The position numbers were made by a program, and so were the translations under genes. The notes below the pieces were generated by a model. That model ran no database searches and was not told where the DNA came from. It worked only from the letters and a program-made list of their open reading frames with translations. From positions 1 through 64,000 of IMG/VR virus record IMGVR_UViG_3300027793_000084: DNA of 64,000 nucleotides; one strand, written 5' to 3'. The DNA comes from a virus. This document shows positions 1-64,000 of the stretch, one piece after another. Numbering within the stretch: the first letter of the stretch is position 1; the number at the start of each line of letters is the position of its first letter.

Positions 1-647
1 GTACTTTCTATATATGAAATATTATTCAATATCAAATTTCCATTTATAGTTAAGTTATCAGTCTGATTATCCATCCTACACCAACCATTCAAAGTGAGAT
101 CACCATTTATAACGAGTGGGCTATACGATGTTCCGATAACTATCACATTCCAATTATTATCATTACATATTATATTTCCATTAAAGATTCCACCACCTAT
201 ATAAAAACCATCATTAATGGTGGTAGCATTAAAAATACAATCTCCATTAACAATAACATCCTGATATATGGTACCACTACCAGTAAAAACACAATTTCCA
301 TTTATGGTTGTATTAAGGGACAAAGTCGTATTATTTAAATAGCAAGTATTATTTATTGTGATTGTTATGTCTATAAGATCTACGAACCAGTTGGATGAAA
401 TATCAATAGTTAAATTATTTATTACTATGTTTGGTCCATTATTATAAATAATAAAACTACTATAAGGATAGTTTGGGTCTTGATCTTTAATTATAACATC
501 ATCAGAACTTGATGGTAAAGTTGAGGCTGGAACAGAATAAACATTGGTTTCAGCATTATAGCTCATCCACCAATTACCAAGACTATTCCAGTCGATGTAA
601 CCATAATCATCTTCTAGATTGGTAGCATACAAATAAAATGTTGCCAT
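1..647 (-). CDS. Beta-solenoid tail-fibre-like protein, partial (runs off window)
   Basis: The reading frame opens at an ATG at 645-647 and stays open to base 1, so the C-terminus lies outside the window. The protein has many short Asn/Thr/Ile repeats of the type INGNxxxN, which suggest a parallel beta-helix as in phage tail fibres or spikes. It is a near-copy of the next gene: bases 1-647 match 995-1620 with small indels, including an insertion near residues 14-16 and a variable stretch near residue 55. It probably belongs to the virion adhesin region; the receptor is unknown. Confidence 0.7.
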   Translation of the reverse strand, partial: MATFYLYATNLEDDYGYIDWNSLGNWWMSYNAETNVYSVPASTLPSSSDDVIIKDQDPNYPYSSFIIYNNGPNIVINNLTIDISSNWFVDLIDITITINNTCYLNNTTLSLNTTINGNCVFTGSGTIYQDVIVNGDCIFNATTINDGFYIGGGIFNGNIICNDNNWNVIVIGTSYSPLVINGDLTLNGWCRMDNQTDNLTINGNLILNNISYIES

Positions 648-654
648 AATTCTT

Positions 655-1620
655 CTATGCTATTGCTAGCATACCTCCATTAATACCACCCGGTATTGGA
701 TATGGTGTTCTATTAGTATATTCAATATATTCTACTACAGACGATGATTCTTGATAACTTGAGTCTTTAAACAAAGCAATACCATAAATTATTCCATTAT
801 GGTGAGAACTATGATTAAAAACACAATCTCCGGTTATAGTACCACCACCTATAGAATAACCATTAAAAACACAATTTCCCGTTATAGTACCACCATTGTT
901 AGAATAATCATTAAAAACACAATTTCCGGTTATAGTACCATAATTGCTAGAATAATCATTAAAAGTGATAGTTCCATCATTAACAGTAAGTGTAGTACTT
1001 TCTATATATGAAATATTATTCAATATCAAATTTCCATTTATAGTTAAGTTATCAGTCTGATTATCCATCCTACACCAACCATTCAAAGTGAGATCACCAT
1101 TTATAACGAGTGGGCTATACGCTGCTCCGATAATTATCGTATTCCAATTATTATCATTACATATTATATTTCCATTAATGATTCCACCACCTATATAAAA
1201 ACCATTATAGACATCATTAGCATTAAAAATACAATCTCCATTAACAATAACATCTTGATATATGGTAGCACTACCAGTAAAAACACAATTTCCATTTATG
1301 GTTGTATTAGGAGACAAAGTCGTATTATTTAAATAGCAAGTATTATTTATTGTGATTGTTATGTTTTCAAGATATGCGTACTGGTTGGATGAAATATCAA
1401 TAGTTAAATTATTTATTACTATGTTTGGTCCATTATTACCAATAGAGATAGATAGAGTTTGATCTTTAATTATAACATCATCAGAACTTGATGGTAAAGT
1501 TGAGGCTGGAACAGAATAAACATTGGTTTCAGCATTATAGCTCATCCACCAATTACCAAGACTATTCCAGTTGATGTAACCATCTTCTAGATTGGTAGCA
1601 TACAAATAAAATGTTGCCAT
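655..1620 (-). CDS. Beta-solenoid tail-fibre-like protein
   Basis: 321 residues. After a unique N-terminus of about 50 residues the chain consists of repeated units such as ITGNCVFN and INGNxxxN, each about 15-18 residues, typical of stacked beta-strands in a right-handed beta-helix. Near residues 225-270 three units are almost identical (TITGNCVFN followed by Tyr/Ser/Gly-rich turns), which points to recent unit duplication. No catalytic motif or signal peptide is visible. Its 5' two-thirds are duplicated in the partial gene downstream. A role as tail fibre or baseplate decoration is inferred from the fold pattern and the neighbours. Confidence 0.65.
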   Translation of the reverse strand: MATFYLYATNLEDGYINWNSLGNWWMSYNAETNVYSVPASTLPSSSDDVIIKDQTLSISIGNNGPNIVINNLTIDISSNQYAYLENITITINNTCYLNNTTLSPNTTINGNCVFTGSATIYQDVIVNGDCIFNANDVYNGFYIGGGIINGNIICNDNNWNTIIIGAAYSPLVINGDLTLNGWCRMDNQTDNLTINGNLILNNISYIESTTLTVNDGTITFNDYSSNYGTITGNCVFNDYSNNGGTITGNCVFNGYSIGGGTITGDCVFNHSSHHNGIIYGIALFKDSSYQESSSVVEYIEYTNRTPYPIPGGINGGMLAIA

Positions 1621-1630
1621 AATTTTTAAA

Positions 1631-1933
1631 CTATCTAGTTGGAGGCTTAAATAATTTTTCTAGACTACTTTTAATATCATCCCCAAGCAACTCTAATACT
1701 CTATTTTCTAATTGGGTTTGGGTATAATCACCTACAGTATCATAATCTTGTTTTGTCCATACAACCAAGGGAAAAGGACATGGTTTAATTTTAACAATAA
1801 CATTTTTATTTTTTACATCATCAATAATTATTAAACTAAGTTCTTTAATTATTATGGGATTTTGAACTCGCACTTCTCCATCGGCTCTTATAATAGTTGG
1901 TGGCTGAATAGTAATAGGATTTGATAAATTCAT
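1631..1933 (-). CDS. Hypothetical protein in tail-fibre region
   Basis: 100 residues, not recognised. The ATG at 1931-1933 follows a good ribosome site (AAGGAG). The N-terminal half is rich in Ile/Pro/Val with an apparent PIxI repeat; the C-terminal half looks helical and charged. It sits between the beta-solenoid genes and a small structural-type gene, so it may be a fibre adaptor or chaperone; this is context only. Confidence 0.55.
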   Translation of the reverse strand: MNLSNPITIQPPTIIRADGEVRVQNPIIIKELSLIIIDDVKNKNVIVKIKPCPFPLVVWTKQDYDTVGDYTQTQLENRVLELLGDDIKSSLEKLFKPPTR

Positions 1934-1961
1934 AAAATCTCCTTATTATATTATGTAAATT

Positions 1962-2441
1962 TTAGTAACCGGGTACAAATGCTACAATATCCCATTTGTC
2001 ACGACCAGCATGATATGTGGCACCAAGAATATCCATAACGCCACTCCCGCCACTAAAAGGGAGTGGATTGGTTGCGCTAGATGGAATCTTAAATTTATTT
2101 CCAAGACTTAATATTCTATTACCAGTATTATCTTGACGTATTCTCCACCTTAATGTTTGACCATTTGTTGGATTGGTTGGATTGGTTAATAGTCCACTAC
2201 CAGTTAATGTTAGATCAAAAATGCCACCAGAACTAGCATCAGTATTAATATTTCCACTAACACTACCAAGATTAATAACTGTAAAACTAGGCGATCCTAC
2301 ACCAATAGCGTTACTAATTTCACTCAAACTAATTTTTTTAGTAACTCCACCACCAGATGGATCATCCATAAAAATGAAAATATCATCATTAGTTAAATTA
2401 CCAGAGCCTTCTGGAAGTTCATTTATTCTTACAATTCCCAT
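1962..2441 (-). CDS. Phage structural (tail-fibre-type) protein
   Basis: 159 residues. The N-terminus has the pattern INELPEGSGNLTNDDIFIFM, followed by DDPSGGGVTKKISLSEI. This pattern is widespread at the start of tail-fibre and virion-surface proteins of marine and freshwater phages (recalled, not searched). The rest is Gly/Asn/Ser/Thr-rich and beta-prone. No enzymatic motif. The gene is packed against its neighbours, three bases from the upstream stop, in the virion block. Confidence 0.6.
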   Translation of the reverse strand: MGIVRINELPEGSGNLTNDDIFIFMDDPSGGGVTKKISLSEISNAIGVGSPSFTVINLGSVSGNINTDASSGGIFDLTLTGSGLLTNPTNPTNGQTLRWRIRQDNTGNRILSLGNKFKIPSSATNPLPFSGGSGVMDILGATYHAGRDKWDIVAFVPGY

Positions 2442-2443
2442 AA

Positions 2444-2656
2444 TTAGGTTCCTATCACGTTAGAGTTACCTAGACCATAATAGTAGCTTGGATCATCAAA
2501 TCTAGCATCATATTTATTTTGTATATCCGCTATAGCTGGAGTGTTCTTAACATTAGTATCTAGTGTGGAATATTCTCCAGTTCTAGTGCAAGAAACGAGA
2601 ACTGTACCATTTTTAATGGGATTAGCCGATACGATTTTATTAATGTCATTAGCCAT
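2444..2656 (-). CDS. Small virion-region protein
   Basis: 70 residues, not recognised. Low in Lys/Arg clusters, no membrane segment. The ATG at 2654-2656 lies 29 nt downstream of a class B promoter box (2685-2698), so this gene likely heads a late transcript covering the fibre genes. Confidence 0.55.
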   Translation of the reverse strand: MANDINKIVSANPIKNGTVLVSCTRTGEYSTLDTNVKNTPAIADIQNKYDARFDDPSYYYGLGNSNVIGT

Positions 2657-2684
2657 ATTTTTACCTTTATTCTAGTGAGTTATA

Positions 2685-2698
2685 GTATAATACACCTA
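2685..2698 (-). promoter_or_regulatory. Class B promoter box (GGTGTATTATAC)
   Basis: Minus-strand CTAGGTGTATTATAC, one of twelve GGTGTA boxes in this window that precede genes on the same strand. It overlaps the stop codon of the upstream gene and lies 29 nt before the next ATG. Confidence 0.55.
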
Positions 2699-3013
2699 GC
2701 GATCTATTCTATCTTCAAGAGCCTCTAGTGTTTTACCAAGAGTGGCTATTTGAATTTTAAGTTCGTTCATAACTTCAGTATTACGCTGAAGTGCTGATGC
2801 AAATGCCGCTTGAGTCTCTTTATTACTAGCTAATCTTTCCATAATAAACTGACGATCTTGAAGATAAGGACTTTCATTTTTGATGAGTTGAGCCACTTCG
2901 CTTTTGGTTACCATATTGCGGCCTATAGCCACCCAAAACCCCATCATAGTCACAATAATACCAATACTAGTTGTTGCAATATTTTCCCAAAAATGAATAA
3001 TAGTTTCACTCAT
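2696..3013 (-). CDS. Membrane-anchored coiled-coil protein
   Basis: 105 residues from the ATG at 3011-3013, chosen because GGAGAAG sits just upstream; a longer frame begins at a TTG or at another ATG 12 nt earlier. One transmembrane helix lies near residues 8-27 (TTSIGIIVTMMGFWVAI), followed by a charged amphipathic or coiled-coil region to the C-terminus. The layout resembles small phage membrane or lysis-accessory proteins, but nothing specific is recognised. Confidence 0.6.
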   Translation of the reverse strand: MSETIIHFWENIATTSIGIIVTMMGFWVAIGRNMVTKSEVAQLIKNESPYLQDRQFIMERLASNKETQAAFASALQRNTEVMNELKIQIATLGKTLEALEDRIDR

Positions 3014-3030
3014 AGGCTTCTCCATAACTA

Positions 3031-3076
3031 AATAAGCCAACGACACCTTCAAGTATCATTGGCTTATTATGTGTCG
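3031..3076 (-). promoter_or_regulatory. Possible H-type pseudoknot in the 5' leader
   Basis: On the minus strand CGACAC (3071-3076) can pair with GTGTCG (3041-3046), while AATAAGCCAA (3059-3068) can pair with TTGGCTTATT (3031-3040). The stems interleave rather than nest, giving an H-type pseudoknot of 6 and 10 bp, 18-25 nt before the start of the downstream gene. A simple 10-bp hairpin is the alternative. Confidence 0.45.
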
Positions 3077-3098
3077 TTAAAGTTAATAGTGTTGATTA

Positions 3099-3665
3099 TC
3101 AGCCGTTGGTTTTATTCTTATAGTTATCATTAACTGGAACCTTGGAACCTGTGCGATATGTTAGTTCACCAGGAACACTAAGTGTAGGATTAGCAGCCTC
3201 ATCACTAGCAAAACTAATGGTTTGAGCGGCAGGATAATTACTATCCCATTTACCAGTTACCCTATTGTACTTGTTAGCTCTAATAGCTGTTGTAAATAGT
3301 ACAGACTTATTATTCTCAACTTTATTGATACTACGCTTAACACCATCATTAGCGGGAGATTTGATAACATTAGTATCAACACCGGCTAGTTCTGTGGTAA
3401 CTAAACTACTAATCGGCTTAACGTGGTTGTGAGCAAAAGTGCCAGCACTAACTGCTTTGCCAGCATAGTCTTTTTCTGTTACAGAGTCAGGAACTACCCT
3501 GGATCCAAAAGCATCAACAACTGGTCTAACTGTGTTAACATTTTCTACAACATTAGATGTTGATGTTCCGTTAGCTCTCATTGTGCCGTGATTATTGCTA
3601 GCTTCAACTATAGCGCCATATGGCGAAACTGTGGTAGCACTACCATTTACTTGAGCTGTTGCCAT
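3099..3665 (-). CDS. Putative virion structural protein
   Basis: 188 residues, rich in Thr, Ser, Asn, Ala and Val with few charged clusters, like phage decoration or fibre proteins. No catalytic motif or membrane segment. The ATG follows the ribosome site TATGGAG, 38 nt downstream of a class B promoter box (3703-3713), which fits late expression. No family is recognised. Confidence 0.5.
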   Translation of the reverse strand: MATAQVNGSATTVSPYGAIVEASNNHGTMRANGTSTSNVVENVNTVRPVVDAFGSRVVPDSVTEKDYAGKAVSAGTFAHNHVKPISSLVTTELAGVDTNVIKSPANDGVKRSINKVENNKSVLFTTAIRANKYNRVTGKWDSNYPAAQTISFASDEAANPTLSVPGELTYRTGSKVPVNDNYKNKTNG

Positions 3666-3702
3666 TATTATACTCCATATTAAAGAATTTTGTGGAACAA
3701 CA

Positions 3703-3713
3703 GGTTATACACC
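3703..3713 (-). promoter_or_regulatory. Class B promoter box (GGTGTATAACC)
   Basis: Minus-strand GTGGTGTATAACC immediately after the upstream gene and 38 nt before the ATG of the putative structural gene. Same core as the other class B boxes. Confidence 0.55.
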
Positions 3714-3714
3714 A

Positions 3715-4383
3715 CTATTTATGTTTAAGGCCAGAATTAAAAGCTACAAAATTTTTCAAACTATGAACTGAGGTTGTTCTAAACCCAAATAGGCCAGATT
3801 TAATCATAGTATCAAAATGTTTATCGCACCATACGTTACCAGTGGAAATAATATTTAGGTCTTTTGAGTTTTGATATAGAAAAACGGATGCTAGTATATT
3901 ATCGGCTAAATTATCAAGAAAGAAATTTGTTGATGGAAAAACATACGTTATCTTGAAACTCTCAAATATCTCACAAATTTTCTTTAAACAGTGGTGGTCG
4001 AAAGTTCTATATTCTAGTATATATCGAGGTTGAATATTATTAGTAGAACAAAATTCCATCGCATATTTGATATCGTCTCTTATTTTATCATACCTCCTAT
4101 TTGCTGCTAAATTCTGTGGCATAGCAATATCCACGAAGTTTATACCAATCTTAGATGCTTGCTCAACAGAAAATCGCCGTGTTTTACTATCAGAAATGCC
4201 TAACGGATAATCAATCAGGCAAGATAGACTGATACGGTCAGTAGGAACCAGATTTTTAATTCCTTTGATTAAATAGTACGGAGCTGTTATGCTATTAATA
4301 GGATATTGAATTATTTCAGTGACTATATTTTTAGAGTCAATATCATTAATATCAGTATCTATAAAAGCAAAATCAATATACAT
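3715..4383 (-). CDS. DeoC-like aldolase-fold protein, probably inactive
   Basis: 222 residues that resemble the TIM-barrel class I aldolases of the DeoC family: an IDYPLG strand near 57-62, an INFVDIAM strand near 80-87, and a helix then IxPRYILE strand near 115-125. In active DeoC the Schiff-base lysine is in a VKTSTGF-type strand; here the matching strand reads VFPSTNF, so the lysine is absent. The gene is one base from a ClpP-like gene within the virion block. A structural or sugar-phosphate-binding role is possible. Family placement is from remembered motif patterns. Confidence 0.5.
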   Translation of the reverse strand: MYIDFAFIDTDINDIDSKNIVTEIIQYPINSITAPYYLIKGIKNLVPTDRISLSCLIDYPLGISDSKTRRFSVEQASKIGINFVDIAMPQNLAANRRYDKIRDDIKYAMEFCSTNNIQPRYILEYRTFDHHCLKKICEIFESFKITYVFPSTNFFLDNLADNILASVFLYQNSKDLNIISTGNVWCDKHFDTMIKSGLFGFRTTSVHSLKNFVAFNSGLKHK

Positions 4384-4384
4384 G

Positions 4385-5068
4385 CTATTTTGATTTCTTC
4401 ATTAAGTTTTTGATATATTCTATGTTGGGATATTTTTTTGTGCCTAATACTCCATCAGCAAAACCATATCTTACGGCCTCGTCCGATGTTAGTATCCAAT
4501 CTCTTTTTGTGGCTAACTGACTCACAATATGTTTTCGTACCATCATTCTTTTCCAATTTTTTTCTTTACATATAATACTATTCATACACTTTTCAGTGAA
4601 TATATCGATCATCTTTTCGCTCTCTTTTTCACTCCACTGTACTGTGCTTAAAGCGGCCTTGTGTTCGTTATCAATACTAAGTGATCCATAATGGATCAAA
4701 AAATTAGTATTTTGTGTTAGAATTCTCAGGTCTGCCGCTTGCAATAGTACACTACTACTAGATTCAACTTTAGCAGTAGCGACTATAATAACTTTGCTTT
4801 TGCTGGCTCGTATAGAATCATAAATGCCCAAACAATCTTGCCAGTCGCCGCCAGGCAAATGCATATGCACAAGAATGGGTTCTAATGATATGCTGTTAAG
4901 GTAGCGTAGGTTTTTTTCAAATACTATTGCTGATCTATAATCAACGCCAGCCTCATCAGATTCATCAGACATATATGAGTGTAGATATATCTCTCTATTA
5001 TTTAGATCAATATTATAATCATGAATAGTATTAAGAAGAGTGAAGTCATTGTTGGTAACATTTGTCAT
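4385..5068 (-). CDS. ClpP-like serine protease (head-maturation type)
   Basis: 227 residues with a ClpP/crotonase fold. An HLPGGD turn (70-75) precedes the nucleophile loop with SSSS (103-106); the catalytic His is in FLIHYGS (His126), and RDWILTSDEA near 189-198 matches the ClpP segment carrying the Asp. Phage ClpP-like enzymes usually mature the procapsid. Here the gene sits next to the DeoC-like gene and near likely head genes. The exact serine is uncertain because four follow one another. Confidence 0.8.
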   Translation of the reverse strand: MTNVTNNDFTLLNTIHDYNIDLNNREIYLHSYMSDESDEAGVDYRSAIVFEKNLRYLNSISLEPILVHMHLPGGDWQDCLGIYDSIRASKSKVIIVATAKVESSSSVLLQAADLRILTQNTNFLIHYGSLSIDNEHKAALSTVQWSEKESEKMIDIFTEKCMNSIICKEKNWKRMMVRKHIVSQLATKRDWILTSDEAVRYGFADGVLGTKKYPNIEYIKNLMKKSK

Positions 5069-5072
5069 ATAT

Positions 5073-5507
5073 TTATTGATTCAAACTTTCATTAATAGTA
5101 TTAATAACTTCGGAGTCATTAAAACATTTACCTATGGCTATTCTGAATCGGTATCTAGTAAAGATATCTAATATCTCAACCCCGTCACACTGCTCAATAA
5201 TATTTTTAATCTTATTGGATATACTAAAATTAGTATGACCTAACCAAAAATTAAAAATTTTACCACTAGCAGTATGTTCGTTGTATGGGATAAGACCCAA
5301 TGGAGAGGCTATAACTTTTATAGGATTACGAGAAATAGGTTTATGTTCTTTGACTTTATCCTCGTCATCATCCTCTTCTGGATCACTATTAAGTATATTA
5401 TCCAGATCAGCTATATCATTATTATAATCAGTCCATTTAGCCTCGTCCATATCTTGACCAAACGGATCAACCCATTTTTCCCACATAATTAGTGGTTTAT
5501 TATCCAT
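5073..5507 (-). CDS. Conserved phage hypothetical protein
   Basis: 144 residues. The N-terminal third is acidic (EEDDDED near 45-50), followed by a compact domain with ASPLGLIPYNEHTASGKIF and IFTRYRFRIAIGK. I associate this domain with uncharacterised proteins of T4-like and other large phages but know no function for it. It lies between the ClpP-like gene and the sigma-factor group and overlaps the next gene by a base. Confidence 0.55.
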   Translation of the reverse strand: MDNKPLIMWEKWVDPFGQDMDEAKWTDYNNDIADLDNILNSDPEEDDDEDKVKEHKPISRNPIKVIASPLGLIPYNEHTASGKIFNFWLGHTNFSISNKIKNIIEQCDGVEILDIFTRYRFRIAIGKCFNDSEVINTINESLNQ

Positions 5508-5875
5508 TATTCGCCCTTTGAATTGAAATGAGTTGGTTTAATAATCGGTTCATCATTGTTTTCAGATAATAAATTATCATTAATATGAGATGACCAGTCA
5601 GATATAACCTTCTGCACAAAAATATTATGATTGATATCTTGTTTAGAAATTTTTAGTAAAACATCTAAAATTAATTGTACATAATATCCTTCATTGATTA
5701 AAAATAACATAATACCAAGTTGTTTAGCACTTTCTAAGTCATCATTATTAATCGCTAATGATATATGGGATTGATTATTTTCATCAAGTTCAAATATTAA
5801 ATAATTAGACTTACTTTTTTGAGATTCTTTTTGTTGTTCTTTTTGTGTAAATAACGATTTTAGTTTTTGTAACAT
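5507..5875 (-). CDS. Hypothetical protein
   Basis: 122 residues from the ATG at 5873-5875, which overlaps the upstream stop region (TAAT/ATG) and is preferred to an upstream TTG. N-terminal 30 residues are Lys/Gln-rich, then a globular region containing ISLAINNDDL and a hydrophobic helix LGIMLFLINEGYYVQLIL. Not recognised. Confidence 0.5.
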   Translation of the reverse strand: MLQKLKSLFTQKEQQKESQKSKSNYLIFELDENNQSHISLAINNDDLESAKQLGIMLFLINEGYYVQLILDVLLKISKQDINHNIFVQKVISDWSSHINDNLLSENNDEPIIKPTHFNSKGE

Positions 5876-5876
5876 A

Positions 5877-6260
5877 TTATGATAGTTTTTGCATGGTTTC
5901 AAAAATAACCGGACTTAATCTATGTTCTTGTAGTGGATCAAAATCTATCCATTGTGCCTTAGAAGAATCTATGCTACTTTTATAGTCTATAATAAATCCA
6001 TATATAGTTTGTAAGATATGATCTTCTGTTTTTAATTTTGATGAATTAATATTAATTATCTGTGGTAATAATTCTAATTCATTCACAAAAATATATTGTC
6101 TTAGAAAATCAATAATACTCTGATTAATATTTGATGCTTGATCAATAGATAATTTAAAATTAGGTAATTCTATATCTTCAGATTTGATAGATAGTATACA
6201 TCTTTTATTCAAACCTGGATTAACACCGAACACTACACAACTAATATTTATTTCAAACAT
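5877..6260 (-). CDS. Hypothetical protein, possibly Nudix-fold relic
   Basis: 127 residues. The C-terminal WIDFDPLQEHRLSPVIFETM resembles the last strand and helix of Nudix hydrolases, but the Nudix box GxxxxxExxxxxxREUxEExGU is absent, so no activity is claimed. Overlaps the sigma-factor gene by 8 bases, so the two are translated together. Confidence 0.4.
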   Translation of the reverse strand: MFEINISCVVFGVNPGLNKRCILSIKSEDIELPNFKLSIDQASNINQSIIDFLRQYIFVNELELLPQIININSSKLKTEDHILQTIYGFIIDYKSSIDSSKAQWIDFDPLQEHRLSPVIFETMQKLS

Positions 6261-6909
6261 TAACTGTTTCCTTTATCATATTAATAGCTTTATTTAAACC
6301 CTGTCTAACTGCTTCTCGTGTTATACCATATTTTTGACCAATTTTTTCAAATGTGTAAGCCTCAAAGTAATATAGTTTGATATAGTCTTTTTGTCTAGGA
6401 GTTAAGCAGTCTAAGGAGAGTAGGGACTCAATCAGCTTTGTTAATTCTTCTTTGTCTTCTTTTTGAATCAAAATATCATCTGGGGACATCATCTTCTCAT
6501 CTTGTGTACAGTTATATACTGTGCTATCATCTGATTCGATTTCATGGTCCAAGGAAAAGAATTTTTTCTTAAATTTCTTGTCTTTTTTGTGATCTTTTGT
6601 TATATAGGTCTGAATAGCCCATAATGCACACTGATTTCGATAGGAGTATCTGGTCTTTTTTGTTCCTTTTTCATTTTGATAGTTTTCATCCCATCTCCAA
6701 TCTGCCATCATAATAGCATTAGCAACAGAGGATATAGCATCTTCATCCTTCAGCATTTTTGTTGATAATCCTTGATAAAACTGATTAGAAAATTTTGCTA
6801 TAGATTTTTTAGCCAGAGTCACATAGTGATCCAGACTATCGAAATTAATCTCCGAATGATCTTTATATCGAATTTTTTGATTACCAATACCATTTAATTG
6901 TAATAACAT
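6253..6909 (-). CDS. Phage RNA polymerase sigma factor (late-type)
   Basis: 218 residues of the sigma70 family, short like phage late sigma factors. A region-2-like helix set lies around residues 55-100 (SVANAIMMADW, YSYRNQCALWAIQTY). Region 4 is clear at the C-terminus: LTPRQKDYIKLYY, then the helix-turn-helix YTFEKIGQKYGITREAVRQ near 183-201. It would direct host core polymerase to phage promoters. The class B box (GGTGTAT) ahead of virion-side and endonuclease genes is its most plausible target; that link is inference. No anti-sigma or clamp partner is visible beside it. Confidence 0.8.
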   Translation of the reverse strand: MLLQLNGIGNQKIRYKDHSEINFDSLDHYVTLAKKSIAKFSNQFYQGLSTKMLKDEDAISSVANAIMMADWRWDENYQNEKGTKKTRYSYRNQCALWAIQTYITKDHKKDKKFKKKFFSLDHEIESDDSTVYNCTQDEKMMSPDDILIQKEDKEELTKLIESLLSLDCLTPRQKDYIKLYYFEAYTFEKIGQKYGITREAVRQGLNKAINMIKETVNV

Positions 6910-6918
6910 AATTTCTCC

Positions 6919-7230
6919 TTATTTAAGAATATCCTTTGGTACGCGCTTATGATAAATATCTAATACAATACTTTTGATATAGTCTCTAACAGCTTTTCTT
7001 TGATCTTCAGAATATCCTATATCGCAAGTGTCGTCTTTTGTTAAATTAAAATCTACCAAATATTGTCCTATAATTTTATCTATATCCTGATTAGATAAAT
7101 CAATACGGAACATTTGTTTGGATGCTATGTTTTGTAATTTATGAATTATATCATGATCAGCATCATACTTATGAAAATGCTGTAGTCTAAGAGATAACCA
7201 ATGTAGAAATTCACTATCAGATTCAAACAA
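6919..7230 (-). CDS. Hypothetical protein
   Basis: 103 residues, charged and predicted helical, no recognised motif. Located between the sigma factor and a KPGLW-type phage protein; the downstream ATG at 6909 is 10 bases away with AAGGAG before it. Possible structural or regulatory accessory. Confidence 0.5.
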   Translation of the reverse strand: MFESDSEFLHWLSLRLQHFHKYDADHDIIHKLQNIASKQMFRIDLSNQDIDKIIGQYLVDFNLTKDDTCDIGYSEDQRKAVRDYIKSIVLDIYHKRVPKDILK

Positions 7231-7243
7231 ACTATATTCCTAA

Positions 7244-7783
7244 TTACTTCTGAGCCTTTTTCCAGGATTCTGGATCTGGTCTATCTTTGTCGCCGGGTTT
7301 CGCTGGTTTATACTTTTTACCCATTCTTTCTTTTTTCTTTCGTATATTTTCCCAAAGACCGGGTTTGGATCCACTGATACTATTATCGTCTGCCTCGGAT
7401 ACAAACATCACAAAATCATGAATGGTCCTCATGTAGTCCTCTGTAATAGCAATTTTACCCTGTAGCCAGCTTTCTGTCAAGTTTTCCTTTACTGATGGAT
7501 TTTCCAGAGCCGCTAAAATAGCCTGACTATGGTTCATAATAGCCCTGAGCGATCCAACACTCATCTGATAAAAATCATTTTTGTATTCCATCATTTCCAT
7601 TTCTGGAGTTTCTTCCTCTGTTTCCTCAACTTCTGTAAAATCTGTATCATCATTTGCAGCTAATTTATTAACGTTTGTGATCAGTTCTTTTAGCATATCT
7701 CCGATATTAGATATTGTATATTCTGTTGTATTAGCTTTTGTATTATGTGTTTCTAATAGATGATCTATTTTGGGTTCTGACAT
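7244..7783 (-). CDS. Conserved phage protein with KPGLWxNIRKKK tail
   Basis: 179 residues from the ATG at 7781-7783, preceded by GGAG at 9 nt; the longer GTG frame is rejected. The middle is acidic (VEETEEETPEMEMM), then an all-helical domain (VGSLRAIMNHSQAI, WLQGKIAITEDYM). The C-terminus carries KPGLWENIRKKKERMGKKY and KPAKPGDKDRPDPESWKKAQ, a tail I recall from virion-cluster proteins of many environmental phages. A scaffold or head role is likely but unproven. Confidence 0.55.
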   Translation of the reverse strand: MSEPKIDHLLETHNTKANTTEYTISNIGDMLKELITNVNKLAANDDTDFTEVEETEEETPEMEMMEYKNDFYQMSVGSLRAIMNHSQAILAALENPSVKENLTESWLQGKIAITEDYMRTIHDFVMFVSEADDNSISGSKPGLWENIRKKKERMGKKYKPAKPGDKDRPDPESWKKAQK

Positions 7784-7805
7784 TTTTTGTATCTCCATTA
7801 ATAAT

Positions 7806-8474
7806 TTACCACGCACGGCAAGACCAATATCTTGCTTTCCATTTTGGTCCTGGATTATCGCAGTTATGTCTTGCTCTAAAACTTTTACGTCTTTCTGGAA
7901 TATTCTTTTTGATTTTCATATTCGGATCAGGATCACCAAAACGAACTATTACAACATTACCACTTTCATTTTTAGTATATACAGCAAATTTTTTAGGACC
8001 ATTTGATGTTCTAAATGGTTTATTTAATGTTACTTTGCGACCTTGATATTCAGCAGCTTTACTTTCCCCTTCATATCTAAGATATCGACCATTTTTTTTG
8101 TAGTTTCCTCTTCTTTCAAAATAATATTTTTCAAAAGTAACAGGATCTATATATTCATATTTGGCAACTACTGGGAGTTCTAATTCTTCTGTATCTTCTC
8201 CAAAGTCTACATAATCCTCGTCTTTTGGAGGAACTATATTTGATAAGCTTATTTCTTCAACATCTCCACATTCTTCACAATCATTATAGGCTAACGAAAA
8301 ACCTAAGATATCTAATACATAATCAAATAGTCCAGATTTAGTACGAGTTTGACCAAGACAGATCGCTACTCTTTGTTTAGAATCTGGATATTCCTTTTTC
8401 ATGGTTTCGTTACCCATGCAACGGGCCACGAATTTCTGATTATCTTCGTTTTGTTTTCTTTTTGGTATTGGCAT
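7806..8474 (-). CDS. Phage head-associated protein (two recurring phage modules)
   Basis: 222 residues. The N-terminal MPIPKRKQNEDNQKFVARCM with EYPDSKQRVAIC nearby is a segment commonly found in front of phage prohead proteases and capsid-related proteins. The C-terminal ERRKSFRARHNCDNPGPKWK, followed by ARYWSCRAW, is another widespread phage module with conserved Cys and Trp. Between them are an acidic linker and a beta domain (VEE to KFAVYTKNESGNVVIV). Likely virion morphogenesis; mechanism unknown. The gene begins inside the 3' end of the glycosyltransferase. Confidence 0.55.
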   Translation of the reverse strand: MPIPKRKQNEDNQKFVARCMGNETMKKEYPDSKQRVAICLGQTRTKSGLFDYVLDILGFSLAYNDCEECGDVEEISLSNIVPPKDEDYVDFGEDTEELELPVVAKYEYIDPVTFEKYYFERRGNYKKNGRYLRYEGESKAAEYQGRKVTLNKPFRTSNGPKKFAVYTKNESGNVVIVRFGDPDPNMKIKKNIPERRKSFRARHNCDNPGPKWKARYWSCRAW

Positions 8475-9555
8475 AATAACTATTATTCTTAAGGAATGAT
8501 GATTGTATAATACTGGCAGTATGATCCCAACTATATTTTTTGGCCGTTAAAACTCCATTGGAATTAGAGTCTATATGGTTACTATACACAAATTTCATAT
8601 GAGAAACGATTTGATCAAATTGATTTTGTCCTATTTTAGCCCAATTACCGGACCCATCAAACCATTTTCCGTCATTAGCAGGCTCAAGGCTATCAATATC
8701 TACCAGATAAGAATTGTCTTTATTACAGTATTCAGTATGAGCTGAATAATTTGTTACTATAACAGGTTTATTCATAGCCATACTTTCTATAATTTCATTA
8801 TTCCAGCCCTCTGCTCTAGATACGAAGACTCCACAATCACAATTATCAATAAATTGTGCTACTTGATATTGAGTTTGTAATCGTCCAAAAACTTTAATCT
8901 TATCTTTTAATCTACAATTATCTACTAAACTAAACCAATAATTATTTTCTTGTTCATTAAGAAATGGATTAAATGGCAATAGAAATAATTGTACATTATC
9001 ATCTGGTCTGAATGCGGCATCAAACGCTTGTAACAAAACATCTTGAGACTTACGATGCTCCCACTTGCCAATATGATAAAAAGTATAAGTGGGTTTCTCT
9101 AGTCGAATTTTATATTCTGGAACATTAAAAATATTCATATCCACACCTAGTGGACAAACTATAATTGGCTTATTTACTCCGTTGTCCTGAAGTATTTTCT
9201 TACCCCACGATGAAGCCACAAAAATATAATCGCAATAGTTTAAATGATGAATTTCTCTTGGTGTTAATTTATCAATTTCAAAGAATGGAAAACTATAATA
9301 GTGACCATTACCAACCCTCATGGCCAAATCATATTGATGCCATATTTTTAGACATGGTGCAGAATAGTCGAATGTAGAACTATTATTTAATAGTTTTTGG
9401 AATAGCTGTTTATCTTCTTCACTATTACAATCTATATTAGATCCAATAGGAAATAGACTGATATTTAAATCTTTATTTAGGGACTTGGCTATATTTGATG
9501 ATGTTATTCCATAGCCAGTACCATTGATCGGGCAGAATAAATTAAGGTTTTTCAT
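8440..9555 (-). CDS. Glycosyltransferase, GT4-like (GT-B fold)
   Basis: 371 residues. The N-domain ends near residue 110 with DYIFVASSWGKKIL; the C-domain starts FYHIGKWEHRKSQDVLLQAF, the usual GT4 strand and helix. DKIKVFGRLQ and the signature CGVFVSRAEGWNNEIIESMA follow, with the EX7E-type Glu pair, then KPVIVTNYSAHTEY. It would transfer a nucleotide-sugar-derived hexose. It overlaps both neighbours and heads a surface- or virion-modification block with the two glycosyltransferases and methyltransferase upstream. The acceptor is unknown. Confidence 0.8.
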   Translation of the reverse strand: MKNLNLFCPINGTGYGITSSNIAKSLNKDLNISLFPIGSNIDCNSEEDKQLFQKLLNNSSTFDYSAPCLKIWHQYDLAMRVGNGHYYSFPFFEIDKLTPREIHHLNYCDYIFVASSWGKKILQDNGVNKPIIVCPLGVDMNIFNVPEYKIRLEKPTYTFYHIGKWEHRKSQDVLLQAFDAAFRPDDNVQLFLLPFNPFLNEQENNYWFSLVDNCRLKDKIKVFGRLQTQYQVAQFIDNCDCGVFVSRAEGWNNEIIESMAMNKPVIVTNYSAHTEYCNKDNSYLVDIDSLEPANDGKWFDGSGNWAKIGQNQFDQIVSHMKFVYSNHIDSNSNGVLTAKKYSWDHTASIIQSSFLKNNSYYANTKKKTKRR

Positions 9556-10660
9556 ATATTTTATTATGAGTATTATTTACCTGTATAAAAGTTGTTTTTT
9601 TACCGAAATCTTTAATGCTATTTGCTCCAATATAAGTACATGCACTTCTTAATCCACCATAGATATCTTGTATAATATCTTGTGCTGTTCCTTTGTATGG
9701 CACAATCACACATTTGCCTTCATCTGTTCTATAATCTGCTACTCCATTATGGTGTTTATTCATAGCGTCTTTGCTACTCATACCATAATATTTCAATGAT
9801 ACTTTTCTTTTGGGTGAGTTATTGCCTGGATCAAAAGGTTGCCAAAATAAATAATCTGTATCTTTACCTCCCAAATATTCATATTGCCATTCTCCTTCAC
9901 ACTCGTCAACACCAGCAAACATACTTCCCAACATTAGAAAATCCGCATTTCCACCAAGAGCTTTCGCAATATCTCCGACTACTTTACAACCTCCATCGCT
10001 ACAAATATGACCACCTAGACCATGAGCAGCATCGGAGCATTCCATTACAGCACTCAGTTGTGGGTATCCAACGCCCGTTTTTAAACGAGTGGTACAAACG
10101 CTGCCTGACCCTATACCAACCTTGACTATATCGACCTGTCCATGAATAATTAATTCTTCTGTCATTTCTGGAGTTACTACATTACCAGCCATAATAATAG
10201 ATTCTGGAAATAAATTTCTTAATCTATATGCTGTTTTTACAAACTGTTCAGTATACCCATTTGCCACATCAAGACAAATATTTGGATATTGTTTAGTTTG
10301 TTCAATAGAACGAAATACTTCTATCGCCTTATTGATATCTTTTTCGCTTGTGCCTATAGAATAAAAAACTAAATCATTAATAACTTGTTGTTTATAAAAA
10401 TCTATATACTGTTCTTTAGTATAGTGTTTATGCAAGCAGGTTATGGCGGAGTGTGGGCATAGGGATTTAGCCATATCTAACGTGCCAACAGTATCCATAT
10501 TAGCAACCATAATTGGAGATGCTAATAATTTGCGTGGAGAATACTTAAAAGAATATGATCGTACTAAATTAACCTCTGATCTACTATTTAGTGTGGATCT
10601 TTTTGGTCTTATGAGAACATCATCGAAGTCTAGTTTAGTTTCATTAATTATTTTTTGCAT
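9542..10660 (-). CDS. guaC: GMP reductase / IMP dehydrogenase family protein (GuaC-like)
   Basis: 372 residues, close to the usual GuaC length (about 345), with no CBS domains. [20 protein letters not shown] opens the barrel; [10 protein letters not shown] (51-60) and the loop [20 protein letters not shown] place the catalytic Cys at about 189; then [19 protein letters not shown] and [10 protein letters not shown]. The missing CBS pair and loop type favour GuaC (GMP to IMP, NADPH) over IMPDH. It could rebalance purine pools. Overlaps the glycosyltransferase and the deoxyribosyltransferase-like gene. Phage copies are uncommon. Confidence 0.85.
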
Positions 10661-11183
10661 TGAAGAAATACCATCTCTTATGAGTATCTATATTTTCTGA
10701 TGTATTAATATGGCTAAGATAATGTTTGATTTCATCCCAACTTGAAAAAATCATTTGGTGTGGGATCATTCCAAAAAGCCAGTCAGGTGCGTGATTTTTA
10801 CCTTGAGCCATATGAACTATAATAGGTTTTTTTTGACGGTTTGCCAGACTTATTTCTTCCCATGTTCCACAAGCATAGTGATCTAAATCAAGATTAACTA
10901 TCAGAAAATCACTAATATCAACTAATCGTAAATCTACTGCTCGTATAGTTTTCATCATCGCAGTCAATTCATCATATCGACCCATATGTTTCAGTTTAGT
11001 TTTAATTTGATGAGTATCATGATCTTCTAATCCGATATCGGTTGGTTTACTAATTGGGTTAAAAACTACTATTCCTAGACTAGTAAGAAATGGAGTAATA
11101 CTATCTCTCCATCCAGTACCACGATCTATTACCCTATCCATAGCACCAGCAAGGTAAACTCTTTGATTATTAAGTCTATTCAT
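10644..11183 (-). CDS. Nucleoside 2-deoxyribosyltransferase-like protein
   Basis: 179 residues. VYLAGAMDRVIDRGTGWRD (9-27) matches the N-terminal strand and loop of the Rossmann-like deoxyribosyltransferase family; VDISDFLIVNLD and ACGTWEEISLANRQKKPIIV match its second nucleotide-binding segment. Proteins like this exchange or hydrolyse the base of deoxynucleosides or nucleotides. Overlap of 17 bases with the GMP reductase gene suggests a joint purine-salvage role; substrate specificity cannot be read. Confidence 0.6.
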   Translation of the reverse strand: MNRLNNQRVYLAGAMDRVIDRGTGWRDSITPFLTSLGIVVFNPISKPTDIGLEDHDTHQIKTKLKHMGRYDELTAMMKTIRAVDLRLVDISDFLIVNLDLDHYACGTWEEISLANRQKKPIIVHMAQGKNHAPDWLFGMIPHQMIFSSWDEIKHYLSHINTSENIDTHKRWYFFNAKNN

Positions 11184-11184
11184 C

Positions 11185-11322
11185 TTAGCGATTCAAAAAA
11201 ATATATTCAATTAAACTATTTGAAGGTTTCACACCTGAAGTTTTATTTAATCTAACATCACAAATTGAAATGTATGCTTGAAATACTCCAATCAACATAG
11301 CAATAATAAGTACAATTGTTAT
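11185..11322 (-). CDS. Small membrane peptide, unusual ATA start
   Basis: A 45-codon frame between two genes. AAGGAG lies 8 nt before ATA ACA ATT; there is no ATG, GTG or TTG at that spacing, so either an AUA start is used or translation begins at the internal ATG eight codons in (37 residues). The first 18 residues (TIVLIIAMLIGVFQAYI) form one membrane helix; the tail is polar. Function unknown. Confidence 0.35.
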   Translation of the reverse strand: MTIVLIIAMLIGVFQAYISICDVRLNKTSGVKPSNSLIEYIFLNR

Positions 11323-11338
11323 TTTAAATTCTCCTTAG

Positions 11339-12187
11339 TCAAAAAAACATCATTTGAGATGGGTTTATACATATCTTATAATCTGGAAATTTAGTGATCA
11401 TATTTTTATGAAAACATACATGCTCACAATCATATCCATCATATTTACTTTTAATATAGTCAGCGCTTTTATATATAGCAATACCACCAAAAGCACTGTT
11501 AACTTTAATCGGACTACTTCCAATAGGCGGTTGCCAAAAACCAAACCACATCATAGGATCATGAGAATATACTGCTGCATATTTTTGCAAATCTTCCCAC
11601 CAAGAGCCTCTATATGCCCAACAGTCATAATTCCATATAATTTGAGATGTTTGATCCATAGTTAATGATTTCATCTCAAATGAATTACCAACCATAGCAT
11701 CACAATAATTAGCAGACAGCCATCCAAAAGAATTAATGATACCATCAAGACTAAATTTTTGAAAATCTGTATCCATCACTATGACAAAATCAAATTTGTC
11801 ATTATTCTTTTGAACATGAGATAAGCAAATGTTACGGTGTTTAGCAAGATTAGACGTTCTTTCTATGGATTTAAGGTCCATGTTTTTCCCGTGAACAAAC
11901 TGTTTGAGATTTAGTTTATCAGATCTATAATCGAAATTTTGAACTTTGGACTTAAGACTAGATAAGGTTTTACTAGTATTATCAGTAGAATCATTCTCAT
12001 ATATAAAATATGATAATTTACTACAATAACTTTTGATATTATCAATTGCCAAAATATTTTCTTCTAGATATGATTCTGAATTTCTAGTTAGTCCAACTAC
12101 AATAATCTTTTGATTACTCAGATACTTTTTACCTAGATCTATATATCTAGAATATTGTTCTTTAAATTCTGGTAAAATAGAAAACAT
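11339..12187 (-). CDS. Glycosyltransferase, GT-A-like (fungal capsule mannosyltransferase type)
   Basis: 282 residues. It opens with KIIVVGLTRNSESYLEENI and a Rossmann strand FIYENDSTDNT. FVIVMDTDFQK near 135-145 supplies the metal-binding DxD, and MVGNSFEMKSL and WAYRGSWWEDL follow. The order resembles CAP59/Anp1-type mannosyltransferases. It lies three bases from another glycosyltransferase with matching orientation, so they likely build one glycan. Donor and acceptor unknown. Confidence 0.6.
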   Translation of the reverse strand: MFSILPEFKEQYSRYIDLGKKYLSNQKIIVVGLTRNSESYLEENILAIDNIKSYCSKLSYFIYENDSTDNTSKTLSSLKSKVQNFDYRSDKLNLKQFVHGKNMDLKSIERTSNLAKHRNICLSHVQKNNDKFDFVIVMDTDFQKFSLDGIINSFGWLSANYCDAMVGNSFEMKSLTMDQTSQIIWNYDCWAYRGSWWEDLQKYAAVYSHDPMMWFGFWQPPIGSSPIKVNSAFGGIAIYKSADYIKSKYDGYDCEHVCFHKNMITKFPDYKICINPSQMMFF

Positions 12188-12189
12188 AA

Positions 12190-12828
12190 TTAACCTATTT
12201 GAGCAAGTATATTACTCATAGCTTGATATCTATCTGGAAAACAAGTGGAATGAAAAAATTTTGTATCCGGTGGTATTTTTCTATGATCATTGATATGAGG
12301 GTTCCACCTGTAGTCTAGACTTGTCCACTGTATGTTTGTATGTTTTGGTCTGATTATTGGTGTTGAGTCAGGGTCAGTACCCATGAGATATATTAATGAT
12401 GCTTGCTCCCACCAACAACCAGATCTTCTAAAATCAGTATATGATTTAATTTCTGGAATAATTTCTAGAAAGGATTGATTTAAAAACCAAACCCCACAAT
12501 TAGGAACCCAGCCATCAGAAGTTTCATGGACAACAAGACCAAAAGTAGAATTTTGATCCATCTCATTAGCAATATCATTTTCAAATCTACATATAATCAC
12601 ATCTGAGTCAATCCATAAAACTTGTTCATATGTTTTCAATAAATTTTCTATAACATCTAACTTCCACCATGAAGGAGGTTTAATTTTGGTAGTATCACTA
12701 AAAAAATTATTAGACGGAAAGAATAGATCATAATTATGATTATAGGCGTACATATATAAGGTTTTAATAGATAATGACAACAAAGAACTATGATAATCAG
12801 TTCCAAAAGATGTAATAGCTTTTTTCAT
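12190..12828 (-). CDS. Glycosyltransferase, GT34-like (galactosyl/mannosyl)
   Basis: 212 residues. PSWWKLDVIENLLKTYEQVL leads into WIDSDVIICRF (DxD at about 74-76), the hallmark of GMA12/MNN10-type transferases. Downstream are PNCGVWFLNQS and SGCWWEQASLIYLMG. Short for the family but the core seems complete. Tightly linked with the GT above and the methyltransferase. Confidence 0.65.
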   Translation of the reverse strand: MKKAITSFGTDYHSSLLSLSIKTLYMYAYNHNYDLFFPSNNFFSDTTKIKPPSWWKLDVIENLLKTYEQVLWIDSDVIICRFENDIANEMDQNSTFGLVVHETSDGWVPNCGVWFLNQSFLEIIPEIKSYTDFRRSGCWWEQASLIYLMGTDPDSTPIIRPKHTNIQWTSLDYRWNPHINDHRKIPPDTKFFHSTCFPDRYQAMSNILAQIG

Positions 12829-12834
12829 TGTGGA

Positions 12835-13389
12835 TTAATTTTTTACAATAATAAACGAGGCTAGTTTTTCTTTAGTTGTAATATAATATCGAAATTTATT
12901 TTTGTTAGTAAAGCTTTTAACAGCACTGACTACTCCTGGGAATATGTCTTGATTGTAGTCATGACCACATATCAGCCCATTATTTTTAGTTACCCTTAGT
13001 GCTTCTTCTAATTCAACAATTAGATGATCATAGGTATGAATAGTATCAATATAGATAAAATCAAAATAACTATCTTCTTTAGACTTTAAAAAAGTTATAG
13101 AGTCTATCTTAGAAATGGTAACATTGGTGTTATGTGAATATTTTCTTAGTGCGTGATCAAATAAATAGTCACCATTAAATGTTTGAATATTTTCTCCATT
13201 TATATCTCCAGATCCGACTATACCACTAAAAGTATCTACCAAATAAAACTTCTGAAATTTTCCTGATTCTATAAATAAATCAGAATACTCACACAAAAAC
13301 ACGCCTAGTTCACAACCAATACTTGTAGGTTGGATAAGGTTTATTAAGTGTGATCTGGTTGGTATTTCAGTACTATTTTCTAATATCAT
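12835..13389 (-). CDS. Class I SAM-dependent methyltransferase (CmcI/Methyltransf_24-like)
   Basis: 184 residues. CELGVFLCEYSD is motif I (SAM loop, here GVF in place of GxG), FYLVDTFSG carries the acidic residue of motif II, and FDFIYIDTIHTYDHLIVELE is the family-typical metal/SAM segment, followed by NNGLICGHDYN. Such enzymes O-methylate sugars or small molecules; with three glycosyltransferases nearby a sugar cap is plausible. Overlaps the macro-domain gene by 17 bases. Confidence 0.7.
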   Translation of the reverse strand: MILENSTEIPTRSHLINLIQPTSIGCELGVFLCEYSDLFIESGKFQKFYLVDTFSGIVGSGDINGENIQTFNGDYLFDHALRKYSHNTNVTISKIDSITFLKSKEDSYFDFIYIDTIHTYDHLIVELEEALRVTKNNGLICGHDYNQDIFPGVVSAVKSFTNKNKFRYYITTKEKLASFIIVKN

Positions 13390-13897
13390 ATACTACAACC
13401 CTATGGTCTTCCCAAATATCTAGTATCAAGTCCTGAATAAAATTCCAGTTTCCTCCAGCAAGTCCACAACCAAATTTTGGACAATGAATTTGTACTTTAT
13501 TGTCGTTGTTAAAACTTAGTAATAAATACTCACTCACTCTATACATGGTTTTTGCTAAAGCACCATAATGTAGCGGTCTTCTGTTATTTTTAGAAATTGT
13601 ACCATTTTGGGCAATCATATTTGCAAAGATTAATTTATGACCATATTTAGGATCTTTCTCAACTTCCACGAACTGAACATAACCAAGCACATTTTTAGAT
13701 CCTAGAAGATGATAATTTTCTTTGACTATCGGATAGTGCTTGGCAACACCAGCAGCAAATCCAGCCCCAAAAGCATTAACATTGTTGCAAACATGAGGAA
13801 CCACAATACTAGAACCATTATATTCATTGTATATGTGTTCCTGTACAAAATTGAATAAATTGCCGTATATTGTTGGTAGTTTACTTAGAGTTTTCAT
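13373..13897 (-). CDS. Macro domain protein (ADP-ribose binding/hydrolysing)
   Basis: 174 residues: essentially one macro domain. VVPHVCNNVNAFGAGFAAGV (31-50) gives the substrate loop with Asn-Asn and Gly-Ala-Gly; HYGALAKTMYRVSEYLLL and VQIHCPKFGCGLAGGNWNFI supply the second and third binding loops. The pattern resembles Poa1p-like ADP-ribose-1''-phosphatases. Roles could be recycling of RNA-ligation by-products (the phage encodes ligases) or removal of ADP-ribose marks set by host defence; both are inference. Confidence 0.75.
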   Translation of the reverse strand: MKTLSKLPTIYGNLFNFVQEHIYNEYNGSSIVVPHVCNNVNAFGAGFAAGVAKHYPIVKENYHLLGSKNVLGYVQFVEVEKDPKYGHKLIFANMIAQNGTISKNNRRPLHYGALAKTMYRVSEYLLLSFNNDNKVQIHCPKFGCGLAGGNWNFIQDLILDIWEDHRVVVYDIRK

Positions 13898-14141
13898 TTA
13901 CACTGTTCCATTTGTCTAGTGGACATTTTTGATCGGCCCATGCTAATTTATTTAAAAATATACGCTTGTTATTAATATTACATCCACAAACCAAACACTG
14001 ACTATTTTTTTTATCTAACTTGTCACAAGAAGAACAAATACTATACCTATAGTCTATAGTATGCTGACTACTCTTTGGCAAACCACGATTAATATGCCAA
14101 AATAAGGACTTAAGAAAAGTTTTCAATCTAATTAGAAACAT
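13881..14141 (-). CDS. Small zinc-ribbon-like protein
   Basis: 86 residues. Cysteines in CSSCDKLDKKNSQCLVCGC and a final CPLDKW form a likely zinc site; the N-terminal 30 residues are basic and amphipathic. This CxxC-CxxCGC-CPxxKW layout is common in small phage proteins of unknown function. Overlaps both neighbours by 14-17 bases. Confidence 0.55.
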   Translation of the reverse strand: MFLIRLKTFLKSLFWHINRGLPKSSQHTIDYRYSICSSCDKLDKKNSQCLVCGCNINNKRIFLNKLAWADQKCPLDKWNSVNENSK

Positions 14142-14364
14142 CTATTTTCTTTGTTATTTTAACTGGTGTTGTGTTATTATCTTTGTCTAAAATATAAATT
14201 GGAGAATGGTCAACAATAGTTTGATTCTGAAACCAAGAAGGAAATCCATCAGATAACGAATAACATAATCTTTGTCCATCTTTCTTAAAGTCTGATGTTA
14301 ACACATAGACCTTATCCTTTAGAGTAAAAGTGTCTCCACATTCTAGTTCCTCAATATATTTCAT
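14128..14364 (-). CDS. Conserved small phage protein (DFKKDG type)
   Basis: 78 residues with a small beta-barrel look: GDTFTLKDKVYVLTSDFKKD, then LSDGFPSWF. I associate the pattern with short phage hypotheticals of SH3-like size. ATG overlaps the stop of the 59-codon gene upstream (ATGA). No function known. Confidence 0.5.
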   Translation of the reverse strand: MKYIEELECGDTFTLKDKVYVLTSDFKKDGQRLCYSLSDGFPSWFQNQTIVDHSPIYILDKDNNTTPVKITKKIDVSN

Positions 14365-14540
14365 TTATAATCCTGTTCCCAATCTTCCCACAATTCTTCT
14401 TCTCTAATTTCCTGGATATTTTTTTTGAACTGTTTTTTAGACTTTGAGATAAAGCGTTGTTCATCAGAAATCTGATGTTTTTTATAGTTTTTATCTGCTA
14501 ATTTTTGCCGACGTAAATCTTTTTTATCTGGATCTGACAT
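14361..14540 (-). CDS. Small charged protein, first gene of a class A transcript
   Basis: 59 residues, Lys/Gln/Glu/Asp-rich and helical (begins MSDPDKKDLRRQKLADKNYK, ends EELWEDWEQDYK). The ATG is 31 bases downstream of a perfect TTGACA/TATAAT promoter; the stop overlaps the next ATG. The reading frame and coupling support a real gene; the family is not recognised. Confidence 0.55.
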   Translation of the reverse strand: MSDPDKKDLRRQKLADKNYKKHQISDEQRFISKSKKQFKKNIQEIREEELWEDWEQDYK

Positions 14541-14571
14541 TTTCTGTTTTTAAACTGTTGTGATACAAACT

Positions 14572-14599
14572 ATTATATCGTGCTGACTCTGAGTGTCAA
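14572..14599 (-). promoter_or_regulatory. Class A promoter, perfect consensus
   Basis: TTGACA at 14594-14599 and TATAAT at 14572-14577 (minus strand) with a 16-bp spacer, ahead of the 59-residue gene and the macro/GT block. Confidence 0.8.
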
Positions 14600-14671
14600 G
14601 GTGACTATAAGAAATTTTTGTCTTGACTATCACTTAGAACTCTCTTATATCTTATGCAGCGGGGGAGATTA

Positions 14672-15427
14672 CTATTTACTATTATCTAATATCCACTTCC
14701 TGTATTTACTAATTCTTGTGTGTCCAGACTCAGAACCGTATCTAGAATTGGATGCATTTTTATTTTTAGTATCCCATAATACACATGAGTGAATTCCTGC
14801 TAACTTGTTACCAATAAATAATCCACCTCCGCTATCACCACTACCTATAAGAAACTCTAATGCTGTTTTATCCTTATCTCCTGGCTTTGATGGTGAACAC
14901 ATTAATAAATCTCTATCTATATAGTCTATCTTATTTGATCCTGCTCGTTTTTTTTGATCAGAATTAACAGCGCCGCTACTAAATGTTCCTTTCATACCAT
15001 ATCCAGATAGTGTGCAGACTTTATCAACCTCATCCTCTGCTTCATATAAAGATGGATAAAAATCTAATTTGATAGGATCTTTTGAGTAACAAATTGCTAT
15101 ATCACTTTTACCAAAAACACTATCATCAAATTCTTTTGGCCACACACATTTTATAATCTCGTAATCCTTATCTTCTACTGTTACTTTAACAACTTTATAG
15201 TTCTGCACAACATGAGCCGCTGTTAAAATAATGTTTTCAGATATTACAACACAAGAACCACAGAACTTTGTATCATTTTGATAAGTTCCACATATTCTTC
15301 CTATGCTCTTGAATTCTTTTCCAAATTCCACATATTTAGTATCTGGTGTTTCTGGATCAATAGTTCCTGCAAGAGTTCCATTGATACTAAAACATAGCGT
15401 TAAAAATATTGCTAAGTATAATCTCAT
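14672..15427 (-). CDS. Exported trypsin-like serine protease (S1 family)
   Basis: 251 residues with a signal peptide (MRLYLAIFLTLCFSINGTLA, cleavage about 20/21). The chymotrypsin-fold triad is complete: LTAAHVV (His72), KSDIAIC (Asp109), GSGDSGGGLF (Ser199). Paired cysteines near 46/56/59 and 94/113 suggest disulphides and a periplasmic or extracellular site. A class B promoter lies 14 nt before the ATG. A secreted trypsin-like enzyme is rare in tailed phages; it may act in lysis, envelope breakdown or against a surface protein. Residues numbered from the ATG at 15425-15427. Confidence 0.85.
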   Translation of the reverse strand: MRLYLAIFLTLCFSINGTLAGTIDPETPDTKYVEFGKEFKSIGRICGTYQNDTKFCGSCVVISENIILTAAHVVQNYKVVKVTVEDKDYEIIKCVWPKEFDDSVFGKSDIAICYSKDPIKLDFYPSLYEAEDEVDKVCTLSGYGMKGTFSSGAVNSDQKKRAGSNKIDYIDRDLLMCSPSKPGDKDKTALEFLIGSGDSGGGLFIGNKLAGIHSCVLWDTKNKNASNSRYGSESGHTRISKYRKWILDNSK

Positions 15428-15440
15428 GGTTTTTCTCCAT

Positions 15441-15453
15441 GAAATAATACACC
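15441..15453 (-). promoter_or_regulatory. Class B promoter box (GGTGTATTATTTC)
   Basis: Minus-strand ATGGTGTATTATTTC in the 38-base gap ahead of the exported protease; GGAG for translation follows immediately downstream. Confidence 0.55.
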
Positions 15454-15465
15454 ATTTTTATTATT

Positions 15466-16470
15466 TTAGAGTATTTGGGATGCTATCAAACAACCTTTAG
15501 CAACAGCGTGTAATGGATCTTTGGCGTGTCTGATTTCTTTGACTACTAGTGGAAAATTATTATCGCTTAGTTTTTGCGTAAACTGTTCAATATATCCATT
15601 AGCCTGAGATGTTCCTCCAGCAATAACAATTGTTAGTGGATCTTTAAACTTTGGTAAACTTTTATGTCCAGTAAGAGCAGCACTTAATTGCTTAGTAGTA
15701 TAATCAATTAATCTTTCATAGTATGCTGAAACCGCTGCTAATATTGGATTATCGTTGGGTTCGCCAATTTTAAAACCACCCGCCTCCTTCTCTGCTTGAA
15801 TTACACTATCGGGTTCTCCGGTGGCTACAGCACTCATACGATCAACCCAGTCGCCACTCTTGGTGGTACTAAAAACCACGGTTGGTTCACCATTAAGCAT
15901 AACACAAATATTAGTCATTCCAGCACCACAACTAATACCTATGCCAGTATAATCATTTGTATCTAATTCAGCATAGCACAACGCTTCTGCTTCATTAATA
16001 GATCGAGCATCATAACCAACTTCTTGTAAGATAGTCTTAATAACATCTTCATGATATCCAATATCAAAATCTTCATCTTCTTGATCTACAGGTTGTGCTG
16101 GAACACAATAAACCAATTTTTGACCGGCTTCAGAAGATTGCCCGACTACTTCTTGTAGGATAAATGCTAATACTCTTTTAGCATCTTTTTCTTTTGCTGA
16201 TACAACGCCCCTATACATTGGTCTTTTTGCTGTATCGTTTCTTTCTATTGCTTTTTCAATAGCATCTTTACCTAAGAGAATAAATGATCCATCATTATCT
16301 TTGATAAAAACCTTACCAGACAATCCTTTTTCGATCATTTTTGTGGCTACTGGGGATGATGGCTTTATAATATAGAAAGCATCTCTAAAGTCTTTATATT
16401 CAATATTGCCGTTATTATCTTTTGCTTTTACAATATAACTTGTACCAACATCAAGTCCGATTCCAGCCAT
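15466..16470 (-). CDS. Actin/Hsp70-superfamily ATPase (phage cytoskeletal protein)
   Basis: 334 residues. GIGLDVGTSYIVKA (3-16) is the phosphate-1 loop, IGISCGAGMTNICV the phosphate-2 loop (the usual DxG is changed to SCG) and TIVIAGGTSQANGY the adenosine motif near 290. The size and gaps fit bacterial actins such as ParM, AlfA and MreB rather than full Hsp70. Stop-start spacing of three bases links it to a membrane-anchored protein and to RuvB. A filament for positioning DNA or virions is plausible; polymerisation is not shown by sequence. Confidence 0.75.
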   Translation of the reverse strand: MAGIGLDVGTSYIVKAKDNNGNIEYKDFRDAFYIIKPSSPVATKMIEKGLSGKVFIKDNDGSFILLGKDAIEKAIERNDTAKRPMYRGVVSAKEKDAKRVLAFILQEVVGQSSEAGQKLVYCVPAQPVDQEDEDFDIGYHEDVIKTILQEVGYDARSINEAEALCYAELDTNDYTGIGISCGAGMTNICVMLNGEPTVVFSTTKSGDWVDRMSAVATGEPDSVIQAEKEAGGFKIGEPNDNPILAAVSAYYERLIDYTTKQLSAALTGHKSLPKFKDPLTIVIAGGTSQANGYIEQFTQKLSDNNFPLVVKEIRHAKDPLHAVAKGCLIASQIL

Positions 16471-16473
16471 AAA

Positions 16474-16782
16474 TCACCCCTTTTTTAGTTGTTTTAGTTT
16501 GTCTACAGAAGAAGATATAGTGTCGGATGACTGTTTAACTTCTCCAAGATTTTCGTATTTTTTCTCCATACCACCAGTTTTAATATCTAGTACAATCTTT
16601 TTATCATCAATACTTATCTTTTCTTTATTAGACTCATTATTCTTTTGCAGAAAAGACTTGGGCTTTTCCAAATTATTATATACACTAGAACTTGTCCATA
16701 ATTGTCCTAAAATTAGACCAAAAGCAAAACTAAAAAGATTGAGTACGAGTAAGACTATGTCTAGTAAAAGTTCATTTTTCAT
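16474..16782 (-). CDS. Membrane-anchored partner of the actin-like/RuvB cassette
   Basis: 102 residues: one N-terminal membrane helix (residues 6-28, LDIVLLVLNLFSFAFGLILG), then a Lys/Asp-rich tail containing DDKKIVLDIKTGGMEKKYEN and a short helix SSSVDKLKQLKK. Start overlaps the stop of RuvB (ATGA). It could anchor the neighbouring filament or the RuvB complex to the inner membrane. No family is recognised. Confidence 0.55.
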   Translation of the reverse strand: MKNELLLDIVLLVLNLFSFAFGLILGQLWTSSSVYNNLEKPKSFLQKNNESNKEKISIDDKKIVLDIKTGGMEKKYENLGEVKQSSDTISSSVDKLKQLKKG

Positions 16783-17675
16783 GGTCTTTTACCTATAACC
16801 CTACCCTTTTGGGTACGAATAACATAACCTTCTCTTAATAAATATGGCTCTATACTATTCTCAATAGTTTCTATTGCTATACCAGTTAGTGATGAAATAC
16901 TTTTTAGTCCTAATGGATTACCTTTGTTCTTAGTTAATACATCAAGATATAATCTATCATACATATCTAATCCTCTATAGTCAATTCCCTGACTATCAAA
17001 AATAGTATTTACATCTACTGATGAACTTTCACAACTAATAAAATTCTTATACCACAATAGTCTAGCATTTAAAATACGCGGAGTTCCCTTGCTTCTTTTA
17101 GCGATTTCTAGCAAGTGATCTTCTGATACTGATAGTCCGAGTTTTTCAGCATTCAATCCTGCTAGTTTGGCTAACTCATCGGGTGTATAAAAAGACAAAT
17201 GCTCTTTGATTGTAAAACGATCATAAAACGGCTGACTTAAACTGCCTCCGCTAGTTGTAGCACCAACAAGAGTAAACATTGGCAGATCAATAGACTCTGG
17301 TTCAGATTCTAGGGTGATATGAAGAACAAAATCTTCCATAATGGGATATAAGAATTCTTCTACTAATTTTGGTAGTCTATGGATTTCATCTATAAAAAGG
17401 ACCGATCTTGGTTGTATGCTCATCAAATATGGTAGTATACTTTTTACACTACGAATATTTGCAGCGTTCAGTGTGCGGATCGTTGTATCTAGTTCACTGG
17501 CAATAGAACTCGCTATAGTGGTCTTACCAAGGCCCGGTGGGCCGTCTATTAAAACGTGCGGCATCACGCCACCAGAGTTTAAACAGCCCCTCACCATGAT
17601 CTTTAGGCGATTGATGACTTCTGATTGACCAATAATATCATCAAATTTTGATGGCCTACTAATACTATTCGACAT
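16779..17675 (-). CDS. ruvB: RuvB-like Holliday-junction branch-migration ATPase
   Basis: 298 residues, slightly shorter than bacterial RuvB (about 335). RPSKFDDIIGQSEVINRLKI is the RuvB N-terminal signature; Walker A GPPGLGKT (45-52), Walker B LFIDEIHRL (93-101), sensor 1 LVGATTSGG and the sensor 2 Arg in KGTPRI near 190 are intact, and the winged-helix end IENSIEPYLLREGYVIRTQ is complete. The motor would drive branch migration during recombination-dependent replication. The gene upstream encodes a RuvA-III-like domain. Phage-encoded RuvB is unusual; no RuvC is evident in this window. Confidence 0.88.
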   Translation of the reverse strand: MSNSISRPSKFDDIIGQSEVINRLKIMVRGCLNSGGVMPHVLIDGPPGLGKTTIASSIASELDTTIRTLNAANIRSVKSILPYLMSIQPRSVLFIDEIHRLPKLVEEFLYPIMEDFVLHITLESEPESIDLPMFTLVGATTSGGSLSQPFYDRFTIKEHLSFYTPDELAKLAGLNAEKLGLSVSEDHLLEIAKRSKGTPRILNARLLWYKNFISCESSSVDVNTIFDSQGIDYRGLDMYDRLYLDVLTKNKGNPLGLKSISSLTGIAIETIENSIEPYLLREGYVIRTQKGRVIGKRP

Positions 17676-18090
17676 TTTTAAGTGACTCCAAGGTTTGTTT
17701 GACTAATAATCCAATATCGTTTGTGGGACAATCGTTATAACTTTTAGTTACTAAAGACTTTGCTTCGCTAACAGTAAAGCCAAATTTAACTAGACTGTTA
17801 ACAACAGTATCTAATAAATCTTTTGGTATACTTTGATCTGTTTTTGTAACTGGCTTAGATGTCGCGGAGACGGGCTTGCTTATTTTTATCGAATCGTATT
17901 TGAGTTTAAAGCCTGCTACTCTTTTAACTTGAAAGGTGTGGTTACAATCACACACTATTTTATAGTTTTTAGTTGATGCTTCTTTGAATGACAACCAATG
18001 AGGTTGACCACATTGTTTGCAGATATACTTTAGATGTATATCATATTCAATCGGTTTCTGGTTTTTCTTTTTGCTCGTCTTTGTTGTCAT
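17665..18090 (-). CDS. Zinc-ribbon protein with RuvA domain III-like tail
   Basis: 141 residues. N-terminal half: CKQCGQPHWLSF then CDCNHTF, a two-pair zinc ribbon (about 25-58). C-terminal half: IPKDLLDTVVNSLVKFGFTV and SEAKSLVTKSYNDCPTNDIG, the three-helix pattern of RuvA domain III, which contacts RuvB. The 11-base overlap with ruvB strengthens the link. RuvA domains I/II, which bind the junction, are absent, so the zinc ribbon may replace them. The similarity is from pattern reading; profile or structure comparison is needed. Confidence 0.5.
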   Translation of the reverse strand: MTTKTSKKKNQKPIEYDIHLKYICKQCGQPHWLSFKEASTKNYKIVCDCNHTFQVKRVAGFKLKYDSIKISKPVSATSKPVTKTDQSIPKDLLDTVVNSLVKFGFTVSEAKSLVTKSYNDCPTNDIGLLVKQTLESLKNVE

Positions 18091-18469
18091 TTTTTATCCA
18101 AAAAACAAAGTCATTTGATTCATCATCATATGCACTTTCTACCAATCCTTTGTTAACTAGTGAATTTAACAGATTGCTTGCTAGTCTAGTATTAAGTTCT
18201 TCCAGAATAACCATATACTTTTCATCAGTCACTAAATATCTAGTATCTCCAGACACTTTATGCTTTTGTTTTATTAGAATGTCTTTTGCTATTATTGCTG
18301 ACTCATCATAAGATAAATTAGAATCTAGTTCTTCTTGATCTATTTCATTTAGTTCTGTAAATAAATCAGACTCGTCAATTTGTTTTTCTCCAAAGCATTT
18401 GAATACCAAACGTCTTGAAGCATTAATGAACTCATCAAAATCTGATATGATTAGATAGTCTTCTTTCAT
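18047..18469 (-). CDS. Hypothetical acidic protein in the RuvB operon
   Basis: 140 residues. Contains DLFTELNEIDQEELDSNLSY, a central VSGDTRYLVTDEKYM and a possible winged-helix-like ending LLNSLVNKGLVESAYDDE. The last 44 bases overlap the RuvA-III-like gene in another frame. Could be a DNA-binding adaptor; not recognised. Confidence 0.5.
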   Translation of the reverse strand: MKEDYLIISDFDEFINASRRLVFKCFGEKQIDESDLFTELNEIDQEELDSNLSYDESAIIAKDILIKQKHKVSGDTRYLVTDEKYMVILEELNTRLASNLLNSLVNKGLVESAYDDESNDFVFWIKNDNKDEQKEKPETD

Positions 18470-18473
18470 AAGT

Positions 18474-18860
18474 TTAGTTTAATATATCAAACATTCCTTT
18501 GTAGTATGTTGGTTGTTTTAGAAAGTGTATCGAATGTTGTGAGATATGATTTTTGTATAAGATATTTATTTGATCTTTGATCAGATATTTATTTTTCCAT
18601 ATTGGATGATTATGATAGTTATTCCCCAAATACAGGAATGGATTTTTAGTTCCATCGCCTGTATTGGGAATATAACTATTCACAGGAAACGACACCAACG
18701 GAAAGTTAATAAGATCTGTAATCCAACTAGATAATGACGAATTAGGATTTATGTCAAACTTGAAATAAAACTTATAAGGATCGTACTGATCATTATCATC
18801 ATAATTATAGTAGTCATCATCGTCATATCCGTCATCTTCGTCGTCGTAGTTGTCGTTCAT
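18474..18860 (-). CDS. Hypothetical protein with Asp/Tyr-rich N-terminus
   Basis: 128 residues. The first 30 are almost only Asp, Glu, Tyr and Asn (DDEDDGYDDDDYYNYDDNDQ), similar in composition to the C-terminal tail of the rIIB-like gene just upstream. The rest (FKFDINPNSSLSSWITDLIN onwards) is aromatic and Asn-rich. No motif. The shared acidic segment may be an old split, duplication or convergent low complexity. Confidence 0.5.
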   Translation of the reverse strand: MNDNYDDEDDGYDDDDYYNYDDNDQYDPYKFYFKFDINPNSSLSSWITDLINFPLVSFPVNSYIPNTGDGTKNPFLYLGNNYHNHPIWKNKYLIKDQINILYKNHISQHSIHFLKQPTYYKGMFDILN

Positions 18861-18872
18861 AGTATTTCCTTA

Positions 18873-18938
18873 AAAGTGAGGATGGAATCGAACCACCCAA
18901 CGAGCCGCACGGCACGTTTCTCGTCCACAAGCCCACTT
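18873..18938 (-). tRNA. tRNA-like element (acceptor and T arms only), isotype unknown
   Basis: AAGTGGG (5') pairs with CTCACTT (3') and GGTGG-TTCGATT-CCATC is a normal T arm, but the centre is too short and holds ACGAG/CTCGT around a 15-nt loop instead of D and anticodon arms. About 66 nt. Either a degenerate tRNA or a tRNA-mimic processing signal between the rIIB-like gene and the acidic gene. Confidence 0.4.
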
Positions 18939-18956
18939 TACTCCAACGATCAATAA

Positions 18957-19829
18957 TCAATACTGATCGTCATCTTCCTCATCGTACTCATTGTAATCGT
19001 CCTCATCATCAACATCTTCATCAAACTGATCCCAGTATGATTCATCAATATTGTAGTCATCATCATCCTCATAATCATCTTGCTCGTCATAACTAAAGTT
19101 AGACGAATAAAGAGGCTTGAGAAGTTCGCCTTGATACTCTCCAACAACTACATATTGGCAAGTGCGAAGTTTCTCACAATTACAATCAGTAGGCACACTA
19201 ACAACATCACGCGGATTAATCTTTACGATTACGATACGATCACCACTCTCCACACTACCATAAGCAGCAACATAGTTTAATGCTCCAGCATGAAGTCCAT
19301 CAGAGCAACCGCGAGAGCGATCATCATCAACCTTTGCTCGCTGCATTTTAACAGTGTTGCCTACACTATTATCAAATGCTCCACGATACTTGTCCTTATA
19401 ATCATTCCTAACGGCCTTATACGCTAGGAAATGACCATCCTCAGTGATAGGCAGATGCTCATGTTCAAGGAAATCATAAAGTTCCTTTTGACTCTGCATA
19501 CTAGGATTCTCCATTACATTATGAAGAAACTTAACGAGAGGTTCAAAGGGTAGACCTTTACTCATAAACTCTAGAATTCTCTTACTGATACTACCATGAA
19601 CAGTCTCGCCCTCATAAGTGACCTGACCATTCTTGATCTCAACAAGACCATCGCTAAATGTAGCAACTGCTTTTTCTAGATCAACCACCTTTAGTAGTTC
19701 ATCTGAAGTTGCAGTAGGAAGAATATCCAGAATCATTCTATAGTTAATATGATCTGGTAGAACCTGATAACTCTTGTTATTAAGTACCAGCGTCAGATTA
19801 CCATCAACAAACATAAACGGAACGGCCAT
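18957..19829 (-). CDS. rIIB: rIIB-like protein with extended acidic tail
   Basis: 290 residues. GSISKRILEFMSKGLPFEPL and the signature ITEDGHFLAYKAVRNDYKDK, followed by RSRGCSDGLHAGALNYVAAYG, correspond to the conserved C-terminal domain of T4 rIIB relatives. Unlike T4, about 55 residues of Asp/Glu/Tyr (DDYEDDDDY... repeatedly) are added at the C-terminus. It is co-directional with the large rIIA-like gene, 36 bases away. In T4 the rII proteins act at the membrane and in exclusion of superinfecting or defended situations; here the role is by analogy. Confidence 0.8.
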   Translation of the reverse strand: MAVPFMFVDGNLTLVLNNKSYQVLPDHINYRMILDILPTATSDELLKVVDLEKAVATFSDGLVEIKNGQVTYEGETVHGSISKRILEFMSKGLPFEPLVKFLHNVMENPSMQSQKELYDFLEHEHLPITEDGHFLAYKAVRNDYKDKYRGAFDNSVGNTVKMQRAKVDDDRSRGCSDGLHAGALNYVAAYGSVESGDRIVIVKINPRDVVSVPTDCNCEKLRTCQYVVVGEYQGELLKPLYSSNFSYDEQDDYEDDDDYNIDESYWDQFDEDVDDEDDYNEYDEEDDDQY

Positions 19830-19865
19830 AATAAAAACTCCTTAGTGTGTTTAGTACCTGTGAAA

Positions 19866-22526
19866 CTACTTAATCAAACTACTCAACTGAATCTTAAACA
19901 ATTCTATCATACTATCATCCATACTCACAATCCAAGTGTTGTCTCTACTATAGTTATCTGTACTATTAGTAATAGGATTCTTGGATGTAATATTTCTGAT
20001 ACCAATCCGGTTGGGAGTGGTAGCCATAATATACTTGATTGTCGGGTTGCTGTCAACCTGTTCTTTAATAATTTTTCTAAGTTCACTAGCCTTTGGCAGA
20101 CTATGGCTACTCTTATTATCAGAAGAGATTAGTTTAGCCCAATTATCACCAGAACCATCCCTATATAGAGTATGCTTTAGCCAATTGTTAAGTTGGTTGA
20201 AAGCAACATTAGTTTTCTTAACCAATTCAGCATCAACACTATCAATACCAATATCAGCAAACAACTTATTCATATGATCATAATAATCGCTTTTCTTGAA
20301 GCCATTGATATTGTAAGTATGATGATGTACTGTCTCAGCAAAAAACTCCATAACTAGATAAGAATCAACAACCTTGACCAGACTATTGTTTTTAATATAT
20401 TTGGCATAGTCTAGTCCAAAAAAGTTTAGAATCGTGTAGCAAAATCGTCCAAGAACATCATACTGATGATAGTAATTATAACTGGACGATTCACGATCTG
20501 AGAACTCTTTTTTGCAAAACTCTACGATACTATTAAAGCATGATACTGATTCAAACTTTGGTTTGAAAACATTTTGTAGTTTATCTTTGAAGAAATCGTT
20601 GAATGTAATCATGTTACGATCACCTTCTTCCACCATCTTCTTAGCAACACTACTCTTGATAGCATAAATCTTGGTCTTACCAAAAACTTCCTTGATAAAA
20701 TCTGCTAACGAAGGTTCGTTAATCATACTGTGCAAATCACAAATTTCTGGAAATCCCTCGTTCTGATTTACAGCATATCTAGTAATTGGCAAGTAAACAA
20801 TAGTATCACTATCTTCAAAAGATTCAAGTTCGTCTTGATCTAAAGTCTTTAGCAAAGAGGCGTCGTTATAGTCAACAAGTAGAGTGCCACTATTTTTAGA
20901 TGCTCCGTAAATAAAGAATACATCTTGATCACTAACGCTTCCCTGACTAGAACGATTAGATGCTTTTCTAGGAGAATTGCTCTTGATCAAGTCCTTGAAC
21001 TCAGAAATATTCTTTATATTTTCCTCACCAACATCCTTGATTAGAGACTCAAAACCCTTGTTTGATTCGTTAATATTCTTAGAATCGATCATCAAATAAG
21101 CATAGCAGTCATTCTCGTTGCAATAACGAATAGCAATCTTTTTGGCAGTTTCTTCGCTCTTAACATCGCACACAAAGAATACTAGTTTACCAGTCTTACG
21201 ACTACCGTAATAATAATCACCCTTGCCAGACAACGTAGCCAAGTGAATATGATTTGTCAGATAAACCATACGCCTAGACCTATAGCCAGCGGTTCTAAAA
21301 TTAATAGCGTACAGATTCTTGTTGGCTCCAAACTTGTACTCTAGATCATCACCGCTGTTAATATCATGCTCTACTCCCTTGCTGTCCTTCCACTTAGCAC
21401 CAACTCCCCAACCACCAGCAAGATCATTAAGGGTATAATAACTCTGTATTGCTTCAATCTTAGTTTTAGCACTAGCAATCTTTTTGCTGAATTCCTCTTT
21501 CATCTCCATGTAGATTTCTTGAGTCTTGTTACGCAGGGTACGGATAACTTCCTTAGTATACTGTAGACCCTCACGCGAAACATCCATCTCAAGTTGACCG
21601 ATACCAAAATCAAGTTCAAGATAAAGATTCTGATTCGTAATCTCTGAAACAAAACTACGCCAGTTATCAATATCTGCCTTGCCAAATGTTCTATTCCACT
21701 TTTGAATATGATCTGGTTGCTCAGACTTTTGCTCTCCGATCAATTGTGACACAACTACTGGATAAGCAATATTACCCATGAGAGCCACAATACCGCTGTC
21801 AATATGATTATGAGCATTAGGAAAATGGCGAGAGTCATTACTAAATCGACAAACTCTCCAACCTTCGCCACTAATCACAATATTCTTATGACTATAACTA
21901 TGATCATTAATATAAGAGATAGTACCACCTTCAATGATGGGCTTCATCTTAAAGTAATGAAAAATCCTCATGGACTTTAGACTAAACTCATGAAAATCGT
22001 GCTGCTTAACAGCAAAACTAATCTCTAGTCCATTAGGCTCATTTGTCTTAGAAATATCGAACAAATTGTGTGTGGGAACACCAGCATCATCAATAGACAT
22101 TACATAAGTATACTTTTTACCATTGAAATAAGAACTAGTTGTAAAACTCTTAGTATAGGCAAAAGGACTCTTAGAACCTAGACCAAGACAACCAACAAAA
22201 TCATTACTATCATTCTTGTTGCTTGCACCATAAGTGGTATATAGGTTCTCCATATCCTCTTGACTAAGACCAGTACCATAATCACGCACTGTAAAATTAG
22301 GATTAGCAGCAGTTGGCAACGTCACCTTAAAAGGATTCTTATTGCCCGCTGCAACATGAGAATCGTAGGCATTAGTAGACAGTTCACGAATAGGTGCTTG
22401 AATTTTGTCAGAATAAAGAGAGTCCGACAGAATCTTAAACATTTTACTCGTTTGTGCAATCGTAAAACCAGACGCACTACGAACACCAGAACTATGAGTA
22501 TCAATAACCCGATCTGCCAACTTCAT
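19866..22526 (-). CDS. rIIA: rIIA-like protein with GHKL ATPase domain
   Basis: 886 residues. The N-terminus is a GHKL fold: APIRELSTNAYDSHVAAGNK (N box Asn), FTVRDYGTGLSQEDM (DxGxG), and GLGLGSKSPFAYTKSFT (G-rich lid). It continues with rIIA-type regions including DVSREGLQYTKEVIRTLRNK near 310-330. T4 rIIA is about 725 residues, so this is longer. The ATG at 22524-22526 is 43 bases from a class A promoter, and the downstream rIIB-like gene completes the pair. Likely membrane-associated in infection, as inferred for T4 rII. Confidence 0.85.
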   Translation of the reverse strand: MKLADRVIDTHSSGVRSASGFTIAQTSKMFKILSDSLYSDKIQAPIRELSTNAYDSHVAAGNKNPFKVTLPTAANPNFTVRDYGTGLSQEDMENLYTTYGASNKNDSNDFVGCLGLGSKSPFAYTKSFTTSSYFNGKKYTYVMSIDDAGVPTHNLFDISKTNEPNGLEISFAVKQHDFHEFSLKSMRIFHYFKMKPIIEGGTISYINDHSYSHKNIVISGEGWRVCRFSNDSRHFPNAHNHIDSGIVALMGNIAYPVVVSQLIGEQKSEQPDHIQKWNRTFGKADIDNWRSFVSEITNQNLYLELDFGIGQLEMDVSREGLQYTKEVIRTLRNKTQEIYMEMKEEFSKKIASAKTKIEAIQSYYTLNDLAGGWGVGAKWKDSKGVEHDINSGDDLEYKFGANKNLYAINFRTAGYRSRRMVYLTNHIHLATLSGKGDYYYGSRKTGKLVFFVCDVKSEETAKKIAIRYCNENDCYAYLMIDSKNINESNKGFESLIKDVGEENIKNISEFKDLIKSNSPRKASNRSSQGSVSDQDVFFIYGASKNSGTLLVDYNDASLLKTLDQDELESFEDSDTIVYLPITRYAVNQNEGFPEICDLHSMINEPSLADFIKEVFGKTKIYAIKSSVAKKMVEEGDRNMITFNDFFKDKLQNVFKPKFESVSCFNSIVEFCKKEFSDRESSSYNYYHQYDVLGRFCYTILNFFGLDYAKYIKNNSLVKVVDSYLVMEFFAETVHHHTYNINGFKKSDYYDHMNKLFADIGIDSVDAELVKKTNVAFNQLNNWLKHTLYRDGSGDNWAKLISSDNKSSHSLPKASELRKIIKEQVDSNPTIKYIMATTPNRIGIRNITSKNPITNSTDNYSRDNTWIVSMDDSMIELFKIQLSSLIK

Positions 22527-22568
22527 TGTGTTTCTCCAATTTCCTGTGAATCGACCTGTGATGCTCCC

Positions 22569-22596
22569 ATTCTACATCGTCGTTTGGGCTTGTCAA
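22569..22596 (-). promoter_or_regulatory. Class A promoter ahead of rIIA
   Basis: TTGACA (22591-22596), 16-bp spacer, TAGAAT (22569-22574), minus strand. It lies across the 3' end of the upstream membrane-protein gene (22593). Confidence 0.8.
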
Positions 22597-22835
22597 CCTT
22601 GATTCTTTTTTCGCACTCTTGAGATACTTATATAGCCCAAATAAATTGGTATTAATCCTAGATACCATATTGGTAATGCTATGCTTATAAACCAAATTCC
22701 ACTAATTATAGATAAAATAGATAGCGGATAGATTATAAATGATGGAAAATTTAGTCTAGATAATAAATATGTTATTGGCCCAATCAACAACACAAATAGC
22801 ACCACGATTGATGCTGCTAGTGCTAAACTAGCCAT
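22593..22835 (-). CDS. Small two-helix membrane protein
   Basis: 80 residues from the ATG at 22833-22835, which overlaps the upstream stop (TAATG). Hydrophobic stretches at about 4-25 (ALAASIVVLFVLLIGPI) and 35-70 (FIIYPLSILSIISGIWF, LPIWYLGLIPIYLGYI), and a basic C-terminus RVRKKNQG. Probably inner membrane; function unknown. Confidence 0.55.
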   Translation of the reverse strand: MASLALAASIVVLFVLLIGPITYLLSRLNFPSFIIYPLSILSIISGIWFISIALPIWYLGLIPIYLGYISISRVRKKNQG

Positions 22836-23179
22836 TAACTTTCGTCCTGATGATTTTCCCAACCATCATCTAATCCGTAGTTTTCATCATCTGTGTCATT
22901 ATCTCCTAATTCAAAATTTCTTTCATCATAAGGAGTCCAATCTTCAACATCGTCATCATCAGCATCATCATCGTCGGCATCTTCAATAAAAACAGTTATG
23001 GCAGTTAGAAGATCATATACTTTTTCTAACATGATATCTATTTTGGCTAACTTTGTTTCTATCGTTTTCATATTTTTCTGGAGACTATCAATATCTTTAG
23101 ATAGATTTTTGTCTATATTATGAATATCTTTATTACTTTTATTTATCTCTTTAATAATATTATCATAATCTCTAGACAT
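22835..23179 (-). CDS. Coiled-coil protein with acidic region
   Basis: 114 residues. Heptad-like coil from residue 1 to 60 (IIKEINKSNKDIHNIDKNL, KLAKIDIMLEKVYDLLTAI), then IEDADDDDADDDDVEDWTPY, and a Tyr/Asp-rich tail. The VYDLLTAITVFIED...DWTPYDERNF layout recurs in large phages but has no known function. Coupled to the membrane protein by TAATG. Confidence 0.5.
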   Translation of the reverse strand: MSRDYDNIIKEINKSNKDIHNIDKNLSKDIDSLQKNMKTIETKLAKIDIMLEKVYDLLTAITVFIEDADDDDADDDDVEDWTPYDERNFELGDNDTDDENYGLDDGWENHQDES

Positions 23180-23188
23180 AATAATCTC

Positions 23189-23536
23189 CTAAGTAAATTT
23201 TTTATATTCTGGAATATCGCCATTCTGGCGAATTTTCAAATCCTCATAATTTTGACAAACTCGCCTATAAAACTCTTGCTTTATATTCTCTAATACACCA
23301 GTAGCGATTGCTATCTTAGGATATGATACATCCCCCATAACTCCTGAAATAATTCTAGAGAAAACGTAATTTATATCCCCACAAATACTCAAAAACTCAT
23401 CATTAGTTAGTTGTTCTTTATAGGGATTTGAGTAAGGATTATCCTTATTTGGAGGCACATTATCTCTTAAACATCCTAGCATATTCTCAATACATCCATC
23501 TAACCGTTCTCTATTTTGTTCTTTAATATATGGCAT
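23189..23536 (-). CDS. DUF6899-like conserved phage protein
   Basis: 115 residues from ATG 23534-23536 (a GTG/TTG frame five codons longer is rejected). MPYIKEQNRERLD at the start, GDINYVFSRIISGVMG in the middle and VLENIKQEFYRRVCQNYED at the end are the three blocks I associate with the small phage family DUF6899. Role unknown. Its ATG overlaps the upstream stop codon (TAATG). Confidence 0.6.
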   Translation of the reverse strand: MPYIKEQNRERLDGCIENMLGCLRDNVPPNKDNPYSNPYKEQLTNDEFLSICGDINYVFSRIISGVMGDVSYPKIAIATGVLENIKQEFYRRVCQNYEDLKIRQNGDIPEYKKFT

Positions 23537-24039
23537 TAAAACCCCCAGCATTTACAGTTGAATTTAAGACATTCACTACACTTTGGTCCCGGATTTTCAT
23601 TTCCCCAAGCATTAGCATTTGAAGTAAAACTTTCGGGACCAGTATCAATAATAACTAATTTATAATCTTTGCCACGACGAATTTTGCCAACATTGTGTTC
23701 GTGACAATCCCAAAATTTTAGTTTAGTTTTTTCGTATATTTGTTCGACTAGACATTGAATTTTTTTACGAGATACTTTCATGCTCACATTAACAATCTGA
23801 GTAACATATCCCCAGTTAGATTTGTATGGAGTACCTTTAAATGGTAACTTTCTTAAATTACCATAGACTTTAGGAGCCAGACCTAATTTGGCTAACTTTT
23901 TTTGTATAGAGTACGATTTTTGAGCAAGTCTTTTGTTAGCAAATTCTTTAAATCCTATCTTTTTGTGACCAATTATAGAATAGAATTGTGCTGATCCTCC
24001 TTCGCTCTCTAAGAAATCTATAGAGTATTTTTTAGTCAT
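23536..24039 (-). CDS. Minimal protein-kinase-like protein
   Basis: 167 residues. A likely N-lobe carries IGFKEFANKRLAQKSYSIQK with a Lys at the beta-3 position; GLAPKVYGNLRKLPFKG is typical of RIO/APH-like folds. LKFWDCHEHNVGKIRRGKDY then LVIIDTGPESF matches a catalytic loop (D.HEHN) and a metal-binding DTG in place of DFG. The short C-lobe ends with a Cys cluster (CSECLKFNCKCWGF). This suggests a compact, perhaps atypical, kinase or pseudokinase. Substrate unknown; inferred from motifs only. Confidence 0.5.
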   Translation of the reverse strand: MTKKYSIDFLESEGGSAQFYSIIGHKKIGFKEFANKRLAQKSYSIQKKLAKLGLAPKVYGNLRKLPFKGTPYKSNWGYVTQIVNVSMKVSRKKIQCLVEQIYEKTKLKFWDCHEHNVGKIRRGKDYKLVIIDTGPESFTSNANAWGNENPGPKCSECLKFNCKCWGF

Positions 24040-24380
24040 GGATGATAAGCCTCAACATTTTCCCCAGTTTCTATAACCTTATTTCCTGTCAAATGTTCCA
24101 CTAAACTTATCGCCATACTTAATTGTTCAAAAGCACCAATAACTTTAGAAGATTCATTGAAATGTTCTTTTAACCAAGCATAAACTATATAATATGGTTC
24201 GTCAATTCTTTCGTCATTAAAGTAGTAATCCTCTATACGAGACACTCTTTCTATAATAGAATCCCCATTATAGTCTTTAATATCATGCACAGTTTCTATA
24301 AAGAATCGTATAACATGCGATTTAGGATTACCATCATTGGTAGCAAAACCATGAAAAAATCTATTTGGTTGAGTTGTCAT
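24036..24380 (-). CDS. Hypothetical protein
   Basis: 114 residues from ATG 24378-24380 (MTTQPNRFFHGF). Contains IERVSRIEDYYFNDERIDEP and a C-terminal hydrophobic helix EQLSMAISLVEHLTG. Overlaps both neighbours. Not recognised. Confidence 0.5.
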   Translation of the reverse strand: MTTQPNRFFHGFATNDGNPKSHVIRFFIETVHDIKDYNGDSIIERVSRIEDYYFNDERIDEPYYIVYAWLKEHFNESSKVIGAFEQLSMAISLVEHLTGNKVIETGENVEAYHP

Positions 24381-24633
24381 GTAGTGTTTTTCCATCAGAA
24401 TAAAGTGGTACAACAATAGATGGATCTAGGTATGGATTTTGTACAACTCTAATATCGTACAAGTCTCCACGATCATTTTTTCTAGCCCAAGCAACAGGTT
24501 TCATACTACTAATCTGTGAGCGTATTTTATCTAAATGATATTGAGCATTAATAATAGTTACTTTGGAGATGTTATTTTTACCAGAAATCAAACTTTCTTC
24601 ACAACACTTTATTAGATAATCAAGAGCATTCAT
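24361..24633 (-). CDS. Conserved small phage protein (KPVAWARKNDRGDLYD)
   Basis: 90 residues. N-terminal helix (ALDYLIKCCEESLISG), then MKPVAWARKNDRGDLYDIRV and DPSIVVPLYS, a pattern I recall in many short phage genes. No known role. Coupled to its neighbours by short overlaps. Confidence 0.5.
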   Translation of the reverse strand: MNALDYLIKCCEESLISGKNNISKVTIINAQYHLDKIRSQISSMKPVAWARKNDRGDLYDIRVVQNPYLDPSIVVPLYSDGKTLHDNSTK

Positions 24634-24848
24634 ACAAAACCTATACGCATTTTTTCATCAGTAGTAACGACCAATTGATGTGGTAGAAAATTATCCTTAC
24701 TATAAGATCGTCCATTCCACCAACCAACTTGGTAAGATACTGAATTATTATGAGATATATTAATACCAACAACGGTTCCAATAACATCATCTTCCAACTT
24801 AACTTTTGATCCTATAGCATTTAGTTCGATACTTTCTGTTTTCTTCAT
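24630..24848 (-). CDS. Conserved small phage protein (SYQVGWWNGRSY)
   Basis: 72 residues with a small beta-barrel look: IGSKVKLEDDVIGTVVGINI, then SYQVGWWNGRSYSKDNFLP. Likely an SH3/KOW-like fold of unknown role. First gene after tRNA-Leu on the minus strand. Confidence 0.5.
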   Translation of the reverse strand: MKKTESIELNAIGSKVKLEDDVIGTVVGINISHNNSVSYQVGWWNGRSYSKDNFLPHQLVVTTDEKMRIGFV

Positions 24849-24885
24849 AAGATTTCTTCCTTAGTGAGTATAATAGACAAATAAA

Positions 24886-24958
24886 TAGGAGCGGCGGGAT
24901 TCGAACCCGCACTTTAAGGTTCTTAAGACCTTTGTCTCTGCCGTTGGACTACGCTCCC
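24886..24958 (-). tRNA. trnL: tRNA-Leu (TAA)
   Basis: Acceptor GGGAGCG/CGCTCCT (with one G-T at the end), D arm GTC/GAC, anticodon stem AAGGT/ACCTT with loop CTTAAGA (anticodon TAA), T arm GCGGG-TTCGAAT-CCCGC. A73 fits Leu, but the variable loop is short (type I), unlike normal tRNA-Leu. CCA is not encoded. It would read UUA, frequent in these AT-rich genes. Confidence 0.85.
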
Positions 24959-24965
24959 ATATAAA

Positions 24966-25041
24966 ACAACCAACTACAATAATCTATCTGACTGAGGTTG
25001 ATTATGCTTGGGCCTCGTCGTTTAAACTATTGTAGTGGTTG
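24966..25041 (-). ncRNA. Long stem-loop between tRNA-Leu and the HTH gene
   Basis: CAACCAACTACAAT (24967-24980) pairs with ATTGTAGTGGTTG (25029-25041) with one bulge, enclosing about 48 nt. It lies downstream of the small HTH gene and just upstream of tRNA-Leu on the minus strand. A processing or terminator structure, or a small RNA. Confidence 0.35.
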
Positions 25042-25055
25042 CTTATGGTTTTAAA

Positions 25056-25337
25056 TCAAGAGTTCCTGTGAGCCTTTAGACGACGCACAACGTCGGCCAT
25101 AGCCTCAACATTATCCACGCTCTTTGCGGGCTTCGCACGTTCCATGCTAGGAAGTTCCTCGCCCTTTTTAGCAAGAGCAGCCTTGGTACGAGAATATCGT
25201 GCCATAGTTGTGGCAACCTTTTGCCCGGTCTTACTAGCAATCTCAGCATAAGTCTTGCTAGAAAAAACAGCCTCAAGAAACTGCTCATCAGAGCAACGAA
25301 CCCTAGTTTGCTTTACCTTCTCAACAACATCGCTCAT
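25056..25337 (-). CDS. Small helix-turn-helix protein
   Basis: 93 residues from ATG 25335-25337 (MSDVVEKVKQ), preceded by GGAGG; the longer frame is rejected. CSDEQFLEAVFSSKTYAEIA and SKTGQKVATTMARYSRTKAA form a helix-turn-helix-like segment; the tail is basic. Likely a DNA-binding regulator. Its codons are visibly richer in G/C than those of nearby genes. It has its own class A promoter. Confidence 0.55.
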   Translation of the reverse strand: MSDVVEKVKQTRVRCSDEQFLEAVFSSKTYAEIASKTGQKVATTMARYSRTKAALAKKGEELPSMERAKPAKSVDNVEAMADVVRRLKAHRNS

Positions 25338-25413
25338 AATCAACCTCCAAATCCTATCCAAGTTTTGTTGGAGCGTTCAGTCAAGCGACCGATCCAACCG
25401 CACCAACATCCTC

Positions 25414-25441
25414 ATTCTACACTGTAGTATCGTCTTGTCAA
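25414..25441 (-). promoter_or_regulatory. Class A promoter for the HTH gene
   Basis: TTGACA (25436-25441), 16-bp spacer containing CGATAC, TAGAAT (25414-25419), minus strand. Confidence 0.8.
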
Positions 25442-25469
25442 CCCTCTCAACATGAATTTTTTTTGAATC

Positions 25470-25637
25470 CTAAGCAGCAACCGATACAGAATTTTCTTCT
25501 TCGATATGAATTAAACTTTGTAGTCTCTTATTTTCCTGCTCTAATTTAGAAATTATTTCTTTGGCTTGATCTAGTGCTTTGGTTAGATGGTAAACCTTAT
25601 TAGCCAATTCATCAGATACAAAGTTTTTCATAATCAT
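25470..25637 (-). CDS. Small coiled-coil protein
   Basis: 55 residues. AGGAGG sits 7 nt before ATG ATT ATG; the core VYHLTKALDQAKEIISKLEQ and ENKRLQSLIHIEEE is a leucine-zipper-like coil. Ends SVAA just before the promoter of the HTH gene. A class B box lies 24 nt upstream. Probably a dimerising adaptor; function unknown. Confidence 0.55.
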   Translation of the reverse strand: MIMKNFVSDELANKVYHLTKALDQAKEIISKLEQENKRLQSLIHIEEENSVSVAA

Positions 25638-25660
25638 AATTTAGCCTCCTTATTGAGACT

Positions 25661-25674
25661 ATATTAATTACACC
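25661..25674 (-). promoter_or_regulatory. Class B promoter-like box (GGTGTAATTAATAT)
   Basis: Minus-strand TCTAGGTGTAATTAATAT over the stop codon of the upstream gene, 24 nt before the small coiled-coil gene. It is less exact than the others (GTAATT for GTATNAT). Confidence 0.4.
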
Positions 25675-25966
25675 TAGACAGAAATTCTTTTAAGTTTTGA
25701 ATCTGATTTTTGTCCAATACTATCTGGTCATTATATGGTCTATTGTATCTACAAACTCTCCAAATATATCTCAGTTTTTCAGTCCAACTATATTTAGAGG
25801 AAAAAGATGATGGATGTTCGTATATTGCACAATCCATTAAGCCAATATCTTTATCATACTCTAATACTAGAACTTCATTTTTACAACCACAAAGTTCAAA
25901 ATGAACAGTATTAGCATCATCTATCTTTGGGTCTGTCTTTTTTCCGAGTCCCAAAAATCCTTTCAT
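25664..25966 (-). CDS. Conserved phage hypothetical protein
   Basis: 100 residues from ATG 25964-25966, chosen because GGGAG lies 9 nt upstream; a longer frame begins at the ATG near 26026. FELCGCKNEVLVLEYDKDIG and AIYEHPSSFSSKYSW, then IWRVCRYNRPYNDQIVLDKN. The final block is a phage pattern I recall, without function. Confidence 0.5.
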   Translation of the reverse strand: MKGFLGLGKKTDPKIDDANTVHFELCGCKNEVLVLEYDKDIGLMDCAIYEHPSSFSSKYSWTEKLRYIWRVCRYNRPYNDQIVLDKNQIQNLKEFLSRCN

Positions 25967-26059
25967 AGTTTTTCTCCCATGTTTTTTGATCAATACTTTT
26001 GGGTCTGCGTTTGGACCCTTTTCCATTTTGGCTCATACAGAAATACCCCTCTTATGTTT

Positions 26060-26088
26060 ATAATATCGTATGGTTGTCGGGCTGTCAA
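26060..26088 (-). promoter_or_regulatory. Class A promoter
   Basis: TTGACA (26083-26088), 17-bp spacer, TATTAT (26060-26065) on the minus strand, ahead of the 100-residue gene. Confidence 0.75.
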
Positions 26089-26100
26089 GAAAATAATAGT

Positions 26101-26112
26101 TTTGGTGTAGAG
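26101..26112 (+). promoter_or_regulatory. Class B box (TTTGGTGTAGAG)
   Basis: TTTTGGTGTAGAG on the plus strand, 39 nt before the plus-strand remnant gene. Less exact than other boxes but in the same relative position. Confidence 0.4.
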
Positions 26113-26150
26113 TTGGCGTATCTTCTTCTAGAAGAAAGGATAATTACAAT

Positions 26151-26279
26151 ATGAGACAAAAAGTATCTGGAATATATGCTATAAGAAAAATACTAAAAGA
26201 AGAAATTATATACAAATTAGTTAAGAAAAAGATTAAAAAAACCAAAGGAGGTTGGATACTTTATGATTCTAAACAATGA
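26151..26279 (+). pseudogene. GIY-YIG endonuclease remnant (plus strand)
   Basis: 42 codons on the plus strand from an ATG with AAGGA upstream. SGIYAIRKI at the start resembles the GIY element of free-standing GIY-YIG homing endonucleases, but the second YIG strand and catalytic Arg are missing; the chain quickly turns Lys-rich. Its 3' end overlaps the 3' end of the HhH gene by 19 bases. A palindrome TTCTTCTAGAAGAA (26122-26135) precedes it. Likely a deleted mobile gene; a short coincidental frame is the alternative. Confidence 0.35.
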
Positions 26280-26965
26280 CTCCAATAGCGACAATTCTCT
26301 TGATTCTGTAAAGTATTCCAATACAAAGACCTCATGATATAACAAGGCACATTTGTTCGACCGCAGTTAATACTCCAATGTCTTTCGATATTTTTGTACA
26401 TATCCATGCCCTTTGGGCTTTTGTTATATTTTAGATTCTCGCAACCATAAAGCCTAAGCAAATGAACGTCCAAACACACTACTCTACATTCATTAGGATT
26501 TTGCATCTCGCAACTGAATGAGATTTTCGCTGCTCCTAATCCGCGAATTTTATTTATGATGCTATCACGCTTCTTAACATGATATTTCTTAGTGGTTATA
26601 ATATAATCTTTAGGACTGGCCCAAAACTTGTCCTTAAAGTCCCAAATATATTCTGTACGATTATTATGAAGACCGACTCCACTGTTTTTGATTTTTTCAA
26701 GAAGTGATATTTTGTCATCAATCCATTCATCGAAGTTTTTAACAGCATTATAACCCTTAACATTACTTTCCCATGTAGTATGGACACTCATGAAAGCAAA
26801 AAGATACCGACGAAAAATATCGCTGTTATTTTGAGGTCTAATACTCTCCCAATAGTCTTTATATGCTACAACCTTATCTTTTGGAAAGGTTTTAAAAAAC
26901 TCATCGGCCTTAGAGGTATTTATAACAATAGGCTCTTTAGCAGTTTTAACAGTGGTCACTTGCAT
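26261..26965 (-). CDS. HhH-GPD superfamily DNA glycosylase-like protein
   Basis: 234 residues from ATG 26963-26965, GGAG upstream; a TTG frame four codons longer is rejected. IINKIRGLGAAKISFSCEM near 135-155 is the helix-hairpin-helix, and RVVCLDVHLLRLYG shows the catalytic Asp of HhH-GPD enzymes. N- and C-terminal regions are helical. No Lys at the OGG1 position is evident, so a monofunctional glycosylase or an inactive DNA-binding relative is possible. Next to DNA ligase it fits base repair. Confidence 0.6.
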   Translation of the reverse strand: MQVTTVKTAKEPIVINTSKADEFFKTFPKDKVVAYKDYWESIRPQNNSDIFRRYLFAFMSVHTTWESNVKGYNAVKNFDEWIDDKISLLEKIKNSGVGLHNNRTEYIWDFKDKFWASPKDYIITTKKYHVKKRDSIINKIRGLGAAKISFSCEMQNPNECRVVCLDVHLLRLYGCENLKYNKSPKGMDMYKNIERHWSINCGRTNVPCYIMRSLYWNTLQNQENCRYWSHCLES

Positions 26966-26992
26966 CGTTTTCTCCAAAGTGGTTATAACAGC

Positions 26993-27020
26993 ATAATAGC
27001 AGATAGTATCGGTTCGTCAA
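26993..27020 (-). promoter_or_regulatory. Class A promoter for the glycosylase-like gene
   Basis: TTGACG (27015-27020), 16-bp spacer with CCGATAC, TATTAT (26993-26998), minus strand. Confidence 0.75.
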
Positions 27021-27030
27021 GAGGGTTTCT

Positions 27031-27693
27031 TTAGCGTTTGCTGAAACCTAAACTTTCTTCTAATTCCCAATCAAGATTATTATCAATGATTGTTTTAATC
27101 TCAGGACTTACTGAATAACTATTTTTGATAATTGGTCTTGTTGATTCTCCCCTTTTTTTAAGATAGAATCTATTTTGTAGTATGTTTAGATAGTTATCGT
27201 AGTTTTTAAGAAAAGTATCGTATGAAAATAAAACATAGTTTGGAGCAATTACTGGCATAATTTCTGATAAATATCTACATTTTGTAGTTCTCATATCAAA
27301 AATATTTTTATATCTTTGTTTACTCACAAAACTTCTATCTTCCATAATTTCTTTATCATGATAATCAGTAGAATACCATTCGCTTGTTAAAAAAGCGGGT
27401 ATATTTACTGTTCTATGAGGATGAACATGGTGGGGAGCATTTAACATAGCCACTATCCATTGATATGGATCACGCACAATACCAATAAAAAGAGTGTGTA
27501 AACTAATAGGATGATAACTTATAGTTTCTGGTTTAGCCCATCCAAAAAAATGCTTGAATCCAAAAAAGTAGGTTAATTCTAATCCAAATCTTTCTTTTAT
27601 ACACTGTTCTAGAAAGTTAGTTCCAGAGTGTCTTTCTCCGTATATGGTAAACTTATCAATATATGCTGATCTAGAACAATATAGTTGTAGCAT
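27031..27693 (-). CDS. Sulfotransferase-like P-loop protein
   Basis: 220 residues. FTIYGERHSGTNFLEQCIKE (15-34) matches the 5'-phosphosulfate-binding loop of sulfotransferases, and FIGIVRDPYQWIVAMLNAPH the 3'-phosphate segment (VRDP with Arg and a downstream Ser/Ala). LFSYDTFLKNYDNYLNIL follows as in family members. With the glycosyltransferase block, sulfation of a glycan or lipid is possible; the acceptor is unknown. A 94-base gap to the DNA ligase gene holds no recognisable feature. Confidence 0.6.
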   Translation of the reverse strand: MLQLYCSRSAYIDKFTIYGERHSGTNFLEQCIKERFGLELTYFFGFKHFFGWAKPETISYHPISLHTLFIGIVRDPYQWIVAMLNAPHHVHPHRTVNIPAFLTSEWYSTDYHDKEIMEDRSFVSKQRYKNIFDMRTTKCRYLSEIMPVIAPNYVLFSYDTFLKNYDNYLNILQNRFYLKKRGESTRPIIKNSYSVSPEIKTIIDNNLDWELEESLGFSKR

Positions 27694-27787
27694 TTTGACT
27701 GATCCAGTACAACAAAAACAGCGTTTCCATTATTCCAATCTTCAGCCTTTATGGGCTACAGACAATATTAGTAAAGGTAATAAGATA

Positions 27788-28921
27788 TTATCTATCTAAT
27801 TTCAGACAATTATTTCCATCAACCCTAGCAAAGTTAGGAGTACCTTTACCAGTTAATCCATTATAGAGAAACTCCACATTTTGACCGATCCACTTTTTTC
27901 TTTCTTTAAGGAATTGGGCCGCTTCTTCATAAGACCCCTTAAAACTAGCATCAAAAATCTTTCCGTTCCAATCCAAGGTAATAGTCTTTCCTGTACCACT
28001 CCAATTACCAGTTCCTTCTTTAATATCGACGATAATCGCTTCCTCTGAATCTTCCGGCTTAACCTTCAAAAGATTCTTACTTCTTTTATGTTCATAGCCC
28101 ATATTAGAATATCTGAGCATGACACCCTCATGACCATCATCAATAAAACTAGAATAGTGCTTGTCTAGATCTGATTCAGAATTAATGCTGAAGTCTTTGA
28201 CAGGCATAACATATTTATACGAGTTTACTATGTTAGAATCAATCCACTTCTTACGTTCCTTATAGCAACAGTCTTTGCTAATTCCAAAATCGTATCCATC
28301 ATAAACATAATATCTAACAAGTTTTTCGCTACGATCCAAATCATCCTGAGAAATATTAACGGTGCGGCGAATTAACTTGCTAATTTCATTAAGTTGTTGA
28401 CGAAGATCATTATTAAACAACTCACCGTCCAAAACCGCATCGGGATACATTTTAAAGAAAGAAGCCAAAGATTTTTCAATATGGGGGCAAGACAAATACT
28501 TTTCACCTTTTCTGGTAAATAGACCACTCTTGGTAGCCACACATCTCATGCCATTAAACTTGCACTGAAGAATATATTCTCCTTCAGAAAAATCAATCTT
28601 ATTACTATAGTCCTTATACAACTTAGCCAACATAGGTTCGATATAACTCATATCGTCCACGCTATTAATATCGTCAAAATACCCCGTCTTTTTTTGCTTT
28701 TTATATTTAGCCTCAATTTCTTTAGTGGCCTGTTCAACAGAGGATGTTTCGTTTTTCTTTCCCTGATTCTTACCTTCTGCAACAGTCCATTCGCTAGTAA
28801 CCTGTTCGCCATTTTGTAGACCGGCGATTGTACGATACTTAGAACCATTTTGCTCCATCTTCCAAATGCGAATATTACCCAAACTGTCTCTGGAATAAAG
28901 GGTTTCGTAATGCTTATTCAT
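27788..28921 (-). CDS. ATP-dependent DNA ligase with N-terminal WGR-like domain
   Basis: 377 residues. The first 70 residues (ETLYSRDSLGNIRIWKMEQN...SEWTVAEGKN) resemble a WGR module. Then motif I QCKFNGMRC with Lys121 (KxNG in place of KxDG, as in several phage ligases), motif III VLDGELF, IV DDGHEGVMLRY, V LLKVKPED, and an OB domain to the C-terminus. It seals nicks using ATP. A class A promoter is 27-55 bases upstream. Likely essential for Okazaki-fragment joining. Confidence 0.85.
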   Translation of the reverse strand: MNKHYETLYSRDSLGNIRIWKMEQNGSKYRTIAGLQNGEQVTSEWTVAEGKNQGKKNETSSVEQATKEIEAKYKKQKKTGYFDDINSVDDMSYIEPMLAKLYKDYSNKIDFSEGEYILQCKFNGMRCVATKSGLFTRKGEKYLSCPHIEKSLASFFKMYPDAVLDGELFNNDLRQQLNEISKLIRRTVNISQDDLDRSEKLVRYYVYDGYDFGISKDCCYKERKKWIDSNIVNSYKYVMPVKDFSINSESDLDKHYSSFIDDGHEGVMLRYSNMGYEHKRSKNLLKVKPEDSEEAIIVDIKEGTGNWSGTGKTITLDWNGKIFDASFKGSYEEAAQFLKERKKWIGQNVEFLYNGLTGKGTPNFARVDGNNCLKLDR

Positions 28922-28947
28922 TTCCAGTTTCTCCTGTGTGTTCCACC

Positions 28948-28976
28948 ATCATATCATGCGACAACCACCTTGTCAA
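28948..28976 (-). promoter_or_regulatory. Class A promoter for DNA ligase
   Basis: TTGACA (28971-28976), 17-bp spacer, TATGAT (28948-28953), minus strand; AGGAG follows downstream. Confidence 0.75.
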
Positions 28977-28983
28977 GTATCGG

Positions 28984-29328
28984 CTATTGGCTATTGGGTC
29001 TTGAGAGAAAATAATTCATAGCATTCACAATGCCTTGAAGATTATCTCCTAATTTTCCTATGCCAGTATTGCATCTATCACAAATCCAGCCCCTAAAACT
29101 ATCATCACTATGGTCGTGATCCAAACACCATTTTAGTGGAACTTTTCCACAACATTCACAAACTTCTGGTTTTGGTGGTGCTTTTTTATGTAACTTGCCT
29201 CTAACTTTTGAATGTTCCTTAACACATTTTTTACATCGTGTATCTAGTTTATCTTTGTATAAACTGTGTTTGGGAAAACTCTTTCGATTTTTTCTTTTAC
29301 CACAGTATATACAAATTTTTCTAGGCAT
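28984..29328 (-). CDS. Endonuclease VII-like HNH/beta-beta-alpha-metal protein
   Basis: 114 residues. N-terminal zinc pair CIYCGKR and CKKC, then CECCGKVPLKWCLDHDHSDD with the His-Asp-His of the metal finger, and FRGWICDRCNTGIGKLGDNL, the typical ending of endonuclease VII family proteins (T4 gp49 type). It could resolve branched DNA at packaging, or be a homing endonuclease of the same fold. On the minus strand, 27 bases after the tmRNA. Confidence 0.75.
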   Translation of the reverse strand: MPRKICIYCGKRKNRKSFPKHSLYKDKLDTRCKKCVKEHSKVRGKLHKKAPPKPEVCECCGKVPLKWCLDHDHSDDSFRGWICDRCNTGIGKLGDNLQGIVNAMNYFLSRPNSQ

Positions 29329-29355
29329 TATTCATTTCATAATCACATTATAAAG

Positions 29356-29709
29356 TGGAGGCGTCGGCGGCGAAGCCGAGTGTTGCGATAATTTTAATTA
29401 CATATTCTACAAGTTTATTTTGTTCATGAGTTAAATGGAATTATAGAACAAACAAGATTCTTTCCATCTTACCAACTTCTCTTAACCTACAACCCGTTGG
29501 ATATTGTAAGTGCAGAGGGATTTAACAGCAGACTTTTGATTCCTACCCTCATTCGGTATCGCAGTCTGTTACTGCCCGTTTTTAATTAGGCAGCAAGGGC
29601 TAACTGATTTGTGCCAGTTAAAGCATTTGGTAGACTTTTAAAGTGGCCCGTCCACCAACCACTACTTGCTAATATAATCTCTGTTATCCAATCGATACAT
29701 TTCGCCCCC
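29356..29709 (-). ncRNA. ssrA: tmRNA (transfer-messenger RNA)
   Basis: 354 nt. The 5' end GGGGGCG (29703-29709) pairs with the 3' end CGCCTCC followed by A73 (29356-29363), with one G-U, forming the acceptor stem; the 3' end also carries a T-arm-like TCGGC-TTCGCC-GCCGA. A resume frame ends at 29586-29588 with tag residues ALTGTNQLALAA then TAA (GCT as first codon, 29622-29624, is a guess; the LALAA end is firm). PK1: GGTGGAC/GTCTACC interlocked with GTGG/CCAC before the tag. PK2: AACAG...CTGTT and AGACT/AGTCT interlocked with GAGGG/CCCTC after the tag. It would rescue stalled ribosomes and tag products for ClpXP-like proteases. No smpB is seen here. Confidence 0.88.
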
Positions 29710-29712
29710 CAA

Positions 29713-29937
29713 TTACTTAATTAATACACTTTTAGTGTTATCTTGATTAAATTCTAGACGCTTTATTTCTTGTTTAATCTTCATTAGTTCATATTCACTA
29801 GTTCCACAACGAGTAAGGGTTAAAGATGATTCTAGAACCTGAATTTTGTTGTAGAGATGAATATTATAGCCAAAAGACAAACAAAACAAACCGACTAAAA
29901 TTGTATAAAATGGAATATTAGGATTTCTGTGAGTCAT
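29713..29937 (-). CDS. Small membrane protein with coiled-coil tail
   Basis: 74 residues. Membrane helix at about 9-27 (FYTILVGLFCLSFGYNIH), then a helical tail YELMKIKQEIKRLEFNQDN. Its stop codon lies 4 bases upstream of the tmRNA 5' end, so both probably share a transcript. Function unknown. Confidence 0.55.
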   Translation of the reverse strand: MTHRNPNIPFYTILVGLFCLSFGYNIHLYNKIQVLESSLTLTRCGTSEYELMKIKQEIKRLEFNQDNTKSVLIK

Positions 29938-29960
29938 AAAATTTCCTTATTGAATCGAAA

Positions 29961-29974
29961 TGGTGTATAATAAC
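29961..29974 (+). promoter_or_regulatory. Class B box overlapping a minus-strand class A-like promoter
   Basis: Plus strand TGGTGTATAATAAC, 31-44 nt before the HNH start codon. On the minus strand TTGTTA (29986-29991), 16 bp and TATACA (29964-29969) form a weaker promoter for the small membrane protein and tmRNA, so two opposite promoters share these bases. Confidence 0.5.
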
Positions 29975-30004
29975 TTATCAAGTCATAACAAGTGGAGTTC
30001 GGCT

Positions 30005-30517
30005 ATGAATAACTGTGCTAATTGTTCAAAAGAAACTAGTAATCCTAAATTTTGTTGTATATCATGTGGGGTGTCTTATAATAATCAGTTAAAACCTAAA
30101 AGGCAAAAACAAACTAGATATTTTAAATGCTTACATTGTAAGAAAAAAACTGAATTTAATACTAATGCTCCAAGAAAGTATTGCTCACAAACCTGTAGAA
30201 TAACTCATAAAAGAGAAAAATCAGATAGTTTGATTGAGGCAAAGGGTAGTTTTGGAAATGGTCATTATCATAATGTAACTATCAGAAAATATTTCATGCG
30301 TAAATATGGAAATAATTGTATGATTTGCGGACAGTCAGGAGATGATTGGAATGGAAAACCCATCACCCTTATTGTGGATCATATTGATGGTAAATCGAAC
30401 AATAATAAATTAGACAATCTCCGTATTGTTTGTCCTAATTGTGATTGTCAATTACCAACATACAAAGCAAAAAATAAAGGGAATAGTTCTAGAAAATATT
30501 TCATTGTTCAAAAATAA
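30005..30517 (+). CDS. Free-standing HNH endonuclease with zinc-ribbon N-terminus
   Basis: 170 residues from ATG 30005 (GGAG 8 nt upstream; the longer frame is rejected). N-terminal zinc pairs CANCSKE..CCISC and CLHCKKK..CSQTC; C-terminal HNH CMICGQSGDDWNGKPITLIV then DHIDGKSNNNKLDNLRIVCP. Plus-strand island between tRNA-Ile (ends 1 base away) and the promoter of the membrane-protein gene. Probably a homing endonuclease. Confidence 0.75.
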   Translation: MNNCANCSKETSNPKFCCISCGVSYNNQLKPKRQKQTRYFKCLHCKKKTEFNTNAPRKYCSQTCRITHKREKSDSLIEAKGSFGNGHYHNVTIRKYFMRKYGNNCMICGQSGDDWNGKPITLIVDHIDGKSNNNKLDNLRIVCPNCDCQLPTYKAKNKGNSSRKYFIVQK

Positions 30518-30518
30518 G

Positions 30519-30591
30519 TAAGGCGTGAGAGAATCGAACTCCCATGTCCAGTTAATAAGACTGGCGTCTTTTACCATTAGACGAACGCCTC
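30519..30591 (-). tRNA. trnI: tRNA-Ile (TAT), unusual loop
   Basis: Acceptor GAGGCGT/ACGCCTT, D arm GTCT-AATGGTAAA-AGAC, anticodon stem CCAGT/ACTGG with loop CTTATTA, T arm GGGAG-TTCGATT-CTCTC. Read normally the anticodon is TAT (Ile, AUA), but position 37 is T rather than a purine. A class A promoter lies 14 bases upstream. Confidence 0.7.
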
Positions 30592-30604
30592 GCATTGTAT
30601 CTCT

Positions 30605-30633
30605 ATTCTACACTATCGACCAACACCTGTCAA
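30605..30633 (-). promoter_or_regulatory. Class A promoter for tRNA-Ile
   Basis: TTGACA (30628-30633), 17-bp spacer with CGATA, TAGAAT (30605-30610), overlapping the 3' end of the SpoU gene; minus strand. Confidence 0.8.
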
Positions 30634-31170
30634 CTCTTTAGTTTTGCTCTCAACAAAATTTCTGTATACACCCATAACTATCCCACTAGTTGTTCCAACA
30701 TTTAGTGATCGTACACTTCCATAATTAGGAATAGTTAGAATAATATTTGCTCTGTCTAGAATAATATTTGATAATCCTTTGTTTTCTTCTCCAAATATAA
30801 ATATGGGTTGCTTATTATCCTCAAAGTTATATTCAAAAAGATTCACTGTTTTATCAGAATACTCTGGAATATTATTTTCAATAGCAATAATGCTTCGACC
30901 ACTTAGTTGTAGCAAAAAAGATTCTTCATCTTTGTGATGATACATAGGAGTATAGTGGTGAGTGCCTACGCTTCCTCTTTTATCCCACTTCTTTTTACCA
31001 ACATAATGCACACTTCTAAAGCCAAAGAAATTTGCATTACGCACCATTGTGCTAAGATTAAAATCACCACCAATATTAATCATAGCCACACTAGCAGGAA
31101 TACTTTTGCTATGGCAATAATGACCAATATCCTTAATACTAAGATTTTTTAAACTATCCAGTACGTTCAT
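30613..31170 (-). CDS. SpoU/TrmH-family tRNA or rRNA 2'-O-methyltransferase
   Basis: 185 residues, compact SPOUT domain without an added substrate domain. Motif 1: NIGGDFNLSTMVRNANFFG (32-50, Asn and Arg of NxR type). Motif 2: IFIFGEENKGLS. Motif 3: IPNYGSVRSLNVGTTSGIVM, the knotted SAM site. With tRNA genes and a tmRNA in the genome, modifying phage or host tRNA is reasonable, but the target is not readable. Confidence 0.8.
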   Translation of the reverse strand: MNVLDSLKNLSIKDIGHYCHSKSIPASVAMINIGGDFNLSTMVRNANFFGFRSVHYVGKKKWDKRGSVGTHHYTPMYHHKDEESFLLQLSGRSIIAIENNIPEYSDKTVNLFEYNFEDNKQPIFIFGEENKGLSNIILDRANIILTIPNYGSVRSLNVGTTSGIVMGVYRNFVESKTKELTGVGR

Positions 31171-31321
31171 TCTCTAATTCTCTTAGTTCTTTTGTCCAAT
31201 TCTCAATGTTCTTATACATTACTGAACAAGTTTTGCAAAAGTCTGAACTAATATAATCTCTAGCGTCCGCAATCTTATCCTTGAGTTTTTGGATTTTTTC
31301 CTCCGCAGTCAAGTTGTTCAT
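31154..31321 (-). CDS. Small helical protein overlapping SpoU
   Basis: 55 residues: MNNLTAEEKIQKLKDKIADA, a Cys pair in SDFCKTCSVM, and a charged C-terminal helix. ATG at 31319-31321 follows no strong ribosome site, but the stop overlaps the SpoU start by 17 bases. Also overlaps the 3' end of the upstream gene by 47 bases. Likely real; function unknown. Confidence 0.45.
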   Translation of the reverse strand: MNNLTAEEKIQKLKDKIADARDYISSDFCKTCSVMYKNIENWTKELRELENERTG

Positions 31322-31655
31322 TGTGGGGTTCCTTTTGCCAGAAAATCATTTCATTAAGTTTATCATCCCAACAGCATTCGATCAAGTCTTTTGCTGCTAG
31401 TTTAGCCAACCCAACATTATGAATCCAAGTCACGATACTTTCATATACACTAATATTTGTTTCTTCATTTAGAAGTGGCCTATCTTGGTCATCATATCCC
31501 AAGCACTCAGTTTTCACAATATTCTTAATCTGCTGAAGACTAATATAATCGTCTAGATTCTCATCATAGTTTTCGGCCAAACTAGAAGCAGCACCATGAC
31601 GCATTTCTGTAGCGTAACCATCCAAATCAATGATCGAATAAACATTATCGTCCAT
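31275..31655 (-). CDS. Hypothetical protein
   Basis: 126 residues from ATG 31653-31655 (GGAG 7 nt before; a TTG frame 4 codons longer is rejected). MDDNVYSIIDLDGYATEMRH, then a helical middle and FWQKEPHNEQLDCGG at the end. Not recognised. Confidence 0.5.
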   Translation of the reverse strand: MDDNVYSIIDLDGYATEMRHGAASSLAENYDENLDDYISLQQIKNIVKTECLGYDDQDRPLLNEETNISVYESIVTWIHNVGLAKLAAKDLIECCWDDKLNEMIFWQKEPHNEQLDCGGKNPKTQG

Positions 31656-31667
31656 TTTAATCTCCAA

Positions 31668-31949
31668 TTAGTTGATATACTTAGTTACACCTTTTGCAGC
31701 ACTATCGTTCGCTTTGTCTACTATTCTATCAAGCGTATCCTTCATTGTCAACTGTCCTCTAGGTAGCCACTTATCATGGTCATAAAGACCAGTCACTATT
31801 TGTGGAATCCAGTGTTGATAGGCAGATTCGTATTCTTTTGGAAAATGTTCTTTAAGAATTTCTCCTATTCGGAATACACTCTTACTAATATCTTCCATAT
31901 GTTCTCTAAGAAGAAGCAACTGATCTTTTTGAGACTTGGTAAGACTCAT
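31668..31949 (-). CDS. Hypothetical helical protein
   Basis: 93 residues, helical: QLLLLREHMEDISKSVFRIG, YESAYQHWIPQIVTGLYDHD and MKDTLDRIVDKANDSAAKG. Four-base overlap with the upstream zinc-ribbon gene (ATGA type). Unknown. Confidence 0.5.
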   Translation of the reverse strand: MSLTKSQKDQLLLLREHMEDISKSVFRIGEILKEHFPKEYESAYQHWIPQIVTGLYDHDKWLPRGQLTMKDTLDRIVDKANDSAAKGVTKYIN

Positions 31950-32350
31950 ACTGTTTGTTCTCTAAGTTTAAGTTTCAGAATTTTGTGCGGAATTTTCCAA
32001 ACTCCGGTTTCTTTGTTTTGCATTTCGCCATTCATCCAGATATGACAAAATCCACAACTCTTATCCAAACCCCAAGCAAGAATACCGTTCTTATCTACAC
32101 TCTCAACAACAAACTTGCCACGATAACCCATACGAAGAAAGTCTCCCCTGTGAACATAGTATGGGCCTCCAGTAACCTTGATCTTATCTCCCTTAACCAA
32201 GTCTCTCCAATTAAAATTATGGATGATCTTGGTATTCTTAGCCTCTTTGCTTTTGGCCTTGAAGATAAAAATATGATTACACTTCTTGCAAGCATAAGCA
32301 CGCGGTCCCGTTGTGGTTCCGCAATCTGGACAACTTTTCTGACCCTTCAT
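31946..32350 (-). CDS. Zinc-ribbon protein with SH3-like domain
   Basis: 134 residues. CPDCGTTTGPRAYACKKC (7-24) is a four-cysteine zinc ribbon of a kind frequent in phages; the rest, DLVKGDKIKVTGGPYYVHRG through WGLDKSCGFCHIW, resembles an SH3/KOW barrel. Possibly RNA- or DNA-binding. Own class A promoter. Confidence 0.55.
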   Translation of the reverse strand: MKGQKSCPDCGTTTGPRAYACKKCNHIFIFKAKSKEAKNTKIIHNFNWRDLVKGDKIKVTGGPYYVHRGDFLRMGYRGKFVVESVDKNGILAWGLDKSCGFCHIWMNGEMQNKETGVWKIPHKILKLKLREQTV

Positions 32351-32388
32351 TATCTGATTCTCCTGTGATTGATGCTGTCAACTCTCTC

Positions 32389-32416
32389 AGTATATCAGAG
32401 TAATCGGCACTGTCAA
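32389..32416 (-). promoter_or_regulatory. Class A promoter
   Basis: TTGACA (32411-32416), 16-bp spacer with CCGAT, TATACT (32389-32394), minus strand; CAGGAG near 32361 follows. Confidence 0.75.
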
Positions 32417-32426
32417 GAGGGATTCT

Positions 32427-32885
32427 TTAAGAATTTCTATGAGCCTCACAACGCACACTTATCCATCCGCCTTTATTTGCTTCACCTTTATTTCCACAAA
32501 TTTCGCATATGGAATAGGATATTGATTCTGCCATACCCACTAATCCCTCAACGTACTTATCTCCACCACTAAAATAGACCCTAAGACCACCATACTTCTC
32601 TTTTACCTGATCAAATTTAACAGAAAAATACTCTTCCGTTGTTCCTTGTATACTAAATCCCATAGAATCTTTAATCTCTTGATTTTTTTTATTTTCCCAC
32701 TCTTTTTGCCATCGTTTATTATCTTCATGCTGTTTAATCTTCCAGCACAAACTATCTAGTATTTCATACCATCCGTTTCCAGTCTCTATACCAAAACACA
32801 TAGGGCTTTCCCTGGGTGTTTTATCTTTGTTAGAAAAGAATTGAGGGTATTCTGTGTAAAGTTTATTCTGTAATTCCTGATCCAT
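32427..32885 (-). CDS. Conserved phage protein with a C-terminal Cys cluster
   Basis: 152 residues from ATG 32883-32885 (AAGGA upstream). CFGIETGNGWYEILDSLCWK, FDQVKEKYGGLRVYFSGGDK, then SICEICGNKGEANKGGWISV with RCEAH. The KEKYGGLR...CEICG pattern occurs in many phage hypotheticals. Function unknown; the Cys pairs may hold zinc. Confidence 0.5.
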   Translation of the reverse strand: MDQELQNKLYTEYPQFFSNKDKTPRESPMCFGIETGNGWYEILDSLCWKIKQHEDNKRWQKEWENKKNQEIKDSMGFSIQGTTEEYFSVKFDQVKEKYGGLRVYFSGGDKYVEGLVGMAESISYSICEICGNKGEANKGGWISVRCEAHRNS

Positions 32886-33093
32886 TTGGCCCATCCTTTA
32901 TAACTAGTTTACCCGGATTATAGTGACAAAAATAACTACTATGGATACGCTTCTTAATTAGATTATCTTCTTCTATCTCAATATAAACATTAATACGATA
33001 ACGATTTTCCCAAACATTAATAATTTTAGTCATTAGATGGTGCTTGGGTTTTTCAACCTGTTTGAATAGCAAACTCTCAATTTCCAAATCCAT
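32863..33093 (-). CDS. Hypothetical small protein
   Basis: 76 residues: basic/hydrophobic mix (KPKHHLMTKIINVWENRYRI, NPGKLVIKDGPNGS). Overlaps both neighbours by short stretches. Not recognised. Confidence 0.45.
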   Translation of the reverse strand: MDLEIESLLFKQVEKPKHHLMTKIINVWENRYRINVYIEIEEDNLIKKRIHSSYFCHYNPGKLVIKDGPNGSGITE

Positions 33094-33287
33094 TAAGACT
33101 TCTCCACGGGTGATGAATCAATGCTAAAATAAAACTTATTATCTGGTAGTTGAACTATTTCTACTGAGTATGAATCTAGTTGACCAAAATCAAATACTGA
33201 AACTTCTTGCTGCCAATTAAACTTATCAAGATTTTGAAAGTCATTAGCCCGCTCATTTAAAAACTGAAAAAGATCAAGCCAAGTCAT
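33093..33287 (-). CDS. Hypothetical small protein
   Basis: 64 residues: MTWLDLFQFLNERANDFQNL, then a beta-rich half (VEIVQLPDNKFYFSID). First gene after a class A promoter; SD AAGGAG at 8 nt. Unknown. Confidence 0.5.
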   Translation of the reverse strand: MTWLDLFQFLNERANDFQNLDKFNWQQEVSVFDFGQLDSYSVEIVQLPDNKFYFSIDSSPVEKS

Positions 33288-33334
33288 TTATCTTGCTCCT
33301 TTTTTAATAGGAAAAGTCTCGTATTTGCTCTGTG

Positions 33335-33347
33335 TTGGTGTATCATA
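33335..33347 (+). promoter_or_regulatory. Class B box (TTGGTGTATCATA)
   Basis: Plus strand, 33 nt before the HNH ATG. Overlaps the -10 of the minus-strand class A promoter at 33342-33347. Confidence 0.5.
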
Positions 33348-33369
33348 CATTGAACGCACTCGTAGTCAA
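33342..33369 (-). promoter_or_regulatory. Class A promoter for the 64-residue gene
   Basis: TTGACT (33364-33369), 16-bp spacer, TATGAT (33342-33347), minus strand. Confidence 0.7.
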
Positions 33370-33379
33370 TGGGTGATAA

Positions 33380-33913
33380 ATGAAGAAAAAATGTAATACT
33401 TGTGGTAAAAATAAATTACTAGATTGTTTTCATATAAAAAAAGACGGTAAATTTGGTAGAAATCATAAATGCAAAGATTGTAGAAAAATATATTCTCAGA
33501 AATATTATTTAGTAAATAAAGATAGATTAGATCAACAACATAAAGAATATAATTATAATCATAGAGAACAACAGGCTAAAATTTTTAGAGAAAAATACCA
33601 TTCAGATATAGAATTTAAAATCAAACATACTCTAAGACGTAGATTGCGTCATGCAATAAAAGGTAATATAAAAATTGAATCCGCTAAAAAATTACTAGGA
33701 TGCGATATAATCTTTTTTAAGTCATACATAGAAAAACAGTTTTTAAAAGGTATGAGTTGGAATAATCATGGTGAGTGGCATATTGACCATATAAAACCAT
33801 GTGATAGTTTTGATTTATCGGATACTAAGCAGCAAAAAGAGTGTTTTCATTATTCTAATCTTAGACCATTATGGGCAAAAGACAATTTAAAAAAATCTAA
33901 TAAACTTATCTAG
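33380..33913 (+). CDS. Free-standing HNH endonuclease (paralogue 1)
   Basis: 177 residues. N-terminal zinc pairs CNTCGKNKLLDC..CKDC, a Lys/Arg-rich linker, and the HNH end GEWHIDHIKPCDSFDLSD with CFHYSNLRPLWAKDNLKKSN. Same C-terminal architecture as the plus-strand genes at 35102 and 39638. Its last 8 bases overlap the 3' end of the next minus-strand gene. Probable homing endonuclease. Confidence 0.75.
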   Translation: MKKKCNTCGKNKLLDCFHIKKDGKFGRNHKCKDCRKIYSQKYYLVNKDRLDQQHKEYNYNHREQQAKIFREKYHSDIEFKIKHTLRRRLRHAIKGNIKIESAKKLLGCDIIFFKSYIEKQFLKGMSWNNHGEWHIDHIKPCDSFDLSDTKQQKECFHYSNLRPLWAKDNLKKSNKLI

Positions 33914-34124
33914 CACGACGATTTGCTCTGTGTAGAATCCTAATAGTCTCAGTAGCATTACTTGGCACCATAACAAGTTGTGGGGCAGTTTTATGATTCC
34001 AGTCCATAAAGCCCACAGCACGTTGCTCAGTAGAACAATTAATACAAGTGGCTCGTCTATTATTTTCAATCAAAAACTCTGCTCTTTCAGAAGGAATATC
34101 AGTCCTACAATAAATACAATTCAT
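33906..34124 (-). CDS. Small zinc-finger phage protein
   Basis: 72 residues: CIYCRTDIPSERAEFL at the start, ATCINCSTEQRAVGFMDW, then HKTAPQLVMV. Two CxxC pairs suggest zinc; a common short phage protein pattern. Overlaps the HNH 3' end by 8 bases and starts next to the 50-codon gene. Confidence 0.5.
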   Translation of the reverse strand: MNCIYCRTDIPSERAEFLIENNRRATCINCSTEQRAVGFMDWNHKTAPQLVMVPSNATETIRILHRANRRAR

Positions 34125-34125
34125 A

Positions 34126-34278
34126 TTACTCTCTTGTTTGTTCCTTTACTTTCCGTATAATATCTTCTATGCTGGCTAACAAACCCGATCTAGGAAAACT
34201 TTTATCCGCTTCTAATTTGGCAATACTTAATGCCCATTGCAATGTATAGGCTTCATTATCGTTTAAAGACAATAGCAT
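34126..34278 (-). CDS. Small helical protein
   Basis: 50 residues: MLLSLNDNEAYTLQWALSIA, LLASIEDIIRKVKEQTRE. ATG at 34276-34278 with a class A promoter 23 bases upstream and one base between its stop and the next ATG region. Function unknown. Confidence 0.55.
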   Translation of the reverse strand: MLLSLNDNEAYTLQWALSIAKLEADKSFPRSGLLASIEDIIRKVKEQTRE

Positions 34279-34300
34279 TTTCAACCTCTCTTGTTCTAGA

Positions 34301-34328
34301 ATTATACCATGCTCATCGGCATCGTCAA
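34301..34328 (-). promoter_or_regulatory. Class A promoter
   Basis: TTGACG (34323-34328), 16-bp spacer with CCGATGA, TATAAT (34301-34306) on the minus strand, overlapping the deaminase stop. Confidence 0.75.
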
Positions 34329-34760
34329 GTCTCTCACTTGAATCGTATTATTAAAACTATCAGTAAAATTACCGTCATCGTTACTGTAATAGATATTAGT
34401 TAATCCAACAGCACTAAGCAATTTATTACAATTCTCACAAGGCTTACTACCAAGAATCAATCCTTTTCTATTAATTCTCATCACCACAATATCCCAACCC
34501 GGATCAATAGTATTATACTTATCCAAGAGTTTAGAAATCAGATGACTTTCTGCGTGATAAAAAGGATGCTCCTTATATTTTGGCAAATTAAAGTTTTCAC
34601 CTATCCTATAAGCACCAGCATGAGTTTTAATCGGGTTGTTTTGGGTGAAACAAATTAGTTTTGTCCCATCAAAAGCCCCACAGTAATGCCAGCAACGAAT
34701 TTCCTTACAAGGACTCCAGTTCTGGTATGCTTTGCGAATCGTTTTCTGTATGATTTTCAT
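34302..34760 (-). CDS. Cytidine/deoxycytidylate deaminase-like protein
   Basis: 152 residues from ATG 34758-34760, placed by its class A promoter; an earlier TTG frame overlaps that promoter. FYHAESHLISKL holds the HAE zinc motif (about 69-71), and GSKPCENCNKLLSAVG the PCxxC (107-111). These are the CDA/dCMP deaminase signatures. With ThyX it could supply dUMP for dTMP. Substrate (dCMP vs cytidine) is not clear. Confidence 0.75.
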   Translation of the reverse strand: MKIIQKTIRKAYQNWSPCKEIRCWHYCGAFDGTKLICFTQNNPIKTHAGAYRIGENFNLPKYKEHPFYHAESHLISKLLDKYNTIDPGWDIVVMRINRKGLILGSKPCENCNKLLSAVGLTNIYYSNDDGNFTDSFNNTIQVRDLTMPMSMV

Positions 34761-34875
34761 TAGTGTTGGTAGACTCCTGAGCGTCACCGTACATTCTATC
34801 ATATTCCTTGTATCGGTCAACTAGGGGAGGCATCCTTATTTTTTTTGGTTCTCGTCTTTTGGGAGTTTCTTCCAT
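34705..34875 (-). CDS. Small protein overlapping the deaminase promoter
   Basis: 56 residues from ATG 34873-34875 with AAGGAA upstream; basic N-terminal half (EETPKRREPKKIRMPPLVDR), Asn/Glu/Thr-rich C-terminal half. The frame runs across the deaminase promoter and 56 bases into its coding start. It directly follows the 49-residue gene. Real by coupling and ribosome site, but low complexity weakens confidence. Confidence 0.4.
   Translation of the reverse strand: MEETPKRREPKKIRMPPLVDRYKEYDRMYGDAQESTNTNENHTENDSQSIPELESL
34793..34820 (-). promoter_or_regulatory. Class A promoter for the deaminase
   Basis: TTGACC (34815-34820), 16-bp spacer beginning GATAC, TAGAAT (34793-34798), minus strand. 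Confidence 0.7.
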
Positions 34876-34885
34876 TATTTATTCC

Positions 34886-35035
34886 TTATTTTGATGCGAG
34901 CATATATAAGCCTATATTTGCAAATGAGTAACCAAGATAGGTTATAAACATACCGATATTTTTATGATTATATATTTGGTCAAAAGCCACCCAAAGATAT
35001 ATCGCACCACTTATCAATATTAAATTTCCGCTCAT
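34886..35035 (-). CDS. Small two-helix membrane protein
   Basis: 49 residues: MSGNLILISGAIYLWVAFDQ then GMFITYLGYSFANIGLYMLA, two hydrophobic stretches with a short polar loop. Such SGN..GAIYL..TYLGYS..NIG proteins recur as short phage ORFs. Class A promoter 38 bases upstream. Confidence 0.55.
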   Translation of the reverse strand: MSGNLILISGAIYLWVAFDQIYNHKNIGMFITYLGYSFANIGLYMLASK

Positions 35036-35060
35036 TGTTCAAATCCTACATAAATGAAAT

Positions 35061-35073
35061 TTGGTGTACTATA
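35061..35073 (+). promoter_or_regulatory. Class B box (TTGGTGTACTATA)
   Basis: Plus strand, 29 nt before the HNH ATG at 35102; the box ends on the first base of the minus-strand class A -10. Confidence 0.5.
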
Positions 35074-35100
35074 TGATAGCATAGGAATAGGAGGAGTCAA
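35073..35100 (-). promoter_or_regulatory. Class A promoter for the 49-residue gene
   Basis: TTGACT (35095-35100), 16-bp spacer, TATCAT (35073-35078), minus strand. The bases just 5' of the HNH ATG serve as its ribosome site and as this -35. Confidence 0.7.
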
Positions 35101-35101
35101 G

Positions 35102-35755
35102 ATGAAAAAATGTCATATGTGTCTATTAGAAAAAGAAGATAATGAATTTAATAAAAGAAGATGCAATCAGTGTAAATTATGCGAAAAAAAGTGGAAAAAA
35201 GAATGGCATCAAAGAAATAAAAAAAGATTAAATAAAAAGGCAAAAATATATAATAAAAAAAATTCAGAAAAAATAAAAGCAAATAGAAAAATATACTATA
35301 TAAAAAATAAAGAACATATAGATACTCAAAATAAATTAAATAGAGAAAAAAATAGAGAATATTTTAACAAGAAATCAAGAGAATATTATCATAAAAATAA
35401 AAAACATATTCATAAAAAACAAAAGTTATACTTATCTAGTAATAAAGAAGCAAAAATTAGACATAATTTGAGAGTAAGAATTAATCATGTTTTACAAGGC
35501 AAAATAAAATCTGGTGGAACTATTGAATTGTTGGGGTGTACAGCAGAATTTTTGGCTATGCACATCGAACAACAGTTTAAAGATGGCATGAGTTGGGAAA
35601 ATTATGGTAGAAATGGATGGCATATAGATCATATAATTCCTTGTTCTAGTTTTGATTTAACTGATCCAGAACAACAGAGAAAATGTTTCCATTACTCTAA
35701 TCTGCAACCACTATGGGCTGAAGATAATTTGCGTAAGTCTGATAAGATTCTATAA
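35102..35755 (+). CDS. Free-standing HNH endonuclease (paralogue 2)
   Basis: 217 residues from ATG 35102 with AGGAGG upstream. CHMCLLEKEDNEFNKRRCNQ with C at the next positions forms the zinc knuckle, followed by a long Lys/Asn-rich linker of YxxKNK repeats and the HNH core NGWHIDHIIPCSSFDLTDPE then CFHYSNLQPLWAEDNLRKSD. The 3' end overlaps the uvsE 3' end by 59 bases. Likely homing. Confidence 0.75.
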   Translation: MKKCHMCLLEKEDNEFNKRRCNQCKLCEKKWKKEWHQRNKKRLNKKAKIYNKKNSEKIKANRKIYYIKNKEHIDTQNKLNREKNREYFNKKSREYYHKNKKHIHKKQKLYLSSNKEAKIRHNLRVRINHVLQGKIKSGGTIELLGCTAEFLAMHIEQQFKDGMSWENYGRNGWHIDHIIPCSSFDLTDPEQQRKCFHYSNLQPLWAEDNLRKSDKIL

Positions 35756-36650
35756 ATTTTTGAATAGTCAAATCCTTTAATTTATATTCATAATCAACAT
35801 CCACTTCCCGATTAAATAGTTCTTCGTGTACATCATAAACATAATCACTATGAGCCTTATCTAAGGCGTGATCTCTACCGTTACTAAAATGAAACAACGG
35901 CTTAAAGGTTTGCCAAGTGTCAACACAACCCTGTGCAGCATCATCCGTTGTTAAATTTTCTGGATTATTAAGTCTAAAGTGATGAGAATCGTATGTAATA
36001 GGAATCTTAGTAATTGGATAGAAAATATCTAATAGTTTAGCAACACTCCAAGCCGCTTGGCGATCATCATTCTCTACTACTAACCTACGTTGACAATTTT
36101 CGTCAAGACGATGGAAGTTCTTGAGAAATCTTTCACTAATTTCTTCTCTAGTACCGTCTTTACTATTTTGAATATGAATATTGATAGGAGTATTATGATC
36201 AGTACTAAGACCAAAACGATCCATTAGGCTACTCATTAGATTTAATTCTGTAATAGTTTTTTCAACCACTTTTTCATTTGTAGTAGCCAACACATTAAAC
36301 TGATCTGGATGTGCGGAAATTCTTACGCCAGTATTTTTAATCGTTTCCGCAATAGTATCAAAAACATCTTGAATATCGTCATGATTTGGTAGATCGGTTA
36401 AGTCCACATTTGCTTGGTCATAACTAATCAATGGCATAAGATCGCTACTAAGACGATAGCACCAGTTGTTTTCTGCACAATATTTGATAATTTCATTAGT
36501 AGCAATCATATTATTGTGGATACGATCACCTAGAATTTCTAACGCTTCTTTTCTAGGCAAACTAGAAAATCTCTTGTAGGTCATAGTTTGAAAACTAAAA
36601 CCCTGTTCTTTGAGTTTGAGGCTAATACAACAAAGGCCAAATCTGTTCAT
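35697..36650 (-). CDS. uvsE: UV-damage endonuclease UvsE/UVDE
   Basis: 317 residues from ATG 36648-36650 with AGGAG (a longer frame is rejected). FGLCCISLKLKEQGFSFQTM and YRLSSDLMPLISYDQ, HPDQFNVLATTNEKV, IHIQNSKDGTREEISERFLK, VVENDDRQAAWSVAKL and PITYDSHHFRLNNPE hold the metal-binding His/Glu/Asp residues of this AP-endonuclease-fold family. It incises 5' of UV photoproducts for alternative excision repair. C-terminal codons overlap an inserted endonuclease gene, showing it survived the insertion. Confidence 0.88.
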   Translation of the reverse strand: MNRFGLCCISLKLKEQGFSFQTMTYKRFSSLPRKEALEILGDRIHNNMIATNEIIKYCAENNWCYRLSSDLMPLISYDQANVDLTDLPNHDDIQDVFDTIAETIKNTGVRISAHPDQFNVLATTNEKVVEKTITELNLMSSLMDRFGLSTDHNTPINIHIQNSKDGTREEISERFLKNFHRLDENCQRRLVVENDDRQAAWSVAKLLDIFYPITKIPITYDSHHFRLNNPENLTTDDAAQGCVDTWQTFKPLFHFSNGRDHALDKAHSDYVYDVHEELFNREVDVDYEYKLKDLTIQKFIESYQTYANYLQPIVVAD

Positions 36651-36668
36651 AGAGTCTCCTTGATTTCC

Positions 36669-36696
36669 ATTATACAATGGTATCGGCCAAAGTCAA
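36669..36696 (-). promoter_or_regulatory. Class A promoter for uvsE
   Basis: TTGACT (36691-36696), 16-bp spacer with CCGATAC, TATAAT (36669-36674), minus strand. Confidence 0.8.
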
Positions 36697-36890
36697 GCAG
36701 CATCTTGAACAATTTCTTCAGACGAAAGAATTTTAGTAACTATCATATCATCAACAAGCAATTCTAGGCAGAATTTTTTCTCTGCTTCTTCTGAAGAGTT
36801 GGCTTTAACTAATTCATTCAACAATAAAATCTGATAAGGAGTTGATGAACAAGAGTCATAACCTTGTGCTGTTACATTAAAAGTTTTCAT
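36693..36890 (-). CDS. Hypothetical small acidic protein
   Basis: 65 residues: MKTFNVTAQGYDSCSSTPYQ, LLLNELVKANSSEEAEKKFC, then ILSSEEIVQDAA. TAATG overlap with the membrane peptide upstream. Not recognised. Confidence 0.45.
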   Translation of the reverse strand: MKTFNVTAQGYDSCSSTPYQILLLNELVKANSSEEAEKKFCLELLVDDMIVTKILSSEEIVQDAA

Positions 36891-37015
36891 TACTTTAACT
36901 TCTTTCTATGAATATCATACATGGTTTTAAGAATAAATGTTACAGCAAAAATAGTTGTTACGAAACTCAAACCTAGATAAAAAGCAACCATCCATAAAAT
37001 AAAATCAACTAGCAT
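36890..37015 (-). CDS. Single-helix membrane peptide
   Basis: 41 residues: MLVDFILWMVAFYLGLSFVT and TTIFAVTFILKTMYD, one or two membrane-spanning stretches, basic end IHRKKLK. ATG 37013-37015 after AAGGATTG; the stop overlaps the next ATG (TAATG). Confidence 0.5.
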   Translation of the reverse strand: MLVDFILWMVAFYLGLSFVTTIFAVTFILKTMYDIHRKKLK

Positions 37016-37034
37016 TATTATTCAATCCTTATAG

Positions 37035-37688
37035 TTAGATATTCCAATCTTTATCAAAACCACCTAGTGCTTCTGATATTGTTGGAAATTGACCACAAAA
37101 AATTCTTTTACATTCTTTAGCAATCAAGATATGTTCTTTTTGAGTGCCATTCTTTTCTCTTAGTGCTATATATGTAATCCATGATCTTAATGTGCCACTC
37201 ATAAAAAGTCGAGTAGGAGTTGATAGTGGTAATACAAATCTAGCACATTCTTTGGCAATACCATCAGCAATCATTCCATCATAAATAGCCTTTGCTTTAG
37301 CAAAATGTTCTCTAATTTGTAGATTCCACTTATAAATTGTTTCCTCTTGAATGTCGTCAATACTATTTTGTCTATTCTTAGTATCTTGACGACGCAATTC
37401 AAATACCGGAATTTCTTCACTAAGTAAAGTAGTATCAGCATATCGCTGGCTAAATTCTTGAAAATTAAAACTACGATGACGTAAAATTTGTGCTGCTAGT
37501 CCTCTGGTAGTATTAATCTCAAGATTTAGAGTAGCCATTTCAAATATGCTCCAGTGTTTATGATCTATACAATACTTCAATAGTTTAGCGTAGTTCTCAT
37601 TATTTTGTCCTATTGGATTTGACACTCTAGCACAATAAGAGATTAATTTTTCTGCATCGGGTGTTACACTAATTAGTTTTACGTTCAT
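37035..37688 (-). CDS. thyX: Flavin-dependent thymidylate synthase ThyX
   Basis: 217 residues, the usual ThyX size. RHRSFNFQEFSQR (70-82) is the RHRxxSxxxxSxR-type signature for dUMP/FAD binding; HWSIFEMATLNLEIN precedes it, and LRSWITYIALREKNGTQKEH and ECKRIF close the active-site helices. Makes dTMP from dUMP using methylene-tetrahydrofolate and NADPH. The deaminase gene is 2.3 kb downstream and could supply dUMP. Overlaps the next upstream gene by 20 bases. Confidence 0.9.
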   Translation of the reverse strand: MNVKLISVTPDAEKLISYCARVSNPIGQNNENYAKLLKYCIDHKHWSIFEMATLNLEINTTRGLAAQILRHRSFNFQEFSQRYADTTLLSEEIPVFELRRQDTKNRQNSIDDIQEETIYKWNLQIREHFAKAKAIYDGMIADGIAKECARFVLPLSTPTRLFMSGTLRSWITYIALREKNGTQKEHILIAKECKRIFCGQFPTISEALGGFDKDWNI

Positions 37689-37920
37689 TAATATGTTTTT
37701 CCTTGTATTCTGTTTGATGGTCTACCCAAGCATTATTTGTAATATTGTTGTAAATATCTCTGGCAAGTTTGCTAACACTTGGACTAACTCCACTAGCACT
37801 AGGATCATCAACCTTAGACCAATAATATGTTACTGGCTCGTCCTTTTCTTCATCGCCCTTGTCTTTTAAAACTTCGTAGCCATGAGTCTTTGCCCACTTT
37901 TTAATTTCACTAATTAGCAT
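37669..37920 (-). CDS. Conserved small phage protein
   Basis: 83 residues: MLISEIKKWAKTHGYEVLKD, then YWSKVDDPSASGVSPSVSKL, a common short phage pattern (ISEIKKWAKEHGY). Class A promoter precedes. Unknown function. Confidence 0.5.
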   Translation of the reverse strand: MLISEIKKWAKTHGYEVLKDKGDEEKDEPVTYYWSKVDDPSASGVSPSVSKLARDIYNNITNNAWVDHQTEYKEKHINERKTN

Positions 37921-37929
37921 GGTAGTCTC

Positions 37930-38196
37930 CTAGCAACTCATATTACCATCTTTCGGCGGCTTGTCAACACTAACTTGAAAACTTTTTTCTGGAAGATCGT
38001 ATCTTTTCCACGCCTCTTTATGTTGTAGGGCCACAATTTTAGTTCTTTGTTCATCTATAATTTTTCGCTGGTAATGTATTAGAGAATATAGTTCTTGAAT
38101 ATATTCGTATATTTGCTCATGTTTATAAGCCTCCATGATAGTATTAATCTTATCTGGATTCATAGGGGCGTATTTAAAAGTTCCATCCCAACTCAT
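37930..38196 (-). CDS. Hypothetical coiled-coil protein
   Basis: 88 residues: EYIQELYSLIHYQRKIIDEQ and RTKIVALQHKEAWKRYDLP, helical and charged. Start shares ATGA with the gene upstream; the 3' end holds the promoter of the next gene. Unknown. Confidence 0.5.
   Translation of the reverse strand: MSWDGTFKYAPMNPDKINTIMEAYKHEQIYEYIQELYSLIHYQRKIIDEQRTKIVALQHKEAWKRYDLPEKSFQVSVDKPPKDGNMSC
37940..37967 (-). promoter_or_regulatory. Class A promoter inside an upstream gene
   Basis: TTGACA (37962-37967), 16-bp spacer, TAATAT (37940-37945), minus strand, within the 3' end of the 88-residue gene. Confidence 0.65.
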
Positions 38197-38372
38197 TTTT
38201 GTAATTCTTCCTCTGCTCTAAGTTTTTTCTGATAACTAAATCCAGCAGCAAATCCCTGCATATACATCTTTTTCATTATACTAATCGCTTGTTTGTTCTG
38301 ATTTACAAATGATAAATTATTGGATACCCATTCATGATAACTCTTTTCTTCATCACACAAATCTGTATTCAT
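38193..38372 (-). CDS. Small helical protein
   Basis: 59 residues: MNTDLCDEEKSYHEWVSNNL, KQAISIMKKMYMQGFAAGFS, ending EEELQK. ATG 38370-38372 and TGA overlap with the next ATG (ATGA). Not recognised. Confidence 0.5.
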   Translation of the reverse strand: MNTDLCDEEKSYHEWVSNNLSFVNQNKQAISIMKKMYMQGFAAGFSYQKKLRAEEELQK

Positions 38373-38989
38373 TTTTTCACCTTTGAAACATTAAACTTTT
38401 TGTAGATCTTATTTATGCCAGATATAACAGATGGGTCAGTTAGATTAATAATATCAGCATCGTCGTTGTCAGTAATATAAGCCTGTAATTCATCATACAG
38501 TACATCTTTAGTATAGCCCTTTTGTTCCAAAAATTTCAAAACTTTAATTAGTTTATTCTTATGCTTGTTTATAAAGTTATCTATCTGTTTCTTGTATTCA
38601 CTATTATGACCATACAAAGCATGGGCCAGTTCGTGTCTAAGCACACTATTATTTTGGGCGCCTATAATGTAGAAGTTATCATTACGATATTTTAATAGGT
38701 CTAATAGATTCTTTTCCTCGTTAGTTAATGGATCAAACAATCCTTGCTTAAAAGGAATTAATACTTTACTAGGAAAATTAAAGCCGGTCCAATCAACTTG
38801 ATAAGTATTTCCACCGTACTTCTCAGAATACCAATTTTTTAGTTGTCCCAATGTAAATATTTGATTTCTGAATTTTGGATTCACACTTTCATAATGCTCT
38901 TGAAAACGCATAAATGTTAAGCCTAACTCTTCTTGAGAGTCTGCCTTTATCCATACGCTATTATAGGGTTGAATTTTTAGATTTAGCAT
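38369..38989 (-). CDS. Putative zinc metallopeptidase (HExxH)
   Basis: 206 residues. NNSVLRHELAHALYGHNSE has HELAH (119-123), the zincin motif, and VLYDELQAYITDN has a downstream Glu that may be the third ligand. The rest is unrelated to named peptidase families I know. Such small phage proteins with HExxH are of unknown substrate. Coupled by ATGA/overlaps on both sides. Confidence 0.5.
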   Translation of the reverse strand: MLNLKIQPYNSVWIKADSQEELGLTFMRFQEHYESVNPKFRNQIFTLGQLKNWYSEKYGGNTYQVDWTGFNFPSKVLIPFKQGLFDPLTNEEKNLLDLLKYRNDNFYIIGAQNNSVLRHELAHALYGHNSEYKKQIDNFINKHKNKLIKVLKFLEQKGYTKDVLYDELQAYITDNDDADIINLTDPSVISGINKIYKKFNVSKVKK

Positions 38990-39153
38990 AGTTCATTTAG
39001 ATCATTTAACTGATTAAGAATGTTGAGCAAGTCAAGGTTCTTTAGGGGCTTTTCGTTAGGTATAAAAAGCCAAAGATTATCTTGTTCTTGATATTCAAAA
39101 TGACCATGTTCACAAACATAGTAGTTGCTAGTTATTTTTTTAAGGTCTACCAT
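38983..39153 (-). CDS. Small hypothetical protein
   Basis: 56 residues: MVDLKKITSNYYVCEHGHFE, WLFIPNEKPLKNL, then LLNILNQLNDLNELC. Its stop overlaps the ATG of the metallopeptidase. Real frame but unrecognised. Confidence 0.45.
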   Translation of the reverse strand: MVDLKKITSNYYVCEHGHFEYQEQDNLWLFIPNEKPLKNLDLLNILNQLNDLNELC

Positions 39154-39512
39154 TTGTTTCTATAAACTCCTGGTGGCAATCTTGGTTCATAAGGTTTAAT
39201 AGTCCAGCCTATAGTTAACAAATCTTGTTTAATTTCATCGGTAACAGTTCCTTCTGATACGAAACCATTGTTGTTATCAGAAGCAACTCCCGAACAATAG
39301 AAGTCAATATATGTTTCATTATTCTCCCTTAAAACTGCTACTATACCACCAGAATATCGCCAAGAACAACTCCACCTTTTATCATCATAAAAAAAATGGT
39401 TATTTGCCATAGCGGCATATAGATTTTGCGAATAAATACGACTATTTTTGCATTTGTTTTTTATAAACTTATTATTCAATAAATCATATTCTAAATCTGG
39501 TTTTGTAGTCAT
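39147..39512 (-). CDS. Paralogue A of a Trp/Cys-rich phage family
   Basis: 121 residues. NLYAAMANNHFFYDDKRWSC, RYSGGIVAVLREN, YIDFYCSGVASDN and GFVSEGTVTDEIKQDLLTIG closely match the 164-residue protein at 47472-47966 (same order, conserved Trp, Cys and Gly). The pair must have arisen by duplication. Role unknown. Class A promoter 53 bases upstream. Confidence 0.55.
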   Translation of the reverse strand: MTTKPDLEYDLLNNKFIKNKCKNSRIYSQNLYAAMANNHFFYDDKRWSCSWRYSGGIVAVLRENNETYIDFYCSGVASDNNNGFVSEGTVTDEIKQDLLTIGWTIKPYEPRLPPGVYRNKW

Positions 39513-39513
39513 T

Positions 39514-39525
39514 TTGGTGTATAAC
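39514..39525 (+). promoter_or_regulatory. Class B box (TTGGTGTATAAC)
   Basis: Plus strand, 113 nt before the HNH ATG (farther than the other boxes). It sits just upstream of the start codon of paralogue A, which is on the opposite strand. Confidence 0.4.
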
Positions 39526-39564
39526 TATTTGAGTATGGGTAGACATTCAAAAAACTTACAATGA

Positions 39565-39593
39565 ATTATATCAGACGCCCAAGCAATTGTCAA
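39565..39593 (-). promoter_or_regulatory. Class A promoter
   Basis: TTGACA (39588-39593), 17-bp spacer, TATAAT (39565-39570), minus strand, for paralogue A. Confidence 0.8.
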
Positions 39594-39637
39594 CTACCCT
39601 TGATGTTGTTTGGGTTGTCTTGTTTATGCGTATAAAA

Positions 39638-40360
39638 ATGAAAAAGAAAATATGTAGTAAATGTAAGATTAAAAAATCTATCTTAAGATTTTCTAAAGAC
39701 AAAAGAAAAAAATCTGGATTGTGTTGTCAATGTAAAGATTGTCGTAAAATATATAACGATCAAAATAAAAACAAAAGAATAAAATACTATGAAGACCATA
39801 AAGAAACTATATTATTTAATAATCAAATCTATAGAGAACTCAAGAAGCATGAATTAAAAAAATATCGTGAGAAAAATAAAACTAGACGCAAAGAACAAAA
39901 TAAAAAATGGAAAAATAAAAATAAAGAATTACTAAAAGAATATAATAAAAAATGGAAAATAAATAATAAAAATAAATATCACTCAAATTTTGTAAAATGG
40001 AAAAATAATAATTTAGAACATTTAAGAAGATATAGACAAAATAGAAGAAAACAAATCAATATTAAGTTAATAGATAATATTAGAAGAAGAATTAATATGG
40101 CAATTAAAAGTAAAAAGAATCATAGTATTGAATATCTTGGAATTGATATAGAATCATATAAAAAATACTTACAACAATTATTTGATAGCCGTATGAACTG
40201 GAATAACTACGGAATAAAGGGTTGGCACATAGACCACATAATCCCAATATCGTCTGCTAAAAATGAAGAAGAATTAATAAAATTATTTCATTATACCAAT
40301 ACTCAACCACTATGGGCAGAAGATAATCTCAAAAAAAGTAATAAAATATTACGTCCATAA
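39638..40360 (+). CDS. Free-standing HNH endonuclease (paralogue 3)
   Basis: 240 residues from ATG 39638. CSKCKIKKSI then CCQCKDCRKIYNDQ zinc knuckle, a long Lys/Asn-rich linker with many KNKE/NKKW repeats, and the HNH core KGWHIDHIIPISSAKNEEEL then FHYTNTQPLWAEDNLKKSNK. The Cys of the third HNH position seen in paralogues 1-2 is replaced. Ends overlapping the 3' end of the 221-residue gene by 12 bases. Confidence 0.7.
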   Translation: MKKKICSKCKIKKSILRFSKDKRKKSGLCCQCKDCRKIYNDQNKNKRIKYYEDHKETILFNNQIYRELKKHELKKYREKNKTRRKEQNKKWKNKNKELLKEYNKKWKINNKNKYHSNFVKWKNNNLEHLRRYRQNRRKQINIKLIDNIRRRINMAIKSKKNHSIEYLGIDIESYKKYLQQLFDSRMNWNNYGIKGWHIDHIIPISSAKNEEELIKLFHYTNTQPLWAEDNLKKSNKILRP

Positions 40361-41014
40361 TTCACGCCTTATTTTTACTAGTTCTAACAGTATCTCATCA
40401 TCTTCTTTGTCATAAGAGTCCTCAATCTCTGCTATAGTTTTGTAGTAAAATTCACCATGAGTTTCTTTAGTAAAAATTTTGTGTGGGTCTGGTCTGTAAT
40501 CTCTATTCTTCCACCAGTGATATAGTTCCAGAATCTTTAATGATGCTGTTGCTTGGTGAGTGGGTTTTCCATAATCACTATCTGATGGATCAAATCCATA
40601 ATCTTCATCATAAACTAAGTCTGATGCCCAAGTAAGATATTCTATGGTGGCTTCCTTTTCCACAAAAATAACTAGTTCATTGAATAGGGCGTGGAATATT
40701 CTAGTATCCAAATCAAAGTATTCGCCGGGCTTTAATCCTGTTTTAAGATAGTGGATTTTACTAATGTAGCGATTTCTAATGTATATACTAATAGTATTAT
40801 AAACATCAAAGGGAAAGTGAACTACGTCCTGAAGTTTCTTTAACAAAGTTTCTGCTATCCAGTATCTAACTGGATGTTTAGTTTTAGATTCTTTGTGCCA
40901 CTTGCTCCATTCATCGCATCCAAGAGCAAATGGTTTAGAAGTACCTCTAATCCAATCGGCAAATTTACTACAAGTCCAGTAATCAATCCTGGCTCTTTTC
41001 TTTAGTTTAAACAT
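40349..41014 (-). CDS. Conserved large-phage hypothetical protein
   Basis: 221 residues: WTCSKFADWIRGTSKPFALG, VRYWIAETLLKKLQDVVHF, LKPGEYFDLDTRIFHALFNE and LKILELYHWWKNRDYRPDPH. The blocks are characteristic of a phage-conserved family of unknown function. Start and stop overlaps link it to the next genes. Confidence 0.55.
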   Translation of the reverse strand: MFKLKKRARIDYWTCSKFADWIRGTSKPFALGCDEWSKWHKESKTKHPVRYWIAETLLKKLQDVVHFPFDVYNTISIYIRNRYISKIHYLKTGLKPGEYFDLDTRIFHALFNELVIFVEKEATIEYLTWASDLVYDEDYGFDPSDSDYGKPTHQATASLKILELYHWWKNRDYRPDPHKIFTKETHGEFYYKTIAEIEDSYDKEDDEILLELVKIRRELWT

Positions 41015-41235
41015 TATAGATCAATATTAACTCCGTGATGATCGACCAACCCGTAAAAATCTTTGGTAATTTTTTCTAGTGCATCATTAGCATCCTTAAA
41101 AGTATTACCATATTTACGCCACGATCTAAGTTGTTGAGAGAAATCCCACAACAAAGATTGCATCTTTTGTGCTTGATTAGTAACTTCATATTCTCGTTTG
41201 TCATCTGGTAGAATAAATTCAAATGAGACTTTCAT
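41014..41235 (-). CDS. Hypothetical small protein
   Basis: 73 residues: VSFEFILPDDKREYEVTNQA, LLWDFSQQLRSWRKYGNTFK, then DANDALEKITKDFYG. A pattern seen in short phage proteins. ATGA coupling on both sides. Confidence 0.5.
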   Translation of the reverse strand: MKVSFEFILPDDKREYEVTNQAQKMQSLLWDFSQQLRSWRKYGNTFKDANDALEKITKDFYGLVDHHGVNIDL

Positions 41236-41525
41236 GATGGAAAATAACTCCTTCCCTCTAACGGATCATATTTGTGAGGATAATTGAACGGACCCAAAGT
41301 TTTCTTTCTCTTGCTTTTTAGAATATCAACAATCTCATTAAAGCACTTTTCACAAAGTTGAATATCATATTGAGTGCCATCTTGGTTGGAGAAATAACCC
41401 CATGTGGCACTTAGTTCACCATATTCATGCTCAACTACTGGTTCTGTAGTTGTGCAACTTTCTCCACAACCATCACAGTAAATATTGTCAACAACCTTAG
41501 TTAATTTTTTCTTGTAGTTTTTCAT
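41232..41525 (-). CDS. Small zinc-binding phage protein
   Basis: 97 residues: YCDGCGESCTTTEPVVEHEY, GELSATWGYFSNQDGTQYD and LCEKCFNEIVDILKSKR. Two CxxC pairs suggest zinc. Class A promoter overlaps the gene upstream. Role unknown. Confidence 0.5.
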   Translation of the reverse strand: MKNYKKKLTKVVDNIYCDGCGESCTTTEPVVEHEYGELSATWGYFSNQDGTQYDIQLCEKCFNEIVDILKSKRKKTLGPFNYPHKYDPLEGRSYFPS

Positions 41526-41692
41526 TAAATCCTGCCTCCCAAGATGCTATTATACTCCATGATTTGTGTGAGTCAAGCCTGTAGTGAGTATATTTGATAT
41601 TAATCACTCTGCCCTTTTTTACTAGAATATGAGCCATTCTAAAATCTTCAATTGAATTCTTTAGAGTTTATATATTGTAATAGTTTATTCAT
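41497..41692 (-). pseudogene. Frameshifted small gene (two frames)
   Basis: Frame 1 is MNKLLQYINSKEFN then TGA (41648-41692). After a one-base shift, frame 2 continues IEDFRMAHILVKKGRVINIK and YTHYRLDSHKSWSII to a stop at 41497. Joined, it reads like a typical short phage protein, so an A was probably gained in TTCAATTGAAG. Frame 2 alone could start at ATG 41635-41637. The 3' half also carries a class A promoter. Pseudogene or sequencing error cannot be separated. Confidence 0.4.
41549..41576 (-). promoter_or_regulatory. Class A promoter
   Basis: TTGACT (41571-41576), 16-bp spacer, TATAAT (41549-41554), minus strand, in the broken small gene. Confidence 0.75.
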
Positions 41693-42011
41693 TTCCAACT
41701 GTCCATTCTATTTCATGAAACTCAAAAGTTTTATTTAATTGTTTAGAATAAACCACCGGATGATATCCCCACAGATATATTACCTCGCCCTTTGTCCATT
41801 CTAATTCATCTGGTTTATAAAACCATATTGGATCAGATTGATTTAATAGGTATTGTTGGGCTAATGGTTTAGATTGTTTTAATTTGTCTATTTTTTTATG
41901 GGTAGGTTTAACAACAATAGCCACAAATACAACAAAGCACATAATCAAAGCCATAAATACTAATCCTAAACCACCCGGCCCATTATTTTTATATTTACGA
42001 TGAGGATTCAT
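41685..42011 (-). CDS. Small membrane-anchored protein
   Basis: 108 residues from ATG 42009-42011 (GGAAG upstream). Membrane helix about 17-37 (LGLVFMALIMCFVVFVAIVV), then a soluble part with WFYKPDELEWTKGEVIYLWG. Not recognised. Confidence 0.5.
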   Translation of the reverse strand: MNPHRKYKNNGPGGLGLVFMALIMCFVVFVAIVVKPTHKKIDKLKQSKPLAQQYLLNQSDPIWFYKPDELEWTKGEVIYLWGYHPVVYSKQLNKTFEFHEIEWTVGNE

Positions 42012-42247
42012 ACTTCCACACACTCCACAACCCTTATTTTTCTACAGTTTTTAAAATATTGTGTCACTTTTTTAGATTCATTGACCCACTTCTCTGCTTG
42101 CTCAAAAGTAAAAAAGTCTAATGGTTCATTATGATCCAATGGGCCAGCAGCAGCACAAACCCAACGCCAAAATAACCAGCCTTTTGTTTTAATCTGGTAT
42201 GTAATAGCACCATTACCATCTACTAGTTTGCAGATTTTATATTTCAT
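42008..42247 (-). CDS. Hypothetical small protein
   Basis: 79 residues: MKYKICKLVDGNGAITYQIK, TKGWLFWRWVCAAAG and LDFFTFEQAEKWVNESKKV. A common short phage pattern. ATGA overlap. Confidence 0.5.
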   Translation of the reverse strand: MKYKICKLVDGNGAITYQIKTKGWLFWRWVCAAAGPLDHNEPLDFFTFEQAEKWVNESKKVTQYFKNCRKIRVVECVEV

Positions 42248-42465
42248 TTGGCTTCGCCCTGTGTAATAGTGTCTATAATTTCACAAGCATTTTTAAGATG
42301 TCTTAATACCTGAGTCATTTCTGACATATCATTTTTATCATTAATATCCCATGTATCTAATATATCTTTTACTGTTTTTTGTACTTTTATAAATCTTGTC
42401 CAGCCGTCTGGTTTTCTTTCTGGCTCATGCGTTATTATAGGTAAATTATAAAATCTATCACTCAT
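42244..42465 (-). CDS. Hypothetical small protein
   Basis: 73 residues: HEPERKPDGWTRFIKVQKTV and MSEMTQVLRHLKNACEIID; helical. ATGA overlaps on both sides. Unknown. Confidence 0.45.
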   Translation of the reverse strand: MSDRFYNLPIITHEPERKPDGWTRFIKVQKTVKDILDTWDINDKNDMSEMTQVLRHLKNACEIIDTITQGEAK

Positions 42466-42980
42466 TTTAATCCCTTAAATAACCACTTTACAACATCGTT
42501 AGGGTGTTTGTCTCTAAACTGTTCACAAGAGCTAATATAACCCACAGCATAATTAATCAACACGCCAAGATCTTTTATGGTTTCATTTAATTGTTTAGTT
42601 CTAGTAGATAAATTAGAATTTTCTATTTTAAGAAGATCTAGTTTTTTATTAGTATCTTCTAATTCAAATCTCAAAGGATCAATTCGTGTTTCCCATAGTT
42701 CATCAATATCTTTTTGTCTTTGTTCGTTTGCTTTGGCTACTTTTTCTTCTAGTTCTTTATAGGTAGATTTATTAGGATCATAAACTGTCGTGGCAAACTT
42801 ATCAAATTGTTTGTGGTACGCTCTTAATTCAATAAGAGAGTTCTCTAGTTCAATATGTCTTTTTACCAGATCTTGATTTTCTTTCTCTAATTTATTTAGA
42901 ACATCTGAAAGAGAATGTATATGACTATTAAGATTTGGGTTTTCTTCACATAATTGTTTTACGCTTTTAAAGTCGCTCAT
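42462..42980 (-). CDS. Long coiled-coil protein
   Basis: 172 residues, almost entirely coil: LSDVLNKLEKENQDLVKRHI, LEEKVAKANEQRQKDIDELW and ELEDTNKKLDLLKIENSNLS. The last 35 residues (VLINYAVGYISSCEQ...KWLFKGLK) form a separate segment. Possibly a scaffold or tether. No similarity beyond coil. Confidence 0.55.
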   Translation of the reverse strand: MSDFKSVKQLCEENPNLNSHIHSLSDVLNKLEKENQDLVKRHIELENSLIELRAYHKQFDKFATTVYDPNKSTYKELEEKVAKANEQRQKDIDELWETRIDPLRFELEDTNKKLDLLKIENSNLSTRTKQLNETIKDLGVLINYAVGYISSCEQFRDKHPNDVVKWLFKGLK

Positions 42981-43013
42981 TTAATATTCTCCTTAATTTC
43001 GTTTTACTATCTT

Positions 43014-43172
43014 TCATTCAAAATACATGGCTTCTAATTTAGAAAGTAATTTTCTGAATATTTCTGGTTTAGAATAAATCTCTATCCCTGCTGGCCCATT
43101 ATAAATTTCTTTTAGTTTATCTTCAACCAGCATTACTAATATATCTAAATCGTTATTTGTTAGTTTTGACAT
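43014..43172 (-). CDS. Small protein (paralogue of 53730-53891)
   Basis: 52 residues: LTNNDLDILVMLVEDKLKEI, YNGPAGIEIYSKPEIF, LLSKLEAMYFE. The LTNDxxDIxLxLVxDxLxExYNGPxG pattern matches the 53-residue protein at 53730-53891. Function unknown. Overlaps the next gene by 20 bases. Confidence 0.55.
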   Translation of the reverse strand: MSKLTNNDLDILVMLVEDKLKEIYNGPAGIEIYSKPEIFRKLLSKLEAMYFE

Positions 43173-43404
43173 TTTGTGTGCCGCTCATTAGTGTTTTAGT
43201 ATTGAAATGAAAACGCAACTCTATTGGATAATGTCCCTCGCCAAATTCTTTATTGTAATGATTGTTGCAAGCCATTATAGCATCAGAATAGTTATTATAG
43301 ATTCTTGCTAATTCAGGATTTTGAGTATAATTAAATGGACCGCCAGTAACAAAACTTTGTGTTTTAGGATAGAAAATAATCCACTTTTGTATAAGATTAT
43401 TCAT
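43153..43404 (-). CDS. Hypothetical small protein
   Basis: 83 residues: IQKWIIFYPKTQSFVTGGPF, ELARIYNNYSDAIMACNNHY, then IELRFHFNTKTLMSGTQN. Not recognised; overlapping arrangement supports it. Confidence 0.5.
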   Translation of the reverse strand: MNNLIQKWIIFYPKTQSFVTGGPFNYTQNPELARIYNNYSDAIMACNNHYNKEFGEGHYPIELRFHFNTKTLMSGTQNVKTNK

Positions 43405-43709
43405 AAATATTTATTGACTCTTCTTCTCGCTGGGTCTTTTACTAGTGGTTTGTGAAATTCTTTGGTCACTATTTTTCTAAAATTATATCCGTAGATCTCG
43501 TTCATTAAACTTTGTTCAGCTTCTAATACTCTATTAAGATCACAAGCATTATTCCAACCGCTCATAGGCGAAGGTTTTTTATATTGTCCCCAACCCATTC
43601 GATCATACAAGTCCTGCATCTGATTGTCAAGATTATCAATAGTTTCATCTAATGTTTTAGGGCTTATCCAATCAAATAGACTAAGGAATCCTTTGAAAAA
43701 ACTGCTCAT
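43401..43709 (-). CDS. Conserved phage protein (FDWISPKT type)
   Basis: 102 residues: FFKGFLSLFDWISPKTLDET, GWGQYKKPSPMSGWNNACDL, then a basic end DPARRRVNKYL. A recurring phage hypothetical; no function. ATGA overlap with the upstream gene. Confidence 0.5.
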   Translation of the reverse strand: MSSFFKGFLSLFDWISPKTLDETIDNLDNQMQDLYDRMGWGQYKKPSPMSGWNNACDLNRVLEAEQSLMNEIYGYNFRKIVTKEFHKPLVKDPARRRVNKYL

Positions 43710-43951
43710 TCTCTAATTCCTTTAATTGTCTGATACATAATTTGGGCAACGTCCTCGACCTTTGCCAATTCATCTGCTGAAAGATAATTATGATAATCGT
43801 TATCAAAAACTAAATGAGATAAACAATAAATTTCCTCACCAATATCAGAATAATGAGTAAGTGAGTCTATATCATTGGTGTTCTCCCAAAAACTTAATTG
43901 TTTCTGAAAAAATTTAATAACCGCTTTTTGTTTGTCGTTAATTTTGTTCAT
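43706..43951 (-). CDS. Hypothetical small protein
   Basis: 81 residues, helical: KAVIKFFQKQLSFWENTNDI, IYCLSHLVFDNDYHNYLSAD, IMYQTIKGIRE. Unknown. Confidence 0.45.
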   Translation of the reverse strand: MNKINDKQKAVIKFFQKQLSFWENTNDIDSLTHYSDIGEEIYCLSHLVFDNDYHNYLSADELAKVEDVAQIMYQTIKGIRE

Positions 43952-44174
43952 GTTTAGAAACCCCGCAATAATTACATTTGTATATTCTATGAGAACTATC
44001 TAAATTATAGCCGTGAAAACTAAATTTGTGTCCTAGTTGTTTACATTTTTCTCTTATTTTTTTGATTGCTGGATTATAAATTCTAGAGTCATAATCATTC
44101 AAAAACTCATTTAGTTTAGAGCGTCTTGCTTTATCTAATTCTAGTTTTTCATCGAATATGTCTTCATGATTCAT
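43938..44174 (-). CDS. Small zinc-finger-like protein
   Basis: 78 residues: long helix, then CKQLGHKFSFHGYNLDSSHR and IYKCNYCGVSKHEQN; CKxLGH and CNYC suggest a zinc site. Overlaps both neighbours. Unknown. Confidence 0.5.
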   Translation of the reverse strand: MNHEDIFDEKLELDKARRSKLNEFLNDYDSRIYNPAIKKIREKCKQLGHKFSFHGYNLDSSHRIYKCNYCGVSKHEQN

Positions 44175-44391
44175 AAATCCACTCTCTTAAATCTACAATT
44201 TTATACCAGTCATAAGTATGCCCATTGATTAAGTAACTATTTTCTGTGTGAAGGTTTTCGTCGCCCCATCTATTTGGAATTTCTTTTATTTGATTTTGTG
44301 CTTCTTCTAAAGTCTCGTATGTTTTAATCCAATCCTCTGTTTTCCATTGAGGATAATAATCTTCTCCTGCTATAAGTAGAAAAAGTTTCAT
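44164..44391 (-). CDS. Hypothetical small protein
   Basis: 75 residues from ATG 44389-44391 (a longer frame starts five codons earlier). MKLFLLIAGEDYYPQWKTED, WIKTYETLEEAQNQIKEI, then NGHTYDWYKIVDLREW. A typical short phage protein; role unknown. Confidence 0.5.
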   Translation of the reverse strand: MKLFLLIAGEDYYPQWKTEDWIKTYETLEEAQNQIKEIPNRWGDENLHTENSYLINGHTYDWYKIVDLREWIYES

Positions 44392-44392
44392 A

Positions 44393-44701
44393 TTAATATC
44401 CATCATCTAGTGCATTGGGATTGTTTATTCTAAAATTATTTTCATTACTAACATAATTTTTAAGGTTATTGACGATACTTAGTCTTTCGTCATATGTACC
44501 ATAATCAAAATCTATATTAAGATCTTTAAAAAAGTCTGGATTACTTACTTGATCTTTTGCTTTTTCTCTGATATAATCGGCAACAACTTGTCTAATTCGT
44601 GATATTAGTTTTTTAGAATCAAGAAATTCTAATTCTTGCATGAACTCGCTATCATCATCAGCCTCTATACTAAATGATACTTTGATTTTTGATTTACTCA
44701 T
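44393..44701 (-). CDS. Hypothetical acidic protein
   Basis: 102 residues: VSFSIEADDDSEFMQELEFL, VVADYIREKAKDQVSNPDFF, FDYGTYDERLSIVNNL. Unknown. Confidence 0.45.
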   Translation of the reverse strand: MSKSKIKVSFSIEADDDSEFMQELEFLDSKKLISRIRQVVADYIREKAKDQVSNPDFFKDLNIDFDYGTYDERLSIVNNLKNYVSNENNFRINNPNALDDGY

Positions 44702-44708
44702 ATCTTTT

Positions 44709-44954
44709 TCATGCTTTTTCTGTGCTATGAATAGCTGCGTTTAACATATCTACCATCTTTTGCAAAGTCTCTTTGGTTCCTTCTATACGAATACCATTAG
44801 AATAATCACAAGTATGATAAAAATCCACATAATACCATTTTGAATGATCCTGTGGATTTTGAAGCATATGCTTTACTTCATCAGAATCTTCCCACTGAAG
44901 TATTCTAGCATTCCATCCACTTTTCTTACCTAAATCCGATATTGTTTTATACAT
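44709..44954 (-). CDS. Hypothetical small protein
   Basis: 81 residues: MYKTISDLGKKSGWNARILQ, WYYVDFYHTCDYSNGIRIEG, LQKMVDMLNAAI. Single-base overlap with the upstream gene (ATG at 44952-44954). Confidence 0.45.
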   Translation of the reverse strand: MYKTISDLGKKSGWNARILQWEDSDEVKHMLQNPQDHSKWYYVDFYHTCDYSNGIRIEGTKETLQKMVDMLNAAIHSTEKA

Positions 44955-45247
44955 TAGTTTCTTTCCTCACACCCTGCTCTGCAATCTTTTAATTGACAAT
45001 TTTGAATACATCTCCAAAGTTTACCGCTCTTATGAACCGCTACACACGACATAGCCCCGTGTTTTTTACAATGAGGACTTGGAGCAACATTTGGGTGGGT
45101 TGTTTTAATTTCCACTAGATCAAATCGACTGTTATTGTCATTGATTGGTAAATAATACTTATCAGACGATATTCCAAAAGCAAGACTCTCTACTACAAAA
45201 GACTCTTTTATAATAGTATCATTAATTTGTTCTTGAGAAAAGTTCAT
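44954..45247 (-). CDS. Small Cys-rich zinc-binding protein
   Basis: 97 residues: PSPHCKKHGAMSCVAVHKSG, KLWRCIQNCQLKDCRAGCEE. The HGAMSCV..KSGKLWRC layout suggests a zinc-binding module common in phage hypotheticals. Unknown. Confidence 0.5.
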   Translation of the reverse strand: MNFSQEQINDTIIKESFVVESLAFGISSDKYYLPINDNNSRFDLVEIKTTHPNVAPSPHCKKHGAMSCVAVHKSGKLWRCIQNCQLKDCRAGCEERN

Positions 45248-45861
45248 AGTCCTAAAACTTCTTTTTTATAATAGATCAGATATTCTTTGGCTTTTTTATC
45301 TCTTTCTTTCCATCCCTCAACATATTTTTGTTCAACACCGGGATTAGCATATTCTCTGTTGGTCAAAAAGTCAATAGCCTCATCAATAGTTCCAACATAA
45401 TTAGGATTGTTAAAAACATAATACAATGATCGGCCAATTCCACCGGGATAATTTGGCATAGTTACTATGTCTAGTTCATCTTCTGCCCAGCACTTTAAAC
45501 AAGAATTAGGTTCATTAATACAATCACCAAAATGAGATTCTTGTAATGCTTCAATAAAGTATTTGATAGTTGTTTCGTTATACCTTAAGTTCTCAAAATT
45601 GTTTTCTATATCATTAATAATTTCATGAATTTTGTCTAAGGGATTAGCAAGAAATTCCTCTGCTTTTTTACGATAAGTTTCATTGAGTATAAGAGATGGT
45701 TTGATTCTATTGTTTTTATAATCATCGATATAAAATGATAAACTAGTAATTGCTTCACCAACTTGAGTTACATAACTATATTTCCAAAAAAGTAGTTTTT
45801 TCTCCGCTTCATTTAACAGAATCTTATTGGCTAAAGGATTATGTTGGTAAATTATTTCCAT
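45244..45861 (-). CDS. Conserved phage hypothetical protein
   Basis: 205 residues: QHNPLANKILLNEAEKKLLF, ITSLSFYIDDYKNNRIKPSL, ESHFGDCINEPNSCLKCWAE, NREYANPGVEQKYVEGWKER. The CLKCWAE..I block suggests a metal site. The pattern recurs in large phages; no function. Confidence 0.5.
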   Translation of the reverse strand: MEIIYQHNPLANKILLNEAEKKLLFWKYSYVTQVGEAITSLSFYIDDYKNNRIKPSLILNETYRKKAEEFLANPLDKIHEIINDIENNFENLRYNETTIKYFIEALQESHFGDCINEPNSCLKCWAEDELDIVTMPNYPGGIGRSLYYVFNNPNYVGTIDEAIDFLTNREYANPGVEQKYVEGWKERDKKAKEYLIYYKKEVLGL

Positions 45862-46013
45862 TAGAATCTCCTAAAAATTCTAAATCTTCCATAGAAAGTC
45901 CAACAAAACCATTCGTACCATGTTCGTGGTCTATCTGCCATGTGAATTGTCTCTGCCCAAAGTTTGGCTAATTCTTCTTTAGACAATGTTTCGTTGAGAT
46001 TGGTAACTTTCAC
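45861..46013 (-). CDS. Small Trp-rich basic protein, GTG start
   Basis: 50 residues. GTG at 46011-46013 overlaps the upstream stop (GTGA); the chain is LNETLSKEELAKLWAETIHM and RPRTWYEWFCWTFYGRFRIF. Stop overlaps the next ATG (TAATG). The tail is aromatic and basic, possibly a membrane-surface peptide. Confidence 0.45.
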   Translation of the reverse strand: MKVTNLNETLSKEELAKLWAETIHMADRPRTWYEWFCWTFYGRFRIFRRF

Positions 46014-46216
46014 TTATTTTCCTCAAACTTTTCTTTTAAAAACTTAGCATATTTCTGATCTGGGCAGTCGTACTCTTCCAAGTCACATTCTATTCCCAGT
46101 TCTTTACAGATAAAGGAATAAACACTAAGTCCTTCGTAATCGTTCTCTGGGTAGGATCCATTATCGTAATCATACTTCATTATTAATTTTTTGAGTTGTT
46201 CTATGGAAATGTTCAT
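46010..46216 (-). CDS. Hypothetical acidic protein
   Basis: 68 residues from ATG 46214-46216. MNISIEQLKKLIMKYDYDNG, VYSFICKELGIECDLEEYDC, QKYAKFLKEKFEENK. Unknown; a longer TTG frame is rejected. Confidence 0.5.
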   Translation of the reverse strand: MNISIEQLKKLIMKYDYDNGSYPENDYEGLSVYSFICKELGIECDLEEYDCPDQKYAKFLKEKFEENK

Positions 46217-46218
46217 TT

Positions 46219-46464
46219 TTACATTCTTCCCGGAGAACACTTGGGACAACTACAACTCATCATATGAACGCATGGCCCCAAACCATCTTTTCTGATTCCT
46301 GTGCCATTACAAGAACTACAATTATCATGCAAACAATCGCTTTTCGGGTTTTGAACAATAGTTATTTTAGACCAATACGGATAGTCTTTGTCCCATGAAT
46401 CGATATAAACTGGTTGTCCTTTTTCTTCACCAATATAAAGTATAGAATGAGTCCAGTTATTCAT
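46219..46464 (-). CDS. Small zinc-finger protein (DnaJ-like CxxCxGxG)
   Basis: 81 residues: DCLHDNCSSCNGTGIRKDGL contains CSSCNGTG, and CVHMMSCSCPKCSPG completes a four-cysteine site like DnaJ/zinc ribbons. Probable RNA or protein adaptor; function unknown. Confidence 0.5.
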   Translation of the reverse strand: MNNWTHSILYIGEEKGQPVYIDSWDKDYPYWSKITIVQNPKSDCLHDNCSSCNGTGIRKDGLGPCVHMMSCSCPKCSPGRM

Positions 46465-46465
46465 T

Positions 46466-47488
46466 TTATTCTTTCAATAAAAACTGATTATTAATCGCTT
46501 TAAAACTAATAGTTCCACCAATGTCTCGTATTACTATTCCTTCACGTTCTTGAGAACTTTTAGCAGAGGGAAAGTGGTCTATATATTTGCCTTGGGCCAG
46601 TTCTAGTAGATCGTCCACAGTATAGTCGAAACTTTCACCTTTTTCAAGTACCGGCACAAACTTCAATCCTAATCTCTCTACAATATGCAAACTCTCATCT
46701 AGACATAATCTACTATTTGTAGAGATATCTACAACATTAAATACATATAAATCTGCTATAGGTAAACCTAGAGGATTTTTTTGCACACCTGGGGCAACAA
46801 CCTCTCCTTGTAAAGCAATTTGTCTACCTTCATTCCACAAATCCCTAAGTCCTTGCTCAATATTATATCTATCGGCTATTTTCCAAAAACTATGGTTGTC
46901 ACTTTTTTTGTAACTATAATTTCTTCCACAAACATGAAAAGTTTCATCTTTGGGATCAATTAAAAATGTGCTGCTTGTGCCATCTAGTTTCAACGAAATA
47001 TAGTAGGGTTGTCCATTAAGACTTTGTATAAATTGATATTCGTCGTTTAATTGAACTCTTATTTCATCTGTTTTACTAATAGGCCATGAAAATGACTTAG
47101 CATCCCCTATAATGGCGGCGGGAATAGGAGGTTCGTATTTCTCCACGCCTAGTATATCTGTAACATCATCACCAATGCTAAACCTTGCTAGATTAGGAAA
47201 CACAGTTATTGGAAGAGCCAAACCCTGACTAAGTTGTTTGCGGAGTTTTATTGTTTTGAGCCTAAATTTCTTAAAAGATTCGTTCCAACAGCCCTTCCTC
47301 AAAAATTCAAATTCTTGAATCTCTGGTAGTAATGAGTCTATTTCAAAGTAGACACACCTATCTCCAGTTTTAAACTCACCCTTTTTAGATACGCACTCCC
47401 ACCCTAAAATGCCTACAGTTTCTATGCTGTCAGCATCTAATATAGGTTTTACGTATTTAATTTGTTGTATACTAGCTAATTTTCTCAT
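46466..47488 (-). CDS. RNA ligase of the DraRnl (Rnl5) type
   Basis: 340 residues. N-terminal OB-like domain (MRKLASIQQIKYVKPILDAD, WECVSKKGEFKTGDRCVYFE), then a nucleotidyltransferase core: motif I ISLKLDGTSS with Lys167, motif III VFNVVDI, motif IV EGIVIRD, motif V ISFKAINNQ. The order OB-then-transferase distinguishes the Deinococcus DraRnl family from T4 Rnl1/2. It seals nicked RNA, maybe repairing tRNA cut by host defences. Substrate unproven. Confidence 0.75.
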   Translation of the reverse strand: MRKLASIQQIKYVKPILDADSIETVGILGWECVSKKGEFKTGDRCVYFEIDSLLPEIQEFEFLRKGCWNESFKKFRLKTIKLRKQLSQGLALPITVFPNLARFSIGDDVTDILGVEKYEPPIPAAIIGDAKSFSWPISKTDEIRVQLNDEYQFIQSLNGQPYYISLKLDGTSSTFLIDPKDETFHVCGRNYSYKKSDNHSFWKIADRYNIEQGLRDLWNEGRQIALQGEVVAPGVQKNPLGLPIADLYVFNVVDISTNSRLCLDESLHIVERLGLKFVPVLEKGESFDYTVDDLLELAQGKYIDHFPSAKSSQEREGIVIRDIGGTISFKAINNQFLLKE

Positions 47489-47966
47489 GATTATCGTATG
47501 GTCTTATTACCCACCCTATTTTGAGCAAATCCAGTCTAACCTCTTCTGTTACAAAACTTTCACCAACATACCCATCACTCTTCTCTGGATCAGATCCTAT
47601 CCCGGAACAATACCAGTCTATATAGTCTCCTTTTTGTATCATATCCGCTATAATACCACCGGCGTGTCTCCAAGAGCAAGTCCACTCCTTGTCTCCATAA
47701 AAAAATCTGTTATTACACAATGCCGCATATAAATTTTGACAGTATACCGTACTGTTTCTGGCTTTATTTAGGATATCTTCACTAGACCGCAAATCATATT
47801 CTAAATTAAAATTTTTGTCTTCTGTTTCTTCTCTGGCTTGTGCTTCGTCAAGTATAGTCATCATATTATCGTACAGTTCTTGGGTTGTTTTACCTTCTTC
47901 TAATTGTTTTTTCCATATTCCACGATAAAACGATCCTCTTTCTGGGCTGCTAGAATATTCTTTCAT
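47472..47966 (-). CDS. Paralogue B of the Trp/Cys-rich phage family
   Basis: 164 residues from ATG 47964-47966, AGGAG upstream. The C-terminal 110 residues (NLYAALCNNRFFYGDKEWTC, YIDWYCSGIGSDPEKSDGY, VRLDLLKIGWVIRPYD) correspond to paralogue A at 39147-39512; the N-terminal 50 residues are extra. Duplicate copies 8 kb apart. Function unknown. Confidence 0.55.
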   Translation of the reverse strand: MKEYSSSPERGSFYRGIWKKQLEEGKTTQELYDNMMTILDEAQAREETEDKNFNLEYDLRSSEDILNKARNSTVYCQNLYAALCNNRFFYGDKEWTCSWRHAGGIIADMIQKGDYIDWYCSGIGSDPEKSDGYVGESFVTEEVRLDLLKIGWVIRPYDNHEKIS

Positions 47967-48205
47967 ATGCCCCACTCCTGCTCTAATTTTGACAAGGCTG
48001 ATTCTACGGTAGAGTTATTATAAAAACAATCATAATCAGAATTTTTAAGTTCATTATATTTCTCCGGCCAAATATCGTATAAAACATTCATTACCGTTTG
48101 ACCATATCTCCATTGATTAGCAGCAGAAATTTTACCTTTAGATGTAGATGCTTGATGCTCCAGAAATGTATCGTCTACCTTTTTTATAAACTGTTCAAAT
48201 GTCAT
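47963..48205 (-). CDS. Hypothetical small protein
   Basis: 80 residues: MTFEQFIKKVDDTFLEHQAS, ANQWRYGQTVMNVLYDIWPE, SALSKLEQEWGI. A familiar short phage pattern (YGQTVMNVLYD). Overlaps both neighbours. Confidence 0.5.
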   Translation of the reverse strand: MTFEQFIKKVDDTFLEHQASTSKGKISAANQWRYGQTVMNVLYDIWPEKYNELKNSDYDCFYNNSTVESALSKLEQEWGI

Positions 48206-48498
48206 GTTAGTATTTCCGATGTTCCTTCAAGTATAGTTTGTCTAACATTTCTCGTCATATTGATAAGAAGAATGTGGTTTTTTATAAAACTTTCACCCTT
48301 TTCTTTAGCGATAACCCCAATCAAATTTCTGGCCCAGCCATTAGTTATGCTACGAACATCCTTGAAGTCAAGTTCCACATTAAACCCAAAGTCTATTTCT
48401 TCTAGTATACTTTGTCTTAATTCGGTGGCTTTTTTGGTACTAGATAAATCAGTACCATACATTTCTTTGATTTCGTAGTAAATTAGTGGGCCTTTCAT
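48202..48498 (-). CDS. STAS-like protein (DUF4325 type)
   Basis: 98 residues: SILEEIDFGFNVELDFKDVR, SITNGWARNLIGVIAKEKGE, SFIKNHILLINMTRNVRQTI. This helix-strand order fits the DUF4325/STAS-like family, usually signalling or anti-anti-sigma-type folds beside kinases. Here it is alone; role in transcription or partner binding is speculative. Confidence 0.5.
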   Translation of the reverse strand: MKGPLIYYEIKEMYGTDLSSTKKATELRQSILEEIDFGFNVELDFKDVRSITNGWARNLIGVIAKEKGESFIKNHILLINMTRNVRQTILEGTSEILT

Positions 48499-48579
48499 AG
48501 TTTTCCTCTTTGTATTGAAAGCACCCCCATTATTGAGCGTTGAACATCATTAATAGATGAACTAGAGGCTCAGGATGCT

Positions 48580-48603
48580 ACCCTTGGCGATCAACTCAAG
48601 GGT
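48580..48603 (-). promoter_or_regulatory. Short stem-loop in a 110-base gap
   Basis: ACCCTTG (minus strand) pairs with CAAGGGT, 10-nt loop, ahead of the STAS-like gene. No T-tract follows. No gene is visible in the gap 48499-48608; no promoter match either. Confidence 0.35.
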
Positions 48604-48608
48604 GACTG

Positions 48609-48857
48609 TTAATTCAGTTCTTGTATTTCTTCTCCTGTGTCATAATCTAGCACAGGATAATCAAATGCTTCTCGTATCAAAGAAGGAATAGGTATTCCTG
48701 CTTTGTTTTCTAGAGTTGGCAAATCTATCATTGATTCACTAATATAGACTGGTATGTTATTAATATTTACAATATCCCCATTATCATCAATAAATACTGG
48801 GAATAGTCCGTATTTACCTTCTTTTTTAACTATTCGGTATCTCCAGCCAGTAGTCAT
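48609..48857 (-). CDS. Small phage protein (paralogue pair 1)
   Basis: 82 residues: WRYRIVKKEGKYGLFPVFID, LIREAFDYPVLDYDTGEEIQ. The YRIVKK..PxxDYDTxEEI plan is shared with the next upstream gene (48854-49096). ATGA overlap. Unknown. Confidence 0.5.
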   Translation of the reverse strand: MTTGWRYRIVKKEGKYGLFPVFIDDNGDIVNINNIPVYISESMIDLPTLENKAGIPIPSLIREAFDYPVLDYDTGEEIQELN

Positions 48858-49096
48858 TCTTTAATTTCCTGTAGCGTGTCGTAGTCAATTATAGGCTGTT
48901 CCAAACACTTTGTCAAGCGTTCAATTGTTTTTCTCAGATCGTCAACTGACTCTTCTCTAATCTTTATAGGTTCTTCTGTAATACCTTCTATCTTACCTTC
49001 TTTGTCATAGTAAACCTCATATATCTCATATAGCATACTATCATCCATATGAGTATTAGGATAAAATCTACGAACGACACGGTGATTCCATGACAT
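48854..49096 (-). CDS. Small phage protein (paralogue pair 2)
   Basis: 80 residues: MSWNHRVVRRFYPNTHMDDS, LYEIYEVYYDKEGKI, EQPIIDYDTLQEIKE. MSWNYR-like openings are common in short phage ORFs. Its partner is 48609-48857. Confidence 0.5.
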   Translation of the reverse strand: MSWNHRVVRRFYPNTHMDDSMLYEIYEVYYDKEGKIEGITEEPIKIREESVDDLRKTIERLTKCLEQPIIDYDTLQEIKE

Positions 49097-49453
49097 TTAA
49101 TCTATTTCCTTTCGACATATTACTCTATAATCATCTTTTAAAGTTGTATTAGTTATTGTTATTGAATCTAGAGGACGTAATCCAGTATTTAGAATGTCCA
49201 TATCTTCCTTTAGTAATTTTAAAGTTCTATCAAGATGTTCATTATGGAGTTTTACAATATATTCCGCAGTTGTTTGATCTAATGCCGCAGCATCCACGAT
49301 AGAATATTCATAACTATTAGTTGATTCTGGATTAGTATAATATATAGGCTCAATTGGCACAATGAGCCTACACCAACACACTGGCCCACTAAAACATTCG
49401 GCAACTTTCCACTTGACCAGAAAACTATATTCTCTTGCTTGTTCAAAGTTCAT
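49097..49453 (-). CDS. Hypothetical protein
   Basis: 118 residues from ATG 49451-49453 (AAGGA upstream; an ATG two codons earlier is possible). FSGPVCWCRLIVPIEPIYYT, YIVKLHNEHLDRTLKLLKED. The WCRLIVPIEPIYYT segment is notable for Cys/Trp/Pro. Unknown. Confidence 0.5.
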   Translation of the reverse strand: MNFEQAREYSFLVKWKVAECFSGPVCWCRLIVPIEPIYYTNPESTNSYEYSIVDAAALDQTTAEYIVKLHNEHLDRTLKLLKEDMDILNTGLRPLDSITITNTTLKDDYRVICRKEID

Positions 49454-49862
49454 ATTCATCCTTACAAAGTTTAGGTTCCATTATTTCAGTCCACCATTGT
49501 GAACGATGATTATTTCCAATATTAGTAAAGTAATTATTATAGATATATTGTTGTTCTTCTTCATTCATATGCCAAAATCTATCAATAACAAATTTTTCCC
49601 ATTCTTTAGTATCGTATCCATCAAAAGGAATATGGTGTTTGCCGCTTGTTCTGAAATCATCATACAAAAAATCAAGCACATCTCTAATTAAGACGCATTT
49701 GGTATTACTATCAAGATCATTCCAATAAGTTCTAATCCAATCTTGAACTGCTCCCGGCACATAAGTCATGCGACCAAGAGAGTATCGTAATGCACAAGTA
49801 ACCATAATACCACCGTTAACATCGCAGTTAAACGAAGGTTTCTTTTTAGTTAATTTTCTCAT
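49443..49862 (-). CDS. Hypothetical protein
   Basis: 139 residues: MVTCALRYSLGRMTYVPGAV, DVLDFLYDDFRTSGKHHIPF, EEEQQYIYNNYFTNIGNNHR. The RYALGRMTYVPG pattern recurs in phage hypotheticals. Start at ATG 49860-49862; an internal ATG 19 codons on is also possible. Confidence 0.5.
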   Translation of the reverse strand: MRKLTKKKPSFNCDVNGGIMVTCALRYSLGRMTYVPGAVQDWIRTYWNDLDSNTKCVLIRDVLDFLYDDFRTSGKHHIPFDGYDTKEWEKFVIDRFWHMNEEEQQYIYNNYFTNIGNNHRSQWWTEIMEPKLCKDEYEL

Positions 49863-50034
49863 CTTTTTTCAAAATGTTATATTTTATAGAATCACCATAA
49901 CAAAATCCAGCAATAAAACCACACTGAAAATAATAGTAATCATTACCATTACCTTCATTGTCTCCATCAAGCCATATTTCTCTTGCTAATTGTTTAGCCC
50001 GCTCATAGTTTTGTTTAATATCTTCAAGCATCAT
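49846..50034 (-). CDS. Hypothetical small protein
   Basis: 62 residues from ATG ATG at 50029-50034. EDIKQNYERAKQLAREIWLD, YYYFQCGFIAGFCYGDSIKY. The Cys/Gly-rich central block is like small membrane-adjacent phage proteins. Overlaps neighbours. Confidence 0.45.
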   Translation of the reverse strand: MMLEDIKQNYERAKQLAREIWLDGDNEGNGNDYYYFQCGFIAGFCYGDSIKYNILKKDEKIN

Positions 50035-50446
50035 TATCTCTAAATACTGTGTGAGTAAATTGTCCGTTTCGCACAATCATAATTGTACGATTACCCGATG
50101 AACGAATATATTCTCGTCCGCCATCAATCATATTACCATTCTTAAAACTCTTATAATCATGGCGACTTTGGCTGTATTCATACTCTCCAATATCATTTTG
50201 CACAACGCCGAATGTAAAATTCTCTACAAAATCAGCACCAGAAATCATAGCATTATCACCATGAAAAAAGATAGCAAAATATTTGTTACCAAATTCTGGA
50301 TGAGGAGTTGACCTATAGAAAATATCTCCAATCTTTCCGTTAGGAAGTTCTGAAGTACAAACATAGTTAATATCTACTCCATCCTTTTCCGAATAAAGTT
50401 CAATAACTGTTGATGTTTGAGTAACTGGATGGTGTTTTATATTCAT
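50024..50446 (-). CDS. Hypothetical protein
   Basis: 140 residues, beta-rich: TVIELYSEKDGVDINYVCTS, FAIFFHGDNAMISGADFVEN, SSGNRTIMIVRNGQFTHTVF. Not recognised. ATG overlaps the stop of the 47-residue gene. Confidence 0.5.
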   Translation of the reverse strand: MNIKHHPVTQTSTVIELYSEKDGVDINYVCTSELPNGKIGDIFYRSTPHPEFGNKYFAIFFHGDNAMISGADFVENFTFGVVQNDIGEYEYSQSRHDYKSFKNGNMIDGGREYIRSSGNRTIMIVRNGQFTHTVFRDNDA

Positions 50447-50586
50447 GATAATAGATACCTTAGTATTTTACTTTTGATCCATTCAAACCATGAGGGTTTT
50501 TTAATAGTACAGGGTTGATAGTGACGACTCATTAATTCTTTTAGGGCTTTATCAGCCTTATTTTGAGAATCAATATTCTCATCCAT
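50443..50586 (-). CDS. Small basic protein
   Basis: 47 residues: MDENIDSQNKADKALKELMS, TIKKPSWFEWIKSKILRYLL. ATG 50584-50586, ATGA overlap downstream. Helix with Trp/Lys, perhaps membrane-binding. Confidence 0.5.
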   Translation of the reverse strand: MDENIDSQNKADKALKELMSRHYQPCTIKKPSWFEWIKSKILRYLLS

Positions 50587-50589
50587 AAC

Positions 50590-50802
50590 TTACTCCCTAT
50601 ATTGGTCTAGTTTATAAACCCTCTGAAAAGTATCAAACAGAATTTCAGTATGCAACTTTAGCATAACGGCCAATCCGCTCGTAGCATTACAAATATCATC
50701 AGCGTCTAGTCCATGCTCAAGCACACCCTTTGATAGATCATTAAGTCTATCAACAAAAGCGTAAAGTTCATTGATCTTATTCTCTAAAGTAAAACGATCC
50801 AT
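50590..50802 (-). CDS. Hypothetical small protein
   Basis: 70 residues, helical: MDRFTLENKINELYAFVDRL, LEHGLDADDICNATSGLAVM. ATG at 50800-50802. Unknown. Confidence 0.45.
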   Translation of the reverse strand: MDRFTLENKINELYAFVDRLNDLSKGVLEHGLDADDICNATSGLAVMLKLHTEILFDTFQRVYKLDQYRE

Positions 50803-51008
50803 TATTTATCCCTCAGTTTCATAAGAAAAAGTTCAACAACATAACGTGCTGTATCTGGTACACTACCTCCACCAAGATAATAACTACCAATAAAATCAAA
50901 CAGATCAGACTTTTGAAAAGTATCGTAAAATGCTTCATATTCCATACTAATATAGTTGCCCACATTAGTCACAAAGTTTTCAATGTCGGATTGTAGTTTA
51001 GGGTTCAT
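50802..51008 (-). CDS. Hypothetical small protein, probably leaderless
   Basis: 68 residues: MNPKLQSDIENFVTNVGNYI, LYQKS-like helix FDFIGSYYLGGGSVPDTAR. A perfect class A promoter puts TATAAT at 51015-51020, only six bases before the ATG, so transcripts may begin at or next to the start codon. Confidence 0.5.
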   Translation of the reverse strand: MNPKLQSDIENFVTNVGNYISMEYEAFYDTFQKSDLFDFIGSYYLGGGSVPDTARYVVELFLMKLRDK

Positions 51009-51244
51009 GTAAGCATTATACCATACTGAATGGAATTGTCAAATGGTGGACTCAAATACTCATTAATATCAACCTGAAATTCTTCGGTTTGACCCAAAAT
51101 CAGTGCGGCATGATAGAGAATATGATTTCGCGGATCATTACCATCCTGAATAAATTCTTGATAACTAATCTGTTCACAATCACTATCAAAAATATATCTA
51201 GCACACTCAGTAGCAGACAGAGCAAAATCAGTAATATTAGTCAT
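51005..51244 (-). CDS. Hypothetical acidic protein
   Basis: 79 residues from ATG 51242-51244 (a longer frame is rejected). TDFALSATECARYIFDSDCE, ILYHAALILGQTEEFQVDIN, YLSPPFDNSIQYGIMLT. The last part encodes the next promoter. Unknown. Confidence 0.5.
   Translation of the reverse strand: MTNITDFALSATECARYIFDSDCEQISYQEFIQDGNDPRNHILYHAALILGQTEEFQVDINEYLSPPFDNSIQYGIMLT
51015..51042 (-). promoter_or_regulatory. Class A promoter, perfect consensus
   Basis: TTGACA (51037-51042), 16-bp spacer, TATAAT (51015-51020), minus strand, inside the 3' end of the 79-residue gene. Confidence 0.8.
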
Positions 51245-51434
51245 CAGTATTCTCCACAAAAGTTTTAAGACTTTCCGACAAATCAATCATTTCTTCTTTT
51301 GATAGTCTAACTTCATAATTATAGGATAGATCATACTGGTATAATCTAATTAAAAACGGTCTAGATGAAACTAAACTATTCTTAAAAAGATCAACACTAC
51401 AATCTTCCATGATTATAGTTTTACTATCAACCAT
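51237..51434 (-). CDS. Hypothetical small protein
   Basis: 65 residues from ATG 51432-51434. VDSKTIIMEDCSVDLFKNSL, LYQYDLSYNYEVRLSKEEMI, SESLKTFVENTDD. The LSKEEMIxLSExLKxFV tail recalls the 66- and 73-residue proteins at 52470 and 54642. Unknown. Confidence 0.45.
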   Translation of the reverse strand: MVDSKTIIMEDCSVDLFKNSLVSSRPFLIRLYQYDLSYNYEVRLSKEEMIDLSESLKTFVENTDD

Positions 51435-51696
51435 AAAATCCACAACGTCCTAGAGCGATCTTAACTCCAAGTTTTTTGTTATAATTGTCTTTCTTGCTAC
51501 AAATAGCAAGACCCCGATAATTTTCTCCAGTAGGAGAATCAATAATGATTTGAGTAGAACCACCCTTGCTATCTGGATCAACAGGCCCACAATGTTGGGG
51601 CTTGCTTCCTACTTGCCACTTATGATAGCCATTATAAAGACGGTTATGAAGAACCCTAACCTTATAACCTTTATTACGCAATTCTTGAACTGTCAT
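51427..51696 (-). CDS. Hypothetical small protein
   Basis: 89 residues: MTVQELRNKGYKVRVLHNRL, GSKPQHCGPVDPDSKGGST, AICSKKDNYNKKLGVKIALG. Contains Cys/Gly-rich turns. ATGA overlap upstream. Unknown. Confidence 0.5.
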   Translation of the reverse strand: MTVQELRNKGYKVRVLHNRLYNGYHKWQVGSKPQHCGPVDPDSKGGSTQIIIDSPTGENYRGLAICSKKDNYNKKLGVKIALGRCGFYG

Positions 51697-51878
51697 GACT
51701 TTTGATACCTCTTTTGCTTGCTAAGAGACGAAAGAATACTCATATATCTCTCAGCATCCTGCTTGCTTTCAAATTCTGTCACAATAGTTTGACCATCGGT
51801 TTTAGGCAGAAGAATAGGCTCACCATTCTTAGCAACAACAAACTTTCCACCCTTTTCAATAACGCTCAGATTACTCAC
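51693..51878 (-). CDS. Hypothetical small protein
   Basis: 61 residues: MSNLSVIEKGGKFVVAKNGE, PILLPKTDGQTIVTEFESKQ, DAERYMSILSSL. Beta-hairpin then helix, like a small SPOR- or DUF-type fold. Unknown. Confidence 0.45.
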   Translation of the reverse strand: MSNLSVIEKGGKFVVAKNGEPILLPKTDGQTIVTEFESKQDAERYMSILSSLSKQKRYQKS

Positions 51879-52176
51879 TATCGGCCTCCATTTTGTTTAA
51901 AGTATCAATCACACCATCAAACATCTTTTGAATCTCCTTTTGCTGCTTAATTGTGCAATATACGAATTTCTCATTTGTTTTGTTAAGACGTTGTACAGAA
52001 TCAATAATGGGTGGCTCATAATCAGAACAAACCCACTTTACTTTATCGTGATTCTCAAAAAAATCATTATCAATTTCTCCAAGAGCCTCATAAATATCAT
52101 CTTCGTCCTTTGCTTCAATAACGAAAGATGTTTTTTTGGCTTCGACGTAATTCATACTAACAACAAACTTTGGCAT
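51871..52176 (-). CDS. Hypothetical protein
   Basis: 101 residues from ATG 52174-52176 (AAGGAG upstream; a longer frame is rejected). MPKFVVSMNYVEAKKTSFVI, EAKDEDDIYEALGEID, NKMEADSE. The YVEAKKTSFVIEA..ED..EAL pattern is frequent in phage proteins. Class A promoter upstream. Confidence 0.5.
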   Translation of the reverse strand: MPKFVVSMNYVEAKKTSFVIEAKDEDDIYEALGEIDNDFFENHDKVKWVCSDYEPPIIDSVQRLNKTNEKFVYCTIKQQKEIQKMFDGVIDTLNKMEADSE

Positions 52177-52197
52177 AAGTGTCTCCTTGTAGCCCCC

Positions 52198-52225
52198 ATT
52201 ATACTGTGCCAAACGGGCCTGTCAA
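52198..52225 (-). promoter_or_regulatory. Class A promoter, perfect consensus
   Basis: TTGACA (52220-52225), 16-bp spacer, TATAAT (52198-52203), minus strand. Confidence 0.8.
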
Positions 52226-52266
52226 GAGTATCGTCAATCAGAACGATTTGGCTTGAATCTAAATTT

Positions 52267-52470
52267 TTAGAAACAACCTCTAATGTAGTTGATAATATTA
52301 CCAGCAGCATTACTAGTGCTATCATTATTATTGTAATGATCAAATAATCTATTACGAATTTCATATTTTTGAATATCGTTTAACTCACCAAATAATTCAC
52401 CATTCTCATACTCATTATTCATATGAGCAATAACATCACCAATATAGTCGCTAAAATTAGTATACCTCAT
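52267..52470 (-). CDS. Hypothetical small protein
   Basis: 67 residues from ATG 52468-52470. MRYTNFSDYIGDVIAHMNNE, ELNDIQKYEIRNRLFDHYNN. Helical; unknown. ATGA overlap upstream. Confidence 0.45.
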   Translation of the reverse strand: MRYTNFSDYIGDVIAHMNNEYENGELFGELNDIQKYEIRNRLFDHYNNNDSTSNAAGNIINYIRGCF

Positions 52471-52670
52471 CAATTTACCTTTAGATAAGCATTGATAAAA
52501 TCGGCCAAACCTTGTAGTTCTTCTCTTGTTAATGTTGGCTGAACCAATTTGCTACTAAGCATTAGACTATATGGATAAGATTTTAGAGTATGAGACTCTA
52601 TTTTTTGCTCCACACTTTCATTCTTAGATAAGTGAAGTATAAGATGATCTGACTCGTAAGATGTTTTCAT
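52470..52670 (-). CDS. Small protein (paralogue group with 54642)
   Basis: 66 residues: TSYESDHLILHLSKNESVEQ, LTREELQGLADFINAYLKVN. The LxxEELxGLADFIxxYLK tail resembles the 73-residue protein (54642-54863). Function unknown. Confidence 0.5.
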   Translation of the reverse strand: MKTSYESDHLILHLSKNESVEQKIESHTLKSYPYSLMLSSKLVQPTLTREELQGLADFINAYLKVN

Positions 52671-52673
52671 TAT

Positions 52674-52883
52674 TTACCACCAAACTATTGGATCAAATGG
52701 CGATGGATTAGTAGGCCAGTATTTTGGATACTGAGGAAGAGGTTGATGTTTTAGTGACGACTCAAGTCGATCTATCTTTTTAATCAACTCCTTAGTTTTT
52801 TGCTCAAGATTAAGTAACGACTCTAATACCACATCAATCTTTTGCTTTGTTGGCTTTTTCTTTTTAACTGTTTTCTTTTTCAT
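52674..52883 (-). CDS. Lys-rich coiled-coil protein
   Basis: 69 residues. The N-terminal KKKTVKKKKPTKQK is strongly basic, then LLNLEQKTKELIKKIDRLES, ending PQYPKYWPTNPSPFDPIVWW. Likely nucleic-acid or membrane binding. Unknown. Confidence 0.5.
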   Translation of the reverse strand: MKKKTVKKKKPTKQKIDVVLESLLNLEQKTKELIKKIDRLESSLKHQPLPQYPKYWPTNPSPFDPIVWW

Positions 52884-52909
52884 TATTAATACTCCTTTTT
52901 ATTCAAGAT

Positions 52910-52993
52910 CTATGGTATGAGACATTGTTCAGAAATTTCTTTTATAAATTTTCTTTTATCTTCAACAAAATTTGAAATTTCATTTATGTTCAT
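52910..52993 (-). CDS. Very small ORF with strong ribosome site
   Basis: 27 residues: MNINEISNFVEDKRKFIKEI. AGGAAAGG is 8-13 nt upstream of ATG 52991-52993. Only a candidate; it sits in the 170-base gap 52884-53053, where nothing else is seen. Confidence 0.3.
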   Translation of the reverse strand: MNINEISNFVEDKRKFIKEISEQCLIP

Positions 52994-53053
52994 AATTTTC
53001 CTTTCCTAAAAATTAGGTATAATTGTTTTTCAGTTCGTTTTTCGCGGTGTTCC

Positions 53054-53383
53054 TCAATCCCATCCCCAAAAAAGAAACCTGTCCACAAGATATTTCATGC
53101 TTTTATTCTTTTGAACTGTGTCCCAATTATCTTGAATAAGGTCTACCGTCCAACTGCTCAGTTTAGAACTTAGTTTGTGTGGCATTCCACCATATTCTGG
53201 ATAATCAAATTGTTCATGTTTCTGCATGGTTTTGGTGTTATTAATCATCCATGTAAAAACTTCTTTTGCGTACTTTAACTTTTTGCTTGTATGTTTGTCG
53301 AAAAGGTCTTGGGTTGCGGGCATTTTATTGCCTTTCTTGAGAGCATTAATAATCATCTTCTTATTAACGGTCTTGGTAGTCAT
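53054..53383 (-). CDS. Hypothetical basic protein
   Basis: 109 residues: MTTKTVNKKMIINALKKGNK, EVFTWMINNTKTMQKHEQFD, YPEYGGMPHKLSSKLSSWTV, RFLFWGWD. No recognised family. AAAAGGAG upstream of the ATG; weak class A promoter. Confidence 0.5.
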   Translation of the reverse strand: MTTKTVNKKMIINALKKGNKMPATQDLFDKHTSKKLKYAKEVFTWMINNTKTMQKHEQFDYPEYGGMPHKLSSKLSSWTVDLIQDNWDTVQKNKSMKYLVDRFLFWGWD

Positions 53384-53397
53384 GTTTTTCTCCTTTT

Positions 53398-53425
53398 ATT
53401 TACAGGGATTTTGGTCATTTGTCAA
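53398..53425 (-). promoter_or_regulatory. Weak class A promoter
   Basis: TTGACA (53420-53425), 16-bp spacer, GTAAAT (53398-53403), minus strand. The -10 is poor. Confidence 0.5.
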
Positions 53426-53730
53426 CTCTTTCTATTACCATTCAAAAAACCTAGCAAATATGCACCAACAATAGAATAATTAGGATAAACATCAAATCCA
53501 TCGTTGCACAAATTTAATTGTTGATATTCAGTAGAATGAATATGATATAACACAGAATAGAACTTGATAGTTTGGGGTTTTAAAAACCAACCCCTGTTTT
53601 GTGTATACTCATGTTCTCTAATATAGTATCTATCATCTATAGCCCTAACTTGTTGAAATAGTTCATTAAGGTCAGGATCAGATACTTGTTTAAAATTTTC
53701 TACATCACTATAGTAAGTGCATAGTGGCAT
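53422..53730 (-). CDS. Hypothetical protein
   Basis: 102 residues: MPLCTYYSDVENFKQVSDPD, NELFQQVRAIDDRYYIREHE, YTQNRGWFLKPQTIKFYSVL, YSIVGAYLLGFLNGNRKS. Unknown; ATG overlaps the 53-residue stop. Confidence 0.5.
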   Translation of the reverse strand: MPLCTYYSDVENFKQVSDPDLNELFQQVRAIDDRYYIREHEYTQNRGWFLKPQTIKFYSVLYHIHSTEYQQLNLCNDGFDVYPNYSIVGAYLLGFLNGNRKS

Positions 53731-53891
53731 TATTTATTCTCAAATTTCTTTTTAAGATTTTCCATAATAGTAATATCAACCTTATAGGCCACTTCTGTTC
53801 CTTCTGGCCCATTATACAATTCTGCTAGTTGATCGTCAACTAGATCCAGAATAATATCAATTTCATCATTAGTAAGATTAAATTTTTTCAT
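53730..53891 (-). CDS. Small protein (paralogue of 43014-43172)
   Basis: 53 residues: LTNDEIDIILDLVDDQLAEL, YNGPEGTEVAYKVDITIMEN. Matches the 52-residue gene at 43 kb. TAATG overlap. Unknown. Confidence 0.55.
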   Translation of the reverse strand: MKKFNLTNDEIDIILDLVDDQLAELYNGPEGTEVAYKVDITIMENLKKKFENK

Positions 53892-53915
53892 TATTCATTC
53901 TCTAAACGCTTTGTA

Positions 53916-54248
53916 TTAAATTGCTTCTTCTAAAATACGCCAAGATTTTAGCATTTGATTTTCAAAAACAACTTCTACTGGCACATTTTTCAGGTCATTG
54001 AGTGACCTTTTATTGCTTTTTGATAGCAATTCGTTAATAAATCTCATAGTTTTTGCAAAAGATTCATCCCTATCTTTTTCGGTCCACTTACAACCCTTGC
54101 TTTTGGTATCTGTAGACCAAAATCCTTTAAAGTCACCAACGCCCCACCCATCTTTTGAGGTAAAATCAACGCTCAAACCAAATTGAGCATCTTGATAACC
54201 CCCATAACCAAGACGTATATTATTAATTTTTCCAATTCGCTTTTCCAT
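53916..54248 (-). CDS. Conserved phage hypothetical protein
   Basis: 110 residues: IRLGYGGYQDAQFGLSVDFT, SKDGWGVGDFKGFWSTDTKS, FAKTMRFINELLSKSNKRSL. The GYGGYQDAQFGLSxxF-GWGVGDFxGFW block is a recurring phage family. Function unknown. Confidence 0.55.
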   Translation of the reverse strand: MEKRIGKINNIRLGYGGYQDAQFGLSVDFTSKDGWGVGDFKGFWSTDTKSKGCKWTEKDRDESFAKTMRFINELLSKSNKRSLNDLKNVPVEVVFENQMLKSWRILEEAI

Positions 54249-54415
54249 TAGTTATTCTCCATTCCTTCAATAATTAGAATATTAGGTCTAATATCATAAC
54301 CAAGTTTGGTATTAAGCCAGAGAATAAAATTTTCAAAATTATTTTCGGGGATTAATACAATCGGAGGCAAAAAATCGACTGAACTTTCTACTTGAATCAT
54401 ACGCTTTAATTTCAT
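54248..54415 (-). CDS. Hypothetical small protein
   Basis: 55 residues: MKLKRMIQVESSVDFLPPIV, NFENFILWLNTKLGYDIRPN, ILIIEGMENN. Stop overlaps the next ATG (TAATG). Unknown. Confidence 0.5.
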   Translation of the reverse strand: MKLKRMIQVESSVDFLPPIVLIPENNFENFILWLNTKLGYDIRPNILIIEGMENN

Positions 54416-54418
54416 TAT

Positions 54419-54637
54419 TTATTCTCCAAAATGATTCCTAATAGTTTCTTTTATATCATCTACAGCCGTTGGGCCAAAACGATCTACTGCATTTTCTATA
54501 CTCTTGATGCACTCGTTGATGATTGCTTTAGCGAATTCTTCATATGATGATGGACGTATACTATAATACCAAGCATTTTGATCTGGACTTTCGTATTTGT
54601 CTGCTATGTTTTGGATTAGTTCGTTTTTGTTCTTCAT
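54419..54637 (-). CDS. Hypothetical small protein
   Basis: 72 residues: KNELIQNIADKYESPDQNAW, YYSIRPSSYEEFAKAIINEC, IKSIENAVDRFGPTAVDDIK. A recurring short phage type. Unknown. Confidence 0.5.
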   Translation of the reverse strand: MKNKNELIQNIADKYESPDQNAWYYSIRPSSYEEFAKAIINECIKSIENAVDRFGPTAVDDIKETIRNHFGE

Positions 54638-54641
54638 TATT

Positions 54642-54863
54642 TTACTCCAGATATTTTAGAATAAATTCGGCCAACCCCTTTAAATCTTTCTTACTCATAT
54701 CACAAGTAATAGATATGTTCCTATTATCATCATAAAGACTAAAGTAGCAGTAACCTCTGTCTGGTACTAAAATTAGGTCAATATTTTCATCTTCGGTCAG
54801 ATAATATTTATCTTTGTGGGTTATAGACCCACCATTTAGTGTATTATTGGATTTCTTATCCAT
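54642..54863 (-). CDS. Small protein (paralogue group with 52470)
   Basis: 73 residues from ATG 54861-54863. DKKSNNTLNGGSITHKDKYY, DENIDLILVPDRGYCYFSLY, MSKKDLKGLAEFILKYLE. The KGLAEFIxKYL tail resembles the 66-residue protein at 52470-52670. Unknown. Confidence 0.45.
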   Translation of the reverse strand: MDKKSNNTLNGGSITHKDKYYLTEDENIDLILVPDRGYCYFSLYDDNRNISITCDMSKKDLKGLAEFILKYLE

Positions 54864-54864
54864 T

Positions 54865-55047
54865 TCAAGCCCATTTACCATAATTGACTGTTTGATTAAA
54901 GGTATTGATAGGCTTGATTTGTCTAAGACGATTATGAATAATGGTCAAATTATTACGGTCAATGCTAACTTTATCGTTCAAAGTTTGACTAATAACACTT
55001 TTTAGCAGAGCAATCTCTTTATCGGTCAACAGTACGTTTCGGTACAT
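54865..55047 (-). CDS. Hypothetical small protein
   Basis: 60 residues from ATG 55045-55047 (MYRNVLLTDKEIALLKSVIS); a longer frame is open upstream, but the class A promoter at 55104-55131 implies the shorter start. HxxLRQIKPINTF follows. Unknown. Confidence 0.45.
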   Translation of the reverse strand: MYRNVLLTDKEIALLKSVISQTLNDKVSIDRNNLTIIHNRLRQIKPINTFNQTVNYGKWA

Positions 55048-55103
55048 AAAATTATCATTTTCCCCCAAAATATTAAGAAAACAACTCCTACTACTAGTAC
55101 CAG

Positions 55104-55131
55104 AATATACCAGATAACAGAGAGTTGTCAA
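55104..55131 (-). promoter_or_regulatory. Class A promoter
   Basis: TTGACA (55126-55131), 16-bp spacer, TATATT (55104-55109), minus strand. Confidence 0.7.
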
Positions 55132-55239
55132 GAGGGTTTATCGGCCATTTCCAATAGACTTCTTGAGCCTATCTTAACCAGCATATATCACGGCTATTAA
55201 CAATAAGTAAAAAACCGCGAATTTTATCGCTAAATATAC

Positions 55240-55428
55240 TCATAACCTCTCATCAAACCCTATTTTTCCATCATACTGGAAATTTTCAGAGGTAAAAGAG
55301 GGGGTTTTATAATATTTAAAATATAGTTTCTCAATAATATAGTGGCTAGAAATCATAGCAACTACTGTAACAATAGCAATAACTAGTAGACTTTTGATAA
55401 AAGGCTTATGAAATTCGTTAGTTTTCAT
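55240..55428 (-). CDS. Small membrane protein
   Basis: 62 residues. Membrane helix near 12-31 (SLLVIAIVTVVAMISSHYI), then a basic stretch and polar end FQYDGKIGFDERL. Overlaps the upstream ORF by 11 bases. Unknown. Confidence 0.5.
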   Translation of the reverse strand: MKTNEFHKPFIKSLLVIAIVTVVAMISSHYIIEKLYFKYYKTPSFTSENFQYDGKIGFDERL

Positions 55429-55543
55429 CTATTGGTCCATATTCATGACTAAGGTAAATATACAATATGTAATAGCAACTTATGCAGATAAAAAAGAAAA
55501 GGGCCGGATTATTTCTAAATATTCCTAATTCGTTATCGCCCAT
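55418..55543 (-). CDS. Small membrane peptide
   Basis: 41 residues: FRNNPALFFFICISCYYIL, YIYLSHEYGPIDEN. One membrane helix. Overlaps neighbours; AT-rich but a clear frame with ATG 55541-55543. Confidence 0.4.
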   Translation of the reverse strand: MGDNELGIFRNNPALFFFICISCYYILYIYLSHEYGPIDEN

Positions 55544-55667
55544 AATGTACCATAATTCTGTATAGGATGAATAGAAAAAGTGGGAGGGAAATTAATAGTA
55601 TCATAAGTCTGGTATTATCATCAGTGATCCAAGGATCAAACAGGGGCTTAGATACTGGACGATTCAT
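55533..55667 (-). CDS. Small membrane peptide
   Basis: 44 residues: RPVSKPLFDPWITDDNTRLM, ILLISLPLFLFILYRIMV. One membrane helix at about 21-39. ATGA overlap with the gene upstream and overlap with the next. Confidence 0.45.
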   Translation of the reverse strand: MNRPVSKPLFDPWITDDNTRLMILLISLPLFLFILYRIMVHYGR

Positions 55668-55795
55668 GGAATGTATCCTATTAGTCTAAGAAATTTTCTC
55701 CACAAACCTTCCTTTTTGAATACTAATGGAGGAAAGTATGGGTCTGGTAATGGTTTTACTATTTGTGGTTCACCATAAACTTTTCCCTGCCACAT
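55664..55795 (-). CDS. Small Pro/Tyr-rich protein
   Basis: 43 residues: MWQGKVYGEPQIVKPLPDPY, FPPLVFKKEGLWRKFLRLIG. ATG 55793-55795, stop overlaps the next ATG (ATGA). No long hydrophobic run; a beta-turn-rich peptide of unknown role. Confidence 0.45.
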   Translation of the reverse strand: MWQGKVYGEPQIVKPLPDPYFPPLVFKKEGLWRKFLRLIGYIP

Positions 55796-55854
55796 TGGTT
55801 CTTACATTTTTTAGAACACTTCTTTACTGCTTTAGCCTTTTTCTTTTTATTCAT
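55759..55854 (-). CDS. Lys/Cys-rich micro-protein
   Basis: 31 residues: KKKKAKAVKKCSKKCKNQCG with CSKKCKNQC, a possible metal site. ATG 55852-55854; overlaps the next frame by 37 bases. Could be a real tiny gene or spurious. Confidence 0.3.
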   Translation of the reverse strand: MNKKKKAKAVKKCSKKCKNQCGREKFMVNHK

Positions 55855-55860
55855 AATTTT

Positions 55861-55900
55861 GGCTGACTACGACCACTAAAACCAAATCCATTACTTTAGG
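55861..55900. repeat. Dispersed repeat R (copy 1)
   Basis: GCTGACTAC at 55862 followed by GACCACTAAAACCAAATCC. Shares GCTGACTA and CAAATCC with copies 2-4. Confidence 0.45.
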
Positions 55901-56093
55901 TGATACAAGGAACCTGGGATTCTTTGTATTCTATTTTTGGTATATGACTAGTACTGTCGTATGCTATCTCCTTAAGATTGATGGTTAGAATTTTATTTGA
56001 TAGGTCTTTGTTCTTTAGATAATTATTAAGATCGTTTACTAGTTTTTGCCAGAAAATCTGATCTTTAATATTATCTAACTTTCTAATTATCAC
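55896..56093 (-). CDS. Hypothetical small protein, GTG start
   Basis: 65 residues: IIRKLDNIKDQIFWQKLVND, LNNYLKNKDLSNKILTINLK, PKIEYKESQVPCIT. GTG 56091-56093 overlaps the upstream stop. Unknown. Confidence 0.4.
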   Translation of the reverse strand: MIIRKLDNIKDQIFWQKLVNDLNNYLKNKDLSNKILTINLKEIAYDSTSHIPKIEYKESQVPCIT

Positions 56094-56203
56094 CTTAAAA
56101 ACTCTGATGTTGTTGATATGTTAATATTTATATTCACAAAAATACAAACTATAATTCCACTAATTAGGCATATTGTCCAAATAACCAAATTCCTTTTGGT
56201 CAT
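56090..56203 (-). CDS. Single-helix membrane peptide
   Basis: 37 residues: LVIWTICLISGIIVCIFVNI then NISTTSEFLR. One membrane helix after a basic start. ATG 56201-56203 with AAGGAG; GTGA overlap downstream. Confidence 0.5.
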   Translation of the reverse strand: MTKRNLVIWTICLISGIIVCIFVNININISTTSEFLR

Positions 56204-56308
56204 AGTATGAGTTCTCCTTAACTCTTTGTGTACTCTGCTCAGTACAATTTATGATAGATACAAGATGTTGAATGGTCAAATTTTATTTCTTATGGAACCC
56301 TTAATCTC

Positions 56309-56345
56309 GCTGACTACAACCACAAAAACCAATCCTAAAGGATGG
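56309..56345. repeat. Dispersed repeat R (copy 2)
   Basis: GCTGACTACAACCAC..AACCAATCCTAAAGGAT. Together with copy 3 it lies in the gene-poor stretch 56204-56467, which otherwise holds only the terminator. Confidence 0.45.
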
Positions 56346-56370
56346 GGAAAAACAACTGACTATAAAATCT

Positions 56371-56410
56371 CGCTGACTATGGTCACCCTGGGCAAATCCG
56401 TAGGATTAGG
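56371..56410. repeat. Dispersed repeat R (copy 3)
   Basis: GCTGACTATGG...GCAAATCCGTAGGATTAGG; the end CAAATCCGTAGGAT is shared exactly with copy 4. Confidence 0.5.
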
Positions 56411-56455
56411 TAAAACAAAAAAAAGAAGGGCCACAGATTTTACTCCGTGACCCTT
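56411..56455 (-). terminator. Rho-independent terminator (minus strand)
   Basis: On the minus strand AAGGGTCAC (56447-56455) pairs with GTGGCCCTT (56426-56434), with one mismatch, around a 12-nt loop and is followed by a T-rich tract (CTTTTTTTTG, 56416-56425). It closes the transcript of the exported 57-residue protein. Confidence 0.7.
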
Positions 56456-56467
56456 AGTTGATTGATT

Positions 56468-56641
56468 TTACTTTTTGGTAACCAGTGGTCGCCTGACTAC
56501 CCAAGGAGTCTTGACTACCATCCTCTTGGAATGCACAGAATTGCCCTGAGAAGACTTTTTACAAAGTCCATTGATACATTCACCACCATAACTAAACGAG
56601 GCGATCCCAAGAACCATCAGCACGCTCATCAAAAATCTCAT
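56468..56641 (-). CDS. Exported cysteine-containing peptide
   Basis: 57 residues with a signal peptide (MRFLMSVLMVLGIASFSYGG, cleavage after residue 19-20), then ECINGLCKK and a Val/Arg/Lys-rich tail. The paired Cys may form a disulphide. It is immediately followed by a terminator. Role in envelope or lysis unknown. Confidence 0.55.
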   Translation of the reverse strand: MRFLMSVLMVLGIASFSYGGECINGLCKKSSQGNSVHSKRMVVKTPWVVRRPLVTKK

Positions 56642-56742
56642 AATTAAATTCCTCTAAGAAAGTTTAGAACCTTGACAAACTATCAAACGTGTTATATATA
56701 TTATGCAGGTCGGGCAGTTAATACTTATATACTACTATACTA

Positions 56743-56820
56743 CTAACAATTCCCCTTACTCATCTCATTCACCGCCTGCATCATACCAATAATAATACTA
56801 GCACTAAGAACAAATACCAC
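56743..56820 (-). CDS. Micro-protein, GTG start, hydrophobic
   Basis: 25 residues: VFVLSASIIIGMMQAVNEMS. GTG 56818-56820 after GGAG at 8 nt. The class A promoter at 56888-56915 is its likely source. Candidate only. Confidence 0.3.
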   Translation of the reverse strand: MVFVLSASIIIGMMQAVNEMSKGNC

Positions 56821-56887
56821 AAAATTTACTCCAATGTTGACAAAAAATAATAGGCCACTATGATAGATTGTGGACCTGACTGCTCTC

Positions 56888-56915
56888 AGTGTACCACAAG
56901 TATCGACACTAGCAA
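56888..56915 (-). promoter_or_regulatory. Class A promoter, weak
   Basis: TTGCTA (56910-56915), 16-bp spacer with CGATAC, TACACT (56888-56893), minus strand. Confidence 0.5.
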
Positions 56916-56939
56916 TGGTTGATCTATACTCTAGTAATA

Positions 56940-57293
56940 TTACCTTTTTTCAGGAAGACTATAGGTGCAACTTCCCAAGTTAAAAGTTTTTTCTACAACT
57001 TTAGGTTTGGGATTCATATTATTGTCAACATCTTTGATAACACTATAAATCCAATCTACTGTGGGAATAGCATCATTATCCATAACATGAAGCAAATTTG
57101 CTACTCTAGTTTCCACAGGAGAGATTGATACTTTAGGGTCTTCACTAACAACTCTAGTATTATCATAAATTTTAACAGGACTACTATTTCTAATACTATT
57201 AGTATTCTCATCAATTAACTGATTAATAACACTTTGTTGAAAACAACCAACAATTCCAAAACCAATAGCGGCTAACCATCCAATAACTTTCAT
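56940..57293 (-). CDS. Putative lipoprotein
   Basis: 117 residues from ATG 57291-57293. KVIGWLAAIGFGIVGC is a signal peptide with lipobox GIVGC at residue 16. The mature part is Asn/Asp-rich and ends with a Cys/Pro segment (NLGSCTYSLPEKR). A longer frame of 15 codons is rejected. Likely lipid-anchored in the envelope; function unknown. Confidence 0.5.
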   Translation of the reverse strand: MKVIGWLAAIGFGIVGCFQQSVINQLIDENTNSIRNSSPVKIYDNTRVVSEDPKVSISPVETRVANLLHVMDNDAIPTVDWIYSVIKDVDNNMNPKPKVVEKTFNLGSCTYSLPEKR

Positions 57294-57294
57294 A

Positions 57295-57549
57295 TTATTT
57301 ATCCTCACAATTGTTACACTTGAAATGGCAACCAACACAAGTAGCCACTTTGTTTACATCAAATTCTGTAGACACTAGCATTCTAGGATCATTATAAATA
57401 CCATTACTTCCACTATGATCACTATCCTTATAGGGAATATAAACAGTATTCATAACAACAGTATCATCTCTTTTGTTTTCCATAATAGGAGTTGAACCTA
57501 CATAAAATAGGCCAACACAAGTGAAAACAATAATAGTAAACTTTTTCAT
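57295..57549 (-). CDS. Exported protein with CxxCH cluster
   Basis: 84 residues. Signal peptide KKFTIIVFTCVGLFYVGS, then VMNTVYIPYKDSDHSG and the end VATCVGCHFKCNNCEDK. CVGCH has the form of a haem c attachment motif, but C..C..C also fits a metal site. The ATG overlaps the upstream stop by one base; lipoprotein gene is next on the strand. Confidence 0.5.
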   Translation of the reverse strand: MKKFTIIVFTCVGLFYVGSTPIMENKRDDTVVMNTVYIPYKDSDHSGSNGIYNDPRMLVSTEFDVNKVATCVGCHFKCNNCEDK

Positions 57550-57713
57550 TATTCAAATTCCTCCACACTCACAATATTCTCCTTACCAAACCCACCAAAA
57601 AACTCAGGATCATTATAAAGCATCTTATTCAAATATGACGCAATATCCTCATGACTATTTCCACAACATTCATCATCGATACCCAACTCAATTTCGACCT
57701 TAACAAGTTTCAT
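57549..57713 (-). CDS. Hypothetical small acidic protein
   Basis: 54 residues from ATG 57711-57713. KLVKVEIELGIDDECCGNSH, EDIASYLNKMLYNDPEFFGG, FGKENIVSVEEFE. A short beta-helix phage-type protein. Unknown; class A promoter upstream. Confidence 0.45.
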   Translation of the reverse strand: MKLVKVEIELGIDDECCGNSHEDIASYLNKMLYNDPEFFGGFGKENIVSVEEFE

Positions 57714-57750
57714 TAAATTCCCTTCTGCATAACTATGGGTTTCCAGAACC

Positions 57751-57778
57751 ATTATACCATGCTAGCACCGTGTTACAA
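57751..57778 (-). promoter_or_regulatory. Class A promoter
   Basis: TTGTAA (57773-57778), 16-bp spacer, TATAAT (57751-57756), minus strand, for the 54-residue gene and the exported-protein cluster. Confidence 0.65.
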
Positions 57779-57863
57779 TACTCTTAGTAAAGACCTTCTC
57801 TTTTTCGCTGACTAACAGCAACGGCAGCAAACAGACAGCATGGGCTGAGACAAAAACTATGGA

Positions 57864-57926
57864 CTAATCATTTTGAGAGCAACAACAAAAATAAAAAATT
57901 ATTCCTAATACAATAAAATATTCCAA
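57864..57926 (-). CDS. 20-residue hydrophobic micro-protein, TTG start
   Basis: EYFIVLGIIFYFCCCSQND preceded by AGGAGG at 4 nt from TTG 57924-57926 and by a promoter at 57969-57998. The short frame makes it uncertain. It lies in the 57779-58127 gap. Confidence 0.3.
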   Translation of the reverse strand: MEYFIVLGIIFYFCCCSQND

Positions 57927-57968
57927 TCTTCCTCCTTTTCCTAGTAGTAGCAATCACCCGGTCCTTCC

Positions 57969-57998
57969 ATTATATCGGCTCATGGGGGCTTGTTGCAA
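57969..57998 (-). promoter_or_regulatory. Class A-like promoter
   Basis: TTGCAA (57993-57998), 18-bp spacer, TATAAT (57969-57974), minus strand; AGGAGG follows at 57931-57936. Confidence 0.5.
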
Positions 57999-58034
57999 TA
58001 GTAGAAGATATAATCTTTAACAAATTTGAGTTGA

Positions 58035-58078
58035 CTGCCATTTTGGCATGCGCCGCGGCCAGCCTGTCATTTTGGCAT
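58035..58078. repeat. Paired-palindrome repeat P (copy 1)
   Basis: CTGCCATTTTGGCAT, a 14-bp spacer GCGCCGCGGCCAGC and CTGTCATTTTGGCAT, both imperfect. It lies upstream of the plus-strand HNH gene's class B box and of the micro-protein promoter. Confidence 0.6.
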
Positions 58079-58089
58079 TTTCTATATTT

Positions 58090-58100
58090 TTGGTGTATTC
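58090..58100 (+). promoter_or_regulatory. Class B box (TTGGTGTATTC)
   Basis: TTTTTGGTGTATTC on the plus strand, 28 nt before the HNH ATG; the ribosome site is AGGAG. Confidence 0.5.
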
Positions 58101-58127
58101 TCATATATACCAGTAGGAGACAATACT

Positions 58128-58670
58128 ATGAAAAAATGTGGCAAATGTAAGCATGAATATTCGATAGATAATTTTTATAAGGACTCTCATAAAAAAGATG
58201 GTTTATCTTGGGATTGTAAAGAATGTGCTAAAAAAAAGCATAAAAGATATCGCTTAAAAAGCGATATTCCAAAACAATGTGCTAAAAAATGGAGGCAGAA
58301 AAATCCATTTAAAAAAAACGAATATAATAAACAACTCTATAATAAAGTTAAATTATTTAAACAAATTTATTTACAAAGAAATCCATGCGATTGTGGAGTT
58401 TGTGATATAGAATGTTTGGATTATCACCATATAGATCAAAAAGCTTTAGAAAAAAGAGTACATTCTATACATACATTTAAAAAATCTATAGAAGAAATGA
58501 TTAAATGTGTTGTTGTATGCGCTAATTGTCACAGAAAAATTCATGCTGGAACTAAAACTCTTAGTAAAAAACCACCTACTAAACAAGAACTATATAGTTT
58601 AGTGTTAGAATTATTTCCAAATCTAAAAACAGAAATCGCCGCCCAATTTTCATTGAGCGACGATCTCTAG
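58128..58670 (+). CDS. Free-standing HNH endonuclease (zinc knuckle)
   Basis: 180 residues. CGKCKHEYSIDNFYKDSHKK and WDCKECAKKKHKRYRLKS at the N-terminus; HNH core CLDYHHIDQKALEKRVHSIH, EEMIKCVVVCANCHRKIHAG, Lys-rich C-terminus. A distinct subtype from the other plus-strand endonucleases. Intergenic and plus-strand; likely mobile. Confidence 0.7.
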   Translation: MKKCGKCKHEYSIDNFYKDSHKKDGLSWDCKECAKKKHKRYRLKSDIPKQCAKKWRQKNPFKKNEYNKQLYNKVKLFKQIYLQRNPCDCGVCDIECLDYHHIDQKALEKRVHSIHTFKKSIEEMIKCVVVCANCHRKIHAGTKTLSKKPPTKQELYSLVLELFPNLKTEIAAQFSLSDDL

Positions 58671-58688
58671 TTTATATCTTCTAACTCT

Positions 58689-59654
58689 CTATACTGCGTT
58701 AGCAAACTCTATGGCTTTTTCAAAAGCATATTCATTTTCATTACCATTTTGACCAAACCACAAAGAATCAATACGATTATCTGCTGTACGACCCTTGTTA
58801 TAATTAAGATATTCATTATATCCCATCCATGCTGCCCACCAAGTACCGCGTACATTTGTCGCACTCTGTTTTGGTCCCTCAATAAGTTTCATAATTTCAT
58901 CCATAATATTACGTGTACGCTTTTTAATATCCTCATCTGGAGTCTTTTCAACACCAACTACCATCTTAACATAGGCTTGAATATCTTTTTGATTGAAACT
59001 TTTACTAGCCAAAAATCGATATTGTTCCGCAGTGGCCTCAAATCCAGCATTAATATTATCCATAATATCACGAACATTATCAAGATTAGTTTTACTAGAA
59101 CGAGTATGACGAATACGCAACAATTTATTTTTCTTATCAGAATGAGCAAAAGATAATGTATTAGCACAAACTACACGAATAAAACTATATCCAACTCTAA
59201 TAGCGGTAGTACCATTATGACTATTACTCAACAAAATAAACTTAGCAGTTTCATCACCCTTAACAATTTCACAATTATCACGATTCAATTTTGCAAGAAC
59301 CCATACCTTTTCTCCATTATGGAGTGAGCCGGCTGTATGAAGTTCACACTCTTTAGCGTCCAAGAATGGCTGAAACCAATCGAAAGCATCCTTATTTTGA
59401 AGAGGAGTATAACGAGGTCCAACAACTCCTAGAACTCTATTGTCTGTTTTACGAAAAGTCGCTTGTGCATTTACTTCTTCGCCTTCAGCCGTAAAGAGAG
59501 GTTTAGTACCCACTTCCCAATTTAGACCAGCAGCGTCCATAGCCTCACTAATAGATGGGTTTTTTTCCAATTTCTGACCCAGGCCATGCCACGGCACTTC
59601 GTCAACATAAAACATACAATCTTTACCGTTCATATTTTCGATAGCATGAGCCAT
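58689..59654 (-). CDS. DUF932 / phage-plasmid-like protein (TIGR03299)
   Basis: 321 residues. MAHAIENMNGKDCMFYVDEV then PWHGLGQKL, TFRKTDNRVLGVVGPRYTPL, NEKxF-like DAFDWFQPFLDAK, LSNSHNGTTAIRVGYSFIRV, VCANTLSFAH, TWWAAWMGYNEYLN are the blocks of this family, found in phages and plasmids beside replication genes. Mechanism unknown. Class A promoter and palindrome copy P2 upstream. Confidence 0.8.
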   Translation of the reverse strand: MAHAIENMNGKDCMFYVDEVPWHGLGQKLEKNPSISEAMDAAGLNWEVGTKPLFTAEGEEVNAQATFRKTDNRVLGVVGPRYTPLQNKDAFDWFQPFLDAKECELHTAGSLHNGEKVWVLAKLNRDNCEIVKGDETAKFILLSNSHNGTTAIRVGYSFIRVVCANTLSFAHSDKKNKLLRIRHTRSSKTNLDNVRDIMDNINAGFEATAEQYRFLASKSFNQKDIQAYVKMVVGVEKTPDEDIKKRTRNIMDEIMKLIEGPKQSATNVRGTWWAAWMGYNEYLNYNKGRTADNRIDSLWFGQNGNENEYAFEKAIEFANAV

Positions 59655-59696
59655 TTTAAACCCTTTCGTGTTTATGATTCTCGTTCCGATACGCTG

Positions 59697-59724
59697 ATTC
59701 TACAGTATGATATCGGGTTGTCAA
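59697..59724 (-). promoter_or_regulatory. Class A promoter for the DUF932 gene
   Basis: TTGACA (59719-59724), 16-bp spacer with CCGATAT, TAGAAT (59697-59702), minus strand. 24 bp separate the -35 from repeat P2. Confidence 0.85.
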
Positions 59725-59748
59725 CAGCCCAGCCTTGAAAAAAAAATC

Positions 59749-59792
59749 CTGCCAATTTGGCAGATCGGCCGCGCTCCCTGCCATTTTGGCAG
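59749..59792. repeat. Paired-palindrome repeat P (copy 2)
   Basis: CTGCCAATTTGGCAG (59749-59763), spacer ATCGGCCGCGCTCC, CTGCCATTTTGGCAG (59778-59792). Both palindromes are perfect. It ends next to the phosphoribosyltransferase stop. Confidence 0.75.
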
Positions 59793-60290
59793 TCAGATAT
59801 TCAGGAGCGGCATCCCTAATTCTTGCTCACAATATTTGCTACCATTTTTATCTGGTGAATAAACTGTTTCTTTAGGCAGATAGCAATATACGCCAATTGG
59901 TCTGGCTCGTGGGTATTCACTTTTAATTACTGAGGTAATACGATTAATAGTATTTCCAGAACAAATTAAATCGTCTAATATTACATATCGAAAAGGGGCA
60001 ACTCCCTCTGTACGAAACTCGGAATAGCATTTTTCGCCTGCCTTTCGTACTACGATAATATGTTTATCAAGTAGTTCAGCAATCTGTGGAACCACCATCA
60101 AACCACTTACACCGCAGCAGGCGATACTATCAAACTGGTCTTTAATTTTTCTTAGATCACAAACAGCCTTGATAATAATCTTATTACGAATCTTGTGATT
60201 CAGAACGTGGCAGGTGTGGCTAGAGCCTTGAATAATATCGCCACTTTCTGTGCGACGAATATCTTCAATTCTACCTTCAAGAATATTCAT
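59793..60290 (-). CDS. Phosphoribosyltransferase-fold protein (PRTase)
   Basis: 165 residues from ATG 60288-60290. RYVILDDLICSGNTINRITS is the PRPP-binding motif (DDLxxxGNT) at about 105-125, and CCGVSGLMVVPQIAELL the phosphate-binding P-loop-like helix. The family spans orotate, adenine and xanthine PRTases; the substrate cannot be read. It might salvage purine or serve regulation. Confidence 0.75.
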   Translation of the reverse strand: MNILEGRIEDIRRTESGDIIQGSSHTCHVLNHKIRNKIIIKAVCDLRKIKDQFDSIACCGVSGLMVVPQIAELLDKHIIVVRKAGEKCYSEFRTEGVAPFRYVILDDLICSGNTINRITSVIKSEYPRARPIGVYCYLPKETVYSPDKNGSKYCEQELGMPLLNI

Positions 60291-60302
60291 GTTCATAATA
60301 AA

Positions 60303-60389
60303 ATTGAGTGATCGGATTCGAACCGATTATAGAAAAGAAGAAGGAATAAATTCCTATAATAGATATACGTCCCACCGTATTGCACTCAA
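60303..60389 (-). tRNA. tRNA-like element with long irregular centre
   Basis: Acceptor TTGAGTG/CACTCAA (7 bp) and T arm ATCGG-TTCGAAT-CCGAT are perfect, and ATACG-GTGGGA-CGTAT resembles a D arm. The next 37 nt give no proper 5-bp/7-nt anticodon hairpin (best fit has an A-C mismatch). Degenerate or unusual type II tRNA; isotype unclear. Confidence 0.45.
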
Positions 60390-60400
60390 TCTAAGAATAG

Positions 60401-60559
60401 TTATTCGTCACTTATCTCGTCAGCAATATTGTGATAGTAGTTTTCCCACTCTTTCTCATTCTCAATAATATCATCCTCAAAGTCCCAATTATCATCATCG
60501 TTATAGTAGAGATCATCAATCTCGTCAGCAATACGCTCATAATCGTAATCGTAACTCAT
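60401..60559 (-). CDS. Small acidic protein
   Basis: 52 residues, very acidic: DYERIADEIDDLYYNDDDNW, FEDDIIENEKEWENYYHNIA. ATG 60557-60559 after AGGAG; class B box 20 nt upstream. Acidic mini-proteins like this often mimic DNA, but that is conjecture. Confidence 0.5.
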   Translation of the reverse strand: MSYDYDYERIADEIDDLYYNDDDNWDFEDDIIENEKEWENYYHNIADEISDE

Positions 60560-60578
60560 AACTATTCTCCTTTGGGAC

Positions 60579-60593
60579 TACTATACACCAAAC
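60579..60593 (-). promoter_or_regulatory. Class B box (TTTGGTGTATAGTAG)
   Basis: Minus strand, 20 nt before the acidic mini-protein ATG. Confidence 0.5.
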
Positions 60594-60606
60594 CGGTCAA
60601 AAACAG

Positions 60607-60677
60607 TAGAGGCGGAAGGTAACGCTCCTTCTTCTAGAGATTAAAAGTCTCTTACATCACTTTAATGTTTCGCCTCC
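60607..60677 (-). tRNA. trnK: tRNA-Lys (TTT), divergent loops
   Basis: Acceptor GGAGGCG/CGCCTCT, D stem ACAT/ATGT, anticodon stem AGAGA/TCTCT with loop CTTTTAA (anticodon TTT), T stem GAAGG/CCTTC. But the D loop is TAAAGTG and the T loop AGCGTTA, both lacking conserved bases (no GG, no TTCRA). Promoter begins 9 bases upstream, so it is a primary transcript. Confidence 0.65.
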
Positions 60678-60685
60678 ATAATTGC

Positions 60686-60713
60686 ATTCTACATCCTAGT
60701 ATCGACCTGTCAA
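60686..60713 (-). promoter_or_regulatory. Class A promoter for the Lys tRNA
   Basis: TTGACA (60708-60713), 16-bp spacer with CGATAC, TAGAAT (60686-60691), minus strand. Confidence 0.8.
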
Positions 60714-60734
60714 CCCCCAAAACTTTAGATTGTT

Positions 60735-60772
60735 GCTGACTATCTCCACGACCGCCAAATCCGTAGGATCGG
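60735..60772. repeat. Dispersed repeat R (copy 4)
   Basis: GCTGACTATCTCCAC..GCCAAATCCGTAGGATCGG abutting the 3' end of tRNA-Ser. Confidence 0.5.
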
Positions 60773-60856
60773 CTGGAACAGGATTCGAACCTGTGGACGG
60801 TTTTAAGCGTCACATCTTTAGCAAAGATGCGCATTAGACCACTCTGCCATCCAGCC
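60770..60856 (-). tRNA. trnS: tRNA-Ser (GCT)
   Basis: 87 nt. Acceptor GGCTGGA/TCCAGCC, anticodon stem CATCT/AGATG with loop TTGCTAA (anticodon GCT), long variable arm, T arm ACAGG-TTCGAAT-CCTGT. Normal type II serine tRNA. Confidence 0.9.
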
Positions 60857-60927
60857 CAAAGGCGGGTGGAATTGCACCACCATCTACGGTTTTGGAGACC
60901 GTCGTTCTACTATTGAACTACGCCAAT
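60857..60927 (-). tRNA. trnW: tRNA-Trp (CCA), imperfect acceptor
   Basis: D arm GTTC/GAAC, anticodon stem ACGGT/ACCGT with loop CTCCAAA (anticodon CCA), T arm GGTGG/CCACC with loop TGCAATT. Acceptor pairs ATTGGCG with CGCCTTT show T-T mismatches at positions 2 and 3, and the T loop lacks T55. Possibly needs editing or is degenerate. Confidence 0.7.
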
Positions 60928-60931
60928 AAAG

Positions 60932-61012
60932 CACCAGAGGCTGGACTCGAACCAGCAGATCTTTCGACGGTTGATTAACAATCAACTGCGTTTACCATTC
61001 CGCCACTCTGGT
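60932..61012 (-). tRNA. trnN: tRNA-Asn (GTT), long variable arm
   Basis: 81 nt. Acceptor ACCAGAG/CTCTGGT, D arm GCGGAATGGTAAACGC, anticodon stem GTTGA/TCAAC with loop TTGTTAA (GTT), variable arm of about 13 nt, T arm GCTGG-TTCGAGT-CCAGC. The longer variable arm is unusual for Asn. Confidence 0.8.
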
Positions 61013-61017
61013 ATTAT

Positions 61018-61614
61018 TTATATTATTTTATATGCTCTAGCCCATTTTCTTACAGCGTTATCTGATACTCCAAATAAATTACCAATTTTTATCCAACTAT
61101 TATTTTTTAATAATTCTATCAATCTTTTTTTTGTCGGTCTATCTCTAACTTTTCTATTTGCTATTTTAGCACATTCACTAGAACAGTAGTATTTATTTAA
61201 AGTCTCTATGTTACATGTTTTACATTGGTTAGATTGTTTTGGTATTTTTTTCTCTTTTGTTAGTATTATATCTACAAACTCACTTAAAGATTCATGTGTT
61301 TCTCTATGGCAGTTAGCACAAAGCAATAAACACTTATCCGCTTCTTTTTTTAATACTTCTAATGATTTTGTTAGACCTTTTTGACTTAATCCAAATTCTT
61401 TTTCTTTTGGGTCTTTATGATGGAAATCCATTGCGGCTATACATTTATTATATCCGCATTTTTCGCATTTGCCTCCCTTATATTCTACCAGAGCCTTTTT
61501 TAGATCTTTCCTTCTTTTTGTAACATAATATCTGTTTTTACATCTATTGCAACAAAATTTACCATTATCTCTAGATACCGCTTCATTGTGACATAAATGC
61601 CATAAACATTTCAT
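61018..61614 (-). CDS. HNH endonuclease within the tRNA cluster
   Basis: 198 residues from ATG 61612-61614 (AGGAG; longer frame rejected). N-terminal CLWHLCHNEAVSRDNGKFCC, N-domain zinc CEKCGYNKCIAAMDFHHKDP with KECLLLCANCHRETHESL, a second zinc pair CKTCNIETLNKYYCSSEC, and a C-terminal helix-turn-helix KNNSWIKIGNLFGVSDNAVR. Sits between tRNA-Asn and tRNA-Gln, typical for a homing element. Confidence 0.75.
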   Translation of the reverse strand: MKCLWHLCHNEAVSRDNGKFCCNRCKNRYYVTKRRKDLKKALVEYKGGKCEKCGYNKCIAAMDFHHKDPKEKEFGLSQKGLTKSLEVLKKEADKCLLLCANCHRETHESLSEFVDIILTKEKKIPKQSNQCKTCNIETLNKYYCSSECAKIANRKVRDRPTKKRLIELLKNNSWIKIGNLFGVSDNAVRKWARAYKII

Positions 61615-61636
61615 AAGCATAACTCCTCGTGTTATA

Positions 61637-61652
61637 CTTATATACACCAAGG
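61637..61652 (-). promoter_or_regulatory. Class B box (CCTTGGTGTATATAAG)
   Basis: Minus strand, 23 nt before the HNH ATG. Confidence 0.55.
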
Positions 61653-61682
61653 TTCGAATTTTTAAAGTTCTTTTTTTATTAA

Positions 61683-61754
61683 TTCCGGAGTCTGGGTACG
61701 ATCCAGAAATAAATGGACCAAAGCCATTTGTGATACCAGTTTCACCACTCCGGA
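61683..61754 (-). tRNA. trnQ: tRNA-Gln (TTG)
   Basis: Acceptor TCCGGAG/CTCCGGA, D arm GTGA-AACTGGTA-TCAC, anticodon stem AATGG/CCATT with loop CTTTGGT (anticodon TTG), T stem TCTGG/CCAGA, loop ATCGTAC. Directly adjoins tRNA-Thr without spacer. Confidence 0.8.
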
Positions 61755-61826
61755 AGCCCACAGAAGGAATCGAACCCTCATCCGATGATCACAAATCAAC
61801 TGTAATAGCCATTATACTATGCGGGC
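61755..61826 (-). tRNA. trnT: tRNA-Thr (TGT), tentative
   Basis: Acceptor GCCCGCA/TGTGGGC, anticodon stem GTTGA/TCATC (one T-T mismatch) with loop TTTGTGA, read as anticodon TGT (Thr); a shifted His reading does not pair. T arm GAGGG-TTCGATT-CCTTC. Promoter 10 bases upstream. Confidence 0.65.
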
Positions 61827-61836
61827 GGGCCTACAT

Positions 61837-61865
61837 ATCATACTCATCACGCCAACTTTTGTCAA
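61837..61865 (-). promoter_or_regulatory. Class A promoter for the Thr/Gln tRNA pair
   Basis: TTGACA (61860-61865), 17-bp spacer, TATGAT (61837-61842), minus strand, overlapping the stop of the upstream gene. Confidence 0.75.
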
Positions 61866-62200
61866 TACCTTGTCGGGTACGACGACGCTTGGGCCTGTTG
61901 TCCATAACCGTATCCCTGTGTTCTTTGTGTCCCGTTGGGAGTTGCCAACGCTTCTTGACCTTGATCTGGATATTGTCGTATTTGCGGAGCGAAGTCATAC
62001 CATTGTCCATTATCGTGAAGGTAAAAAACTCTCTTTACATTAGGATCGTAAGCCATTACACAGTATTGTACCGGATAAACAACCTTTGTCAAATTTTTTT
62101 GTGGTAGCAGAGGAAGTTTTATATCCCCTTTTTGATAATCCTTAATACCAGTATACGTTAAAGCAGCCACACTAATAATTACACCAATCCATTGTATCAC
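61862..62200 (-). CDS. Membrane-anchored Gln/Tyr-rich protein
   Basis: 112 residues from GTG 62198-62200, preceded by AAGGAGG at 6 nt; a longer reading frame starts at ATG 62252-62254. Membrane helix about 2-20 (IQWIGVIISVAALTYTGI), then a soluble domain (QYCVMAYDPNVKRVFYLHDN) and a Gln/Tyr/Gly tail. TTGACA-N16-TACAAT overlaps its start region. Unknown. Confidence 0.45.
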   Translation of the reverse strand: MIQWIGVIISVAALTYTGIKDYQKGDIKLPLLPQKNLTKVVYPVQYCVMAYDPNVKRVFYLHDNGQWYDFAPQIRQYPDQGQEALATPNGTQRTQGYGYGQQAQASSYPTRY

Positions 62201-62273
62201 GCTTTCCCTCCTTGTCAAGCGTTTTCTAGGTTCCATACCCCATTTATCGACCACTACGACCAGAATCTTTAGA

Positions 62274-62317
62274 CTGTCAAAATGGCAGATGCTGCGGCCG
62301 GCCTGCCATTATGGCAG
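62274..62317. repeat. Paired-palindrome repeat P (copy 3)
   Basis: CTGTCAAAATGGCAG (62274-62288), 14-bp spacer ATGCTGCGGCCGGC, CTGCCATTATGGCAG (62303-62317). One half overlaps the stop of the 82-residue gene. Confidence 0.65.
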
Positions 62318-62557
62318 GGGATCATCATCGCGGGACAATTCCCACCCGGCAGCCCTTACAATACTTTTGGTTGGCACCACGTTGGTTGATGGATCGGCAC
62401 TAACATAATCTCTATATCCTCTTTCATCAACATAGAAGTATTCATCAATAGTATCAAACTTATTAGTTTGCATCAAACCATAGATACTAGCCTCAAGAGC
62501 ATCTTTACGACTAACCATAATACGCAACGTACCCGATGCTACATAATACTTAGGCAT
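62309..62557 (-). CDS. Hypothetical small protein
   Basis: 82 residues: MPKYYVASGTLRIMVSRKDA, FDTIDEYFYVDERGYRDYVS, STNVVPTKSIVRAAGWELSR. A recurring phage-type sequence. Overlaps its neighbour. Unknown. Confidence 0.5.
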   Translation of the reverse strand: MPKYYVASGTLRIMVSRKDALEASIYGLMQTNKFDTIDEYFYVDERGYRDYVSADPSTNVVPTKSIVRAAGWELSRDDDPLP

Positions 62558-62723
62558 TATTCATCTCCGTACTAAGATACAACATATCATTGTCACAATC
62601 TGCACAAACCGGTGTACCAATATTCTGATAGTCCCACGGAACTACATTTACTTCATCCTCACAATCTGGACAACGCCAAACGTGACGGATTTTAGTATCG
62701 TCAATAGCAATCCAGTTTTCCAT
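62550..62723 (-). CDS. Small zinc-ribbon protein
   Basis: 57 residues from ATG 62721-62723 (AGGAG upstream; longer frame rejected). ENWIAIDDTKIRHVWRCPDC, EVNVVPWDYQNIGTPVCADC: two CxxC pairs. Common short phage zinc ribbon. Unknown. Confidence 0.55.
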   Translation of the reverse strand: MENWIAIDDTKIRHVWRCPDCEDEVNVVPWDYQNIGTPVCADCDNDMLYLSTEMNNA

Positions 62724-62731
62724 GATAACTC

Positions 62732-63436
62732 CTAATGAGCAGGAAAGAGTACGTTTCCAAGACCCTTGACACACAAGTTACATTCTATACTATCTTTCGT
62801 CCCGGTGCAAGTGATAGTAGCACGACCACGACGAATTTCCGGACACGTTACAAACTTAGTACCGTTCAGTACCACCAGTTTCGGCAGACTAGCCCGCCAC
62901 GCATCAGCCTTTTTCTTGCTACGCGGACGCTTCGGGGCAATCTTCTCGTCGCTGTCGCACCACGCAAACTTTTTGAAACCCTGTGCCAGAGCCTCACCCA
63001 TATCATTATCATCATGCACACTAGCATAAACATTCATATACTTTTCCAGACTAACAAGCCGACTATCGTAGATATGAGTATAAAACCACATATCGGGCAG
63101 AGTATCACCATCGGCCAGAATACTCTCACACGCCCACGTTACATTGGCGACATATTCAAGATCGAGTTCTCCATTGAGAAACCAATCGCCACGCTCGTGC
63201 CAGCGGATAGACTTCTGTCTACGCTTTGCGTCCAGAATCATCGCACGAATCTTATTCTTTTCTGTAACAATATTAGCAAAACCAGCAACGCGAGCATTCT
63301 TATACTGATTCTCGGTCGCTTCAGCGTAGCAGCCGTTGTTGAGATAATCGCAATCCGGTGGGCAAGTGTCGCCAACCGGACGCGAAACCACAATGCAACC
63401 CTTACCCAACTTGTCGTTACCGTCTGCGGTTTTCAT
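62732..63436 (-). CDS. GP88-family-like phage protein with Cys cluster
   Basis: 234 residues from ATG 63434-63436 (GGGAG; longer frame rejected). GKGCIVVSRPVGDTCPPDCD and CYAEATE near the start, then WHERGDWFLNGELDLEYVAN and VTCPEIRRGRATITCTGT with CNLCVKGLGNVLFP at the end. The PCPxxCxxxxxCYA plan resembles mycobacteriophage gp88-like proteins, whose function is unclear. Codons are richer in G/C than in the centre of the window. Class A promoter and repeat P4 upstream. Confidence 0.65.
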   Translation of the reverse strand: MKTADGNDKLGKGCIVVSRPVGDTCPPDCDYLNNGCYAEATENQYKNARVAGFANIVTEKNKIRAMILDAKRRQKSIRWHERGDWFLNGELDLEYVANVTWACESILADGDTLPDMWFYTHIYDSRLVSLEKYMNVYASVHDDNDMGEALAQGFKKFAWCDSDEKIAPKRPRSKKKADAWRASLPKLVVLNGTKFVTCPEIRRGRATITCTGTKDSIECNLCVKGLGNVLFPAH

Positions 63437-63459
63437 GATTTTCTCCCTTGTGTCTCGTG

Positions 63460-63487
63460 ATTCTACACTAGGGTATCGGCTTGTCAA
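63460..63487 (-). promoter_or_regulatory. Class A promoter for the GP88-like gene
   Basis: TTGACA (63482-63487), 16-bp spacer with CCGATAC, TAGAAT (63460-63465), minus strand; repeat P4 starts exactly 24 bp upstream of the -35. Confidence 0.85.
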
Positions 63488-63511
63488 CACGAAAAACTTT
63501 GAGAAAAATAA

Positions 63512-63555
63512 CTGCCATGTTGGCAGATTGGCCGCGGAGCCTGCCATTTTGGCAG
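63512..63555. repeat. Paired-palindrome repeat P (copy 4)
   Basis: CTGCCATGTTGGCAG (63512-63526), spacer ATTGGCCGCGGAGC, CTGCCATTTTGGCAG (63541-63555). Between tRNA-Arg and the GP88-like promoter. Confidence 0.75.
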
Positions 63556-63566
63556 AAAATTAAAAT

Positions 63567-63637
63567 AGGCCCGCCGGGACTCAAACCCAGAATAACTCTT
63601 TAGAAGAGAGTTGTGATATTCAGTTTCACTACGGGCC
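63567..63637 (-). tRNA. trnR: tRNA-Arg (TCT)
   Basis: Acceptor GGCCCGT/GCGGGCC (one T-G), D stem GTGA/TCAC overlapping positions 9-25, anticodon stem ACTCT/AGAGT with loop CTTCTAA (anticodon TCT), T arm CTGGG-TTTGAGT-CCCGG. Reads AGA, frequent in this genome. Confidence 0.8.
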
Positions 63638-63644
63638 CATAAAG

Positions 63645-63681
63645 CCGATAGCCGCCGGTGCGTCCACCAGCGGTCTATCGG
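63645..63681 (-). promoter_or_regulatory. Long GC-rich stem-loop between the end gene and tRNA-Arg
   Basis: CCGATAG/CTATCGG, CCGC/GCGG and GGTG/CACC nest around the loop GACG. There is no T-tract on the minus strand, so it could be an RNase III or RNase P maturation signal rather than a terminator. Confidence 0.5.
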
Positions 63682-63689
63682 TATTATAG

Positions 63690-63947
63690 TCAGGTAACAG
63701 CCTCGGCCGTAGCCTTGGTCGTCTTAGCCTTGTGGCCGTCTCCAGCCTCCTTGACACTCACGCCGAACTTGCGATTACGGGCAACCTTCCAGCCCTGCTC
63801 GCTATAGTCCTTGATACCCTGAGCCTTGACAACTACCAGAGTACCCTCGGGCAGACCATCAACAAGAGACTGACGAATCGTATCCTCAACCACTTCCGTA
63901 TCCAGAGCATCCGACGCAATCGCAACCGCAAAATCATAAGTACGCAT
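63690..63947 (-). CDS. Hypothetical protein
   Basis: 85 residues from ATG 63945-63947 (a longer frame is rejected). RTYDFAVAIASDALDTEVVE, LVVVKAQGIKDYSEQGWKVA, RNRKFGVSVKEAGDGHKAKT. Lys/Ala-rich tail. A -10-like TAGAAT lies at 63990-63995 and its -35 falls off the window. Unknown. Confidence 0.55.
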   Translation of the reverse strand: MRTYDFAVAIASDALDTEVVEDTIRQSLVDGLPEGTLVVVKAQGIKDYSEQGWKVARNRKFGVSVKEAGDGHKAKTTKATAEAVT

Positions 63948-64000
63948 AATCAACCCTTTCCAAGTTAGTGTTATCAACCCAACAAACCTATTCTACATCG

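Follow-up and report, generated by a model that had tools for sequence, protein, structure and literature searches.

What would an RNA ligase of the Deinococcus type do for a phage, and does it belong together with the tRNA genes and the tmRNA of the same genome? The question is raised by a gene in the window, by which we mean the whole stretch of DNA analysed here; it spans 64,000 bases of a virus record 67,151 bases long and has a GC content of 33.5%. The original prediction saw in this gene a DraRnl-type ligase and in its company of tRNAs, tmRNA and SpoU methyltransferase a plausible system of RNA repair against anticodon nucleases. To our knowledge, the natural job of DraRnl-type ligases has not been established.

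Results

The gene is intact, with an ATG start and no internal stops, and the assignment of its product to the DraRnl/NgrRnl (Rnl5) family of RNA ligases is supported, as far as sequence can tell. Namely, Pfam places the OB domain (PF21189, the PHA02142 OB-fold domain) ahead of the nucleotidyltransferase domain, in which the KLDG motif lies, so that the architecture read from the letters alone is borne out (Table 1). The further claim, that the protein is of the Deinococcus type rather than of the T4 Rnl1 or Rnl2 type, also held: the NCBIfam model TIGR02306 (RNA_lig_DRB0094) matches residues 4-339 with 160.4 bits against a curated cut-off of 151.15, phrog_968, a family named RNA ligase, matches at 8.9e-73, and among the 12 matches listed in a search of PDB sequences the closest solved relative is the Naegleria gruberi RNA ligase 5cot (E 3.4e-60, residues 1-338), T4 Rnl1 and T4 Rnl2 being absent from those 12. 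In an alignment with 11-12 homologues, K167, D169, G170 and S172 are invariant, as are Q227-G228-E229, E316-G317 and F329-K330; these residues make up what we take to be motifs I, IIIa, IV and V, all of which are intact. With DraRnl of Deinococcus radiodurans (DRB0094) the protein thus shares the full-length TIGR02306 match, the OB-first order and the same ligase core, although it is a predicted, phage-encoded enzyme that scores only about 9 bits above the cut-off of that model. With NgrRnl (PDB 5cot, Rnl5) it shares ligase motifs that align along residues 1-338, NgrRnl being a eukaryotic enzyme and ours a phage protein, and the match to this solved structure already settles the fold to be expected.

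Table 1. Features of the window; coordinates of the two ligase domains were derived from residue numbers.
Feature	Position	Strand	Evidence or remark
DraRnl/Rnl5-type ATP-dependent RNA ligase (predicted)	46466..47488	-	340 aa; TIGR02306, PF21189 + PF09414, phrog_968, 5cot
N-terminal OB-fold domain, residues 4-94	47207..47479	-	PF21189, E 8.7e-35
Nucleotidyltransferase (ligase) domain, residues 161-330	46499..47008	-	PF09414 RNA_ligase, E 1e-20
Motif I KLDG, residues 167-170; K167 expected adenylated lysine	46979..46990	-	
ORF of 167 aa, function unassigned	47472..47975	-	overlaps ligase start, operon-like
STAS-like DUF4325 gene	48202..48498	-	PF14213, 9.7e-12
tmRNA, tag GTNQLALAA	29353..29709	-	RF00023, 71.6 bits (gathering score 47), E 8.1e-28
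SpoU/TrmH-type RNA methyltransferase	30613..31170	-	PF00588, E 8.6e-22
tRNA-Leu(TAA)	24885..24959	-	ARAGORN + Rfam
tRNA-Ile(TAT)	30518..30591	-	ARAGORN + Rfam
tRNA-Ser(GCT), tRNA-Trp(CCA), tRNA-Asn(GTT)	60770..61012	-	ARAGORN + Rfam
tRNA-Gln(TTG), tRNA-Thr(TGT)	61682..61826	-	ARAGORN + Rfam
tRNA-Arg(TCT)	63565..63639	-	ARAGORN + Rfam
Possible ninth tRNA, Lys(TTT)	60607..60677	-	RF00005, 41.4 bits, permissive Rfam scan only

How much weight an absent gene can carry depends on the extent of the record. Relatives of the large gene at 19866-22526, which from its sequence we take to be rIIA-like, occur on contigs as long as 238 kb, and the record is therefore probably a 67-kb fragment of a much larger genome. 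Consequently, failure to find a gene in it is weak evidence, and a missing partner of the ligase proves nothing.

Two genes near the ligase are of note. The ORF of unassigned function has no Pfam or PHROG match, and its 81% homologue in the related locus L003 sits at a different place from the ligase flank. The STAS-like gene, found in 7 of 25 records, is the most constant neighbour of the ligase within its clade, and in three related loci (L122, L128, L209) it abuts an RtcB gene.

The tRNAs, the tmRNA and the SpoU methyltransferase that the original prediction had named are all present. ARAGORN reports eight tRNA genes and Rfam likewise eight, and the methyltransferase gene adjoins tRNA-Ile and lies near the tmRNA. 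The latter was missed by ARAGORN and by Rfam at default filters, and it was a permissive Rfam scan of the stretch aligned to the tmRNAs of relatives (those of closer related contigs align at 81-87% identity to about 29351-29741) that recovered it, overturning the reading that the window has no tmRNA. It is a single piece of 357 nt with both tRNA-like ends in place, which rules out a tmRNA split by an endonuclease gene. By eye, its aligned T loop has 6 nt (TTCGCC) instead of the usual 7; an assembly error is ruled out as the cause, for the 28-mer around this loop recurs in three other viral contigs, one of them a 48-kb contig with a 100%-identical ligase. The T loop of the tmRNA in one related record (G008) also looks 6 nt long. 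As for the candidate ninth tRNA, it has a cloverleaf-like fold and an atypical T loop, and by eye its anticodon loop reads CTTTTAA.

Relatives of the ligase occur in other phages. With tblastn they were found in 325 of 50,697 phage records, many of them annotated as RNA ligase, and 316 of the 325 align over 80% or more of the query, with every identity under 60%; given also that phrog_968 is named RNA ligase, this kind of enzyme is already known in phages, and on its own the gene is ordinary. The phage ligases of phrog_968, such as those of Microcystis phage Mic1, Sinorhizobium phage phiM12 and Aeromonas phage 25, belong to the same family, are 25-39% identical to ours in the phage records listed and have neighbours that vary by phage. 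Among environmental sequences, if one sets aside a contig that matches at 100% and stems from the same phage, the nearest relative reaches 84% identity. Within the lineage, we compared 24 related records, many of them probable fragments, of which 23 came from a search with the rIIA-like gene and were picked for size, and one (G001) was picked for its ligase. The ligase occurs in 1 of the 23 (G006), or in 2 of 24 with G001 included, as against a tmRNA over the cut-off in 19 of the 23 and 20 of the 24. The ligase is thus accessory in this phage lineage, and it is not tied to the tmRNA.

What surrounds such ligases elsewhere was surveyed at 91 viral loci (L002 and L003 among them), whose ligases form 56 clusters at 80%. 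By plain clustering, three families turn up most often as neighbours: Metallophos (PF00149, calcineurin-like; MPE below), cREC_REC (PF20274) and RNA_lig_T4_1 (PF09511, Rnl1-type). The neighbours also include HAD_SAK_2, a domain described as 'Swiss Army Knife RNA repair'. At those 64 loci where both flanks are long enough (46 clusters), compared with those of an RtcB subfamily (48 clusters), MPE lies within 4 kb in 15 of 46 clusters against 4 of 48 (p 0.0044), cREC in 11 of 46 against 1 of 48 (p 0.0016) and an Rnl1-type ligase in 10 of 46 against 0 of 48 (p 0.00045), p values that are descriptive, since the families were chosen and tested on the same loci. The contrast between near and far positions inside the same loci is weak: with raw p values over 11 families, it is 18 v 5 for MPE (p 0.021), 15 v 4 clusters for cREC (p 0.031), 13 v 6 clusters for the Rnl1-type ligase (p 0.19), 7 v 6 for the kinase (p 0.66) and 2 v 1 for RtcB (p 0.58). 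Loci of ThyX, taken as a control, collapsed to 4 clusters, too few for a comparison. In the window itself, MPE, cREC, Rnl1-type ligase, kinase, HAD and RtcB were not found. Two Pfam-less families were also seen near viral DraRnl genes, in 7 and 6 clusters at distances up to 5 kb and in 0 at 5-10 kb (examples are L200:8241-8819 and L134:12577-13269).

Among the closest relatives, RtcB stands out. It was found in the same two of 24 related records as the ligase (G001, G006). In both, the RtcB gene precedes the ligase gene in the same orientation and is separated from it by small ORFs, and a metallophosphoesterase gene follows downstream. Taking 80% clusters 0 and 1 as the clade of our ligase, 11 loci have enough upstream sequence to be informative, and in five of them (L003, L122, L202, L128, L209) a same-strand RtcB is present within 3 kb upstream, the other six being L123, L124, L125, L203, L205 and L206; a further, short locus (L204) holds a cut RtcB. 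There are fewer independent cases than these counts suggest, as L122 equals L202 in its ligase, and L124, L125 and L205 look alike. The record of our phage, 67 kb in all, has no match to RtcB (PF01139): it keeps the flanking genes of the clade, and the interval is occupied by two small ORFs together with the STAS-like gene. Viewed from the other side, a DraRnl lies within 4 kb of 4 of the 48 RtcB-subfamily clusters. This divergent subfamily (about 455 aa, PF01139 at 113-128 bits, 80 loci kept, for example L003:7900-9264 and L121:6270-7637) is seen in many viral contigs; the RtcB catalytic motifs, as we assign them, are complete in 65 of 80 members and readable in the G001 protein. A phage with 24 tRNAs, a tmRNA and rtcB is described in PMC5648845.

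A kinase of the T4 Pnkp type (AAA_33) was not found over the cut-off in the 67,151-base record, itself a probable fragment, where the sole weak match is the P-loop of the RuvB gene, and no match at E 0.001 was obtained in the 24 related records, many of which are probably fragments too. Named phages that carry a DraRnl-type ligase were examined in 17 records, one of them partial and the other 16 labelled as a complete genome or a whole assembly. AAA_33 passes its cut-off in 10 of the 17 and RtcB occurs in 3, so that a kinase alongside such a ligase is common and not universal. Seven of the 10 kinase matches fall in short frames (135-195 aa) and may represent nucleotide kinases of another kind.

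Discussion

In our judgement, the ligase probably mends tRNA, or structured RNA of other kinds, after cleavage by the host's defence nucleases, within a loose set of tools for the upkeep of translation. Its enzymatic activity, substrate and target nuclease are those we infer for it. Namely, K167 would take AMP from ATP, the AMP would be passed on to a broken RNA at its 5'-phosphate end, and an adjacent 3'-OH would then seal the break; during infection, the targets would be tRNAs or other structured RNAs cleaved by host defence nucleases, and the ligase would be one tool of the set alongside the tRNAs, the SpoU methyltransferase and the tmRNA of the phage. Breaks with 3'-OH and 5'-phosphate ends could be sealed at once. 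Those with cyclic-phosphate ends would need a second enzyme. The closest relatives may have it in their linked genes for RtcB and phosphoesterase; in the fragment analysed here none was found. The suggestion that RNA repair is plausible gains from the neighbours of the ligase in related viruses, that is, MPE, cREC, Rnl1-type ligase, HAD_SAK and RtcB. What is more, Iyer and colleagues (PMC7824862) have proposed that phage ATP-grasp RNA ligases repair tRNA, assisted by kinases and phosphoesterases as well as cRec and HAD proteins, and they name BcepSaruman as carrying RtcB, Rnl1 and Rnl2; further sources cited here are PMC9503650, PMC9931718, PMC6052137 and PMC5587285. Several observations count against this role: none of these neighbours was found in the window itself, the ligase is rare in its lineage, the near-far contrast is weak, and the preference of DraRnl for duplex nicks does not match a break in an anticodon loop.

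A kinase is probably not strictly needed for such repair, as some tRNA-cutting defences would yield ends that a DraRnl-type ligase can use directly. In particular, AriB of the PARIS system is described (PMC12409363) as cleaving tRNA to leave a 3'-OH, a 5'-phosphate being expected. Since ends of this type would be sealable without a kinase, a missing partner does not refute RNA repair. With Pnkp and Rnl1 of T4, our ligase would share the role of undoing the cutting of tRNA by host defence, but T4 Rnl1 belongs to a different ligase family, and a counterpart of the T4 Pnkp, judged by AAA_33 over the cut-off, was not found in our record or its 24 relatives, many of them probable fragments. One phage, Aeromonas phage 25, encodes both a DraRnl-type ligase and a T4-type rnlA.

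Would another use of the enzyme explain these observations equally well? DraRnl prefers nicks in duplexes, unlike the break in an anticodon loop, and both DraRnl and NgrRnl seal duplex nicks whose 3'-OH strand is RNA. The ligase might hence serve DNA repair instead of tRNA repair, mending duplex nicks with an RNA 3'-OH end in ribonucleotide-containing or RNA-primed DNA, and the window does encode UvdE, an Ogg-like glycosylase, RuvB and a separate ATP-dependent DNA ligase. However, about 10 kb or more separate these genes from the ligase, and the neighbours of its viral relatives are RNA-end enzymes, so that we regard this alternative as unlikely. Processing of the phage's own tmRNA and tRNAs, for which one could cite the presence of all three in one genome, strikes us as very improbable: the tmRNA is far more widespread among the 24 relatives than the ligase, and it is in one piece with both of its ends.

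The linkage to RtcB allows a more specific reading, in which DraRnl and RtcB would together seal both kinds of break without any kinase, our phage having lost or moved its RtcB. This would fit the five informative clade loci, the co-occurrence of RtcB with the ligase in just the two ligase-bearing relatives, the lack of an AAA_33 match in all 24 and the catalytic motifs of the RtcB subfamily. It is nevertheless distinctly unlikely in our estimation, because one of the two co-occurring records was itself picked for having a ligase, the record of our phage and six of the 11 clade loci show no RtcB nearby, and the association is sparse both among the RtcB-subfamily clusters and among the named phages. 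As a statement about the clade, we rather doubtfully propose a kinase-free island, beside the tmRNA, of a divergent RtcB (for cyclic-phosphate and 5'-OH ends), a DraRnl (for 3'-OH and 5'-phosphate ends) and the STAS-like gene, of which the window would be a derived, RtcB-less form. Returning to the resealing of defence-cut RNA as the preferred role, the wealth of RNA-end enzymes around viral DraRnl genes and, in this clade, the linkage to RtcB suggest a concrete and testable role for DraRnl, with or without a kinase.

Several genes farther from the ligase deserve mention. The ATP-dependent DNA ligase (phrog_114; 27788-28921, minus strand) appears by eye to begin with a WGR-type domain of about 90 residues, and the gene at 13373-13897 (minus strand) matches phrog_335, 'phosphatase', at 1.2e-22, has no Pfam match at 0.01 and looks macro-domain-like. 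In Deinococcus, genes that we take to be similar are grouped together; as partners of our ligase both were dropped, being about 18-33 kb distant. The record has no match to an HD domain. Finally, candidate HNH-type endonuclease ORFs, recognized by eye on the plus strand (29960-30517, 33380-33913, 35054-35755, 39587-40360 and 58128-58670), are scattered through a genome that is otherwise on the minus strand, and one of them separates the tmRNA from tRNA-Ile.
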